The notes under the pieces: generated by a model
Databases searched by the model: none
What the model was told of the DNA's origin: nothing
What the model saw: only the letters and a program-made list of their open reading frames with translations
Assembly: GCA_029964075.1 (NCBI GenBank)
Contig: CM057149.1
Coordinates: 34,306,900 to 34,370,899 of the forward strand
Length of the DNA: 64,000 nt
Source: Patiria pectinifera
Taxonomy: Eukaryota > Echinodermata > Asteroidea > Valvatida > Asterinidae
Direction: 5' to 3'
Position numbers and translations under genes: made by a program
In this document: positions 1 through 64,000 of the stretch, piece after piece
How the letters are laid out: each line of letters begins with the position of its first letter
How positions within the stretch are numbered: position 1 is the first letter of the stretch

Positions 1-45
1 TTAATCAGTATCACGGCCAATCGTAATTAGCACCACTGACGGGTG

Positions 46-537
46 GGTGACTGCTCTATGTTCCGACATCCTTATGTTTCGACACCCCTATTTTTCGACA
101 CCCCTATGTTCCACACCCCTATGTTTCGACCGCTCAACATATGTTCCGACACGCCTATGTTCCCACTGCTCAACCTATGTTCCGACACCTCTGTGTTCCG
201 ACATCCCTATGTTCCGACACCCATATGTTCCGACTGCTCAACCTATGTTCCGACACCCCTATGTTCCGACATCCCTATGTTTCGACACCCCGGTTCCGAC
301 AAACTTATGTTCCGACAAACCTATCTTCACACACACCTATGTTCCGACACCCCTATGTTCCGACTGCTCAACCTATTTTTCGACACCCCTATGTTCCAAC
401 ACTCCTATGTTCCGACAACCCGCACAAAAGATTGTGTTAGCCCGTTTAGACTGGTGCGTTGGGGCCAGAGACCAGCCTTTGTTTACGTTTGTGAGGGGTG
501 TCGGAACATAGGTGTGTCGAAACATAGGTGTTTAACC
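46..537 (+). repeat. Fold-back element, copy 1 (16-bp-unit arms)
   Basis: The element begins GGTGACTGCTCTATGTTCC and ends with the inverted relative GTCGGAACATAGGTG followed by TTTAACC. Nearly all of its left arm is a tandem array of a 16-bp unit, and the short right arm carries the reverse complement of the same unit, so a single strand can fold back. The centre (about 420-500) contains CCGCACAAAAGATTGTGTTA, shared with copies at 6621 and 34956. Of the three copies this one has by far the longest array. The three forward frames through it stay open and encode repetitive peptides, which is a by-product of the repeat and not a gene. No transposase is present, so it would be non-autonomous. The family is unknown to me. 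Confidence 0.8.
58..421 (+). repeat. Tandem array of a 16-bp unit
   Basis: About 22 degenerate copies of CTATGTTCCGACACCC occur head to tail. Some are replaced by a 20-bp variant that carries ACTGCTCAAC before TATGTTCC, giving a loose higher-order pattern. The array is the expanded left arm of the surrounding fold-back element. Confidence 0.88.
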
Positions 538-987
538 GACGGGAGAAAAGGTGAAATCCAGCTTATGAACTGCATTTAAAAGTATTTTTATGAGTTTTGG
601 GTACCGCAATCCATAAATAATTTTTTCAGGGACATTTTGTGGAAATAAATGGAATTGGTGAGTATGGTCGGTTTTTGTGTGTGGCAGCGAACGACCCAGT
701 GCCAACTTAGGCGCGTGCCAAAGTAACGGTCGGTGTCCGCTCGTTCGTTGTATTTCACGACGACAGTGGTGCATGCGTTTTACACAACCGTCAAGTTTGC
801 CCGTATAGACATAGGCTCCCTCAAAGACAAAAATCCCAACGAGCACACAAATAAACACTTGACATACTAAAAAGACTCAAATGTCTACAAAAAAGAGAAC
901 AGGATGTCACTTGAAATGACATGATGGTATGTCTTGATGTAGAACATCACAGGTACATTTATCAACCCAACGCAACGTGTGCTCATC
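538..987. other. Spacer, nothing recognised
   Basis: This is non-repetitive AT-rich sequence between the fold-back element and a MITE-A copy. A 108-residue minus-strand open frame here has no domain, signal peptide or splice context, and I take it as chance. Confidence 0.5.
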
Positions 988-1381
988 TTAAAGACGTATG
1001 GTATCATTTGCATTTATCAAAAAAAGTAACCTATCGATTTACTATCAAAAGCATACTTGGATTAAAGATAGTGCTGGTACTAAACACCCAAATTCTTCCA
1101 TGCGGTTTGCTGATATAGAAGAAATCAAGAAATGTATATGCATGGTTTCCAACGATCAGACAGTTTGGGTGGTTTTTTTTAAATAAAGAGTGCTAACGAT
1201 GAAATCGTGTTGCGTGATCTAAAGGCTGTGCATGTTTTTTCACTGTTTTCTAGAAAAATATATCCACTGAGATGAAACTTCATCTGGTTCGGTTTTCAAT
1301 ACTCATCTTTGGGTTTTGAGTTGTGTTATTATTGGAAACGAACAAAATACATAAAACGTAAATGATGCTATATGCCTTTAA
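988..1381 (+). mobile_element. MITE-A copy 1, terminal-inverted-repeat element
   Basis: The left end reads TTAAAG then GTATGGTATCATTTGCATTT. The right end reads ACGTAAATGATGCTATATGC then CTTTAA, which is its approximate reverse complement, giving terminal repeats of about 28 bp. TTAA at the extreme ends suggests a TTAA target, but this is not proved. The body holds the family core CCACTGAG-TGAAACTTCA near 1267 and the block GTGTTATTATTGGAAACGAA near 1322. Matching copies lie at 29731, 36412 and 43185. There is no coding capacity. Confidence 0.75.
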
Positions 1382-2584
1382 GGTTTGTTTTTTTAAGTCC
1401 GCCTTGAAAGCGGGGTCACTCATCATATCATAATTCCGACGCCTCATATACGGCCCCATGAAAACCATGGACGCAGATTAAATTTGGCTGGTTGACAAAA
1501 TGGCGACAAGAACCTATTGCTCAAATTACTTGTATAATTATGGAATGTGTAGTTAGTGAATTCATTTCAATTTGTGTAAAGTTTACAGTTGTAGGCCTAC
1601 CGACTCGTGATGAAATTTACAACACGATCAATTTTTTTTATTGGAACAGTTAACCGACCTTAATTCTCCAGACGAACGAATTTAGCATAGGCAGTGTGCA
1701 TCCACCATTGCCGCCACAATCTTAATTAGAATGTCTCTAACTGTTGAGCAAAGGTCTGCGTCTAAAACTCAAGTTATGATGAATTTGTCAAAGAGAAAAA
1801 ATCCAATGTTTATTTGAAGGAAATTAGGCTGGAATCACTGAGTTACTTTAACCACATGCGGTGCACCCATTTGATTACGCTGTAACCATGTATGCCTGCC
1901 GGCACCAGCGTGTTAAAATTAATAACATTTACATTGGAAACAAACATTTTCTGGTAAATTGTCGAAATGGCTGCATGTGGTATGCAAATACTAATCTTCG
2001 AGTTAAACACTATCCAATAATCATGGAAGTGTCCTAGGGCTGTGCCAAACATACCGAATATTCGAATATTCGATCAAACTCCGAATATCCGAACAGCATT
2101 TTGTCTATTAAGACATTCCAAAAGTGTGAGCGATCCGATCAGATGATGAGAACACGTCCACGATGTTATTTTAATCGTATAAGTTGCGTGGTGTTGTTTT
2201 GTTTGTCAAATGCCACACTTTTGACGAAAGGCAATTTACAATTTGTCGAAGTGCAATTTACAATGTACACGCATGATTGGAGAGCTTCCATAAGCAATAT
2301 TAGCTCAAATTTCTTCTTTGTAATCTGCCAAATATCAGCCATTCCGGTTCTTCAAAAAATAGATGTTCTTTACTTTATTTAAGTTCTTTGTACATTTTTG
2401 ACACGTAAATCCCAAACGGCGGTCAGTTTATAGGCCGGCACGCGTAAAAAAAAAAAAAATAATCAGCGCATGTCGAGTATTATAATAAATCTACAGCACT
2501 GCGTTCTTTTGTAAATGGATGAATTCTCATGAACAAAAAAGTTCCTGTGTAAGTCTGAATCGGTGTATGATGTCAGTTCAGCAG
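1382..2584. other. Spacer, nothing recognised
   Basis: No credible exon is visible. A short repeated motif CGAATATTCGAATATTCG with a degenerate third unit lies around 2054-2090. The longest open frames are below 95 codons and show no coding signature. Confidence 0.5.
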
Positions 2585-3085
2585 CCGATTTCACGAAACT
2601 TTACGCAATTGCGCAAATCCGCTTGCGCCACAAAATTATTGATTGAAAGTTGCGCAACATTTCACGCTGTGAACATTTCAATATTATGACACATTTCACG
2701 AAAGTTTCATAGAGCGTTTAGTCAGCGACTTGTGCAATAAATTATGGCGTAACTTGCGCAATCATTTTAGGTGGCGTAAGTTGTGGCGTAGCGACTGAAA
2801 ATTTACCAGAAAATCGTGATCGTCATGGAGCCTGTCATTGCCAACTTATCAAGGTTGATACAAGACACTCACAGCTTTGTGTTTGGTGCAAACGAATTGC
2901 TATTATACTCGTGAACGAAATTGCAACACCAATTCGAAGAAAGTCAGACAAAATTATTTTCAAAATGGCGGGCTGAGGTGATTCAACGACTGTTTCATAA
3001 ACAAACATCCGTCGTAAATGCTGTTATCATCCTCGTCCAACATGTTAAGATTATTTTAAAAAGTTGCACAGCTTCGTGAAATCGA
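2585..3085. mobile_element. Possible inverted-repeat element rich in TTGCGCAA-like words
   Basis: CGATTTCACGAA at 2586 is matched in inverse by TTCGTGAAATCG ending at 3084. Between them are many related words (TTACGCAATTGCGCAA, GTTGCGCAAC, AACTTGCGCAATCA, GGCGTAAGTTGTGGCGTAGC). ATTTCACGAAAGTTTC near 2692 repeats the terminus internally. Similar GGCGTAGG-ACGC words continue to about 3122, so the true right end may lie further out. No second copy in the window confirms the boundaries. Confidence 0.5.
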
Positions 3086-4047
3086 TCTGTGGCGTAGGCT
3101 ACGCAAGGCGTAGGTTACGCACTCTTAAGAGTAATCTTCAAACATTCCTCAAATTGGTTCGCTGTAAAAGACAGCTGTATTCATATATTTTTTGCTAAGT
3201 CAGACATAAACATTTTTTATTGATCTTTTATTTTCACAGTGGAAATTTGTTTTCCGACTCCTGGACGGGGTCATTGTTCAAGAAGCTCTTTGCCTGTTCC
3301 ATCCGCTTTCTATAAAATCGTCACCCTCCCCGTTGTGAAAAACAAAACAAAGTGGAGCACGGCAAGCTCACGGGAAATAACTGGGATTTTTGTAGGCCCA
3401 AATTACACCCCGATCAAGTAGTACTTGACAACAAGTGGTGTTTACCCCCGCAGACCCCATACAAGGAAAATAGGTTGGTCTGTTAAATGTCATCAAGAAC
3501 AGGGTGAGTTGAGTGATCACAATATATATATTTCCATAGAGGTAAATATTTCGTGGACTAAATTGTTTTCCCACTATTTTCCTGTAACTGATATTTTTGT
3601 TTCTTTTTATAGAGGAAATATACAGATTTAGCACACACCTACGTTTCTTTTAAACACATGATACCCCACTCCCTAATTTTGTAAGTTTTTACCGAGAATC
3701 CGTCCTATCCTGTCACGAGAACGGAGCGGGTGATGATATTGGTCTCCCGGGGGACCGGGCTGTTTTGTACGGTAGGTACGGCCCAGGTGCGCACGGTGGT
3801 CGAACGTGTGGCGAAAGACATGCATTCTGTTAGTAGGCCTGACTTAGTCATATTTTGTAAATTTTCATCAAACTACATTAGTGGAGTGGGAGAGTAGGCA
3901 ATGGAAACGTACTTTGAAATCAAGTTTTCAAAAATTCAATACCCCCCCCCCCCCCAAAAAAAAAAAACACCCAAAAATGTATAAACTGATTTAGAATAAA
4001 CAAAAAGTATTCATAAGACGGAATTTTTGCGTCGGGGTGATGTAAAT
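3086..4047. other. Spacer with a C/A homopolymer tract
   Basis: Apart from GGCGTAGG words to about 3122, the stretch is unassigned. A run of about 14 C followed by about 12 A lies near 3943-3966. Opposing short open frames at 3368-3634 show no domain. Confidence 0.5.
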
Positions 4048-4127
4048 CAAATTAGGTTTTACCCTTCACCGACGTACAAACATTGTATACTGAGTTTATA
4101 CGTCGGTGAAGGGTAAAACCTAATTTG
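4048..4127. repeat. Perfect 29-bp inverted repeat with 22-nt loop
   Basis: The arms are 4048-4076 and 4099-4127, and all 29 positions pair. The left arm starts CAAATTAGGTTTTACCCTTC and the right arm ends with its complement. The loop is 4077-4098. Size and geometry resemble a small hairpin precursor such as a microRNA gene, but a perfect stem with no bulge is also what a young palindromic insertion would give. No mature sequence is recognised. Confidence 0.85.
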
Positions 4128-5212
4128 AAAAAAGTAAGCAATTAAAACCAGTTTCCTCATACTCTACCTTTATTGTCCACATATTGATGAAGTTTATTAA
4201 GTACCATTAGAGAAATGGACTATAAGTATACATTTTTTTTTAATGGAAATCCCATGAAATTTTGAGCCCAGTTGCCTCTGCCTAAAACGTTTGAAAGAGA
4301 CTTGTTGCAATACAGTTGGTGTTGACTTCTACGCATTGATAATTACCGCTACTTTTGATTTGCACTACGGAGACCATGCACTACCGTACCACCCAATGTT
4401 GTAGCATGCAGACAAATATAGGCCATATCTATAGGCTATTATTTAAAAACAGGCTAGGGGCTTACTCTTCAAATCAATGACGTTCTGGCAGTTTATTTTG
4501 CTACAAAACTTTTAAAAAAAAATTTAAACCTACTGGCACTCATGTTGACAGTTGAAATTTACACGTAAATTAAATTGTTGATACAAGGTTGAAAGGTATA
4601 GTTACAAAATCACAATAGCTTACAAAATCACAATAGCTGTGTGTCTTTAAAAAATTAACCTGGAGTCTGGATTACCATAAGCACGGCGAGGTTGCGAATT
4701 AATGCTGTGGGTATTATACATGCTCGAACGAGCAACACGAAGTAATTTTAAATTATTGGATGCCTCCACGGACAATGTCTTCACCTCCACTCATCTCCAA
4801 CGTCAAGCCGTCACTATCAATAACATAAAAAATCCTACACCGCAGATTACAGAAATGAAAAATAAAATTGTGCGTAACATCATGATGACTTGCTGTAATA
4901 ATGTGCCGCGTTTGAGAGCGGACCGATATTGAATTTACAATCCCGATATATTTATGAATATTTAATTGATGTATTCAATATTCCAATGGGTTGATTCTCT
5001 GGTTGCAATCAGCTATCTCGTAAAGCAGGCCCGTGCATGACGCAGCCAGACAGCGTATCTTATTGGGAGAAACTCGACCTTGACTCCCACGCCTGTACAA
5101 ACAACGACCCTCCGAGCCTCAGTGATGACGTAGAATTCATTAGGCCATGGGGAACCAACAGTTTGTTGATTGGGTGGAGAGGGGCCAAATCGTCCTGTTT
5201 ACATTTTTGTAT
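4128..5212. other. Spacer, nothing recognised
   Basis: This is AT-rich sequence with a small direct duplication (TTACAAAATCACAATAGC twice, about 4603-4637). No exon is supported. Confidence 0.5.
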
Positions 5213-5540
5213 ATTCTAAAGTTGGATCTTATGCAATTACTGGGAAGAGTACCTACCGATTTAATGACGAAGACCTTGCACAAAGTGGTGATAGGGCTGG
5301 TATAAAATATCCCGTGAAATTATCCTGCTTGAAATGGTTTTATCTCGAAGAAAACTACAGCGATGGTAGCTGCAAAATAGGGTGCCCGGGGCACACTTTA
5401 ACTACGTGCTTTACCAACGGAACCCAGTTACGTTTGCTCGGTTATCTCAAGCTGTTTAGTACCCACTGAGTTGAAGCTTCAACAGGTTGGTTGTAATGCA
5501 CCGTACTTACAAACTTTGAGCAATTTTGTTTTGCCAAAAA
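5213..5540 (+). mobile_element. Divergent MITE-A relative
   Basis: It shares with MITE-A the order of blocks ATGCAATTACTGG, AAATATCCCGTGAAATTATC near 5306, and the core CACTGAGTTGAAGCTTCAAC followed by AGGTT near 5463. Terminal repeats are no longer clear. It is probably an old or related subfamily copy. Confidence 0.5.
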
Positions 5541-6620
5541 AAAAATCTCCACAGAAAACATATGATTCTTTGTGCCTTAAAACTCGTTTGAAATTCACTG
5601 CTGCTACAAATTCAGATACAAGAGGCTATTCCTGAGGCTTCAGCATTGCTGTTGAAAACATGTACCAAAACTAGAAAGAAAAAAGAATTTGTCGGATAAT
5701 GCAGTATTGCAGAGTCGGTGAAACTAGCAAGAAAGATGCTAGACATTAGAGTAAATGCTGGTCATTAAAGACGAACTCACTAGGTTGTGTTAAAAAAAAT
5801 CATATTGTAATTGGAGGATTGAGGCCTGTTAGGGTTAAGAGTTCATATAGGGCCTACTCGGTGTGGCATATAGTTGGTGCGATTCAAAAGATTTCGCCGA
5901 TATCCTGAAATTTATGTTCCCAGGCCTATTGAACTTTAACCTTCCCCTTCTTGAGTCTTCTTCCATTAATCCCTTTTTTTCTCCTCACGGGCCTTTAACA
6001 TAATGTTCTGTCTTTGTGGCCCAGCAAGACGTCACTCGAGCCGTCACCTTTGTTTTTAACCGCCAAGGCATTCAGCTCCACGATTGCATCACGTAATAAA
6101 ATGATGTCGGAGTAAAAGGCGCCGCCAGCCCATCCCACCGCAGCACTATAGCAACAGACCTCACTGCAATGATGCGAGTTTACGTAAAAACAAAAGGCCT
6201 CGACCGCGCGGGTTCTTTGAAAGGATCGCGCGCATCTGTGGGTAACTTCCAAATAAGGCCGGCTGATTCCCGACAGGTTACTGAACTTGGTGCAAATTGG
6301 GAAAACTTCAACGCGTGCCAGTCTGGTTTCCCTTTGTCTTCCCTTTCATGCGTCCATAAGTAATATCCCGTGTCCGCGCATGCAGACGTGTAGGCCACAG
6401 TCGTGCAAAAGAAATGAACTTTCCGTGTATGTCACCAAGACATATAAAACCAAACTTCCGTTGCCAACGCACGTTTAGTTTGGTGTGATTATATTTACGA
6501 CAGTTCATTTGTCGGTCAAGTTTAAAGACTGCTTTATAGCGTGGTGGCAAAATAACTTTGTCAGTATACTGTTTTTATGGAGAATAAAGAAAAAATTCAA
6601 CAAGAATCGTAATATACGCC
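5541..6620. other. Spacer, nothing recognised
   Basis: No gene is supported. Several overlapping short frames between 5995 and 6550 shadow one another with no domain. CATATAAAAC at 6441 with TTTAGTTT about 34 bases on could be a weak core promoter, but nothing downstream supports a transcript. Confidence 0.4.
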
Positions 6621-6779
6621 GGTGACTGCTTTATGTTCCGACCGTCCCTATGTTCCGACAACCTGCACATAAGATTGTGTCATTCCCGGTTAGGGTTTAA
6701 TAGGGTTAGGGATAGGAATATGTGCAGTCGGAACATAGGGGTGCCGGAACATTTTGTGTCGGAACATAGGTGTGTAACC
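6621..6779 (+). repeat. Fold-back element, copy 2 (short form)
   Basis: It begins GGTGACTGCTTTATGTTCCG and ends GTCGGAACATAGGTGTGTAACC (split here as GTCGGAACATAGG and TGTGTAACC), so both ends match copy 1. Only two 16-bp-type units remain on the left arm and three on the right. The centre carries CCTGCACATAAGATTGTGTC and a degenerate TTAGGG stretch near 6692-6713. Confidence 0.82.
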
Positions 6780-8700
6780 ATATACGCCATACCTGGTTCG
6801 TTGTAATCAATGTGAGCATTAATTGAATAACGACAAATTTCTCTTCATTTTGCCATCACTTTCGCCCCCCCCCCTTTTATTTGTGCATAACCCCTGTGTT
6901 TTCTACCTTACTTTGAAGTGTACGTATATACCAACTCTTAATCATTGCCCCTTTCGGTAAAGTTCAAAATCTAGGGAGCGTTTACTGTAGCTCACGTGTG
7001 AACTAAAACTTGAAAATTGGAACTTGAAGTAGGCCTACTGTATACCAATCTTTTTTTGCTGCATAAAAATACCTAGGGACTACTCTTTCTTGAAAACACT
7101 CTCGTCATGCTCCGCAACTCAGACAAGTGATGACCTTCAAAAGTCATTCCAAGTCACTTTTTTGGAGAACCTTATTTTCTCATAACATGAGTTTCAGTTT
7201 TCGTCAGTTGTCGACCCTTCTTTATTGCTCTGAAATGAAACGCGTAGGAGGCGTGGTTCAGGTACATAGCCTTCACCGTCCCTTAAACCGTGGAATATTG
7301 AATGGCCTGCCTTCGTGACTCGAATCATATCAAAGGACAAAAAAGTACGAAATATTGCCGTTGTATCTCGCCTCCTTTTCCCGCCAATTTTGCAAACTCC
7401 TGGAGATGGCACAGACAATTCTACACTTGATTACAATAACAGCCTGGGGCCCGCGGGATAAACATGAAAGACAATGAGACTGCTCGGCCCCGGCCCCCGC
7501 CGCAGAAACGACGATGATGAGGTTTGATTGTGAACCGCTGCCGCACGGAGGAAATGTCCTGCATGCATTTTAAAAAAAGAAGAACGTGTTGACATTCTTA
7601 AAATGAGCCAAATAATTTATTCGGGAGACCTTACCTCTCCCCGCTTTAAAAACAACACAAATTGACTCGGTTGATAGCGAGACTTGTTTTTGGTGTTCGT
7701 CACCAATAGTAATCAGAGATATGAAGCACTGAACAGAATGAACTCGTGTAAAAACAAAGGTGTATGTGAGTTTTAAAAGCATCTTGACATCCTTCTGAAT
7801 ATTGGCAGCAGTGACTCAATCTTTTTCATTTGTTGTTATAGTTTTGTCGAGTGCGTTTGAGCAAGTACAACTGCTTTTCCGTATTCTGCTCTCAGTGAAA
7901 ATGCAGTGCTCTTATGCTTTATATTACACTCCCAATAAAGCGTGCACGATGACCTAAAATAAAACCTGCGAGACTTTATTAGAATACAGCACTTTTGGGC
8001 ACCATAGGTTCTGCAACTTGTTTAACGTCCTATTTATGTGCGTCCTGACTGGGCTCATCCTATCAAGGGCAATAAATTGGTATTTCGAGAAAAAAGAAAG
8101 CACTACAATTTACAATTTATTGAACAATTGAAATAATATTTTACTTTTATAAAATTTGAAACTGTTGGCTTCAACTTCCGTTCAATCGACGCAGATAACA
8201 ATTGGGCAAATTCAAACACGGGAGTCTGTGACTAGACTAGTCAGTGTTTGGTACCATGACGTTCTCATAAAAAATGAACATGGACTCGCGAGATTACATG
8301 CTCTATAATATACACCTACACATGCCGTCACTTTAAACCTAGGAGAGTAAGAGACAGCAAAGATATTGCTTGTTATTATTCCCCCATCGGAACCTTCCCC
8401 GCCCTCACTATTATCACCTCAAGGCGATGGGTATAGGCATCGGTATAGCGGTATCTATGAGGTAAACGTTCTTCGGATCCAGATAAATGCGTAAGATAAG
8501 TATACTCTCTCAAGGTCCGGTCCGGTCCGGTTTGATGAGCCACCACTTTACATTCTAATTTTAGACCCGGAATAAATTTCGGGTTGTTCTTGAGATCAAG
8601 ATCTATAGGCTCTATTTATATTTTTTCCATAACGCAGCTCACATGTGTCAGTGGTGTCTATAGTTGAGTGCATAACATTTCTATCGCTGACGTATTGCTG

Positions 8701-8720
8701 TTTGTTTGTTTGTTTGTTTG
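8701..8720 (+). repeat. (TTTG)5 microsatellite
   Basis: Five tandem TTTG units are followed by a short G run and T run. Confidence 0.9.
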
Positions 8721-9120
8721 GGGGGTTTTTTTGATGCAAATTGACGGAGCTTTTTAGATTAAAAGGTTGATTTCCACTGCTACCAAAAGTGCTACGTCAC
8801 CAGAAAAGATGTCTCCGTCACAGCTTGTACAAAATGTAACCTTTCCTTTTAATTCTGCGATGATTTGTCCACATTTTATTAATGTTTTCTTGCTTGCTAT
8901 ACGGACTGGAGTAATATTTCATCCTAATTAAGCCACTGAAAAATAATTCGCTCTTGAAACGTGGATATTCTGCTCAATTTTCGCCAAAGTTATAAAACAG
9001 GATAACACTTCACCAATGTTGTATAACTTGAACATCAACATTTGAGTTCACCATGACGGTTTCGCGTATGTTCGGATCCTATTCTCACACTTTTGTTTTT
9101 GCTGTCCCTGAAGGGCCAGT

Positions 9121-9175
9121 TCTCTGACTGACTTGAGTTACCGCCTGACTGACTTACTGGCTGACTGAATGACTC
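9121..9175 (+). repeat. CTGACTGA-rich simple sequence
   Basis: Degenerate CTGA/ACTG units recur (CTGACTGACTTGAG, CTGACTGACTTACTGG, CTGACTGAATGACT). It is low-complexity sequence. Confidence 0.6.
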
Positions 9176-12100
9176 CCCGAGTCCTTGCAGATCCACTCAG
9201 ATGCGCGCCTTTTCCCATACCTCTGATCCAAAGCGGATGACGCGTTGTTTTTGTCCAGGGTATGTGTATGCACGGCCGGTGTGACCGTCTTCATCAGGTC
9301 GATTCCTCTGGCGACGACGCCCGTCCTCCCCCGCCTCTGACACGGGGCCGGAGGATGACGTTTGTCATGTTCTCTTGTCGATATCATCCGCCCGTTAATT
9401 ACCTTTCGTTTTTCCCCGACATACATCGGCGGCATGTCAAAGACCGGCTCGCGGGAGGAAAATAGCCAGCCACGGTACTTGATGATCCTGTAAGTTGGTC
9501 TTTTTCAGTATCCAAAGCTGAAAGGTTCCCAGTCCCCAATATCACAAACAAGTTGATTAGTTTTGTACCCAAATCCAAACATTTCTCAGCAATGCAAACA
9601 TCATGTATCCATGACAGCAGTGAATAAACCTGAATGTGTATTTTTCAAATCTTATACATCCATCATCTAGTGATGGTCAAGGAGATTCGAACTAGGAGTT
9701 TTTTGATCATTTCTCTTAATCATTAATTAGATCATAGTTAATCAGCTCTGTCACGGACATTATATTTTCGTTCATAACGCTAGAATTGCACTTTAGACAG
9801 TACCAAACAGACAAGAGTAATGTATACCCGTAATGTTGTAGGGCAATATCAGACTGCCTTTTGTACTTTTCCTCGAGTGGTCGGGAACAAGCAGGTGAAT
9901 CAACGATCCGGTTTAATTATTCCGCGGAGATCCCCGCTTAATCTCGGCTACCGCACCTTTGGAAACACAAATAGCATTATGTTGCGCAAATAAAAACCTT
10001 GATATATGTGGGTCAGTGTTTGAGGAGTGTCATTCTGGACTGTGTTATACACCCGTCTTACGGTGATGCAAGGTGTTTTTGTCAACTCACTTTTGGTTCC
10101 GGTGTCGTGAAAAAAAATGGACGGCATCAAATACGGACTCATTTGTTGTATTGCGCATGCCTCATCGTACATTAGCGCATTGATAAGTCAAGACACCGAG
10201 AGTCCATAAGCGAACCAGATTCCATATATAGGTGTCCAAATTGTATATGGCACTGGTTATCACAGATGATGGGAGTGTGTTGGTTTTACACTTACGTCAT
10301 CATTGTGTCCATCAGCAGGATTTAACATAACCAACGTAACGCGCAAATAGTTCAAACATAACAAAGGTAAACACAAAGGCGCGTCTTGCTGCTTACGTTA
10401 TTTTTTTCAGAATATCCGCGATACCTTGGGTAGTTCAGGATGTTATTAGGATTATATTATGCGCCTGGATGCAACACTGTTATCAAAGTGTACATGATGA
10501 GATCGTCGTACATGTATAATAGTGACTGGATTGGAAACCTTTACAAACAGATAGGCATGAATATTCACGAATTGCCTTGGTAAATAATATCAATGATAGC
10601 ACTATGACCGAGACCCCAGAGGTATGCCGATGCTTTGTTCGTTTCATGACCGATTTCATAAATTTCTTGTTTGAGCCTTGTCTTGCGTATAGTACGCCAG
10701 GCCACAAAAAAGACAACTATAAAGTCACCCATCGATCTTATTGTTTCCTTTTGTCTATTCCCTTGGATATGTAGTCGTGATTTGATTCATGATTTTGGAC
10801 TGGAAAGGTTTCGGAGCATAGTTCCATCGTCGGGTGGAATTCGCAAATTGAATTCCTGTGCGGGTCGTTGAAGGGGTCTGTATGCATGCTTGTGAATCGC
10901 ATGATGTAGCCAGGGGCAGGGATAGATCAAGGATTTAAGGAAAGAAGTCGGACGTTTAGTGCATCCGCCTCTCGGGAGCGAATTAGTTTTTTATGATATT
11001 GAAATTGGCCTTATTTTTTAACCCGTGAGGACACTGTCTAGAATTACGTATTATATGCACGCAGAGATCTTCCATTTTTAGACACCCTCCAATTTGTGAA
11101 ACAAAAAGGCACTCCCTTGACTCCCGACATTCAAAAAAGTAGTCAAAATGAACAAAAACTTGTACCTCGGCTCTAGTCGCATGAGCCTATTTCTGCCGAG
11201 GTATAGACGCTCACGAAAATGTCACTAGCTGTGACCATATGCAAAATTCACTGCATCAATTGGTATTAATGAACCCATCGGACCAAGCTATTTTAGATGC
11301 GTTTGTGGGTATAAGAAAAACACTGCCGTTTCCGACTTCGTCACTTCGGATTCTTCGCTTACTCGTCCTGTGCATGCCATTAACGTCCTTCCGATCACCC
11401 GGCTCAGTGAACCTTCAAAAAAGTGGCGAGACCTGTTGGGGAATATCTGCCGTTCCTTCTGTAGAGATGATGTTCCGCTAAAAAAAGAACATGTTGTTGG
11501 TTCATTTTTATGTGACTTTTGTGTTGAATTTTGGAAGAGAATAAAAGCTGCGCAGTGTGCATTTCTTTGGCATTATCCCGTCTGTGTGAAACACAGCGGA
11601 TGGACCGACTTCGTTGTTTCAACGTCCGTTCGTCATTCAACCACTTAAGTGCCATCATTGAAAGCTTTGTGTCATGGGTTTATTAAATTACATTCACCCG
11701 GATGCTTCTGCACATTATAGGAATAACAACAGTCCAAAATAACAATGATGTCAGAGTTTATAAAACCAGCAAATGTTTGCCGAAGGACTTGCAGAGTCGA
11801 AGGGGAAAAATTACGCCTTTGTTATCGCAACAATAATGTCTTAATTGCACGAGGATAATTGGCCCGTCTTTGGATGGGTACCGATAGCTTTAATTAGCGG
11901 CTTTGTCATAATTGTCATAATATTTAATGTCGGCAGAAGATTGTCCGTCTTTTGCAAATCCTTAAAAAAGAAACCACCACCTTGGTGCTATTGTTAAACT
12001 CTAGCGCTTTCATCCCATCCTCCACAAGGACTACGCTTCCAGACGGCCACAAATTAGCGCCTACGGTACTCTTTGAATTTTATTCTAATTTACCTGTCTG

Positions 12101-12272
12101 ACGATGTAATCAATTTAAAGAAATTATTTCATTTTTTTTCCCTACCGTCCTTCAATGTATAGCAGACAGCACTTTGTAATACAACTGAATTTATTTTTTA
12201 TTTACAATGCATGGCTGACGAACTGCGAACATTGCACCCAGGTAATCTTTTCTTTACATGATTTACTCGCGT

Positions 12273-12556
12273 GCCTGGCAGAAGGGCATATGCCGTGCGC
12301 GTTTGCCCTTATGCGCACAGCGTAATCACCCAAATGTTTCCCGCAAAAGGGCATATCCAGAAAACATTTCCGTCGGAAATTAACACAAGTTGCTCCAAAC
12401 GTTACGATTCCTACGTGTGACAAATTTAAAATGTGTACGATTTATGATAGGCGTGGGAGAACATTGGATTCATAATACACATGGATATGGGGGAACATTT
12501 GAGCCTTTCAATGCAAGTTTCTTAAAAGTGATTTTCGCTTCAGAACGCCGGGCACC
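12273..12556 (-). mobile_element. MITE-C copy 1
   Basis: It begins GCCTGGCAGAAGGGCATATG. The body contains AAACATTTCCGTCGGAAATT, AACACAAGTTGCTCCAAACG and GGGAACATTTGAGCCTTTCA. All of these recur in inverse orientation at 34214-34522. The far end is eroded compared with that copy. There is no coding capacity. Confidence 0.72.
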
Positions 12557-13500
12557 CGGAATTTCATTTACCTGATTATGACATTCCTTATTGTACTGTC
12601 GACGACCAACACCCCTGAGAAGACTTGTCAAGTTCTCTAAAACAAAAATATGTTTTCATCTTATAATTAAAATATCGGAGTGTTCCAGATCGGATAACCC
12701 ATGTGATTTTCTTTTTTTTAAGGATGATATAATAAGCATTCAGTTGTGCCACATTTTCCTCTAGTTTATTTACATTTGTTTGTGGTGATGTGAACTTGTC
12801 GTCGGAACTTGGTTCGCCGATGTTGAAAAGCGACACCGTTCGGATGTGGGAGTGGGTGATGTGCGCTTCACACTACCGCCCGGGTATCATGTCCCTATGT
12901 TGAATACAATTTGTAACCCGGTTGGACTCGGTCAACCAGACTCAGCGGCATGAGGTGTTGCGTTCCTTAAAGGGTGATTCAGACTATCAGAATTGATTCA
13001 ATCAAAAGTTCAGACTATACCGTAGGGAAAGTAGCTGTCATTTTGATATAACGGAAGTCTTGAACGCAGCTGCAAGAAGTCTAAAAGTACATTGAATAAA
13101 TTGGTATTCAATTTTCATCCATAAAAAAATTACAATTGGTATTAATAAAACAAATAAATTTTCTTTAAAACCCCCGCGGTATTAGCCGAAAATGAATTAC
13201 ATAAATCATAAATATGAATTATAATTTTCACTTTTTGATCATCTGTCACCACACCCATCCATGCACTTGTGGCGACCCGACAGCAACGTCGATACGGAAT
13301 GCCGTTTCCAAGTTGAAAGCTGTCAATAAAAAAAAATCAACCCTGCTTATAGCCTCGTCTCCAGTCGTTGTCGCCATCAATCTCATTCCCGTGGTGATAT
13401 ACGGGTAATATGATTTGCTACACGCGGAGGCGAAGTGTGAGCGCGTGCGTGAACGCGCTATGTGATTCAATGATGGACAAAGCACCGCCTACCAAGAGCG
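12557..13500. other. Spacer upstream of the peptide gene
   Basis: Nothing is recognised apart from AGCGCG-8-CGCGCT near 13439-13459, an inverted pair close enough to the promoter to be regulatory. Short frames here lack motifs. Confidence 0.4.
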
Positions 13501-13510
13501 AAATAGCGAC

Positions 13511-13570
13511 TGTGGTTGGATTGAGATAAAATAGCCCATCAACCAGTGGTACTTCTACTTCCGACGGAAG
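13511..13570 (+). promoter_or_regulatory. Candidate proximal control region of the peptide gene
   Basis: Three plausible factor sites lie just upstream of the TATA box. TGTGGTT at 13511 is Runx-like, AGATAA at 13524 is GATA-like, and CTTCCGACGGAAG at 13558-13570 is a perfect 13-bp palindrome made of two inverted ETS-type cores. Each short motif alone could be chance. Their clustering within 120 bases of a correctly spaced TATA/initiator pair is what makes them worth listing. Confidence 0.4.
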
Positions 13571-13596
13571 CATGCACGCCCGCGCATGCCCAGGCT

Positions 13597-13632
13597 TATA
13601 AAGGCAGTGCGTGCGCCGCTCAACCTTCAGTT
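13597..13632 (+). promoter_or_regulatory. TATA box and initiator of the peptide gene
   Basis: TATAAAGG starts at 13597 and TCAGTT lies at 13627-13632. The initiator A (13629) is 32 bases from the first T of the TATA box, the usual metazoan spacing. The leader from 13629 to 13869 contains no ATG, so the first start codon met by a scanning ribosome is the one used for the precursor. Confidence 0.72.
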
Positions 13633-13869
13633 GGTGACTGGCACTCGTTGGCCGATACTCGACAGACAGAAGAAGAAAGATACCCTTGGTGAATTCACAG
13701 CTCAGTGCGCGAAACAAAAAAATTGCAATTAGACGGCGAGGTAATCTGGACGACCAAAAAAAGACCTGCAAGGACACATTCTTGATTGTCTACTTTTGAG
13801 AAGTCCGAGAAGGACAACTTGTAGGAAAGCGAGAACAGTATACTGCAAAGAGATAAGGCGATTGAGACC
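13629..13869 (+). other. Predicted 5' untranslated leader
   Basis: These 241 bases are free of ATG and end GAGACC before the start codon. A GAG-GTAATC word near 13740 could act as a donor, so a spliced leader cannot be excluded. Confidence 0.6.
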
Positions 13870-14109
13870 ATGAACATGAAACTGGACAGTCTGTTGGTAG
13901 TCAGTGGCATGGTTTGGCTAGTTCTACTAGTAACCATCTTAACAGGTGTCAGTGCTAAACCCTTTGATGGCGGGGAAACGGAGCTGCAGCCCAGGAGGCC
14001 CTACCACAATCGGGACTGGTTCCGCCTCCGTTACTCCAGGACTGTGCCAGATTTTGTACTGGGCGCCCTGGATCAGCTACACCACCGCGAAAAGAGATTC
14101 CCCAGAGTG
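13870..14109 (+). CDS. Secreted ten-cysteine peptide precursor, exon 1 (signal peptide and pro-region)
   Basis: This is the first coding exon of a predicted 159-residue secreted precursor. Residues 1-29 form a signal peptide, with a hydrophobic core LLVVSGMVWLVLLVTILTG and a likely cut after VSA. Residues 30-76 are a pro-region with no cysteine. It ends in REKR at residues 73-76, a textbook furin-type site, so the mature peptide should start at F77. The exon closes on a complete codon (GTG, Val80) followed directly by the donor GTGAGT at 14110, giving phase 0. The start is chosen because it is the first ATG after the predicted initiator and opens straight into the signal peptide; a second ATG two codons on would work equally well. 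Without splicing, the frame runs on only 21 codons. The role is set by the cysteine domain in exon 2. The joining of these exons is inference. Confidence 0.8.
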
Positions 14110-15467
14110 GTGAGTACTTTTCCAAGCTTTGTAATGTTGCAATTTTTTGTTGCACCTCCTTATCTCTTGGTTTAGAGAACTGCTAGAATTACCGGCATCC
14201 ACGCACGATGGTGCGTTTCAGACTCTAGCCAATAGCCCACTCCTTGTGATTAGTCGAGTGGCTTTTATTTCCACCGTTACTGGGACGTTCCAGAGTTCGT
14301 TTCAATTATTTCACACAAGCTCTCAGCTAACTGCATGACCATGTCCAGAGCTTTACAAAACGCACGTGCGATGGCGCTAAAGCATCGAAGCGTCCCAGTA
14401 ATATAGCGAACAAAACCGTCAACGTAATTTCAAAACCTTATTGGTGTATGGTTTCTGTAGGGGACACAATAATTTTTTGAAAAGGATCAAATCTTGTATA
14501 TTAGATACGGGTATGATTAGAAAAATAAAAATCAATTGTTCAAGCCATTCCCAGCAGTTTTTAATGTTATTTAGATTTTACTGTAAAAAATAAATTCAAA
14601 GTCAAGAGTCACTTGGCGGACGTTGCAAGATAATGAGGAAAGTATTTGCGGCAACGAGGCGTGTTGGCAAATACGTTTGTTCGCTGGACCTACCTAGGGC
14701 TAACATGATTATTATCTCCTTGCTATGTAGTTTTTTTTGTATCCCAGCCAACATTCTATATTTCATTGTGTGGGTTTTTTTTTCTGTGTATGTACGTGGA
14801 AGTATTCGGGAGTATGCCCCGCGAGGCGTAGATTGGTCGAGTAGTAAATACAAACCTTGTCTCGCGTGACTGCTAATGAAACCTGGTTGAACACCTGACG
14901 CACCGGGTCTGTTCAATTCCCGGGGCCTGAAAGAGAAACAGTCTGTCGGCGTCTGTAATCTTCGCCTGCGTGCTCTCATCGTGTTCTTAAAATGCTCCCA
15001 GCACGAGTTCGGGAGAGTGTGAAAAAAAATTGCGACACATTTTGTTTCGCCGTTAATTATTGAAAATTTACCAGGGGAGTAGAAGACGCGCACAGTCCTT
15101 GCACGAAGGATGAGGCACAGTTTGCGTAAAAAAGCCAAATAGCCTTTTGTTCTTCAACATTCGCATTCGAATAAAAAAGTTGACTCATGATTTTATTTTT
15201 CATTTTTGAAAGCAAACAGCATTGATTTTGACTGATTTTAGCTTCTTAAAAAATAAGTAAAACTACTCAAATTTCATTTTAAAAGGCTGCATATATTTGG
15301 AAAAAAATCGAGGAAGAGGTGCTTGCGAATTTTTGGAGTTAAACACTATACCTTCGAATTCTAAGCAAATTCATTGGAACAAAAAAGAAATACTCCGTAA
15401 GGCCAAAAAAAAAAAGTCTCCGGTTTCTGGTATGGAGCTTGCCCAAAAAGTGGTGCGGCGACGCGGC

Positions 15468-15494
15468 TTTTTTTTTTTTTTTTTTTTTTTTTTT
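15468..15494 (+). repeat. Poly-T tract (27 T)
   Basis: This uninterrupted T run in the intron could be the tail of an old minus-strand retroelement insertion, but no element body is recognised beside it. Confidence 0.85.
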
Positions 15495-17525
15495 GCTTGT
15501 CGGCTGAATGACTGGACTGGTGCCACTTAAAAACTTTGTAAAAATGTACGGTCGGGTGTCCAGTGAGTCCACATGGAGGAATAAAGCTTATTCTCGATCA
15601 TACAATAAATACAAAATAACTGTGCTGCAGCAGAATTCCAGTCAAACCAGTGAGATTGGCCAGTGAGATTTGAGATTTGAATTGAAAAAAACTTTTTGAT
15701 TTTCCGCAGCTTTTGCTGGCCTAATAAGTTTTGTTTTTGCAGGAGTTATGCTTCACCTCAAAATGTTGAAATGTTTACATGCCCGAGTGTCGTCACAGAT
15801 CTTTGGCTGTGTTGACCTACTCAAAGCTGAGCGCACTAGCAGTGAAGCCTTTTTAGAATAAAGGTCAATTTACCGATGAAATTAGGTCACAGTTAAACAG
15901 GCGGTATTAAGATAGCATATATAGGCCTACTGCCAAACCACTAGAAATAGGTTTCGCAAGTCGACAAGTGGTTTGGCTGTACTTGAAGGGCAACATTTTC
16001 CACATTTTTGTCTGAGTGAAATTTTTGGTGATTTGAGGAATTTACCTTGCATATCCCTGATGGCCCTAGTAACGGTCGGTAAGATTCCGGCTGAAGCGAA
16101 AGTTACCGTGACAGAAAAAAAAATCCTTTATTGACGATTTCGTTTTTAGACAAAACGGGGCTTTTGGCTCACGGGCATTTTTTCATTTTATCAAGTCTTT
16201 CAAGTCGCTGAATATTCATGCTTTTCCATACATTTGCATAAAAAAATTGTGTCCAAAATTTGCACAACATTGGGTGTCCCAAATAGCATAGGCCCACAGG
16301 TTGTCCAAACCGAGACATACAAAACCTTCTTGCTTAAAGTAAAAACCTTGCTTGCGCGTTCAGATTTTTCTATTTGAAACATTTTTTTAGACAAAAAATC
16401 AAAAAGAGCTCAGTGTTAAAAGCTAGACGTTTTTCCCAATGAAAACGACATCTGGAACACGAGGCATGCGGTAAAACTGATATGTTAGAAGTGGTCCTTC
16501 TACCTCGATCAGGCAAAAGCAATCAAGGGTTTTAGTGGATCATCCGCCATTAACAAACCACTACGGTCACACATCACCACGATTGTATGTAACACACTGG
16601 ATGACAGAAACTGTCTCATTTACTCTCGTCCTCCAAGTCTGTCAGTGAAGATCGCTTAGCAGCGGCTCGACGCGATCGGATAATAATGCCGGGCGGCATG
16701 ATGGACGACCCCTCGCCTCGCCAATGTCATAATCCCGTCGTGCCGATGAGAAATCCGCTGTTAATTCGGAAGTCCGGGCCTGCGCGAGTGATTGGCACGT
16801 GTGAATGACGGCTTAATCAGGACCGAGAGAGTGGAGTCGAGACTTCGCCGTGTTTGTTACCCAACAGCTCGGCGGACGATGACGCTTCGCGACCCCCTCG
16901 GCGGCCTGGCGCGCACCGGACTCTCAACAGTCCCAAAGTCCGGCTCGATTCCAGGTTTAATTTGGGTCAAAAGTCCCCGGCATTCCCCGTACTTTCGTAC
17001 AGTTTACATTCACGCCAGTTGGCCAGCAGTGCATTCATTTAAAAACCTCTTGGATCATCTCCGCTCAATTTCCTCCCCCTTCTTCTATTTTAATTAGAAG
17101 TGAACATATTGGAAGAAGTTTTAATAAAGACACCTCAACCTTTCCAATCCTTAGCTAAGGAGGTCAAGTCAATTTAATAACTGACGTTTTCAAGGAGATA
17201 CTTTTTATGTTTCTTAATTTTTAGGACATGTCACCACAAACCCGTTTTTATAAGTTTCTTTCGGAGACTATATACTCGCTTCTCAATATTTTTCGCGCAC
17301 TGTTGAGTCAATATAGACACTTACTATTAAACGCTGAGTCCAAAGAAGCCTGCCCATCTGTAATGGATGGATGATAAATATTCTGTGTGCTTTTACTATT
17401 ACGGCGTTTGTCTGTTGATAACAGAGGGATGGTACGGGGATTAGTTGTCGTGACACGGGCGCACCTCCGACATCTACCTCCGCTATTTTCGTCTAAGCCG
17501 CGGCGTATATCTGTCCACTTAGCAA

Positions 17526-17584
17526 CCAATGTAAACACCTCCCAATGCCGTATAAATAGAAGAGGTTGGCCTTCACTTCAGTTT
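17526..17584 (+). promoter_or_regulatory. Second TATA/initiator pair inside the intron
   Basis: CCAAT lies at 17526, TATAAATAG at 17551 and TTCAGTTTT at 17577. The initiator A (17580) is 29 bases from the first T of the TATA box. The match to consensus is as good as at the main promoter. The downstream sequence shows no signal-peptide frame, so it may be an alternative start for the peptide gene, the promoter of a non-coding RNA, or chance. Confidence 0.42.
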
Positions 17585-20471
17585 TAGTTTGTGGCTCTTC
17601 CCCCATACGAGGAATTTCAGTTTACCTCTCACAAATTCAGGCAAGGAAAATAATTTCTAGCTTCATGCTCTTGTAGATCCGTGCAAAACAAACACAAATC
17701 GAAAAACACTTATTTTACCCTTATTAGTTTATTGGCAATAGCATAGCCGTAGTTAAAACTAGAAAGCACTCAGAGAGCGCAAACCTGCGCCAAGGCTGAA
17801 CAATTCCCCGCCGTATTGTCAGTACACCCAAAAGAAATGCTCGCATAAATGTTAAGGCATCCTTTTAAACAATCCTGGATCCAGACACAGATCCGGATCA
17901 CTTCGAAAATCTAATCGATTTGTACTTGTACAAAGGACCACCCCCCCCCAAAAAAAATCATGCAAATCCGTCCATAAATTGTTGAGTTATCTTGTTAACA
18001 GACAAACCAACAAACAAACAAACGCCGAAGAAAACATAACCCCCTTTAGCGGAGGTAATAGCAGTCTAAATTAAAAATGAAAAAACACAACGGTCGAATG
18101 TATAGTAACAAGTTACATTGTTAATATCGGAGAGTAAAACCCCACCCCTTGTTTCCCATGGTCGAATCTTCGAAAATTAAAACCATATACAGTTAAGACA
18201 ATGAGCGGACTAAACCAAACCAGGAAGAGGAAATCCTGTTTTGACTGCAACTGCTGTCATTGTCGTTTTACCCCGTTCCGTTCGCTTTGTGCGAACACAA
18301 ACGAAACACAGTACATATACCACTATCCAGACATCTCTATAGCCTCATTAATATTTCCGATCGCGAGCCGTCAGGCCAAGGCAGCGCGGCCGCGCATGCG
18401 GCCGCATAGTACATTCGAGCTCATGGGCCTTCTACCTTCGCATCCACATTGATTTTTAATGTATACATACACATCCTGTAAAACAACTCGGAAGGTAAAA
18501 CGTCCATCAGTAACACCTGATGTTTACTGGACGATTCCTCGCTGTAATATCGATCCGTCATTACGGAACATCACAATCGCGAGCTCGCATTAAAATCTTA
18601 TAGCTTGCTCTCTCACGACCGAAGAAAAAAGAAAGAAGCAAAAAAAGGAAAAGACCCTCTTTTGAAATTAACGATTTTATCCGGCTACACACACGCAGTT
18701 AATGGAGTGGATGGTCACCAATATTTTAGGAGTGACATGCGAACAAAATAGCAACATTCCAATCGGGTGAAGGACACGCTCAGCACGTACGTTGATGCCG
18801 AATATTGACAGCGCTGTTTTGTTGGTATGAGGAGAACGCCGCACATTGGAGCTCGTGTGGAATTTCAATAAACAAAACATACCTCCTTTTTAAGGAAAAG
18901 TGAAAACACTATGTTGAAAACATGAGATCAGGGAATGCACGATCCATTTCAAATCCTTCCTGGGGGGGGACTATGAGATTTTTTTTTCAACTAAGAACAC
19001 AGACCAAAAGTACCGTTTTTGTTTCAAGTATAGAATAAACCATTTTTAGAATTAAACTATTTTCTCCGGACGAGATACATGCACAGTGAGTAACTTGTCG
19101 AACCACCAAAATCGGTTCTGTCCCGTTGTCCCTTTCCTTTTAAATTTGGGTACTTTAAAACATTCTTAAATGTATTACTTAATGTATTCCAGATTTGCGA
19201 GACTTTTTTGTCCTTTCACTAACCGTCATCGAACTCTATTCCAGAGTGAATTTTATAAAATGACTTTCCCATCATCATTTGTCTAGTATTAACGCCGTGG
19301 CTAAAATGTAATGTGAATCTTGTTAATCTCCGTCCTCTTTACAAACAAGCCGAGTTATATCCGCAATTAGGTATCTAATCTGGATGCATTTTGCATCCTC
19401 CAAAAGTTACTGCACTTAACACGAGACCCATCTTTCTGGATTTTCTTTTCTGTAAGCGTGCCGTTATCCAACCATAACAGTTCGCCACACAGGCCGTAAA
19501 AAAGCCATTGAATTACTGCCAGACTTCCAGATACTCGCCTTCTCCCACAAGACGACAGTGTATTAAATTTGAATCAATTTGAAAATCTCTGCCCCGCAGC
19601 TCTGACGCGTGAGATTTTCTTTATTTTATTGTTTCACTATCCTTTGTCGCTTTCCTCTTTAGTCAACTCAATGTCAGCCCCACTATCTCGAGTGCAATCC
19701 TTGGCGTGTTCTAAGCACAGGTCACGCAGTGGTCCAAGGTGGTTTTTCCATTGTCCATCAACGCACTAGAAGTGAACAATCACCTTCACCTTTTGTGCCC
19801 AAACACAATACCTTTCGCTTTCCTTCAGATAAGTGAATTACTTCCCGGTTTTCTTATCACCTCTCATTAACTTATTAGGGCTTCAGTGCTTCTAGCCTGA
19901 ACTGCATGGCTAGCTGGATAGAACCGCCTTGACAGACCGCCTCGACTTTTACAAGACGAGTCTGGGCACGTGTTCACTGTGGACAATCATGGAGGCCCCA
20001 ATCAATGGAGAAACTATTGTGCACGCTATTGTACAAATCAACTGCCCGTGACGGATTATCTGAACAATAGCTAGCACAATGCTTTCGCCATTGAAGGGCG
20101 CCATCGTGTTACAAGTGACATCGTGCCCGTATTGGTCCATTGGTTAGACTGAATGTCATTATTTTAGTTTTCATATGATCAGATGTGAAATCTCTTGAAA
20201 GGAGATTGGTGTAATTTTATAAAATGTGAAATGTGGGGCAAAAAACATACAAAAGTTGCCTGTCGTTTGCCTGTTCGTATGGCGTCCCAGGTAATGATGG
20301 TTTATAGTAGTAGCTCTCAACTTGACTAGGGACTGAATGGCTTGTGATTGACTACAGCAATTAACTTGTCATGAATTGTGATGATAAACTGTGTATTCAG
20401 GTAACAAATGGTTATTGTTTTGTGTTTTAATTAACGTTCGTTTAATTTCGTTCGGTTTCTTGTTCTTGCAG

Positions 20472-20711
20472 CCGATGGGAACGCAGTGTACCTCCGACAG
20501 CCAATGTCCGCGTCCTGACCACTGTTGCGCCATGAAGCTCGGCAAGGCGGTCTGCATGCCCCGACTGACCAGGGGACGGACCTGCATGATCAACGGCCCT
20601 CAAGCCTACTCCACCAATATCCTCTTCACTCAGTGCCCTTGCAGCAGCTTACAGGGATTATCGTGCCAACGCATGGGCCAAGGTAACCGGGGCGTCTGCA
20701 GCTCAAGCTAA
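20472..20711 (+). CDS. Secreted ten-cysteine peptide precursor, exon 2 (colipase-fold domain)
   Basis: The exon encodes residues 81-159 and the stop. Ten cysteines lie at 86, 92, 98, 99, 108, 118, 135, 137, 145 and 156, giving C-x5-C-x5-CC-x8-C-x9-C-x16-C-x-C-x7-C-x10-C. That order matches the fold shared by prokineticins and the second cysteine domain of Dickkopf proteins (family patterns recalled from memory). Other shared marks are CCA at 98-100, C-x-P after the fifth cysteine, Gly three residues before the sixth, and the C-P-C pair. Members of these families are extracellular ligands: prokineticins act on G-protein-coupled receptors, Dickkopfs on LRP5/6 co-receptors. The mature form (77-159, 83 residues) is prokineticin-sized, and the N-terminal Dickkopf domain is absent. 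By hand count about 73% of codons end in G or C, against AT-rich surroundings, which supports real coding. Which receptor it uses cannot be read from sequence. Confidence 0.88.
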   Translation, partial: PMGTQCTSDSQCPRPDHCCAMKLGKAVCMPRLTRGRTCMINGPQAYSTNILFTQCPCSSLQGLSCQRMGQGNRGVCSSS

Positions 20712-20802
20712 ACCAGAGCGCCGCTAGGCTTGAAGACTTGAAAAGTCCAGCTGTACTGATCAACAATATCAACAACAACAACAACAACTAAACAAAAACA
20801 TA

Positions 20803-20808
20803 AATAAA
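20803..20808 (+). terminator. Proximal poly(A) signal
   Basis: AATAAA lies 92 bases after the stop codon. No clear GT-rich downstream element follows. Confidence 0.4.
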
Positions 20809-21634
20809 CAAGTCGACTTCGAACTGCAGCTGTAATCGGAAGCTGAAACGAGCTTCTCCGAATCCCACGGCCCGTGGATTCTGGGGTGCGTTTCCAACTG
20901 GTGACATTTTTGTAAATTAAACGCAAAAAAACTATAGAATTCAGCCTGTACATTTTGATATAGCTCTGCACTGCACGCACCTCCCTCCAGGCAATCAACG
21001 CACCGCAATGCACAGCACGAAACACGTCTAGAGATGAAGAATAACAAAAACAGAACAATGAAAAGACTGGAATTCCTTTTAAAAAATCTACGCTAGCCCT
21101 TCTATTATCGTATAAACTCGATGCTCAATGTGTGTTTTTTTTGCGGCAACACCAACCTTGACATGGGAACTTCTCCGGTATATCACTGAGTTGTCTTTTC
21201 AACTCAATAGACTGACATTAATCTGCCCGGGAATTTTTCCGAAAAAAAAAACAAGAGTCAAACCAAGGAAAGAATTGACTGGTCAAGACGGGGCAAATTG
21301 AAGACTTCGAGTGGGTTTACTGCAGTCGCTGATCAAGCAAAGGAGTAACTTATCCTTGGCCTTCGCAGCTCACCGTCGTCATAGCGAGTACCCGGTCCAT
21401 TCAGTCGCAGCAATCACTTTTCAAACCCTTCAAACAAACACAAAAGCTCGCGACCGGTGATAGCGGAGAAACGATATGCCTCTTCACCCAACGTCCACCC
21501 ACTTCAGCGGCCACTTGGGCAGGCATCGACCGCGACAATGCTGCAGATTTTGACTGACTGTTCATCAAATGTTGTGTTGTCAGTGAGACTTAATTTGTTT
21601 TAAATGCGGGTATTCTTCTCAAAGCGGGGAGAAA

Positions 21635-21640
21635 AATAAA
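21635..21640 (+). terminator. Distal poly(A) signal
   Basis: AATAAA is followed about 20 bases later by TATTCTTTTGTCATTCTG, a plausible downstream element. Confidence 0.4.
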
Positions 21641-21700
21641 AGACAACAATCCCGCGTATTCTTTTGTCATTCTGAGCTTTCAAATTAAATCACATGACTA

Positions 21701-24700
21701 ATGTATTCTTATTTACATAGAGATTACAAATTTATTTTCCTGGGTTATTTTTGGCCGGCCTCGTCTTGTGAGTAGTTAGAGTTTGTGAAAGAGGCTGAGT
21801 AGCTCAAAGATATATCAGGCCACTTGGTGAATTAGCCACGGTGCTTGTTTGTACATGTGTCTCTCCGCCAGAACAAAATAGCACCCTTTTTGAAGTCTTT
21901 CTGTGTAAGAATGTGTATTTAAGGAGCGTTCAGCAAAACAAGAACACCCGAGATGTGATTTTCTATCTATACTGAGCGTTCCTGGGACCCTTTGCAAACA
22001 TTATTATTTTTTCCACGGTCTGGTCTTTCACCTAAAAACGATTCCCCCAAATGTTGTTAGTTTCAGAATCGCACATTTATTTTCAAAAGCCACTTTTAAT
22101 GATACTAGCCCAGATGACACTCAGACTTGCTCGGAAAGAGAAAAATATGCCAACCCAAGTGTCAGTATATATTGCTATTTTGTATTATTTATTTTGAGAA
22201 CTTTACTGTTACTTGCCTTTTTGGTTGTGAAGCTGCATGCGGCTTTTTTTTTTGGTTAAAGACGAGTTTACAAGGAAACGATTGCCTTGCTATTCAGAAT
22301 TTCTGGCGGGAAATATAAATATATTATTATTTAAAAACTGAATGTATATAAATGACTACTGTACATAAAATGTACTGAGACGAAGATGTACTCTATATCG
22401 ACAATGTAAATGTGACTGATATAGCTTATTTGATTAGATTTAAACTGCTTCAAAATGATTTCCGTTTCCCAATAGCTATAACTCCCTACCAGAACCTGCC
22501 ACAGTGTTGCTATATAGAGACCGCAGATTATAATTGTGCAGAAAAGATATCTATTTTGAAAATACGAATACAGAATGTCAAAGGATAAATGACGTATTGG
22601 TTATTCGATAATTAAAATTAGGAAGCTGTGATGCTTGACATGGGCTTGGTGATAATACCCAACAAAACTATATGAAATAGTTCATTTATTTGAAGACAAA
22701 AAAATGTTTTAAGCAATCTTACATAATGGTGGTATGATTCGGTATGATTAGGTATACATGCACGCTGGGTATGAAATCAGGTGTTCACAAGTCAAATCTT
22801 TGAATAGGCGTTACACACTCATTCACAATCTATCCCTCGTATACGAGAGACGCATTCGACTGCCTTCATAATAATTTTTACGAGATATAGCCGTTATGAA
22901 GTGATGTATCGCACGCGCAGTTTTGGCCTTGTGCGTGTTGGCTCAAGACTATAGTTGATAACGATTTTCTTCCCAGCATGCATGCTGTTGCTGATTGGAG
23001 GTACGGAACCGCTTACACACACACATACACGCGCGAGAATTCTGCAACGACACAATCTCAAGCTGTCTATCGCACTCTCTCATTGCAATCACTAATGAAA
23101 TATGAGAGAGTTTGTTGTCAGTAAACAGCTGGAGAAATGAAGGTCGCAGAACGATTACTTTTGGGTTTTCCTTTCGGGAAGATTTTTACTGATGATTTTT
23201 TTCATGCGACGTGATTTTGTTTGTTGGCAAAAGTGCCAATACTTCAAACATGTCAATTGTTAAAAAGTGGAATTAATTGACGAAGGAACCATTTTCGTAA
23301 GCACAGGGAAAAAATCGGTGTCATGGTTTTAAAAATTGAAGAGTTAGTTCCGGTGTCATATGAAAATCGGACTCCTGTGGATTGGTTAAACCCTCTCACG
23401 TTGGGCATGCGCAATACAACCAATGAGTCCGTATTTCATATAATCCTAAATTCACGCAGTCACGCTACACCGGTGTCTGATATCTTTGAGTATCATGATA
23501 GGTTGGATTTGCTCCTTTTCTTTGCGTTTACCTCAAAAATGCTTTGAATGGTCCGAAAGAAAAAAATACTGTATGCGGATCATTCAATCGAAGAAACTCA
23601 CTGAATACCTTATCCTTCCCACTTAGTCGCCTGCTGGGTGTGTATCAGGCTCGGTCCCGAATTATTGAGCAGTATGCGCTTATCCGTACTGGGCTGCATT
23701 GCATACAAGATGTGTATAAATTGTTGAGATTTTTTTTCGAATGTGTGTTCATAGCTCTAATTTATGTTGTGTAAAAAGTTTATGATCTTGGTGATAAATT
23801 TATTGATTCTTTAAATTATTCGCAAGACGAGCTTTAGATGTATTCAAGTTGATGTCGGTGGAAACGAATAAAGGCGAAAAAAGACCATGAGATGAAAATT
23901 ATGACGACAATTTTTGAATTAGTGAATTCGTAAGAGATTCATCCTGGAATTTCCTTCTTAATTTGACTGTTGCTTTCATCAAATGATTGGTAGTCAAACG
24001 TTAAGGTAATACAGGGACGTATTCAACAGATATCAAGATACCTTTTGATATTCTATACCATTTCAAAGATATATGCATTTATTTTATAGTCTTTTCCTCT
24101 CGCAATTATATCAAAATGTTGGGGTTTTTTTTGTTGCAATTAAAAAAAGGCAACGGATATCATTGAAATTGGATCATCCATTTTTTTTATAACAATGACA
24201 GTTTTCGATCTCGTGGTTGGTTTCTTTTTCTAAAGGACAAAATTGCGCCCTCTCTCAGAACTCGCGACGAGCCCATAACCAGTCCTAGACGTTTCAAATG
24301 AAGAAGTTCATTTTTGGATGTTAGGCTACATATATCTCATGCATCATTATTTAACCATAATTTCAAGCACCGCCCATCTTTTCGTATAGATGACCATTGC
24401 TACAGTGATAAAGCTGACAGTTAGGTCAATCAACATTTCTGTATATTGGGTTATTTACAACCATGTCCGTGTTTTGATGGCGAATACAACACTGTCGCCT
24501 GCAACCCCGTAATAATCACAACGCATTATCATCTACACGGAACTATTTTCACGCTCGTTCCCCGCTGCCGTATAAACAGCCATAAATTATTTGCTCACTA
24601 AATGGACTTGTATCAGGCTATTTTATTAATAACTCAGGGGGAAAGGTTTCGAAACAGTTGGGTGAAACGTCGTTGAGCAACGGGGTTCTTTTTTTTAATT

Positions 24701-25609
24701 TCCGATATTGAAAGATTCATTTTGTAGACCTTGAACGCGACTGATTGTAAGACTATTGGTGGCGTATGTTGACTGAGATGACTAGCCCTAATTCTTATGG
24801 TTTCGGGGGGGGGGCGTTGCTCTCTGCAGTTGGTTAAAACAATAAAAGGGTTTATAATTTCGCTGATGATTATTTGGAAATTTAAAGCTAACATGACATT
24901 TCTATTGATAAATAAACAATCCAATATGACCCACGTGTTTCTCTTGTTTAATGGGCTATTGATAATAGGAAATTTTAAATTAAGGGTGATTATGACACTA
25001 GATTAGCTGCAAAATTAGACCAAGGTTGAATCAGCTCCGAGATTTTTTAAAACTAAATAGTAACGACCTGTTTTTAAAGGAAACATTCCTCACCGCTTGT
25101 GTGTAAAACCCATGATTGGAGCTCCACATACAGCAAAGTTATCAAGACAGGTTAAAAGAGCTTCCAAAAACACCACGAGATTATAATTTCCCCATCATAG
25201 TTTGAGAGTTTGACGAGATCATGCATCCCACAAACAGTTATCCCGGCTTCAAACATTTCGTACATTGACGGTATTCGCGCGAGGACTCGTGTCAACAAAG
25301 TAAGGCTGGCCTCACCTCATGTTGGCGTTTTTCATTTTTCACAATAAATGTCACGGGAACGCGGCCCTGTTGAGTGATGCATTTCCCGGCGGGGGACCCT
25401 GATAATCAACGCGGTAAATGCGCCGCCACGTCACATTCACGCGCCCATGGGACACACTGATGAGGCATTTATGATAATAAAAATGCCACCAGTGACCTCA
25501 ATCATCGTTCACATTTTGCTGGCGAGACATTTTTTTGCGAGAACACCCTGTGGACTTTGTGGAGGTGTTTCTTTTCGCTGGTCTCATAGGAGCCGGCATA
25601 TAGTCCATG
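21701..25609. other. Spacer, no gene recognised
   Basis: This is AT-rich sequence. Frames at 22127, 23323, 23544 and 24634-25006 lack domains and good splice sites. A CACACACACATACACGCGCG tract lies near 23016. Nothing else stands out. Confidence 0.5.
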
Positions 25610-25616
25610 TTACCTT

Positions 25617-25660
25617 TGACGTCATACCAGTGGCAACCGCCGGGCAACCCAAACATGTAA
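25617..25660 (+). repeat. TGACGTCAT-CCGCCGGGCAA repeat, copy 1
   Basis: TTGACGTCATACCAGTGGC is followed by AACCGCCGGGCAACCC. The same ordered words recur on the minus strand at about 26530-26575 and on the plus strand at about 63309-63345. This makes a small dispersed family. Confidence 0.55.
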
Positions 25661-26529
25661 ACACATTTGCTCATGTTGCCCACTTTAAAGAGTTTCTGTC
25701 ACCACTTTTACATAAATTACATTTCGAGAGATATACAGGCAGTGCAGAAGAGAACCGATTGCCGAAAGAAGGCACCACGCATATTAACATCCAATTTGTG
25801 AAGAAAACGTAACATGATCTACAGTCCTCTTTGAAAGAGGACTGCAGACCAATTTGCGTGTGACTGACTCACTCGCTGACGTACTGAATGTCACTTGTGA
25901 ATTAGACTTGCCTAAGTCACGTCTTGGCCCAAAAGTTTGAAATGGGATTACCCCCCGTGATGCTAACAATTGGGCTAAATCCGGCTCAATGTGGAGGCCA
26001 CATGCATGGAAAGTCTTCTAATGAGTAGCCATTCTGCCTCGATTGGGCCTAACTAAAATTTTGCGCGCTCGTTTTTACTACGACGTTTTACTAGGGTTGC
26101 CTTGTCTTGTTTCAAATAATTAAGGGATTAAAATCTTAACCACGGCACTGTATATCTCTTTAAATATGAGTAATTTAAAATTGTTGATGAGTATATATTT
26201 AACAATTGTTGACTGCTGTGATGTGGGATATGACGTTTTTAACACTCGAGAGGCGCATAGCACCCGAGGCGAATCTTTGGATTGTGATGTAAATATCGCG
26301 AAAACAAACAGCAGTAAGCACAACAATCATGACGATCGAACGTCAACTCACATGCATGTCGCGTGCTCGAAACGGCTGATATCGCACGAGACATCCCACA
26401 GGGAGTGTGCCATGACTTTTTATAAACTTAACACGTGATCGTTCTAGGCCAATGAAAATATAGTATTCAAGACAGAGGTATAACAAATATATACATGTAT
26501 ATTTGCCAAATAACATGCAAAATATGCGT
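25661..26529. other. Spacer with a short perfect palindrome
   Basis: A 23-base palindrome, CAGTCCTCTTT-G-AAAGAGGACTG, lies at 25822-25844. TGACTGACTCACTCGCTGAC-type simple sequence follows at about 25861. No gene is supported. Confidence 0.5.
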
Positions 26530-26575
26530 TAACGTTTCGGTTGCCCGGCGGTTACCTGTCGGCATGACGTCACAG
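26530..26575 (-). repeat. TGACGTCAT-CCGCCGGGCAA repeat, copy 2
   Basis: Read on the minus strand it gives TGACGTCATGCCGACAGG, TAACCGCCGGGCAACC and then ATTTTGCATGTTATTTGG. This last part also matches the 63.3 kb copy (TTTTGCATGTCATTTAGC), so the shared region extends to about 26505. Confidence 0.6.
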
Positions 26576-28320
26576 GTCACATGTCCTATTGGTTTGATCG
26601 TTTACCTTTGACCTTTGATTAGAGTCGTCTCTGGCTCTGGTCACATATTCATTTCGAACGATCAGCTGACCGGCTGTGTAATGTTAAACATCTCAGCAAA
26701 GACAGGAAGCGGCGCCGATTGTCATAGAGCATAGAACAAGAAGAGAATAGCGAAGAAATTTGCCACAGAAAATAATTATTTGCCTGCACACTACACTTGA
26801 CGGGTCAATTGTCAGTTTTATAAAGGCATACCGATTAGCACGACAATTTATTTGCTCACCATAATGTTTTTTTGGTTCACATTCTGTTCCATGACATTGG
26901 TCTGTTACAACATCGTTTGGGTTTTCGATTTTCAGGCAGATCAGAAGACACAACCTTGCCAGATCCAATGTAATACTTCGGGTCTGTGCAATTAATGTCG
27001 CATGAATCTGATGGTCTAGAATATAGCGCCAAAAGGGGCGGGTATTGAAACCTGTTAAACCGCAACGATTGTAGAACGCTTGGGCTCGCGTAGACCTATG
27101 AGATCCATTATCCTAATTGATAATGTCATACATTCAAACCATTGCATTCTCTTAGACAATATTCTCTTACAATTAAAATAATTAAAGGCCATTCATAAAT
27201 CCTTAATGGACGCTTTATGATATTATGAAGCTTTTGCAGCCTGGTAATGGTATAGTGTCAATTTTGACATTAGGTACCCCTTTGACGTAGCTCAAGAAAC
27301 CCCGCGGCTCGGATTGTGATCATCCACGTGCTAGCTTTGTTCATCCCGTGATATATCAGATTATTGCCACTTGAAGATGCGGTGCACTCAAGAAACTGGG
27401 TGTCATGTCCGTCGATAGAGTCTGTATAATCATTATATCCAAGTTTTGTAACCAGAGTTACATGTATTGAATTAGAGATATTGAATTGAACAGGGACGGT
27501 AACTTCACGTCATGCAGCCGTAAACCTATTTTTATTATTAATACATCTGCGTGCATTTTATTTCTCAAAACTCACGGAGATTTTTTGTTGCGTTTACAAG
27601 TTCGGCCGGGATTGTGTGGACAGTTCTTTTATTCATCATTCAGAGGAATTTGAAGAGTCTTGACATTGGGGAAATACCAAAGGGTAACGGATAAAAATGA
27701 TATGGTCTTCAAAATCAGTCTCCGTGTTTGAGGTCGTAAAAATGAATCGTGAACCGAAGTGTAAAAACAAAGTTGCGATGCAGTTATAACAATTCCAATC
27801 TCTTCAATTTATGTTGATGCATACAATTTTTGACTCACAGTGATTTAATAAGCCTACCCAACCCGGCAGGTTCATCGACCATCGAGTCCCATCAATTTTC
27901 GACATGCTCTCGAGACAAAGTCAAAACATGAGATTATAGCATTGCTTCTGTCACCTTCTTGGGAAAAAAACTGCCGATAAAATTCAAGCTTAGAAACACG
28001 AATCACACCATGCATCGTTGAGTTATTGGCTTTGTCAGATTGCTGCGGAAGTTGTCATGGTTTATGATGGGAATTTTAAGTATTCTTTTTTTCGAGTGTG
28101 TCTTCTTAAAGTTGTCACGGCACTGTGTGGTACTGATGTATCGACATCACAAAGCGTGTGAGAAAACACTTGAATACGTCAGCGTTATCATGCAGCAGAT
28201 GTAGATAAATGGTAAAGCATCTACCAGTCGTTGGTATTTAGGCGGGATTTCTTTCAAAGGTATTTGTACATTTTGTTGTAAAGCTTGAACTGAACTTTTA
28301 AGTGAAGTAAAGTAAAGTCT
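26576..28320. other. Spacer, nothing recognised
   Basis: No exon, repeat family or RNA gene can be supported. Confidence 0.5.
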
Positions 28321-28608
28321 GTCACAAGCCAATATGATCCACCCGGCTTGCGTTTATCTCCGGTTTCCTGGGCAAGAAACGACTGAGAGTATTTATGTTC
28401 CCCCTGGATGGGATGCCAGTCCATTGCAGGTTGCTCCCCAGCTAATGCCGGTACCAGCTTATACTCGTGGGTGGGGAGAGGCAAGTGGAGGTGAAGTGGC
28501 TTGCCCAAGGACACAACATATTATGGCCAGCAGCTGGATTTGAACCTCTGATATGACCATCTGATGAAAAGTTGCAAACCCTAACTACTATAGCCAACTT
28601 TGCAATAT
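28321..28608 (-). mobile_element. tRNA-derived SINE, copy 1
   Basis: On the minus strand it starts TTGGCTATAGTAGTTAGGG (A-box region). GGTTCAAATCC (internal promoter B box, 28536-28546) follows, then CCTTGGGCAAGCCACTTCAC and a tail with GACTGGCATCCCATCCAG. The same order is seen at 51668 and in split form at 33460-34165. SINEs of this type are transcribed by RNA polymerase III and moved by a LINE in trans. There is no coding capacity. Confidence 0.82.
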
Positions 28609-29252
28609 GGCTCATGCTTAATCAGGTAGCTAGTTGTCTTACCAGTGCATTGCATTTCTTTAAATCTTAAGAACCCCAGAATTCTTCAGTTGAAGGTGGA
28701 AGTCTTCCTTATTCCATCTTTCCTCGAGATTGACAGAAAAAGATGAGTTAAACAGCGACAAGAGTCTTCGAAATCACTAGGATTTCACTTTATGCGACCT
28801 GAAAGAACACTGACTGATTTTTTTTCCTCGTATCACTGAGTGAAGTGCATTTCGGCGACATAATCTTTTATTATTTGTTACCCGTTTGCTAGTTTTGCGG
28901 TACTTGGTGGGTTAATATTTACCGCCTTGCACTTCGCATGTCGACAGCAGCCGCGCCAGCTCGTAGGTGCTTCAAGCGTAATGCAATTTTAGCCAAAATA
29001 AGCAAATTCTAAATCTATCCAAAATAATAATAATACAATGAAGACAAATGAAACTTTTATGAAAAGACTCCGGCATTTCTTCGGCTGTTCTCGGTGCAGC
29101 TGACCACGCGGTCGCCGGGGCTCTTTATTGGATTTCCTGCGTCGATTACTCCGGCAATTGCACGGCTAATTCCCTCCCCGGTCGGTTCTGGGTAGAGGCA
29201 CCGCCCGAGGGCTCTGAACTTCCCCCGCTCGGAGTGCTGACGTCCGGCACTC
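28609..29252. other. Spacer, nothing recognised
   Basis: The 3' part (29080-29252) is noticeably richer in GC and CpG than its surroundings but has no convincing frame. Confidence 0.45.
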
Positions 29253-29429
29253 ATGAGCCCAAGTTCATCACCAGGAAATACTGCCGAGCATATTTTAAGT
29301 GCTTAGCTAAAATAAGCTGAGTACCAGCCACTGTGTCCCTACACGGCATGACATTTTGACTGGTAACCTGTTTTTGCTAAGCAAATAACTGTCCGTGCTT
29401 AGCAGTTCCGTGAATTGTAGCTCTTTCCT
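29253..29429. mobile_element. Small inverted-repeat element with GCTTAGC words
   Basis: The left end has GAGCCCAAGTTCATCACC and then GGAAATACTGCCGAGCA. The right end, read in inverse, gives GAGCTACAATTCACGGAACT and then GCTAAGCA, so the ends are imperfect inverted repeats. Internal words AAGTGCTTAGCT and TTTTGCTAAGCAAA, and CAGCCACTGTG against CTGGTAACC, also pair loosely. It is a single copy in this window. Confidence 0.5.
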
Positions 29430-29730
29430 AGAATCAATGGATCATAAGGAGCCAGGGTTATATCTCGAGTCGATCGGCTCGTGCCGCTAGCTGTCTAATA
29501 GAACCGATTACCGTCTTTTTATTGGGAGTTGATGAATTTATGTATACAAATGGCATTAGCTGCCGTGCAGGCAATACATGATGGTTTTTATTGGCCTGCA
29601 TGGGGATATTTCTGTGGAGTAACTGATCTTTGCCGCAGGTGTAATTATTGTCTTCTTGAGGAAAAAATCCGACTACTACCACTTGCGATCGGATCCAAGA
29701 TAAGTAGACATTGACTCCGTATAATGTGAC
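29430..29730. other. Spacer, nothing recognised
   Basis: Two opposing short frames lie here, with no motif. Confidence 0.45.
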
Positions 29731-30135
29731 TTAAAGTCATATTGGATCATTTGCATTTATTCCAAAAGTAACTTACCGAATTATTATCAAGACGCTTACT
29801 TGGATGAAAGATTGCACTGGTGGTACTTAACACCCCGCGAAATTATTCCGTCTGGCTTGCTGTCATTTAGGAGAAATCAAGAAATGTAGGTGATTTCCAA
29901 CGGTAAGTCAATTGACTGATCGTTGGAAATCAAGAGTTCTATCGAGGAAGTCGTGTTTCTGGATCAAAAGGTTGTGCGTGGTTTGTCTAGTTTTCTCGAA
30001 AAGTGTAATATCCACTGAGCTGAAACTTCAACAGGTTACAGCTTTTGAACATTCTTCTTTGAATTTTGAGTGGTGTTATTATATTATTGAAAACGGGAAA
30101 AAAACGCATGAAAAGCAAATGATCCTTCATGCAAG
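29731..30135 (+). mobile_element. MITE-A copy 2
   Basis: It starts TTAAAGTCATATTGGATCAT followed by TTGCATTTAT, and ends AAAAGCAAATGATCCTTCAT followed by GC. It carries AAATTATTCCGTCTGGCTTG, GAGAAATCAAGAAATGTAGG, and the core CCACTGAGCTGAAACTTCAA followed by CAGGTTA near 30012. It is one of the better-preserved copies. Confidence 0.8.
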
Positions 30136-31311
30136 TTTAGAACTACTAATCGCCATTACCCGGATCAAAATGATCGTCTTGGCGATTTAAGAATTAACTT
30201 ATATGCTAAAGTTTGTTTCTGGTATGGTATTGACAAATTAACCTTGCTGGTTTTTTTAATATTATGATTTGTGTAAAACAGAGAAACAACTCCTTCGTAT
30301 CCACGGCAATTGTAAAAATACACATTGCATGGCTACGATTAACGAACAAAGTACTATGTTGAATGGTCTGCATTTTTGCCGTCATTGACGAAAGAACTCT
30401 CCATATTATGTTGCTCTTGAGCGCAAACAGTGCTCGCGAAACCACTCTTCATATATGATGTCGAGTATCATTTTGATTCGCGAGTGAAGTTGGGACCGAA
30501 GTATGACGATTATGATCGATAACTTCAAGCTTTCTGACTAAATTCACCAGATACCTGGTGTTATACAAGTAAATATGCAGACAGGTATTAATTTCTTTTT
30601 GAAGCAGATGATTGCTTTGTTTTCAAAAAAACTTCACAAGCTAAAGTTCTTCTTGTCGTGAAGCAATATTTGCATCTTTTTATTAAGTAAAAGGTGACAA
30701 CTGTTTAATGTTGTACAATTTTCTTGATTTGTTAGAAAATCAACGCTTTGGCCCTAATGGCTGAAAAAATGGCGAAACAAAATATTGGGTAGAAATATTT
30801 TCCAGATGAAAGTAAATTTCAAAATAAAAAAGTATTTTAATATTTCCCAGTCTTCGCTTCAGATTATATTAACTTATCGTATTTTTATAATCAACTCGGA
30901 ATACGTTGATTTAATCTTACAGTGCGGCGACTGCCATTCAGATCGATGATTTGATCCTGTCGAAATGTCATCATTTCAAGAGCACAAAGTATAGTTTAGA
31001 AGAAAAAAAATCAGCAATGCTCAATCTGCCATCTATGATTGGTGCAGTCACCAAGTGAACTACGCAAGTAAACTATATGCCACCACTTGACGTACATCAG
31101 CTAACTACTACACGACACTGAATAATTCAGGCTTCTATATTGGTAAATTTTTTAATGAACTGTGTAACCTTTTTCAATACAAAAACCTTGTGGACTACCA
31201 GTCGAATTCAAAGTAAACTCGTGAAATTCCGTCAATGGTTACCAACGTCATCGTCTGCATTGTGTGCCTACAAATGTCATTTGCTTCATTCCTTCCAGCT
31301 CGTATTAGCCT
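30136..31311. other. Spacer, nothing recognised
   Basis: This is AT-rich and shows no supported feature. Confidence 0.5.
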
Positions 31312-31427
31312 ATTTGATGTATGGCCGACACAACAGGAGGGCGCTGTTTGATTTCGGTAAAGTCTTTTGTATTTACCCAAACCAAACAGCGCTCTCCTAT
31401 CCTATTGTGTCGGCCATACCTCAAATG
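31312..31427. repeat. Short palindromic element (about 50-bp arms)
   Basis: ATTTGATGTATGGCCGACAC at the left pairs with GTGTCGGCCATACCTCAAAT at the right. Pairing continues through GGGCGCTGTTTG/CAAACAGCGCTC to GGTAAA/TTTACC, leaving a loop of about 10 bases and a few mismatches. It may be a miniature transposon or a hairpin RNA gene. Confidence 0.75.
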
Positions 31428-32736
31428 GGGGAATCGATTTGTTTTAAGGTCCACGCCACAAATACGATTCATTATTGAGATTTACGTATAGCTAACAACA
31501 TTACCTATACCGGCAAGTACATGTATTTTCTACACTTGAAAATGAGCTTTTCATAATCGACATGAGATTTTCTGCCTTCTTTGTAAACAGAACCGTATCA
31601 ATTACTTACAAAAGCTTTGTGCTATCCCTCTAACCATTTCTTTTTTTGGGCGGGGGAAAACAACTTTTGTCTGAATGATCATTCCAACATCGGAAAAAAA
31701 TCACGTACGTGACTCTCAGGATAGACTTAGCTCAACGATCGGGCCGATCCTATTTGTAGACGATCCAACAGTAGCCTCGGTCAATAGAAGTCATGATGGC
31801 CGGATGGCGGGAAACCTAATTGCGACAATTAAGCAAGCCACGTACTTGAGGTGTCGTCTGGTAACTGGACACCGTGCTAAAGAAATCGCGCTGCGTTTTT
31901 TTCATGTGTTAAAAGCCAGGCATTGTGGCAAATGTCGTTTGTCTCTGGTGTTACGTGGTGTGGATGACCGTGCATGCAAGAAAAGGGAAGACTTGTCGTT
32001 GAACGAAAATGCTTGCAGTGGAAAATAACGATGATTTTCTTGTGAAATGTAAGGTTTTGCGTCATACAGGGGACTTAAAGGTTCTTCTTTTTGTCGTTAT
32101 ATTTAGGTTATGTTAGTTGCAGTACTGACGAGGTAAATTGTGGTGTTGGGTATTCAGGCACGTGGACGTACGTACGAGTCTGTGAGTTGGTTGGGTTTTC
32201 GTTGCTGTGAGTTTTTTTACGACCGGTAATTTTGTTTAAATGTATTTTGGAGGTTTTTCTGAGAGGGGCAGTTTCTTGACGCTGCAGGGTATCGACGCCT
32301 TGCTTAAAGTACATCCACGACTCCTCTTTAACAAAAAGAGCGAATGTTTAGAAACGTTTTAAAGGAAAGTATCCGAAAGGTATATGACTAGCATAAAATC
32401 TTTTGAAATTCTTCAGCCACCGGTAACGGTGTCTAGACTGATTTCTTCTCAGCTTTGGGCGGGGTCAATCAGGGGACCATAATTATCATTCTCAATTCGT
32501 CTATGTTTTCATTAATCTTTAAATGATAGTTCTATGTATTGTCAGGGTATATAACTTTGTGTTTATTTAGTTTTATTTATCTATCTATGAGATGGAAATG
32601 CTCTGGAAACGTACTCTATAAATGTCAGACTTCGCGTACAATGTTATTCAGTGAAGGCAATCGGGTAAGTGCATGCTCAGTTATCTCACTGACCCACGTG
32701 GCCCGGCCTACATCCGGGTAGCGGAAAGTCAGCGTC
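31428..32736. other. Spacer, nothing recognised
   Basis: A 117-codon frame at 31675 contains FVDD by chance but none of the flanking reverse-transcriptase sequence. No gene is supported. Confidence 0.5.
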
Positions 32737-33007
32737 GCCATTGTAGTAGGCAAAGATCGTATAGCGCTGCGCGCAGTAGGTACAAATGTAGTAGGCAAGC
32801 CTTCAAAGCTGTGATGGATGGCAACAAAAATGTGAGAAAAACGCGGAGCCAACACCCAATGCTGGGTTGGCACGATTGTGCCAACCGTACACGGCACAGG
32901 TAGCCGCCATTATGCCATGTGATGTTTACGTTAAAATAAGCCCTACTGTCTAGTTTACAACGGACGAGGTGGTTGCTAACCAAACACTTGCCTACTGCAA
33001 TGGTGGC
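32737..33007. repeat. Possible inverted-repeat element
   Basis: GCCATTGTAGTAGGCAA at 32737 is matched in inverse by TTGCCTACTGCAATGGTGGC at 32988-33007. AATGTAGTAGGCAAG recurs inside near 32786. Boundaries and copy number are unknown. Confidence 0.4.
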
Positions 33008-33459
33008 CGATCACGGGAAACCGGGCGCCTACGTTGTACTTTTACGTCATACGATCAGAGTCTTAAAAACCTCCGGCTCCTTGTAATATAACACCGTAAT
33101 TTACAAAGCTCATCCGTATATTACGGACTGCTCCTGCAGCACTTCATTCATAATACTCCGATGGATCTGCTTTGATTAGATTTGGGACCCAAGGGGGGAA
33201 TAATCCTTTGACAATGAAGAGAAAGAATGTTGAACGTTCAACTTCACCGCACATAAATTCAATATATTTCAATTTTATTATCGAGTGGGACCACGTGCAC
33301 TTTGTCACTCTGTGCTGAACTATTTGCCTGGGGAATGAATAGATAACGGGGACTGTAGCTATAGTAGTCATCGTTTAAAGGTTCACAATGTCATAGTTGG
33401 GGCCTATGGGGTTCATAGCGATTCATACCAAAGGTCTCAAGGCGCCTTTTGGTTGCAAT

Positions 33460-33563
33460 AAATATCCCTGTTCATCGGGCCATGAGTCCATCTCGAGATC
33501 TGCGCAGTGTGGTCTGTATCTTCACAGGTACCCATTTATACTCTGGGTGGAGAGAGGCAACTG
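33460..33563 (-). mobile_element. tRNA-derived SINE, copy 2, tail part
   Basis: It contains ACCCATTTATACTCTGGGTG and GAGAGGCAACTG, matching the tail half of the SINE at 28321. It stops exactly at TA (33564-33565), where another element is inserted. The sequence back to about 33400 may belong to it but is too diverged to be sure. Confidence 0.65.
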
Positions 33564-33565
33564 TA

Positions 33566-34045
33566 CAGCCTGTCTAAAAAAAAATGGTACAATCGAAAAC
33601 GATATTTTTTTTCAATATTAAATCTCAACATAAGTAAGTCGTGTTGAGCATCACAGTAAAGAAAAAAGACCAGGCTTTCCAATACTTTTTGTTTCATCTC
33701 ATTTGCTTTTGTCAATCCAGAGATAACTCCAGTTTACTGCGGAACACAAAAATCGAGTTTGTTTCTTTTGCCAAGTTGCAATCTTTTGAGAGCTTCAAGA
33801 CAGCATGGCACAGTACTCGAAACAACTCTGCCCATGCATAAAAGTGGCACAAAATCAATTTTGGTGTATCGCACTAAATTGATTATATCTCTGAATTGAC
33901 AAAAGCAAATAAGATCAAACAAACACTATTGGAAAGCCCAGTCTTTGTTCTTTAATATTATGCCAAGTAAGAATGACTTATTTTGAAATTTCATATTTAA
34001 CCAATTTTTTTTTCTGATTGTTCAATTTTTTTTTGAGCCAGGCTG
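33566..34045. mobile_element. Tc1/mariner-type non-autonomous element nested in a SINE
   Basis: The left end is CAGCCTGTCTAAAAAAAAAT. The right end, read in inverse, is CAGCCTGGCTCAAAAAAAAA. TA dinucleotides at 33564 and 34046 flank it. Arms of about 170-180 bp remain similar (for example GGCTTTCCAATA and ATTTGCTTTTGTCAAT in both). TA duplications and this A-rich terminus are typical of the Tc1/mariner superfamily. No transposase is present, so mobility would need an enzyme in trans. Confidence 0.8.
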
Positions 34046-34047
34046 TA

Positions 34048-34165
34048 TAGTAAAGCGTCTTGCCCAAGAACACAAGCACCATGTTTCCCGTCAGGGCTCG
34101 AACCCACGTACCACGGCACGAGTCGAACACCGTAACCATTGGACCACAGCACTCTGATCTTGATT
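34048..34165 (-). mobile_element. tRNA-derived SINE, copy 2, head part
   Basis: The minus strand reads GTGGTCCAATGGTTACGG (A-box region), then GGGTTCGAGCCC (B box, 34094-34105), then CTTGTGTTCTTGGGCAAGAC, and ends at the TA of the nested element. With the tail part at 33460-33563 it restores the order seen in the uninterrupted SINEs. Confidence 0.75.
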
Positions 34166-34213
34166 GAACATGGATGTGGTTGAAATAATGAATGTCACTA
34201 ACTGATAATCGGA

Positions 34214-34522
34214 TGCCTTGCAGAAAGGCATATGAGCGCTGTGACGCGAAAATCACTTTCATGAAAATTGGATTGAAAGGCTCCAATGTTCCCCCACGCG
34301 TAGAATCAAATGTTCTCCCACGTGTATCATAAATCGTATACATATTAAATTTGTCACACGACTGAATCATAATTTTTGGAGCAACTTGTGTTAATTTCCG
34401 ACGGAAATGTTTAAAGTTCATTAAAATCGAGGCAGTTTTCTGCATATGCCCTTTTGCTGGGAAAATGTTGGTGATTACGCGTTCGCGCATAAGGGCGTAC
34501 GCACATGCCCTTCTGCCAAGGC
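34214..34522 (+). mobile_element. MITE-C copy 2
   Basis: The left end is GCCTTGCAGAAAGGCATATG. The right end in inverse is GCCTTGGCAGAAGGGCATGT, a clear terminal inverted repeat. The inside matches 12273-12556 in opposite orientation (TTTGGAGCAACTTGTGTTAA, TTTCCGACGGAAATGTTT). A long minus-strand frame across this copy and the neighbouring SINE is a by-product. Confidence 0.8.
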
Positions 34523-34955
34523 AAACGACGTGCTGAAGTCAAGTCCAGCACAAGAAGTCTAGTCACAAGTATTAAACAGGGAATTAATGGTTTGTCACAG
34601 TTCATCTTAACAGCTTGTGGTTTGACTGGGGACTAGATAAATTGTGATGGCCTATGGGCTTCTGAGGACTTGTGAGTACATGTACCTGCAACACTATAAT
34701 TAGATTCGCATTTCTTTTTAATGACCGTAAATTAACAACTATCTTGTCACTTCAGATTCCAGCCTAAGCTTGGTAGCAAAACATGGTTGCGTTCGATTTG
34801 CCAAAAAACTCGATGGACTGAAACAAAGGAATCCAAAACCTTGCTCTGTTTTAGGCCTATAAACCTTCCTCTGGACCAACACCGTACGAAACTGTTCTTT
34901 TGTCGATAATTCTCATTCCAAGGCACAGTGGCCTATCCCGCCCCCCCCCCCCCCC
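34523..34955. other. Spacer with a C homopolymer
   Basis: Nothing is recognised. A run of about 15 C directly precedes the fold-back element. Confidence 0.5.
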
Positions 34956-35141
34956 GTTACACCTCTATGTTCCGACACCCCTATGTTCCGACACCCCTAT
35001 GTTCCGACACCCCTATGTTCCGACACCCCTATGTTCCGACTGCACATATTCCTAACCCTAACCCTAACCCTAACCGGGAGTACACAAACTTATGTGCGGG
35101 TTGTCGGAACATAGGGGTGTCGGAACATAGAGCAGTCCCCC
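34956..35141 (-). repeat. Fold-back element, copy 3
   Basis: It lies in the opposite orientation to copies 1 and 2. The left side has five 16-bp units, the right side two inverted units ending ATAGAGCAGTCCCC. The core matches the other copies (GCACATAAGTTTGTGTACTC on the minus strand, and AATATGTGCAGTCGG) and contains four telomere-type hexamers. Confidence 0.85.
35051..35075 (+). repeat. Interstitial (CCCTAA)4 telomere-type tract
   Basis: CCTAACCCTAACCCTAACCC continues to 35075, giving four units of the animal telomere hexamer. It sits at the centre of the fold-back element. Copy 2 has a decayed TTAGGG stretch at the same internal position. Confidence 0.9.
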
Positions 35142-36411
35142 AGGTAGCATTTCGGTTTTTTTAAAGACGGTTTTAAAACGGTTCAGACGTCGATACTTCA
35201 GTCTTAATTTTACCCCCCCCCCCAGCATAAAAAGCCGGATACGCTACTGCCAAAGCTGTTAATTACTGTGCAGCTATCTTCTTGTCCAGATAAACACATG
35301 AATAGCAGATATCATACCATGACTTTCATTGATAATTTTTGTTTTCGCTCCGAGAATTTTCAAGTAGCGACACGCTACCCACTGCCGGCTCATAATGATG
35401 CCTTGATTGTCTTCCTCGCATAGTGGTATCCTAATATGGCTATTAAATAAACCACTCCAGTGGTATAATCTCTTCTGACGCACGCATGGCTAGGCATGTG
35501 ACTACTGGTATATTATTACTGCCACGTGATGGACCTTAATATCACCTCCGATGCAAACAGATTCCTAAATTAAATCTGAGCCGATCAATTAAATCATGCC
35601 GAGTACCCAAACAAATGTCTCACCCACAGCAGACTTTGCTCCCGTGTTTTATTTTTACAATTTCGTCAGCGGCGTAATCCCATTATGATATATGACGTCT
35701 GCATCACTGACCAAAAAAAATTGAATTATGTCGTGTTACTGAATTTTCAAAAAGAAATTTGGGAGAAAAACATTGATGACAATAAACGCAGTCTTGCCTG
35801 CAAACAACGTAGATTCCAGCGCGTAAAATCGAAAGCGACCACCGTGTCTACAATGAAGCGGAGTAAAAAATAAGAACCTTCGCCCTGTAGTGCAGAAATT
35901 CATTAAAAGCGATGGATGACACTGTCGTGTATTCTTCTATGGGTTTATTTCAATTTGGCGTGCGTTATCGTATTTGAGATATTCATTACCGCGGTCGTCT
36001 CCGAACAATGGAAAACATAGCGTAGGTATCGATTTTTATTTTTCAAGTCAAATGTAGCTGACGCAGCTTACGAGAATGGACCAGGGAGTTTGCTGACCCT
36101 TGAGATTTCAATCAGCCCCGGTAGGACCTTGACAAGGTCTTCTGGTCATTCACGAAGTCAAGTTGGTCAGATTTTGACAATCGATTGGATTCAGTAACTC
36201 GTATATAGGTTTTGGTATCATCATTCACCCTTAGTTTGATGAAAATGTAATTGAAAAACATATAACCATGTGATCCTGGTAGGTTAAAGCTGAGGCATAA
36301 TGGCTTTAATGATGGCCGGGGCCGTGCCTTTTTATGTGGGAGAGCCCTTTTGGTGCAAGCCTGCCTTGGGGATATAGGCACCACAATAGGCCTTTTTATT
36401 TTTTATTATAT
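35142..36411. other. Spacer, nothing recognised
   Basis: A C run lies at about 35212-35223. Short frames at 35274, 35685 and 36112 lack motifs. Confidence 0.5.
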
Positions 36412-36796
36412 GGTGCATAATAGGATAATTTGCTTTTCATGCATTTTGTTCGTTCCCAATAATAACACCACTCAGAATCTAAAAAATGACGTTCAAAACC
36501 TAACCTGTTGAAGTTTCAGCTCAGTGGAGATTACACTTTTTGAGAAAACAGCGAACAACCATGCACAACCTTCTGATCACGGAACGCAATTCGTCAATAT
36601 CATAAATATTCCAAAAATCAGTCAACTGATTGATATCGTTGGAAATCACCTACCTTTCTTGATTTCCTCTAAATGACAGCAAGCCAGACGGAATAATTTC
36701 ATGGGATGTACTGGTACGATTTTTATCCAAGTCAGTTTTTGATAATAATTTAGTGGGTTATTTTTGGGATAAATGCAAATGATCTGTGTGCCTTAA
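36412..36796 (-). mobile_element. MITE-A copy 3
   Basis: On the plus strand it runs from GGTGCATAATAGGATAATTT to AAATGCAAATGATCTGTGTG followed by CCTTAA. The ends are inverted relatives. TAACCTGTTGAAGTTTCAGC followed by TCAGTGG (the core, near 36501), GACAGCAAGCCAGACGGAAT and CAATAATAACACCACTCAGA match the other copies. Confidence 0.8.
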
Positions 36797-39483
36797 ATTC
36801 AGTGGAGTGCGCAAACGTCATCGGGTGTCAGAAGGTACATGCACTCAAAAATCGCCACATCGGCAGAAGTATGAATTAGTTTGAGACCTGTTTGCAAGGG
36901 GTGTGTGTGTGTTAACAAGAAAAACATTTTCCCCAACCTAACGTAGCATTGAACACTGCGCATGCGTTAAGTAAACAAGAAAAAATATAAGTTGATAATA
37001 AGCAGGACAAGTTCTTTTCAGAACTAAATATCTTCTAAGCAGTAGTTATTACCACATTGTGTTACCGCAAACCGAACCGATAAGAAAAAATATCATTCGC
37101 AATGCTGATCACTTGACGTACTTGGCTCAATGACTTCCAACTGGCTCTTCACGAAGTGCAACCCGAAACCAGACCTTCCATTGATATCTTCGATTTATCC
37201 TCTTAAAAGTCGACGGCTGCCCACCAAACTCACCCGCGATGATCGGGTTTATTCGACGTCGAGGACAAATCTCGACAAAGAACCCATTCGTCAGCGGGTG
37301 TTTAGATAGACGTCACGACATGATCCATTTGAAATTCTGATAGTGGCCACAAGTCTGTGTCTGTCGGATCTGGAGATGCCACCGTATCGACCTAGCCCTC
37401 GTGTGATCTGCCACGTGGATGGAGAGATTAATTGTTTCGTCTAACTAACCTGTTAGTGACAGGTCTGAAGTGCGTGAACCAGAAAGGAGCCGAATGAACA
37501 CACCATTGAGCCAAAACTGAAGTCCCCTCATTCCCCTCATGACTATTGAAAAGTGAGCTGAACGTTCTAGGTAGTGTTATTGTTTTTACAAATGCGGGTT
37601 TTTCTAGAGTTGAGATGTCGATCGTTGTCAGAGTCTATAAACAATCTTCATCTTGTTCATGCACAGTCTAGTGGCAATGACCTACAGTGCATGGGTTCTG
37701 GAATTGAGTTTAGAGATGGAGGAGGGAAAATACGCTTCTTCGTTGTCTCGTGAGTGAAAAGGCCAAGAGGGTGTTATTTCGAGCCGAAAACGTGATGACT
37801 ACAATTGAACTGACATCAATATAGCTCTTAAATGTCTTCCTTATAGATTTGCTCTGGTATACGCGACGTGCCTTGGGCGATGTTCAACCTCAGAGCTTAC
37901 GCAGAATTTCTTAACTGCATTTGTCTTCTTCAGTTTTGTACAAAACGTTTTTGTCTGATTTTTCATTAAACGTGGACATTGATGAGGAAACAGTTTCGTT
38001 AAGTCTGTTCGGGAAAATCCAACCGTATGTATGGATTTTTTTTGCTGAATCTTTGACTCCTACATGTCTGCAGTTCGTTGTTGTTCTCCATTGAAACGAT
38101 GCTATTGGTTTCATTGGCTATATGCCCTGTTAATCGTTCGCCACCATTGTAAAAACGTATCATCATACTGACACATGACTTCTCTTTGCCCTATTTTTGG
38201 TAACATACTTCGAAGAAAAGCCCGTGGGTCGGTAAGCAAAATGTTCAGGACTCATTGCGCCACAGATTAGGTGCAAATGAACACGAACAGAACAAAATAC
38301 CGTGATAATTGATTTGACGTCTGGATTCAAGTTGCGTTTACGATGTGATTGCGTGCGAGACAAATCTGGTGCCTGCGCATTAACGTCTGCGAAATAGATT
38401 GCGGGTGAACCAACACAAGTTCAAGATGAATTGAAACATCATATTTATCATCACAAAAATAAGGGGGAAATGTCTTTGGTCGTGCATGAGCGACCATTCC
38501 GACCAACCAGAAATTTTGGACGGCTGGGTGCAAGACTACACCCGCGTGGAGAGGCCGAATTTGTCTCATCCATCTTCTGGGGTAAGATTCTGCCATATTG
38601 GTTTCGTGGATTTTTCAAAGACCCTTTTTAGGATTTGCAATATGAGCTCAGTTTGCGACAGTATAAAGGCCTCTCTCAACTTCGACAATCGATAGTAAAC
38701 GATGCCAAACCAGGTATAAAGCAATTGAGCAATCAGAAAGTCCGATCAATCTACATCGCCATGTTACATTCTCGCCTAATCTCCCTTCGTCATGTCTGTT
38801 TACTTACGCTCATAGACCCCTCGTATCTTCCTTTTAAAAAACTCTTTTCATAAAAGTTCACAGCCCCGGAGAAGCTGGCAGATGCGCCCCAGGGCTTTTG
38901 GGCGGGTCGGGATCGACCGCGCGCTAAACCCCTCACCGAGCTTTAGGAAGGGTGTCGCGTTCTATCCTCCTCTCAGTTCTTTCCTATCTCTCCCCTCTTT
39001 TGGGAGAATCGCTTGAGCGTAGTGACATTTTCGTGTGAAGTGGGAACTCATCACTGCATTTATTCATTGCTTGCTGTCCCCAGAACGACACGATGAGACT
39101 TCCGATATCTGACGTCATGCGAGGTTGTGGAACGAGGTTGTGAGTGTATGAGGAGCAGCCTTATGACTGCTGAGTGGCATATTGGGGCTTCGAGATGTTC
39201 GAGACTTGAGAGCTAGAGGAGATCCATATGCAATGGACTCTGTTCACAAGTACCCCCTCAACGGGCACATTGACAAAGAATACCAGATAATGCTGTCCCG
39301 TCTCTCTTACTCGAAGACCCCTTTTTAGGTTTGTTGTGTATATCGCTATGACTCATTCGTGCCTTTACACAATTTTCATGTGTCTGTTTCCATCCAATTA
39401 TTAGTGAGGGAACTAATACTCTACTACTGACGACCCTATTTGTCTCCTTCTTTTGTTGCTATTGGTTGGAAAAACTTTTTTTC
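36797..39483. other. Spacer, no gene recognised
   Basis: A short GT microsatellite lies near 36899. Frames at 37911-38853 are short and overlapping, and no exon is supported. Confidence 0.5.
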
Positions 39484-39905
39484 TCGACATGACCCATAAG
39501 ATTTGTACTCGAAAACCTTCTGCGGACATGGGCTCAGGTTTTCTATTGTTTAGATTTTTTTCTCCACTTGTTCCATAAGGTTTGTATACCAAAACCTTCT
39601 GAGGACTTGTGCTTGAACATCGTTTGGATTATTTTTTCTCGACATGTCCCTTAAGGTTTTTACACGAAAACCTTCCGAGGAGTTGTGCTCAGGTTACTGT
39701 TTGGAATTGTTCCCGACATGTTTCATAAGGTTTGTACTCGAAAACCTTCTGAGGACTTGGGCTCAGTTCATCGTTTGGAATTTTTCTCGACATGTCCCAT
39801 AAGGTTTGTACACGAAAACCTTCTGAGGACTTGTGCTCATGTCATTTTTCTAGACATGACCCATAAGGTTTTACGCGAAAACCTTCTGAGGGCTTGGGCT
39901 CAGGT
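39484..39905 (+). repeat. Minisatellite of about 74 bp, six units
   Basis: Six units carry CGACATGTCCCATAAGGTTT, a six-base spacer and GAAAACCTTCTGAGGACTTG, then GGCTCAGGT and a T-rich spacer. Unit length varies from about 64 to 77 bases. Each unit contains the inverted pair AAGGTTT/AAAACCTT, so the array can form a row of small hairpins. An open frame of 97 codons runs through part of it and is probably fortuitous. Confidence 0.85.
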
Positions 39906-41008
39906 CTTTGTTTTCCACATTCCCTTTATTGTCTTCTCAGGTAAGCTATTGTTCCAAGTCCTCAGATGTAAAGGATAAGAAGATACAGCGCCACGGGCCT
40001 CAGGCGGTATGCGCTAAACCCTAAGCCTTTGACGTCACCTCTTAGGGTAGCTTTAAAGGCATAATTTATGCAAAACTCCACTTTGTCGACGCTTTGGCAG
40101 GAGGACGTCCTCAGACGTACAGTTTGGACGTTCATCCGAACGTCACTTAAATAATGTGAAATCTGCTTCGGAAGTCAGGGGCTTCAGGTTGCTGAGACGT
40201 CTACACAATTTAGTCAGGTACATGACATGTAAAGCAGAATGGCACACTCACTGTATAAATGCACGTTTTATTTTGTTTCATTATATTACTAACAGTATTC
40301 CATTTCAACTCGCGCTGCCACGCTCCTAATGCCGACTTTAGTCGCGCCTTAAAGGTACGCGATGAGGATTTTGCTCCCTCGTCAGTTCTATAATAATTGT
40401 TCCTTTCTCGTTGTGTGCCATTATGCCACTTTATATTTCGACTCTACGCGATGGCTTAGCCCCGATACCCATGCTTGTTGCTTGGCTGCTAATTTGACAG
40501 TCAGTTTGTTTACTGAGATGGTGATTTATTTCCCGTTTTGTAAAAGCAATTGTTTAAAGACACCTTACCCGATCGTGTAGCCCCTCTTTTTCCCTTTTAT
40601 TTGAATCACTCCGAGAAAGGTGTTAACCACCACGAATGGCTGGCCAATTTCAACCGTCATCGTGCTGCCGGTGTTGTGATACGAGAGGCTCGCTCTATAA
40701 CACATGGTGCGTTGTTTGCCCAGTAATCGGCCCGGTGTTTTCTCCTCTCCAGGAGCTAGCTCAAGTGGAGTTGACTCTTTATAGGCCTACCTCGTTTGAG
40801 CGAGGGAAGGTTTTGTTTGCAATGAAACAGGAAACTTGGCACTGCCTAAGAATCGCTGCAATGCGATCTGTCACTTGCGAGAATGGTCGGTGCGTTAATT
40901 CGAACATTTTTTTCCTCTCTCTATCCGCTCTCTTAAACTGGATGTTAAACCAATGCATTACTGAGACGTTCATAAATTACGAGCATTGGTGGGGAACGAT
41001 TCCCAAGC
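39906..41008. other. Spacer, nothing recognised
   Basis: The 137-codon frame at 40636-41049 runs into the terminal repeat of the next element and has no domain. No gene is supported. Confidence 0.5.
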
Positions 41009-41481
41009 TAGCCTTTAGTCAAGTCCCACGCACTTACCCGGACACGTGACGCACAACGGATGCTGACACGTAAAAAGACTGGCACGAGCGGCAAAGCCGC
41101 GAGGGCCTTTACCATCTCGTGGAGAACGCTTATGTTTTTCTTTAGATTTGTCTACCGATTTGGTAGACATGCATAATGCATTACCCGTTGTGAATTGACC
41201 AATGAAAATGCAGAATAAATCAGCTGTCGTCTGGCGCCAGACAGCATGCGCACTATGGCGCGCTTGCTGTTGCTGGTAACCGCAAACCAGCGTTAGATGA
41301 TTGATTTATATTGCTCGATGTAGATTACGTGAATAAATGAATAAGTGATTAGTTCCACGAGATAGTAAAGGCCCTCGCGGCTCCGCCGCTCGTGCTAGTC
41401 TTTTTACGTGCCAGCATCCGGAATGCGTAATTACGTGTCCGGTGGTCCGGGTATAGGCGCGTGGGACTTGACTAAAGGCTA
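41009..41481. mobile_element. Long-armed inverted-repeat element with 9-bp target duplication
   Basis: The left arm (41009-41123) and right arm (41354-41481) share TAGCCTTTAGTCAAGTCCCA at the ends, then CACGTAAAAAGACT, GCACGAGCGGC, GCCGCGAGGGCCTTTAC and ATCTCGTGGA. TTCCCAAGC flanks it directly on both sides (41000-41008 and 41482-41490). Long arms with a 9-bp duplication are typical of Mutator-like (MULE) non-autonomous elements. A TA-duplicating class is less likely because of the flanking 9-mers. No transposase is present. Confidence 0.82.
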
Positions 41482-43184
41482 TTCCCAAGCGCGACTTCAC
41501 GTCTCACTCGTCTTTCGATCTGAACGATTGAGGGCGCATGCAGAATGATCGCATAGACACCTCTTTTAGTTTTGAAGGAGACTCCTTTTCTTTTCTTTTT
41601 ATCAGAACGAATTGGATAGTTTATGGTGGCGAGGATTGTGGGAAGAGTGAAGTTCATAGTGAGCCGTTGGTCATTTCCCCAGAAATTATTTGGTTAACAA
41701 AACATTCTGAGATTATAACTTTTGAAAAACGTTTTCAAATTCTGGTCGTCTTCCGAAGGGGATCAGCGGGTCATCATCTTTCTTGTTCTCCCCCCATCCC
41801 TGCTTCCACTGGCGGACTTGGGGGGGGAAGGCGCCCCCCCCCCTTCCCTCCCCCGGGCTGCCGAAAAACGCCCCAAGCGTCGAAAAAAATGACCCTTCCC
41901 CCTAGAACCTTGCCCGTAGTTATTTCTATCGACTTCGGTATACTATGATACGCTCAACTAAAGATCGTTGTCATGTTGGCAAAACCGTGTAATAGTCGGC
42001 AAATTTGCCGGGTTGAAGAGCGCCACCTATTGTCCGATACTGTCCATGATAGTCCTCTTTAAATAGCGCCCTTTATAGGAAGATGATTTCCCGCCCCCCC
42101 CCCCCTCCTCCCCTCTTTTCGATTTTGATGGAGGGAGGGGTTGGTGTTTTTTTTGGGGGGGGGGAAATCCTGTCAACATACTCTCAGGTCTGACGCCCAA
42201 AGTAGGACCCCCCCCCCCCCTCCGGAAAATGTCGATATCCACCGGTTCTCCAACACCTTCCCCAGGCTCCCGTCTGAAAAACCAGCAAGCCAGCCCCACC
42301 GCAAGTGTGAGCCGTCTCACCGCATCCGGATTCAAAGAAAAGCGACTTTGACATTGACTCTCCCGCACGCGATTTATTGGACCGAGCGATTAACGGTGAG
42401 GGGAAATTGATGTCGAATGCATCATCTTAAACGTCTCAACCATCTACAGCCAGAAACCCATCACCTACCATAATCAGCTTAATACGGAGCGTAAACCCAC
42501 GCGAAACTGCGGCCCAGGGGAAGGTCATACGCGGCGTCTGCTGTTCTGTTGCATAATGAAGTCATCGGCTGTGGTCACGAAAGATGAAAGCTGAACTCAG
42601 CGGTGGGTCTAAGGAGGGGGAAGGGGGTTTAACCCAACCCCCCTTCCCTTTGACCGCAAAAATAGGAAAACCATGTAGAAACACACAGCAAATACCTGCT
42701 AAGCCCCCCACCCCTCCTACGGCAGCTGAATCCCCTCCAAACCTGGAACCACCTCCTGTATTGTCTTTGCTATTTTTGAGTTTCTCCCCCCGAAAAATAA
42801 GTTCTTTTTTTTCAACTTTGTACTTTTTACATGTTCGTCATCGTCTCAGGAGCATTGAATAGTAGCATTTTTCCTACTTTATTTCTGTCAACCTCCACGC
42901 CAGCTAAGTCTCGTCAGCGTCTCCTTCGCATCTGACTGTCAACATGGGATTGAACCACCGGACACAGCGACTGCACCCTACTCACTCAATTTGTAAATTG
43001 AAGCTTGAAGATTTTTTACGGGAAGCGGCCGAGTTGACACGGCGCTTCATATCGCGGCTCGCCGATCGAGGGGGTAATAAGCTGCGAAATGACGGATCGG
43101 AACTGACCCGCGGACCCGCTCGGCCCGTGGCCCTTCTGTCCGAATGGGATGTTTTCGAACTCACTTGACTATCGGCGGTTCATT
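41482..43184. other. Spacer with dense C/G homopolymer clusters
   Basis: Runs of eight or more G or C lie near 41821-41845, 42092-42108, 42158-42168 and 42208-42220, with CTGGCGGACTTGGGGGGGG at 41811. They look like remains of small G/C-rich elements. Frames through them are rich in proline and glycine for that reason. Sequence at 43010-43160 is CpG-rich without a recognised function. Confidence 0.45.
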
Positions 43185-43580
43185 CGCATTTTTCATGCAC
43201 TTAGTTCGTTTCCAATAATAACACCACTCGAAATCCAAAGAAGGTTTTTTTTCAAAAACCTAACCTGTTGAAGTTTTCGGCTCAGTGGATGTTACACTTT
43301 TCGAGAAAACAGTGAAAAAACATGCACAACTTTTTGATCACGAAACTTGATTTTGTCAAGTCGATAGAACTCTTTTTTTCAAAAACATCAGTTAATATTG
43401 ACTGTGCGTTGGATACACTACCACCTACATTTCTTGATTTCTTCTAAATGACAGCAAGCCAGACGGAATAATTTCACGGGGTATTCAGTACCAGTACGAT
43501 CTTTAATCCAAGTTACATTTTTGAAAATATTTCAGGAGGTTACTTTTTGGGTAGATGCAAATGACCCTTATGCCTTTAAG
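43185..43580 (-). mobile_element. MITE-A copy 4
   Basis: It contains TTTCATGCACTTAGTTCGTT, CAATAATAACACCACTCGAA, the core TAACCTGTTGAAGTTTTCGG followed by CTCAGTGG, and GACAGCAAGCCAGACGGAAT. It ends GATGCAAATGACCCTTATGC followed by CTTTAA. The left terminus is less clear than the right. Confidence 0.78.
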
Positions 43581-46500
43581 TTTAACCATCACCCCGCTGT
43601 ATGTATGTAGTCAAGAGACGAGTGGAGTCTACGAAGTGCGTTGACTGAACACGCATTAATTGTGTTTGATTAAAATGAAATATCGATTTGGCATGTGGAC
43701 ACTATAGCCTTGTCTCGTGTTGAGTAAATAGCCAGTGACTGTCTGTTGGAAAAATGTCGAAACGGAACAAACATAGGCCCTATGATATATTAGGGAAAAA
43801 AGGGGCTCTTTTTGATATCTGTTCTCTAACCTCAAAGATATGTTTCAAAACGATGATCACCCACTCAGTTCAAAATATACCTGTACAGGATTGGATCCTT
43901 CTGGCAAAATACTTCGGTTATAGAATCTCTTCACTCTTACGTGTTTGGCATTAAATTCGCCTTAAAATTACACAGCAAACTAAAAAAAAAAGATGAGCAG
44001 TAACCAACGATTGGTCAAGTTAAACATCAATGAGCACAATTCATTGAAAATACGTCCCATCATGCTCAAGATACGGTGTATCTTAAAAGACTGTTTGGCA
44101 AAATTTCGTGCGTTTCTCGATGGGACAGCTCATCTTCATTGTTTTCTTAAACAAATTCTGATGGTAACGAAGGTTTTATTTGGGGGAGGGGAATTTACCT
44201 AAGACAAACTGTTGATGCCCTCCCATGGATGAAGGAATGATGGTCCTCCAGAGAGTAGATTTTAATACGAAGAAAAGCCGGCGGTCACATTGGACAAGGA
44301 CGGCCGGATGTAAGTAGTGATTTCCCGGTGGACAGCGCTGGGGTGTGTGCCTAACCCGATTCCGTTCCCCGTCAAAAAAAAATAGTCCGACAATATCAAA
44401 ATTTGCGGTGGACAAAACAAGAGCTTGTGAAATTAAAGTCTTTACGGTTGGATGCTGACAGCTTTGATTTGACACACTTTATGGATTAATCTGCGCAAAC
44501 ATCCGCTAGGAGGAGGAAATTGTGAAATTTGGGATCTATGAAATATGGACTCCTTTGCAGTATTGCTGTATTAAGGATATTTCCTTGAATTCCTTATAAT
44601 TATTGTACTGATGTAATTTGCATAATTTATTATGCACAAATATTTTAAATATTGTAAAATTTGATATTTCGGTTACGTTGTTGTCACCATTAACACATTA
44701 TAAATATTTCTATATAACAGTCATTATATGATCGGATATCGATCTAGTAGTTCACATTTTAAAGTCTTTTTCCTGTTAACGAGAAAATTGGGGGTTATAG
44801 GGAAAACCTCTATTCTAAATTTTGCTAAATTCTTTTCATTTTCTCACGATCACGAAAGAACTCGCCATTTGCTAAGTCGACACGATTGAATGAAGATTGA
44901 TTTCGCGGGAATCGGTTTATTTTTTTCGTTCCGAAGCGAAATGCAAAACCTTCATGCGCAATTAAACAAAAAAGAACCTCGTTAGCCGTGTTTCGAAAAT
45001 ATCACGGTTCCCCGCCCATAACTGACTTAAGAGGTCAACCAGGCCTGACGGCATCATTATTAACTACGTACAACGTGATGACGAAATAACCAGACCAACA
45101 CCGTAATTGCAAAACAAAAATGACTATGGAAAACGAATTCAACGACCCAATTGCGCCACTTGTTAGCTACATCCACTCTGCATTTCATTCAACGCTCTTC
45201 GAAATGACGCAAAACTGTAGGCTGTTTTTGTCACAGAATTACCAAGCCTCTCTCATTCAAGTCGTCAGTACGGGTTCGTCAGTACGGGCTGAATGGAGGA
45301 CAAACAACACCACGACCGGAATCGAATGTCAGGGACACTGGTTTTTATTGATCACGGAGAAGACGGAAATATATAACAATGTTGAAAGAATTGGCGCAGT
45401 GGGCGTTGAGGCTGTATGGAGATGTCTCCCGGGCAAAACGATTCCATCAGCGGCCGAATTAATTGACTGGGGAGAGGATCCTTCTGAAATTGACTGATGA
45501 TAATTGTTCAAGATCGGTCAGGCTTGTCTTAATTTCAAATTGCGGGATTTTCTAGAACGATGGGCGAGAGGGGTCCATAACGGCGAGCTGTTGATCGACT
45601 TCATTTCAAGCGTATTATAATTTGTCTCATTTGCACCCAAAATGAATCACCGGAAATCGGAAATTTAATTGCCCAATTCCGCGCGTGAGTTCTCAATTTG
45701 TAGACGAAGTAACGTTTCAAATATTGACTGCTATATGCCACGTTCTGTATCACTGTTTGTTTTATGTTAAAATTTTGAATTCTAGCTCCTAATAATAGGG
45801 AGTTCCCTCCTATTCTTTCTCTCACAATGATTCGTCAAAAAATGTCTAAATCATTTTGTCATCTGCATAAGTGTCATTATCTGTAAACCACTCATTTCGA
45901 ACTCGTAATTTTGAGCAGTGCATTTAATTAACAAAAATACACCTGACATCAATGACCAATTCTCTGTACTGAGTAAAAGTGCATCAACCTTTTTTAATTT
46001 AGGAGAAAATATATAATTTCGATAATCACTCCGAGTGGAGTGGTGACACTCTCCTGCCTTTACGCTCGTCAATTAATTGTTACAGAACCAATAGTTAGAT
46101 TTGAAATAACCTAATCTTCAGAATTCTCCTTTCAGAGTCTTTATATCCGCTCCGTTCACAAGTACCCCCTCACCGGCAAAGGAAGTACAGTTGGGGGTGA
46201 CCGACCGACGCCATCTTGCCTGACTGCAATTCATTTGCTGCAAAGCGCGGCCACTGCGTGTAAATAGAACAAATCCCCTGGTGAAATGAAACCAGCGAAA
46301 TGTCCCGCCCATGGGACGTCATTGCTAGGTAAAAGGGCGCCCTCTTTTGTTAGCGCACGGAGCTCATATCCACCACACTCTTCAAAACTCCACTGTCAAA
46401 TTCGACCCTGAATCCGGTTCCGATTTGACTTGACACTCCGGGTCAAAAGGACAATTTGTGAGTGTGTGTAAAATGTGACACCTTTTAGACTAGGCGATAT

Positions 46501-47079
46501 TTCAAAAATTGTTACATGAAGAGGCATTTTCCAGTAGAAGTTGGTAACATAGCTCTTTTACCTAATTCGGAGGTGCTGAATCCGAAAATGATGGTTACTA
46601 AGCTGGATTCTTAGTGGAAATGTGCCTAATTTGCATACATCTTTAATACCTGTCGTGTAATATATTTGTTCCCATATTTGGGTATATTTTTTATTATCTT
46701 ATTTTTTGAAAAGTTTATTTCGGTGATTCTACTTACAATTCCTGACTTCAATAACATTTTCTTAAGCATATAAGTGACTGAATGATTATGAGGACACAGT
46801 AACAATCCAAATTGGCTACTATTACACCGCATTTTCCTTGTCTCCAGATATCATTTATTTAGCTCCACTGCGCATGTCTGTCGTCACGTGAGGAGCCAGG
46901 CGCGAGTAAGCTGGGGGAAATAATCGAACGCACTCAAAGTGAATCTTGGTAAAATGCCATTTTAGAAAAAATACGATTCTGGTTTCCTGCTGGGGTATGA
47001 CGATAGAGGAGTGTCCACTTTTGGTACACCGGCCCCCAAAATAGTCGACAACATCAGTCCAATAGCCTTTGACTGGAGC
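43581..47079. other. Spacer, no gene recognised
   Basis: A 125-codon frame at 45120-45497 is the best open frame here. It has no signal peptide, domain or nearby promoter, and contains the short duplication CGTCAGTACGGGTT/CGTCAGTACGGGCT. I do not call it a gene. Confidence 0.45.
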
Positions 47080-47313
47080 CATGGGCGTCGCCAGGATTTT
47101 TTTCTAGAGACAGGCAAAGCACTTTATTTCCAAAAATGTCTTGTACTTTCTCTAGCATATTCTCAATTTATCATTTTTTCGAGGGTGGGTGGGGGAGGGT
47201 TGCCCACTCCACCCCCATTGACACCCCTGCGGACGCCCATGTTGTTAAGTGTGCATTAAAATAACAGCAAAAAACAAGCCCCCCCCCCCCGCCCCATCCT
47301 GGCGACGCCCATG
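47080..47313. mobile_element. Inverted-repeat element with CATGGGCGTCGCCAGGAT ends
   Basis: CATGGGCGTCGCCAGGAT at 47080-47097 is perfectly inverted at 47296-47313. A third partial terminus, GCGGACGCCCATG, lies at about 47230, so two related insertions may be fused. The inside has G and C runs. Confidence 0.72.
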
Positions 47314-48024
47314 ACTAGACGCTTGATGCGCAAGTTGGTAACGTGAAGAGCACCCTCTATTGAATTGCAACAGCTTGACAAAGCAACATGATTGCAATAA
47401 CATTAAAATAATATCTAATATTATTTTTAAAATACCATTGTCTGCCGTCATGAAATAAAAATCTCCTTAAGCAAGTTTGGATTTGTATACATATATCCCA
47501 GCTTGTGTACGGTTAGGTCATGCATCAAGGCAAAAAATGACAGGTTCTTTTATTGCTGTCCGAAAATTATGACAGAGGGCGCTATTTAATAAGTATGGTC
47601 GTTGCGGTTTGAGTCCCTGCCCCATTGAAGCTGATAAATAGAAACATTGTGGACTAACATAATGTACGTACTAAAGAAAAAAACTTCTTCTATTATTTCG
47701 TTTTAAAGTGATGACTTGTTCGTTTTACTCAATTTTACAGCGGTCTTCGATATGACTGGTCACCCTTCACTAAACTGGACTGCCCGCTCCAATGCATAGC
47801 GCCCTCGTAAGTCATATGTCTTGTCTTAACTATTCTACTATCAGCCTGTCTTTAGCGGGTTTTTCAACCATATCTCCTTCATCATAATTATCTGTGGAAC
47901 CAAAATTGTAGTACTCCAAAATATTGGCCTCACAATTATATCGAACTTGATGTCCCTGTGGCAGAATTTTACCTTGTGGCCTTTACAACATGTCTTTATC
48001 CGGAGTTCAGAAAATCAGGAGCAT
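47314..48024. other. Spacer, nothing recognised
   Basis: No supported feature is present besides two copies of the recurrent GAGGGCGC word (47575 and, inverted, 47799). Confidence 0.45.
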
Positions 48025-48215
48025 TAGCGTGTTAGGGGGGGGGGGCGACACTGAGGGGGGACGTCCCCCTCCCCCAGCGGACGTCCGTGCGCCCCCAACT
48101 TGGAATTGAACAAAAATATGTATCATTTGCCATAAGTGCCGGGCCCCCTTTGAAAAAATGGTGCGGCCAAGGTACCCCCTTTTTAAGTCTAACCCTAGTT
48201 ACACCACTGGTCAGA
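48025..48215. repeat. G/C-run element
   Basis: It begins around GTGTTAGGGGG with more than ten G and ends AACCCTAGTTACACCACTGG. GGACGTCCCCC and AGCGGACGTCCG lie inside. It is probably a small decayed element related in style to those at 48826 and 50370. Confidence 0.4.
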
Positions 48216-48825
48216 AACCTATAATTCCTGACAATTTGCAGTGGTTAATAAATATGCATCAAGTTTCTTCCTTTGAGATTGTTAAATGTTTCGATTGTTT
48301 AGACATTTTCAGAATTGAACGCGAAGCATAGTACCCCATCCAAGTCAGGTCACATTTTGCGCCAGTTGGTCACTCGGTATCGGGTCAATGTTGAGGCTGG
48401 ACAGGGTGTTCGAAGCGTAATCGTGAAGCCGAAACGGAGACGAAACGAATGATTGGTTTGGTCTTGGTCAAGGCTATACTAGTACGACCAAGAATCACGA
48501 GCGTGCTCTTCCTGGTCTTTAACTCCGATATACAGGTTACACCGTTAAAAAGCGTTCCCTTAAACCACATCACGCATTGCGACGGGAAAATAAAAGGGAA
48601 ATCCCCTAAAAATTTCGCATCGGGGGCGTCCCACATCTCCATTTCACTCTCTTAGGACGGTAGCGATTCCGTGTCGTGATAATTCAGGGTCATGTCGACA
48701 CTGTTACCAGAATCAGCGGCGTGGGAAACAATTCCTCACTGCATGCAGTTACATTAGCACTGAGCATTACTGCCATAATGAAATCTTACTCCTTTACCTC
48801 ATGGGTGCAGACCAGTAAACAGTAG
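48216..48825. other. Spacer, nothing recognised
   Basis: Overlapping frames on both strands at 48385-48655 carry no motif. Confidence 0.45.
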
Positions 48826-49065
48826 CAGATCTAGAGGGGGGTGCCCCAATTCAGTCGCTGACTAATGTTGTGATATAAGTAAAATGGGGCCAATTATTGG
48901 AAAATAATGCTGTAAACTTCTTATATATTTTTTCTCAAATTGCCTTAGAATGCAGGAGAAAGCATCATAGATTTCCTGGGCCATGCCCTCAGCACGCCTT
49001 AGTCTCAACCCCCCCCCCCCCGTATATCACCCCCCTGTTTTCTGAAAGCTTGATCCGCCCCTGGT
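48826..49065. repeat. G/C-run inverted-repeat element
   Basis: GCAGATCTAGAGGGGGGTG at the left pairs loosely with TTGATCCGCCCCTGG at the right. A 13-C run lies near 49010. There is a similar layout at 50370. Confidence 0.45.
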
Positions 49066-50369
49066 AAATGGGCCTAAAAGTTGACAACGGACAGTGCCTA
49101 TCTATTTGGACATATTGATGGTTTGTTTGTCCTGGTTTTTATACAGAGCTCGAGGTAATTGGTTTAAAATACAATAATAAAAAGAACTTCACATATTTTA
49201 ATTCAGTGCCAGTCAACTTGACGGCGATTTTCAGCGAAAATGATCTTAAAAATGAGTAAGACATTTTCATCTTCTTTTCTTAGAAAGTTTTCCTTTCACT
49301 CCATTAATACGACAATGTGCTTCCGAGAGCGCTTTATTGTCAGGGCGCCCTCTTCTGACGATTATTGTCACACCGCGCACTCCTATAATTATCACTAGCA
49401 AGACACTGGTGAAGTAATTTGCCGATCGACAGCTTCACGATTACACCGCCGAGGGGGTACTTCACACGTAGCCAATAAGTATTTTCCCCTACCTGCTGCG
49501 TAATGTCTAAAACTGCATGTTTTCTTGCATCCGATGAGTTGATCTTCGGAGAACCCTTGTCTATCTTCTTCACCATCAGTGTATATTGCCTTCTATTATT
49601 TTGTTGTTATATTTTTAAATTAGTAGGTCTTGTAACTCGTCGGTCGCACCACGAACCGGCGTATCTCGATTTTTTGCCAAATTGAGTTTTTGTCATTAAC
49701 GTTATTATTTCATCAAAGTGCTCATTCTCAGAAAGTTTTATTCTTAGCAACTCAGATGCACACGGATTGCATACAATAAAGTTCAATCTATAATTTACTA
49801 GCAAAAACGAAACGGCTTGAATTCTTACACAGAGAGTATATGGAATGGACCTACAAAATAATGACCAACTTTAAATCGGTTTTTCTCGAAACACAAAAAA
49901 ATGCGATACGTCGGTTCGTGGTGCAACCGACGAACTAATGAAATTTCAACATATTGACACCAATCGTAAATCTTTCCACCCATGCAAACCTTCAAATCTC
50001 ACCAATCGTAAATATTCCTTCTTTGAAAAGAAAATCCTGAATAAATCTGTCCAAGCTAATCAAATCTTGCTCAGTTTCTTTCTGTTAATTTTGCAGCCTC
50101 TGTTGTGCAGCATATTTTTGTCAGTCACGATATAAACGTTCCCCCTCCAGCCAATTCACTCTTAAGAGCTTCAAAGGGTTGACCTTTTTTAGAATTTTGG
50201 AGAAGGAAAATGATAAATTTTGTTGAAATAGTGAAAAAAGTCAACACGGAAACCTTTCACAGAAAGATACGGTTTCTCTACCAGATGGAGACCGATCATT
50301 TATGCCGCCATCACGGTGTTGCTAATTTTCCTACCTCCATGCTAATATCAACCACACGGTACATCCTGC
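49066..50369. other. Spacer, nothing recognised
   Basis: GGTCGCACCACGAAC at 49642 is closely matched in inverse by GTTCGTGGTGCAACC at 49913. This is an inverted pair about 270 bases apart that might bound an unrecognised element. No gene is supported. Confidence 0.45.
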
Positions 50370-50535
50370 AGGGGCGAATCCAGCTTCAGTTCATTGGGGG
50401 TGGATTAAGCTCCCAAAGGGGGGGGGGGTAACAGGCATGTGCTCCTTTTTTTCTGAATGATTTTTCTATTTTTTGAGGGTGTGGGGAGGTTAAACACCCT
50501 ATCCCCCCCCCCCCCCGGCTAGATCCGCACACAGT
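50370..50535. repeat. G/C-run inverted-repeat element
   Basis: GCAGGGGCGAATCCAGC at the left pairs loosely with GGCTAGATCCGCACAC at the right. G and C runs of ten or more lie near each end. It resembles the element at 48826. Confidence 0.5.
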
Positions 50536-51667
50536 CTTGCCATAATTGTGGTTTGGCGTTGCCTAATCTTATCAGTTTTTAGAAATTAAGACAGAATTGA
50601 GTTGTCCCATGTCGGTCTGTCCTATTCTTGAAAACTCGCTCAATATATCCCGATTTCCTATGACGTCACGCCTGCCGTTAGCGCTCTATTAGTCCTCCTT
50701 TATAGATCGTCATTGGCGTCATCACCCATCTTTGACGTCATCAAACCATTGTCTGAATGTAATTCTATCTTCTCTCTCTCTCTTGCGTTTTAAACAAAAC
50801 CAGCCTGCATCGGCAATGTTGCTTCCCGTCGCGACATTCACCGAACCCTGAAGCCCTCACTTCCCCCTCACTTGCCTGGCGGATTTCCGGGTTTAACTCA
50901 GGAATCAACTCCGAGATTGGCTCGGCCAAATTGTTCTCACTCTTCGTTTCCAACAAGCGTGCACTAAGGGGTTCAAACGGTCCCAGTGCCCCGTGTCAGA
51001 TCAGCCTGGAGTAGGGGGGAGAGAAAGAGGTCGTGACACTTGTCTTGTTCGGTCTTGGCCGGGCAGAACGTCCTGAAGAAATCGGACCAAACAACGACAT
51101 GTTTGCCGCAAGGCTGACTGTCCGACAGGGGTCGTGCGTGCACCGCCATTGATTTCCCGGCGCGCCGGAGTGTTCCTACGGACATGATTAGTGTCATATC
51201 CTCGGGGCATTGCACATAGTCTAGTTGGACCGCTCGGCGATAGCCGATACGCTTGCTTCTTTCTTGTATTATGCACTGTCCCTCTGAGTTATTACCCAAC
51301 CTTGCAGTGTTTCGTGAACATGTTTAGCCATTCCCATTTTACTGTTTTTAGAGGTTGCATGCCTGAAACCTCCTAAGCGAAACGGTCTCTTCTTGTCTGA
51401 CACCAATCTCGCATCATGCCCATCTGATGTCTTTTCTAGCCTATTTAGAAATGTGCTCAAAATGTGTTATTGGAAAAAAAATCATGTAGGCCCTTGTGAT
51501 TTTAAATTCCCGATTGGACAATAAAAACGTAAGAAACAATCTTGAAGTTTTTTTCTGTATTTTTCCCCAAATTCAAAACTTCTTCTGTTATCGATGGTTG
51601 CTTGCTTTAGGTAAAATCCAAAATATGAACAATGAGCCGATTAGCAGTGTATGTATAAAATATTTTG
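50536..51667. other. Spacer, nothing recognised
   Basis: Overlapping minus-strand frames at 50973-51299 have no domain. A short CT repeat lies near 50770. Confidence 0.45.
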
Positions 51668-51900
51668 TGGGGAAGTGTGGCCTAGTGGTTAGGGTTTGTG
51701 ACTCAGCATCAGAGGGTCAAGAATTCGAATCCAGCTGCTGGCCTATGTTGTGTCCTTGGGCAAGCCACTTCACCCCCATTTGCCTCTCTATACCCAGGAG
51801 TATAAATGGAGCTAGGGAGTAACCTGCGATAGACTGGCATCTCGTCCAGAGGGCCTAGGGAATTGATACGTGAATTAGGTGTCACTTCTAAAACTAAAAA
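51668..51900 (+). mobile_element. tRNA-derived SINE, copy 3
   Basis: TGTGGCCTAGTGGTTAGGG (A-box region) is followed by GAATTCGAATCC (B-box region), GTCCTTGGGCAAGCCACTTC, GTATAAATGG and GACTGGCATCTCGTCCAGAG. It is the only uninterrupted plus-strand copy in the window. Confidence 0.85.
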
Positions 51901-54900
51901 GAAAACTAAAAAAGTAGAATAAACAGGGATGTTTAATGTTACACTTTTACTAAAAAAAGAGTGACCCCTATTTTAACTTTTCCATAAATGCCTTGACCTC
52001 ACGAAATAGGGGTTTCGAATCATTTCTTTTTTAATACAGTCGTTAAATATTTTTTTTTTAAATATCGAAAATTTTGTGAAATCTACTGCAAAAGTGCAAG
52101 TGATACACTTTAGTTATTGTGGTGTATCTCTGATGTATTTTTTTTAAAATGTATTGTTTTAGCTTGGCAAGTTCGTGTCATGTAGGCCTAGGCCCCATCC
52201 AACTTGGATCTATAATTTCCCGAACATAAAATGAAACGCAGGTTGTATAGACGATGGTCGGTTGCTGCATGTTATGCAATCGAAACGCCCTCTCCGCAAC
52301 TTTGCATACTGCTTAAGACATCTTGAGATGGATAGATCAGGCCCCCGTTATCCCTGAGATGTATCAAATGAAGATCCGGGTCGGGAACAAGACTGGTCGG
52401 GTATCGCACAAGGGAATCCATGCACTTGACGCATTTGGTTACTCTGAGGAGCTTCCTGTACTACATACCCTGCAATGTATGCTGCTACGTTGCAGTTGAA
52501 CTCTGTGAGCGTCTGGAAGTGGAACAGATCGTATGGTATGAGGTGCTTTTTGTGGCAGTGCCGAAGTGAGCAATCAAAATATATGTCTACTGAATTGAAT
52601 TGAAATCATCTTGGTTTGTTGCATTGGTGTTCAATGGACTAATTTTGTGACACATCAGAAGTTGTCTGTAAGCTCGTCAGTTTTGTGGAGAAAGTTACCA
52701 GAAATGTTTTAAGTAAGATTTGAGGCTTTGCATGGTGGAGATACTAAATAATGAAAGGTTTGCGGAAACACCATGTGCGAATGATTTCTCAACTAAGACA
52801 ATGGTTCTGAAAAGAACCAGAGGTATAAACTCGACGTTCCGGTCAGTATGCTCTGACCGTCTTCAGGAGAATGCCTAAACTCTAAGAAGGTAAACACTTA
52901 TGTAGCAAAAGCGAAAGCGATAAAGTGTGAAGTTGCATCCTGTGTGGATGCCAAGTAGCTGGGATCCTAGAGCAAGCTTACTGCCCATTGAAGTGGAACA
53001 ATGGAACAAAACAGAAATGTTTTGTAAACTTTTATACATCACACGCATTTTGCAAACATCTCCATCGTAAATTTAAATCTCTGTGTATGCGTGAACACGC
53101 CCTTAATTATCAAATGATCTTGATTTCCCCAGAATTTTTGGACATCTTTTGAAAAAACAAACTGAACTGTTATTAGTTATGTCATTATATCTGCAGGTAC
53201 AACAAATGTTTGGGCTAAATAAACTGCATGAAAGTTAAACACAAAATAATTATGAATCGATTAAAATTCGAAAACAAGTTCATATGTTTCCTGGTATTAT
53301 TGTTTTTTCCTTTCAGGTCTGCCGTTCCCGTGGAAGGTATTCCTAAAAAAAATTTAAAAATATGCTTCTCAAAAGAATGAACCTTCGTCAGGTTCTCCAG
53401 TCGTTCCCTTTCTCCCTATCCCATTTGTTCCCCCCACCTCGGGATGTTATTCCCAGAATATGAGAAGGGGAGCATCCGTAAAAACCATCAACGGCGCCGG
53501 CGGAGCCATTCAGCCCCATGAAGACCCTCTCCAGTGTTCTGGGAAAGTAAAGTCTTGAGCTCCTAAGGCTGATTAATATTTTTCTACGTTTATGAGATGT
53601 CTGACAGCCTACATGAAGAGGCTTGAGGAACAAACACACTCTTCCACTCTTCACGAAATGTGAATCTCCGGAGAGCCTTGCAAGGCGGAAGGGTGGTGCG
53701 AAGTGAAATTGACTGGCTGGGGGAGGGGGGAGGGTGTGAGGGAGGGGAGGGGGTGTTGACTGCACGCAAACTTATATGCATCACTGACCGTGATAAACGT
53801 TTCAATTCCTTGTGTTAACAATTACCAATAAGAGTTTCTGTAATTAAAAGCAGCCCGTCAGCTTCCTTTGCAGACTTCACTTCTGTTCAAACTTTTAGGC
53901 CCTACCTTGGTAAAAGTTCGATCGAATTTATCCAACAATTGACGCAGTTTCATACCAAATGCCGGGTTGAATAATACTGCCCAGAGTTTGTTCGCGAGCT
54001 TTGAAACGGTGTTTTATTCAGGTCCTGAGTGGCGAATGCGAGTCCTTAATCAAAAGTCCGGGATGTTGCGTCTGAGTCTGAGGGGTGCATGCAGGCCAGT
54101 AAACAGGCCCAAAATTGCCTACGCTGGCCAAATCGTGCACTGTGCCCTACATATTTTGCTAATAGAGCATTTTGTGGGCCGTGAACCTGAGGGTTTGTTA
54201 GAAAAAGAAGGGTGGAAGCCGTGATCAGGACTGCTAGATTGTTTGGATGAAATTAGGCCCTAAAGTTGACCTATTTTGCAATGGAGCGTATGCATCATTT
54301 TTCAAATGGCGATGGGCTTCAGGACTACCTTTAGGGGTGGTTGTCTTTGGATGGATTTTTCTCCAAAAAGTCATCGGATTACCCTAACAAAATTCAACAG
54401 AAAATGAAAGACGATGAAGTAAGCGTTAATTTGATGGGTGTTTCAAACACCTTGGAGAGATGTGAGTAATTTTCCTAATCTTGAGAAGTGTGGTATTTAT
54501 CGCTGAGGTCTATGTCATGTTTATTTGCTGGTCTGCAACCCAAGCCAGGAATCATGAAGTTGAGTTGGGCCATAGTTCTCAGTTATGGATACAAGTAAAA
54601 GTCTGACTCAAGTAAGTTCAGGAGGATCACACAGATCGAGAGTTCTTCAGTGCAGAGGTCGAAATCTTTAGTATCAGGTGCGAGTGTCCCGAGCGCCCGT
54701 CCGACAGTGTACAAGTCGAGTCAATCGTAAGTCTTGTCACAAGTATTTAAATCATAAGTCAGTTCACAAGTCCGGTCACTAGTACAATCAAAACAAAGGA
54801 ATGCTTTTGTCGCAAAACATTGAATGGCCTATGACTTGAATTATGATTAAATGACTTGCGATCGAATTGTAATGGACATTGACATCCGATTCCCGAGTCC

Positions 54901-57714
54901 CGGTTTGACCACCCTGTACCTCCGCTTCACGTCTGGAGGTGCTAGGTAAGTCGAATAGCCAAAACCTCGGGACCAGTAATTACGTACTATTTCCCCTTAA
55001 ACCTAAGAATACCCCCTTGCACAGCAAGGGTCGATGATATGCGAGCAGATTCGCCGATTAAATATGCAAAACAAGACTGCGTCTTGACCTCGAGATTCTG
55101 ACCATTCAGCGGGTGCCTTCTATCGGGTCTTCCGTAACCCGTTGTTTTATTTCAAAAACACGGCAGCCAAATCGACCAATCAACAGCTTAGCCCATATTT
55201 CTGATCGAAACGTCACACTATCTAAAGTCGACTCCAATTGGCGCGGGGGTCGCATGAAATGTATCAGACGTTGGTTAAGGAGCGAGGGTTCCGTTGAACA
55301 GCGGATGATAGTCAGACTATACCTCAAACCATGTTGAACAAAAATAACTGCCACGAGTAGGCCTATCCACAAATGCAGCATTGTCAAGTACTGTCAGTTG
55401 TACCAACATGCTATCTCTTTCCAACTGTTCAGCTTCTTTTGAAATCCCACATTCTATAACAATGCCCGGAAGAGAGGTTTTATCGCAAGTCAACATCACG
55501 CAGGAACGGGACTCGGTTTCAGTCCGTTCAAGGATGACCCATTTCAACCCCCCCCCCCCTTCATCCCAGTTTCCATTTTTAATGTTATGCTCTCCAATCC
55601 CCGTTATTTGGCGCGATGTCTTACTATCATTCATGACCTAAATATCGTGTTACCGATTGTGCCAGCAGACAGTAATTCTAGCGTTGTCTGTGTTCCGCAA
55701 TCGGAACGCGTATGTACGAGTTGAAGTGGTTTGGTTTGCCGTCGTTTCACATATCAAGCATCGCACTGCAACCTCTCCAGGATTTGTTGATGAAGAAACA
55801 TCATGTCGGACAGACGCTAATATCTAGCGGCTCAGTGCAAAGACCTTCAAGTGTCTCTTGGGGGCGCTGCTCAGGTTATTGCTGTACGTCAAGATGATTG
55901 GCCGGGAGTTTTTTGGTTTTGGTCTGGATTTCTGTGCTCTACATTAGTCTTTTTGATCTTTGGTTAGTGGAACGCGATGTTTGGTTGGGGTGACTTTTGG
56001 GTATTATAACTGTTGATTAGGAACAGAAGAGCGCCCTCTCATTGTACCCAGCATTTTTCAAAAATGTCAACATGCCTCTGTGTTTTCACTTCTCATACAC
56101 ATTGCCAGTTGTCTTCATCCTGAAAAAGCAGTAAATTGTGTACAATAAAGAAGATACTATATCCTATGGTTGCACTAAACGTGGCAGATTAACCGCACCT
56201 AACGAAACGGTAGAACTGTGTTATGAAAAGCCTGGAGTTGTGCCGCCGAGTTGATCAACAAAATGCAACGCAGAGGGTCTTCCGCTCTCCATCACTGGTG
56301 TCACCAAATCAATATGTCGAAAATTGGAGCTGCAAAGCGCGGGCCGAATATAGAACGACCCCTCGACCCTACCCAAGTCAACGCCTGTCCCCGGTACATC
56401 CCCCAAAGCAGTGCCACGCTGCCTACTTAATCATCGTTCGACATATCCGCATGTCCTCTGCACTTTTGAGACATCATTCACATCTCAAAAAAAATTGCTT
56501 GCTGTATAAGGTTATCATAACGGGGGCAAGTATGAAACATTAATATGAGTTTTCTTTGCTTTAATTCCCCTGACTATTGACGAACACACGCGGGCAGTAG
56601 CAGCAGTCGCTCTCGCTCTGTCCAGGGTTAGAGAACGGGAGTTGGAAATAACGGTAGGGGGAAAACTGGGACCGTGGATTAATAATTCAATTGAGGGGGA
56701 AACGAGCCCCGTAATAGCACGGGGAGCTGTCCGCTGAATTCTAAACGAGCGATCGGAATATGCCACCCCTGATTCGAGGCCAAATGTTTTTTCGTTCTCA
56801 CCCCTTAATATAGCAGAGAGAGGGAGGAAGATGGACTATATTAGCAGAGCGAGCGGGCGTGTGGAGAGCTTGCTGCAGGGCATGCGCGTCCCTTCCTCGG
56901 TACGGGGAGGCTTGAGCGACACGCTCCGCGCCTGTCCTGGCGCGGCCGCCTCTCCAAGTCGCTAAAGCTCGTCTTAATCAACTTGACCGAGAAATAAAAA
57001 GAGAGGAGGCTGAGGAATAATGCTGCCGTGCACTTCCTCGCTCCGGAAAGAAGGATAGATATCGCGGGGATATGATGGAGCTTATGCAGCCCATCAGAAT
57101 CGCTACGTTGCAACACTACTGTTGCCTCACGTAGCTATCTGTGGGATCTTTAGTTAAGGTGCTTTGTTCCAATATCCCTCGCGATGATAAGCATCTTTTA
57201 TCGTACAGGATTACATGTATTTTGTAATCGATATGAAATGCATGTCTGTGGGCATTCAAGGCAATTAGTATTATCCCGGACATTTTCCGGTTACAATTTG
57301 GCCCATGTAATATTTATTAGAAAAGGAGTGGGTTTGTTTAGAACATTGTGCATCTGGAAAAAAATTGCGTCCAACCAAAAAGCCGTTCATTTATAGATCG
57401 ACTCGGATACAAAGTTTGTCGGACAGCTTTTTTTCCCCAGAAAATAAGCACTTACTTTAGATTTATAAGGAAACAAATCTTACAATGATAATTGATCGTC
57501 ACTGGAGTGGAAAACAGGTGTTAACAATACACCATGATGGTATCCCATAATCAACCGTAAGTGATCCAATCGTCTCAATGACTGAGCATAATAATGTGCA
57601 AATGTTACTTTCTAAGTTTCTGTCATCAGAGAAGGCATTTTGAATATGAACCCTGTTTGGGTGAATTGAATAAAATTTCTCTATAAATAGTTTTGTTTTT
57701 CCTTTCTATATGTC
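51901..57714. other. Long spacer, no gene recognised
   Basis: A recognisable repeat-like phrase, CGACGTTCCGGTCAGTATGC then TCTGACCGTCTTCAGGAGAA, lies at 52834. Its palindromic core resembles phrases found in many animal repeats, but no element body is clear. C/G runs lie near 53720 and 55550. A CpG-rich stretch at 56860-57070 has no supported frame. Confidence 0.45.
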
Positions 57715-58215
57715 GTGTAACAGAATTCCTTATCAGGAACGTTGGAATTCACCTCCATGTCCCATTTATAGGATTATTTTCAATCTTCATAAAGTACCCT
57801 TCTTTATTCTTATATTCAGGTCTGAATCAGTGACGTCATCTTAGGCAGAAGTAATGAGCGTTACAGTTGCCTCAGCCTCAAAAGTTGTCAGAGCTTTTAG
57901 AGTTTTATCAGTTTGTTCCGTTCGGTGTTTCTTTGGTGATTTAGTGCACGACCGTCAGTCATTGATAGCTTCGATGGGTCTATATTGTGGGTTCGTAATT
58001 TGTTCAGACAAAAAAAACTTTAAATGTTGAGTATGTCACCTAAAGTGACGTCACAGCCACAGCGCCCTCAGTTGTCAAGAAACAACATTCGGCACTTACT
58101 ATTTAAACAAAATTCACCTAAACAGGTTTTCTCATTATTTTGAAAAAGTAAAGAGGAAAGGATATGTTGACACAAAGTATTTACTGTAAAAAAAAATCAC
58201 TTCATGGATTCTTAA
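57715..58215 (+). mobile_element. MITE-B copy 1
   Basis: It shares an ordered series of blocks with 61158-61740: CACCTCCATGTCCCATTTA, TTTCTTTGGTGATTTAGTG, a GTGGGTTCGTAATTTGTTCA-like block, TGACGTCACAGCCACAGCGC followed by CCTCA, and a GTAAAA-rich end. Its termini are unclear. Confidence 0.6.
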
Positions 58216-60837
58216 AATATAACAACATTTCGGGAAAGCCAAGGAGATACAACAGATCAACGACTGGTATACAAGTCCACGAATTCTATCACGTCTCTTT
58301 ATTTAAAAAAGCCGAGCTGCATAAAGTGTGGCCGAGTTCTATTTATTTGTACAGAGCATCGGCCGCCAGGCCTGTCTCCCTCAGGTCAAAATTCACTGAA
58401 TATTCAATCAAAAGGACAAATCTGGAGCATACTTACTGGCCTCTTCAGGATTGTTCTAAAGAGAAAAACCCCGAAGCGGTTCTTCCATATTTCATTTTGG
58501 GATCTAGAATATTTTGTATAAACAATCGCATGTCACGTATCAAGTTTGTTTAGCGTCGGGCCAAAACTATTATTAGTCTCCGGCATATGCGTCCCTCAGT
58601 CCATTGCGTAGCATTTCACTTATAGGTGATGAGGGAACCAGACATTAATATTGCTTGTGGACCGGTTTCATGATTCACAGATGCCGCCATGTTGGATTAA
58701 TTTCGGCCGGAATATGAGCTCTTTTTGCGGCAATAATATTTGCAAGTGTTTGTCCTTAATTGGCTTCTACATGCCCCATAGACCATTGTCATGTTGCGGC
58801 CATCTTGATTTTTTCCCATTCAAATAAACGTAACCAAAGGGAGGCTTGGTAGGAAAAATAGTCTGGTTCCTTTTTGCACAAAGAAAAAAAATATCGTTCA
58901 GTACTGTTATTGAATACAGGGAACATGACTGAAATGGTGGCAGCTTGATAAAGGTCTATGCGGATAGGTGATACTTGCACCCAGAGCTATGACGGGACAC
59001 CACGTGACCACAAAACACAATGAAATAAATCCAAGATGGGGGTTTCCATAAGACTGTTTTTGGCACCTCCTTGGTCTTCATTTAAACATTTAAAATTTTA
59101 GCTCACCACATTCTTATTAATTCTACCATTTTAATAATATTTTTAAAAGGCCATGCTGTAGCACGTAATCTAGTAACATGATAACCTTTTTTTCGTAAGC
59201 GCGAAAGAGGATCATTCCGAATCAACCAAAGAAGGGTTCTCATTAAAAGCCAATGGCTTATAGGTTTTTTAGTGTGTATTGTACACATAGGTTCCTTGGC
59301 GGCGTTGTTTATATCGATCGCGCGGCACAGCCTCAAGACCAGTCGCACAAATTAAGACGTCCATGATTGGTGCACGGGTGCTGATTAGAGAAACGGAGGC
59401 TTTTTTAGCTCCTGACGACTCGAGGCCCGAGGCTAGGCAAGACGAAGATTAGAAACAAGAGTCTGTGAGAGAGCTCTAGACCGAGTTGCAATCTAATAAA
59501 CGCTGCGTGCCGGAGCTTCAAGTTCAAACAGACACAGGCGCACGGGGCCCCCTTTTGAGACACATCTAGAATTTCGGTCCATGCATTCACAAGAGTAAAC
59601 CTCACAAAATGCCTGTAATTTGAGGATTGGTCGGATGAGTCATCGTCTTTAAGACATGGCCTCACATACATAGTCAATTCTACGATAGAATTGAATCACC
59701 CAATATTACTGATTATCATATATACCTGGACCAATGATTCAAAATTCACTGCAGTACCAAGCAGAATATAGGTTATTCTGTAAAATGTACATTATTTGAC
59801 TATTTATAGTCCACTTTTCCCCTATAACTGTTACATCTGACATCCATGATTCTGTAATTCTGATGCACTCCCTTAATGCAGTCGTCCTCCAAGAATGATT
59901 ATGAATAGCAAACTAGCTACCAAACAATTTTTTTTTTAAACCATTTAAAGTCATTCCTAATGATACTTGAATGACAAATCACTAAGTACCAAGGTAAAAT
60001 GTCACACTTTGAATACTAAATGTAAAAAAATTACCTATTTAGCACATACATCACCGTAATGTACGTGCCGTCCGCGGCATTTTATGGAAAAAAGTTCACT
60101 GCATAAAAATAACGACAGTACTTCAACCCCTTAAAAGAACATCCTCTCAACCTGCACCGAAAAGAAAATTACATTGCCTCTCAGTTAGACCTGCCTGGTA
60201 TAAAGTATCCTCTTATGATGCCTCGGGCCAATAAACAAAAATCTTCACATGGTAACATGTTCTTCCGATGTTGCCGGCTTGGTTCCCCGCGGGCTAACAA
60301 GGGCTTGCCGGCCCGCTCACCCATACACTCTAGCTGTACACCAAGGTGCGCTGAACGGAGAGCAATATGCAAGGAGCTCCTTCTCCGGTTTGTCACCGTC
60401 AACCTTGTTGCTCGGGGCATGCTTTCCTTTTGCATCCTACGATCTGATCTATCGTCCTCCAAAACTGAACCGTCTTTTTGTCAGGTTTTTTGGCGCCTAA
60501 AATGTATTCTGTTTTTACTCCACTTTCTTTTACTTCTTATGCCTGGAGAGACTCTTATGGTTGACCAACACAATTACAGAAACTCTCACTTGGGTCCGTT
60601 GACGACAATTCAGACACACAAAATGGTTACCAAGATGTGCTTCAAGTTTATCCTCGATAATATAAAATCTGTAATAATATTTTTTTCTGAAGCCTTTGTG
60701 GTGTTTGTGATTGTCCATTTGAGGAGAAAAAGAAATGAACTGCAACCGTAAGTGTTCCTATGTGAACAACTGCTGCACTTTTGTCTCATACTTTGGCTGA
60801 CGTTTTTAATACTCGTAACAGCCCAGTTAAAGTTACA
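58216..60837. other. Spacer, no gene recognised
   Basis: The 178-codon frame at 60215-60751 is long but has no domain, promoter or splice context, and its first third overlaps frames on both strands. It is not called. Confidence 0.45.
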
Positions 60838-61157
60838 TCAGATTATTTGCTTTTTTGTGCGTTTATTTTCATTTGAAGCAAAAAAATTGCTCAAACCTTT
60901 CGTCGGGTGCATACAAACTAACCTGTTGAAGTGTGGGCTCAGTGGCTTGGCAAAACAGATATGGTACAATTTATTGGGTCTTGTGACTTGCACGTGCGAC
61001 CACCTTCATGATTGTTTTCTTTCGATCGAAACCATTTCTGGCGGAGTAATTTCACAGGGTATTTGATACCAGTGTTATCTTCACTTTGAGCAAGGATTTC
61101 TCATTAAACCGGTAAAGGTGTGTTTGCGAGTAACTACCAATGTTCTTATGTGCCTAT
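60838..61157 (-). mobile_element. MITE-A copy 5, divergent
   Basis: It starts AGATTATTTGCTTTTTTGTG, carries TAACCTGTTGAAGTGTGGGC followed by TCAGTGG and GGCGGAGTAATTTCACAGGG, and ends TGTTCTTATGTGCC followed by TATAAAGG. It abuts the following MITE-B copy. Confidence 0.65.
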
Positions 61158-61740
61158 AAAGGCCCTATGCAATGTAAAATTTGTAATTGTTACGCAGTCT
61201 TTGTAGATGCACCTTTGTGTCCCATTTAACCTTATTTTCAATTTTCCTTTTTCCACTTTAAATGCATTTTTTGCCTTTTTTGGGTTTTTATGCTGAACGG
61301 AATTTGCATATTCATGAGCAAAGGTATGATGTCATTTCAGGAAGAAACCTCATACGAAAGCACCAAAGTTTGCCAGACTTTTGGATATTTTGCTGTCGTT
61401 AATTTTCTTTTCTTTGGTGATTCATTGTTGTTTCAGTACATGCATGACAGTTAGGCCAATGGGTAAAGTTTTCTCACAAATGTTTTCAATGAGCAAATTT
61501 TGGGTTCACAATTTCAACAAAAAAAACCAAACTGAACAGTGTCTTTCTTAAATGACATCACAGCAACAGCGCCCTCATGTGTCAGGAAAAGCATGGAGTT
61601 TTTTAAAAATGTTTAAAGAAGTGCACTTTTCAATAAAATTAACCAAAAAGGGATGTCAAATAGTGTTCATACATTTTGAAAGGAATGGAACGTTGCACAA
61701 AATATGTTCTCAAGTAAAATTCATGTCATGAGCCCTTTAA
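61158..61740 (+). mobile_element. MITE-B copy 2
   Basis: It begins AAAGGCCCTATGCAATGTAA. The far end, in inverse, reads TTAAAGGGCTCATGACATGA, an imperfect terminal inverted repeat. TTTCTTTGGTGATTCATTG and GACATCACAGCAACAGCGCC inside match the copy at 57715. There is no coding capacity. Confidence 0.65.
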
Positions 61741-62689
61741 CCTGCAAACACTTAACTCGACTGTGCAAGAAAGTCACCGCCAAATCGTGACGAAGACACT
61801 TCCATATGAGTCAGTCGTCGACGAACAGACCTGATCACCCTTCGCGGTGACAGCGATCGTGAGTCCATATTCCGTGTCGATTATTCGGTCAATCTCGCCC
61901 TTAATTTCCTTTCCCTGGACGTGCTCGGGCGCTAATTTGATTGATGACATAAGCGCGCGTTATCGGGCCCCGGACTTCTTTTTTTTATCAACCCTCGACA
62001 ATTCCAGACGGTTTATTAATAACGTGACGGAGTCCATTCGGAACTAACAACGTAGGACATCTAAATCATTCTGACTGTACGGTCTTCCACCGTTTTCCCT
62101 CCACTCCAAACAGTCCTCGTGTCCCTTTGTACAGCCCGTGCCATCCTGACTCATGCCCAGTGATGAATAATGATGACGTTCTTTTATCTGTTGACGTCAG
62201 TTTTGGACACTCCGTCGGGTGGGGGGGGGAGAGAAGGGCGGGAACATATAATGAGCCGAATGGATCGTGGAGAGATCATACAATCAATAGTGAGCAGGGT
62301 GTCGGCGTAGCTTGAGACCACACCATGACTTGGGCCGTGCTTTACCTAATGGCTATGCCACACGTGGCACACATCGCCTGCATGTCCCTTCGATCGAACT
62401 GGCTCATTTTTACACTTAATCAAAGCACTGAGCTCAGACAGTCGTACCAAAGATAGCATCCATCATCCCCACCTTATGTGCATTTTGTCATGTTCCCGCT
62501 ATCAATGCCCAATTGGCAAGGGGCACCCATTCATCTCTATAGACAGCCAATTTCGTCTCTTGATAATACACCGGCAGTATTTCCTATAAAATACTAACCA
62601 TCATAGAGTCATCGCCTCAATGATCGCCTAAAAAAGATGCAATTTTGAAGAACTAATCAACCCCCAGTCCCACTTTTAAGATAATTTCA
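61741..62689. other. Spacer, nothing recognised
   Basis: A G run lies at about 62220. Short frames carry no motif. Confidence 0.45.
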
Positions 62690-62845
62690 AATTCTGTAAT
62701 GGGGCAAAGTGCTTTATACTTCCACTTCCACTTAGCTTTTTTTTTGTTTACCTTTCTTTAATAATAGACATATCTCCAGCGCCTTGAATACCTAATAGTT
62801 GGTAGATACGTGCGCTATATAAGACTCCGATATTATTATTACTAG
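62690..62845 (+). repeat. Possible SINE or LINE 3' tail
   Basis: GGGCAAAGTGCTTTATACTT is followed by CAGCGCCTTGAATACC, GTGCGCTATATAAGACTCCG and ATATTATTATTA. The GCGCTATATAA plus ATT-repeat ending is typical of SINE tails, but no tRNA-like head is visible. Confidence 0.45.
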
Positions 62846-63300
62846 ACAACCCTATTAAATACCTATAATGGATCGGAACACCCGTTTCCAAACCAGTTTT
62901 GGAAACACTATCGCAAATTATAGACGTCTTAGTCTATAAACAATGTTGCACTGACTGATGTATTCGAGTTTTTTCCAGCCCAAATTATAAAGGTTTGCAT
63001 GGTAGAAATAAGTTTGTTTGATGGTTTCCTTGCCGCACAAAGTTGTTGAAAGGTGGTATTTTTTTCAGTTTTAAAATATGAGAAACTTCTTTTGCGATTA
63101 TCTCGAAAACGCTTTTTCTTCAAAATCCAAATATGTGGCTCTTCGTGAAAACGGTGACGAATAAGTGCCAAGGCTGTGTTTAGTGTTTTTGAACGAGTAG
63201 AAAGAATGTGAGTGTTTTGACACAGCAGGCACCATAATGCAAAATGTACAAATTTCATTTTGCATTGACTCAAATCCGAGTAAATACATGGTATTTACAT
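62846..63300. other. Spacer, nothing recognised
   Basis: Overlapping minus-strand frames (62929-63289) have no motif. Confidence 0.45.
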
Positions 63301-63400
63301 TGCGCCCTGTGACATCAGGCCGACAGGTAACCGCCTTGCAAACATAAGCATCTTTTGCATGTCATTTAGCCAACGGTAAACAGTTTATGTTTCGATTTTT
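63301..63400 (+). repeat. TGACGTCAT-CCGCC repeat, copy 3
   Basis: TGTGACATCAGGCCGACAGG is followed by TAACCGCCTTGCAAAC and TTTTGCATGTCATTTAGCCA. It aligns with copies at 25617 and 26530 (inverse). Confidence 0.55.
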
Positions 63401-64000
63401 ACACCGTCTCATTTCAAGACTAAAAACAGTTTGCTGAAAGTTGACATCATGTGACCATAACATCCAATTTGTAAACAATATGGCCAACACATATACCTTT
63501 TGTTTTAAATATTACATTCCCATAAACAAAAGATAAGGTATTCAGGCCACGGAATTAGTCCTCTGAGCTTGCCTAACACCTTATATGTCCGTACAGAATT
63601 GAAAAACTGCATAATTGGACTTTAACACTGCAATAGTGTTCTCATTCTTGGAACATTAAGGCATACATGTATAGGGATGTGCAAAATGAAGGAAACCCAC
63701 CTTTGGCAGCAATTTTCACCTATTTGTTGACCATGTTTTTTTTTAAATTTCATTTAATGGTTAAATTAATAAATTAACAAAAGTGACGAAAAAGGATTGC
63801 AAATGCAATTTTGTCTCTGAAATTATGGTAGTTTAAAAATGTCATGTGCCAAACCTGTTTGTCCACGGACGGCTTTATTCCATCCGCTTGACTGAGCTCC
63901 GGAGCTTGATTTGAAGACAAAAAACACTACACTAGACTTACACGTGGACAACAGTGATTTTGGTGACTAGTATTCAAGTCAGCATAATAACGCTATTATT
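63401..64000. other. Spacer, nothing recognised
   Basis: This is AT-rich to the window edge. No gene is supported. Confidence 0.45.

What the first reader, a model, noticed from the sequence alone, without database searches (positions are those of the whole stretch)
13870..20711. A two-exon gene for a secreted ten-cysteine signalling peptide
Signal peptide, cysteine-free pro-region, furin-type REKR and a ten-cysteine C-terminal domain join across a phase-0 intron with consensus splice sites. The mature product would be about 83 residues. This is the architecture of a peptide hormone or Wnt-modulator precursor and may be an undescribed ligand in this animal.
Basis: partly seen in the sequence, partly recalled or inferred. 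Interest (0 to 1): 0.72.

Follow-up and report, generated by a model that had tools for sequence, protein, structure and literature searches.

The report
Starfish prokineticin-like hormone precursor gene
This is a two-exon starfish gene for a small secreted ten-cysteine signalling protein, very probably a starfish version of the prokineticin hormones, whose active end seems to be exposed by a processing enzyme rather than by signal-peptide removal as in vertebrates.

Summary
Exon 1 (13870-14109) encodes a signal peptide, a cysteine-free pro-region and REKR/FPRV. Exon 2 (20472-20711) holds all ten cysteines. They join in phase 0 across GT...AG. The genome is judged a starfish's by an L-type SALMFamide precursor.

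K-RFP-R ahead of the domain fits the 'K/R-RFP-K/R' signature published for ambulacrarian and Xenoturbella prokineticins (PMC11521371). A second starfish gene, which passes Pfam Prokineticin, appears to share the plan: RNRR/FNR, phase-0 intron, one ten-cysteine exon. The genome also holds two prokineticin-receptor-like GPCR genes. The starfish Dickkopf is a separate gene; the window protein keeps 0 of 6 reported LRP6-contact residues, the starfish Dickkopf 4 of 6.

Against: no AVIT, no Pfam Prokineticin hit, DKK1 leads the fold list by Z, and no RNA evidence. So it is a new member of a described kind. The modest novelty is that the signature reads as a furin-type site plus the mature N-terminus FPR.

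The parts
13597..13602 (+). TATA box (TATAAA), about 270 bases before the start codon
   Evidence: sequence; motif match only
13870..14109 (+). coding exon 1 (80 codons, no cysteine)
   Evidence: the only ORF returned by the scan upstream of exon 2
13870..13956 (+). signal peptide, 29 residues, likely cut after VSA
   Evidence: hydrophobic stretch; cut site judged by eye, no SignalP
13957..14097 (+). 47-residue cysteine-free pro-region ending in furin-type site REKR (14086-14097)
   Evidence: R-x-K-R as furin consensus is recalled
14098..14109 (+). FPRV, the inferred mature N-terminus; with the preceding KR it makes K-R-F-P-R, fitting the published ambulacrarian prokineticin signature
   Evidence: and PMC11521371
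14110..20471 (+). phase-0 intron, GTGAGT...TTGCAG
   Evidence: not tested with RNA
20472..20711 (+). coding exon 2: ten-cysteine colipase-fold domain (79 aa) plus stop
20803..20808 (+). AATAAA, possible poly(A) signal (another at 21635)
   Evidence: motif only

Best explanation
The gene encodes the precursor of an ambulacrarian-type prokineticin-like ligand of a starfish. The protein enters the secretory pathway. A furin-like convertase cuts after REKR (inferred) and releases an 83-residue protein with five disulfides (inferred from ten cysteines and the predicted colipase fold). The new N-terminus FPRV lies just ahead of the first cysteine, where chordate prokineticins carry AVITGA. I infer that this FPR head inserts into a prokineticin-type GPCR while the disulfide domain holds the outer face of the receptor. 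The genome carries two good candidate receptors and a second ligand gene that appears to have the same plan. Shown: open exons with splice signals, cysteine pattern, signature, a related Pfam-recognised gene, presence of receptor-like genes. Inferred: splicing in vivo, the sister gene's first exon, cleavage, pairing with these receptors, function.
For: Exons, frame and splice signals. [quoted passage not shown] bocki and to sit where chordates have the activating AVIT (PMC11521371). Sister gene: candidate first exon C21:8852623-8852820 with signal peptide, RNRR/FNRLH and phase-0 donor gtaagt, then one ten-Cys exon near 8873.6 kb; joined, it passes Pfam Prokineticin at 39.4 bits against a cut-off of 21.6. 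In Cys-fixed shuffles (1000 each) the window domain scores z 5.2 to this sister, 4.8 to the C11 relative, 3.8 to human PROK2, 3.1 to human PROK1 and 2.7 to starfish Dickkopf. AlphaFold model of exon 2: pLDDT 81.5, pTM 0.65; best fold matches are mamba intestinal toxin 1, DKK1/2 C-domains and colipase by Foldseek, with Bv8 added by VIA-align. Two GPCR genes on C10, each split at DR|Y, score 250.1 and 242.9 bits against human PROKR2 (recalled letters); the best solved chain for the first, the prolactin-releasing peptide receptor, scores 163.9 (the second was not tested that way).
Confidence: 0.78

Rival explanations
1. A Dickkopf C-domain-only Wnt antagonist: a secreted single colipase domain that binds LRP5/6.
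Against: No hit to the DKK1/2/4 C-terminal Pfam models, whereas the separate starfish Dickkopf exon on C8 hits them at 51.8 and 30.6 bits. Dickkopf_N scored only 9.2 bits against a cut-off of 25 for exon 2 alone. Of six DKK1 residues reported to contact LRP6 (H204, F205, W206, S228, E232, R236; passage of PMC5325476), the window protein keeps 0 (K, L, G, Y, I, Q) and the starfish Dickkopf keeps 4 (H204, F205, W206, R236), read by eye. Lowest Cys-fixed z of five comparisons (2.7). No cysteine in exon 1.
Confidence: 0.1
2. A WAP-type protease inhibitor or antimicrobial protein.
For: Pfam WAP 22.8 bits, just above the cut-off of 20.8.
Against: The match covers profile positions 12-40 of 41 and residues 81-110 of 159; five of the ten cysteines lie outside it. 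The predicted fold matches the colipase/DKK/prokineticin group.
Confidence: 0.04
3. The two exons belong to different transcripts, and the signal peptide exon is not joined to the ten-Cys exon.
For: No RNA evidence; a gap of 6362 bases.
Against: Matching phase, good splice signals, the published signature completed by the join, and an apparently equal plan in the sister gene.
Confidence: 0.06

Closest known systems
Ambulacrarian/Xenoturbella prokineticin-like ligands (PMC11521371)
   Same: ten-cysteine domain, K/R-RFP-K/R signature just before it, ambulacrarian animal
   Different: the sequences of that paper were not available here, so no direct alignment; its main text does not contain the words furin or convertase, though its methods used a cleavage-site predictor; here the signature overlaps a REKR site
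Chordate prokineticins PROK1/PROK2
   Same: secreted, ten cysteines in the same order, an intron shortly before the first cysteine (PROK2: G32 in exon 1, C34 in exon 2; PMC3624607); 27 identities over 73 aligned with PROK1 and 25 over 76 with PROK2
   Different: no AVITGA; a 47-residue pro-region with a furin-type site; no Pfam Prokineticin hit; one exon carries the whole domain (PROK2 has four coding exons)
Dickkopf C-terminal (colipase-like) domain
   Same: fold and cysteine order
   Different: no N-terminal cysteine-rich domain, no DKK1/2/4 Pfam hit, 0 of 6 LRP6-contact residues kept
Colipase
   Different: no colipase Pfam hit for the window protein

Membership tests
Ambulacrarian-type prokineticin-like ligand | K/R-RFP-K/R signature adjacent to the N-terminus of the domain | tested here: met
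   EKRFPRV|PMGTQC (signature)
Ambulacrarian-type prokineticin-like ligand | ten cysteines in the prokineticin order (C, C, CC, C, C, CxC, C, C) | tested here: met
Ambulacrarian-type prokineticin-like ligand | groups with ambulacrarian prokineticins in a tree | not tested
   no animal sequence collection beyond the own genome
Ambulacrarian-type prokineticin-like ligand | activates a prokineticin-type GPCR | not testable with these tools
   two candidate receptors found, pairing untested
Chordate (AVIT) prokineticin, Pfam PF06607 | N-terminal AVITGA | tested here: not met
   FPRVPMGTQC instead
Chordate (AVIT) prokineticin, Pfam PF06607 | score above Pfam gathering cut-off | tested here: not met
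   no hit; controls: human PROK1 148.6, PROK2 140.6, starfish sister gene 39.4 bits
Dickkopf | DKK1/2/4 C-terminal Pfam subdomains | tested here: not met
   no hit, while the starfish Dickkopf exon on C8 hits both
Dickkopf | N-terminal cysteine-rich domain | tested here: not met
   exon 1 has no cysteine
Dickkopf | LRP6-contact residues | tested here: not met
   0 of 6 kept (alignments; residues from PMC5325476)
WAP four-disulfide core | complete eight-cysteine WAP domain | tested here: inconclusive
   over the cut-off but profile positions 12-40 of 41 only, five of ten cysteines outside the match

The most novel reading that the evidence does not exclude
In ambulacrarians the prokineticin 'activation head' is made by proprotein cleavage: the published K/R-RFP-K/R signature is a convertase site plus a new N-terminus F-P/N-R that replaces AVIT as the agonist key. 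Starfish then have two such ligands, one with FPR and one with FNR, matched to at least two prokineticin-type receptors.
Probability: 0.45. Interest if true: 0.6.

Novelty: new member of a known kind. Interest (0 to 1): 0.42.

Why it matters
Prokineticins act in gut motility, circadian output, blood cell formation and neurogenesis in vertebrates (recalled). Their receptor is published as ancestral to bilaterians but lost in protostomes (PMC8557429, passage; PMC6188537, passages), so ambulacrarians are a key place to learn what the ligand did without AVIT. A starfish with two ligand genes and at least two receptor-like genes gives a testable system. It also shows how such a gene can escape HMM annotation: Pfam calls it a partial WAP protein.

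Tried and rejected
Rejected: the WAP label from Pfam (partial match); a Dickkopf identity; chance origin of the ten-Cys ORF.

For the C11 relative, the strict first-exon scan found 0 and a looser one 7 rows, two of them inside the ten-Cys exon and none convincing; last-exon scans gave 2 and 3 weak candidates. tRNA and Rfam in the window: 0 each. Pfam on the ten longest of 79 ORFs of 88 aa or more: 0 hits (10 of 79 scanned; the 79 include the ORFs of both exons and leave out ORFs starting before base 600). Of 7 PF06607 places, four weak ones (C17, C22, C4, C16) were dropped: three have stops inside, and C16 covers 32 of 97 positions; the kept C8 (Dickkopf) match also has one stop, upstream of its exon. 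The promoter scan is bacterial and was not used. Of 115 GPCR matches, only the two C10 genes were scored further; two C7 genes with the same DR|Y split were read but not classified. A regex scan for [KR][KR]FP near the other two ligand genes gave three places, none fitting; the sister's RRFN was found by the exon scan instead.

Papers: PMC11521371 section 14 and passages; passages only of PMC6188537, PMC8557429, PMC3624607, PMC12301234 and PMC5325476; the rest as search listings.

Full report
What is there. The window lies at C21:34306900-34370899 of a 613.5 Mb genome in 1020 contigs. Exon 1 (13870-14109) reads MNMKLDSLLVVSGMVWLVLLVTILTGVSA, a typical signal peptide, then a 47-residue cysteine-free pro-region that ends in REKR, then FPRV. 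A GTGAGT donor follows. Exon 2 (20472-20711) follows ttcttgttcttgcag and reads PMGTQC...GVCSSS with ten cysteines and a stop. The intron is phase 0. A TATAAA stands at 13597 and an AATAAA at 20803.

More than chance. A cysteine spacing pattern, written after seeing the sequence, matches once in the six frames of the window and 0 times in 69.76 Mb of Markov sequence made from the window's dinucleotides. In a scan of the window upstream of exon 2, only this exon 1 combined a hydrophobic start with a phase-0 donor.

Which animal. A codon pattern for GFNSALMFG gave one match in the genome and none for the control. It lies among six more peptides of the form (S/N/T)(A/G)LPFGKR or SALTYGKR. That is the L-type SALMFamide precursor of starfish (recalled). 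The species was not identified.

Which family. Pfam calls only a partial WAP domain. PDB sequence search finds only Dickkopf C-domains, weakly (4 sequences, E 0.0037 at best). The AlphaFold model of exon 2 (pLDDT 81.5, pTM 0.65, four sequences in the alignment) has the colipase/DKK-C/prokineticin fold. Foldseek ranks mamba intestinal toxin 1 first and VIA-align ranks DKK1 first, so the fold does not choose between them. Three things do. First, PMC11521371 (section 14 and the Fig. [quoted passage not shown] bocki prokineticins, at the place of the chordate AVIT; the window protein has K-R-F-P-R there. Second, the PF06607 search found a starfish gene on the same contig at 8.87 Mb (45.3 bits). 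Its ten-Cys exon also starts in phase 0. In the 79.6 kb upstream the scan gives four candidate first exons, and one of them encodes a signal peptide, a pro-region and RNRR/FNRLH. So the same plan appears twice, and the joined sister passes Pfam Prokineticin (39.4 bits). Third, with the cysteines held fixed and the other residues shuffled, the window protein from FPRV on scores highest with that sister (z 5.2; 27 identities, 19 of them not cysteine, over 78 aligned, heads included) and lowest of five with Dickkopf (z 2.7; 14 of 1000 shuffles as good). A caution: the C11 relative is close to the window domain (z 4.8) and to human PROK2 (4.5) but not to the sister (1.2), so the branching inside the family is open.

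Against Dickkopf. The starfish has its own Dickkopf C-domain exon on C8 (L003; 51.8 and 30.6 bits). It keeps H204, F205, W206 and R236 of the six DKK1 residues that PMC5325476 (passage) reports as LRP6 contacts. The window protein keeps none of the six (read by eye).

Receptors. Human PROKR2 (recalled letters) gives 115 scored matches in this genome. The top match and its first exon, and the third and seventh matches, make up two genes on C10, each interrupted by an intron at DR|Y. Joined, they score 250.1 and 242.9 bits against PROKR2, whereas the best solved GPCR for the first is the prolactin-releasing peptide receptor at 163.9 bits. No solved prokineticin receptor was among the 60 rows shown there. 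Human PROKR2 also has two coding exons (PMC3624607, passage). Two further genes on C7 show the same DR|Y split but were not classified.

How it most likely works. Chordate prokineticins lose activity when AVITGA is changed (PMC3624607, passage), and AVIT is exposed by signal-peptide removal (recalled). Here the signal peptidase would leave a pro-hormone, and only a furin-type cut after REKR would expose FPRV ahead of the first cysteine. In both starfish ligands the signature overlaps a basic cleavage site and leaves F-x-R at the new end. I therefore read the published signature as a cleavage site plus an agonist head. The main text of PMC11521371 does not contain the words furin or convertase, though its methods used a cleavage-site predictor, so its authors may have seen this. 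Cleavage, receptor pairing and agonism are inference.

Novelty. The kind is published; this starfish gene is a new member as far as the searched library shows (open-licence PubMed Central papers only, no preprints, mostly listings). The species' own annotation could not be consulted, so the gene may already carry a database entry.

Noticed in passing
L002:1531-1770 and L014:8623-8820 (C21:8852623-8873.8 kb): Second starfish prokineticin gene with RNRR/FNR in place of REKR/FPR; passes Pfam Prokineticin. Its first exon is predicted, not shown.
   Followed up: partly
L009:8451-8644 minus strand (C11:13344.5 kb): Third relative with nine of ten cysteines in one exon and a phase-1 intron before it; first and last exons not found.
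   Followed up: partly
C10:12017656-12022222 and C10:9246768-9307427 (L029, L030, L032): Two prokineticin-receptor-like GPCR genes with an intron at DR|Y; two more with the same split on C7 (L042-L045), unclassified.
   Followed up: partly
56-421, 6729-6774, 34959-35040, 35098-35130: 16-base minisatellite unit (CTATGTTCCGACACCC or close, and its complement) at several separate places in the window.
   Followed up: no
39478-39913: 74-base tandem repeat, 5.9 copies.
   Followed up: no
L018 (C16:976249): L-type SALMFamide precursor used to identify the genome as a starfish's.
   Followed up: yes
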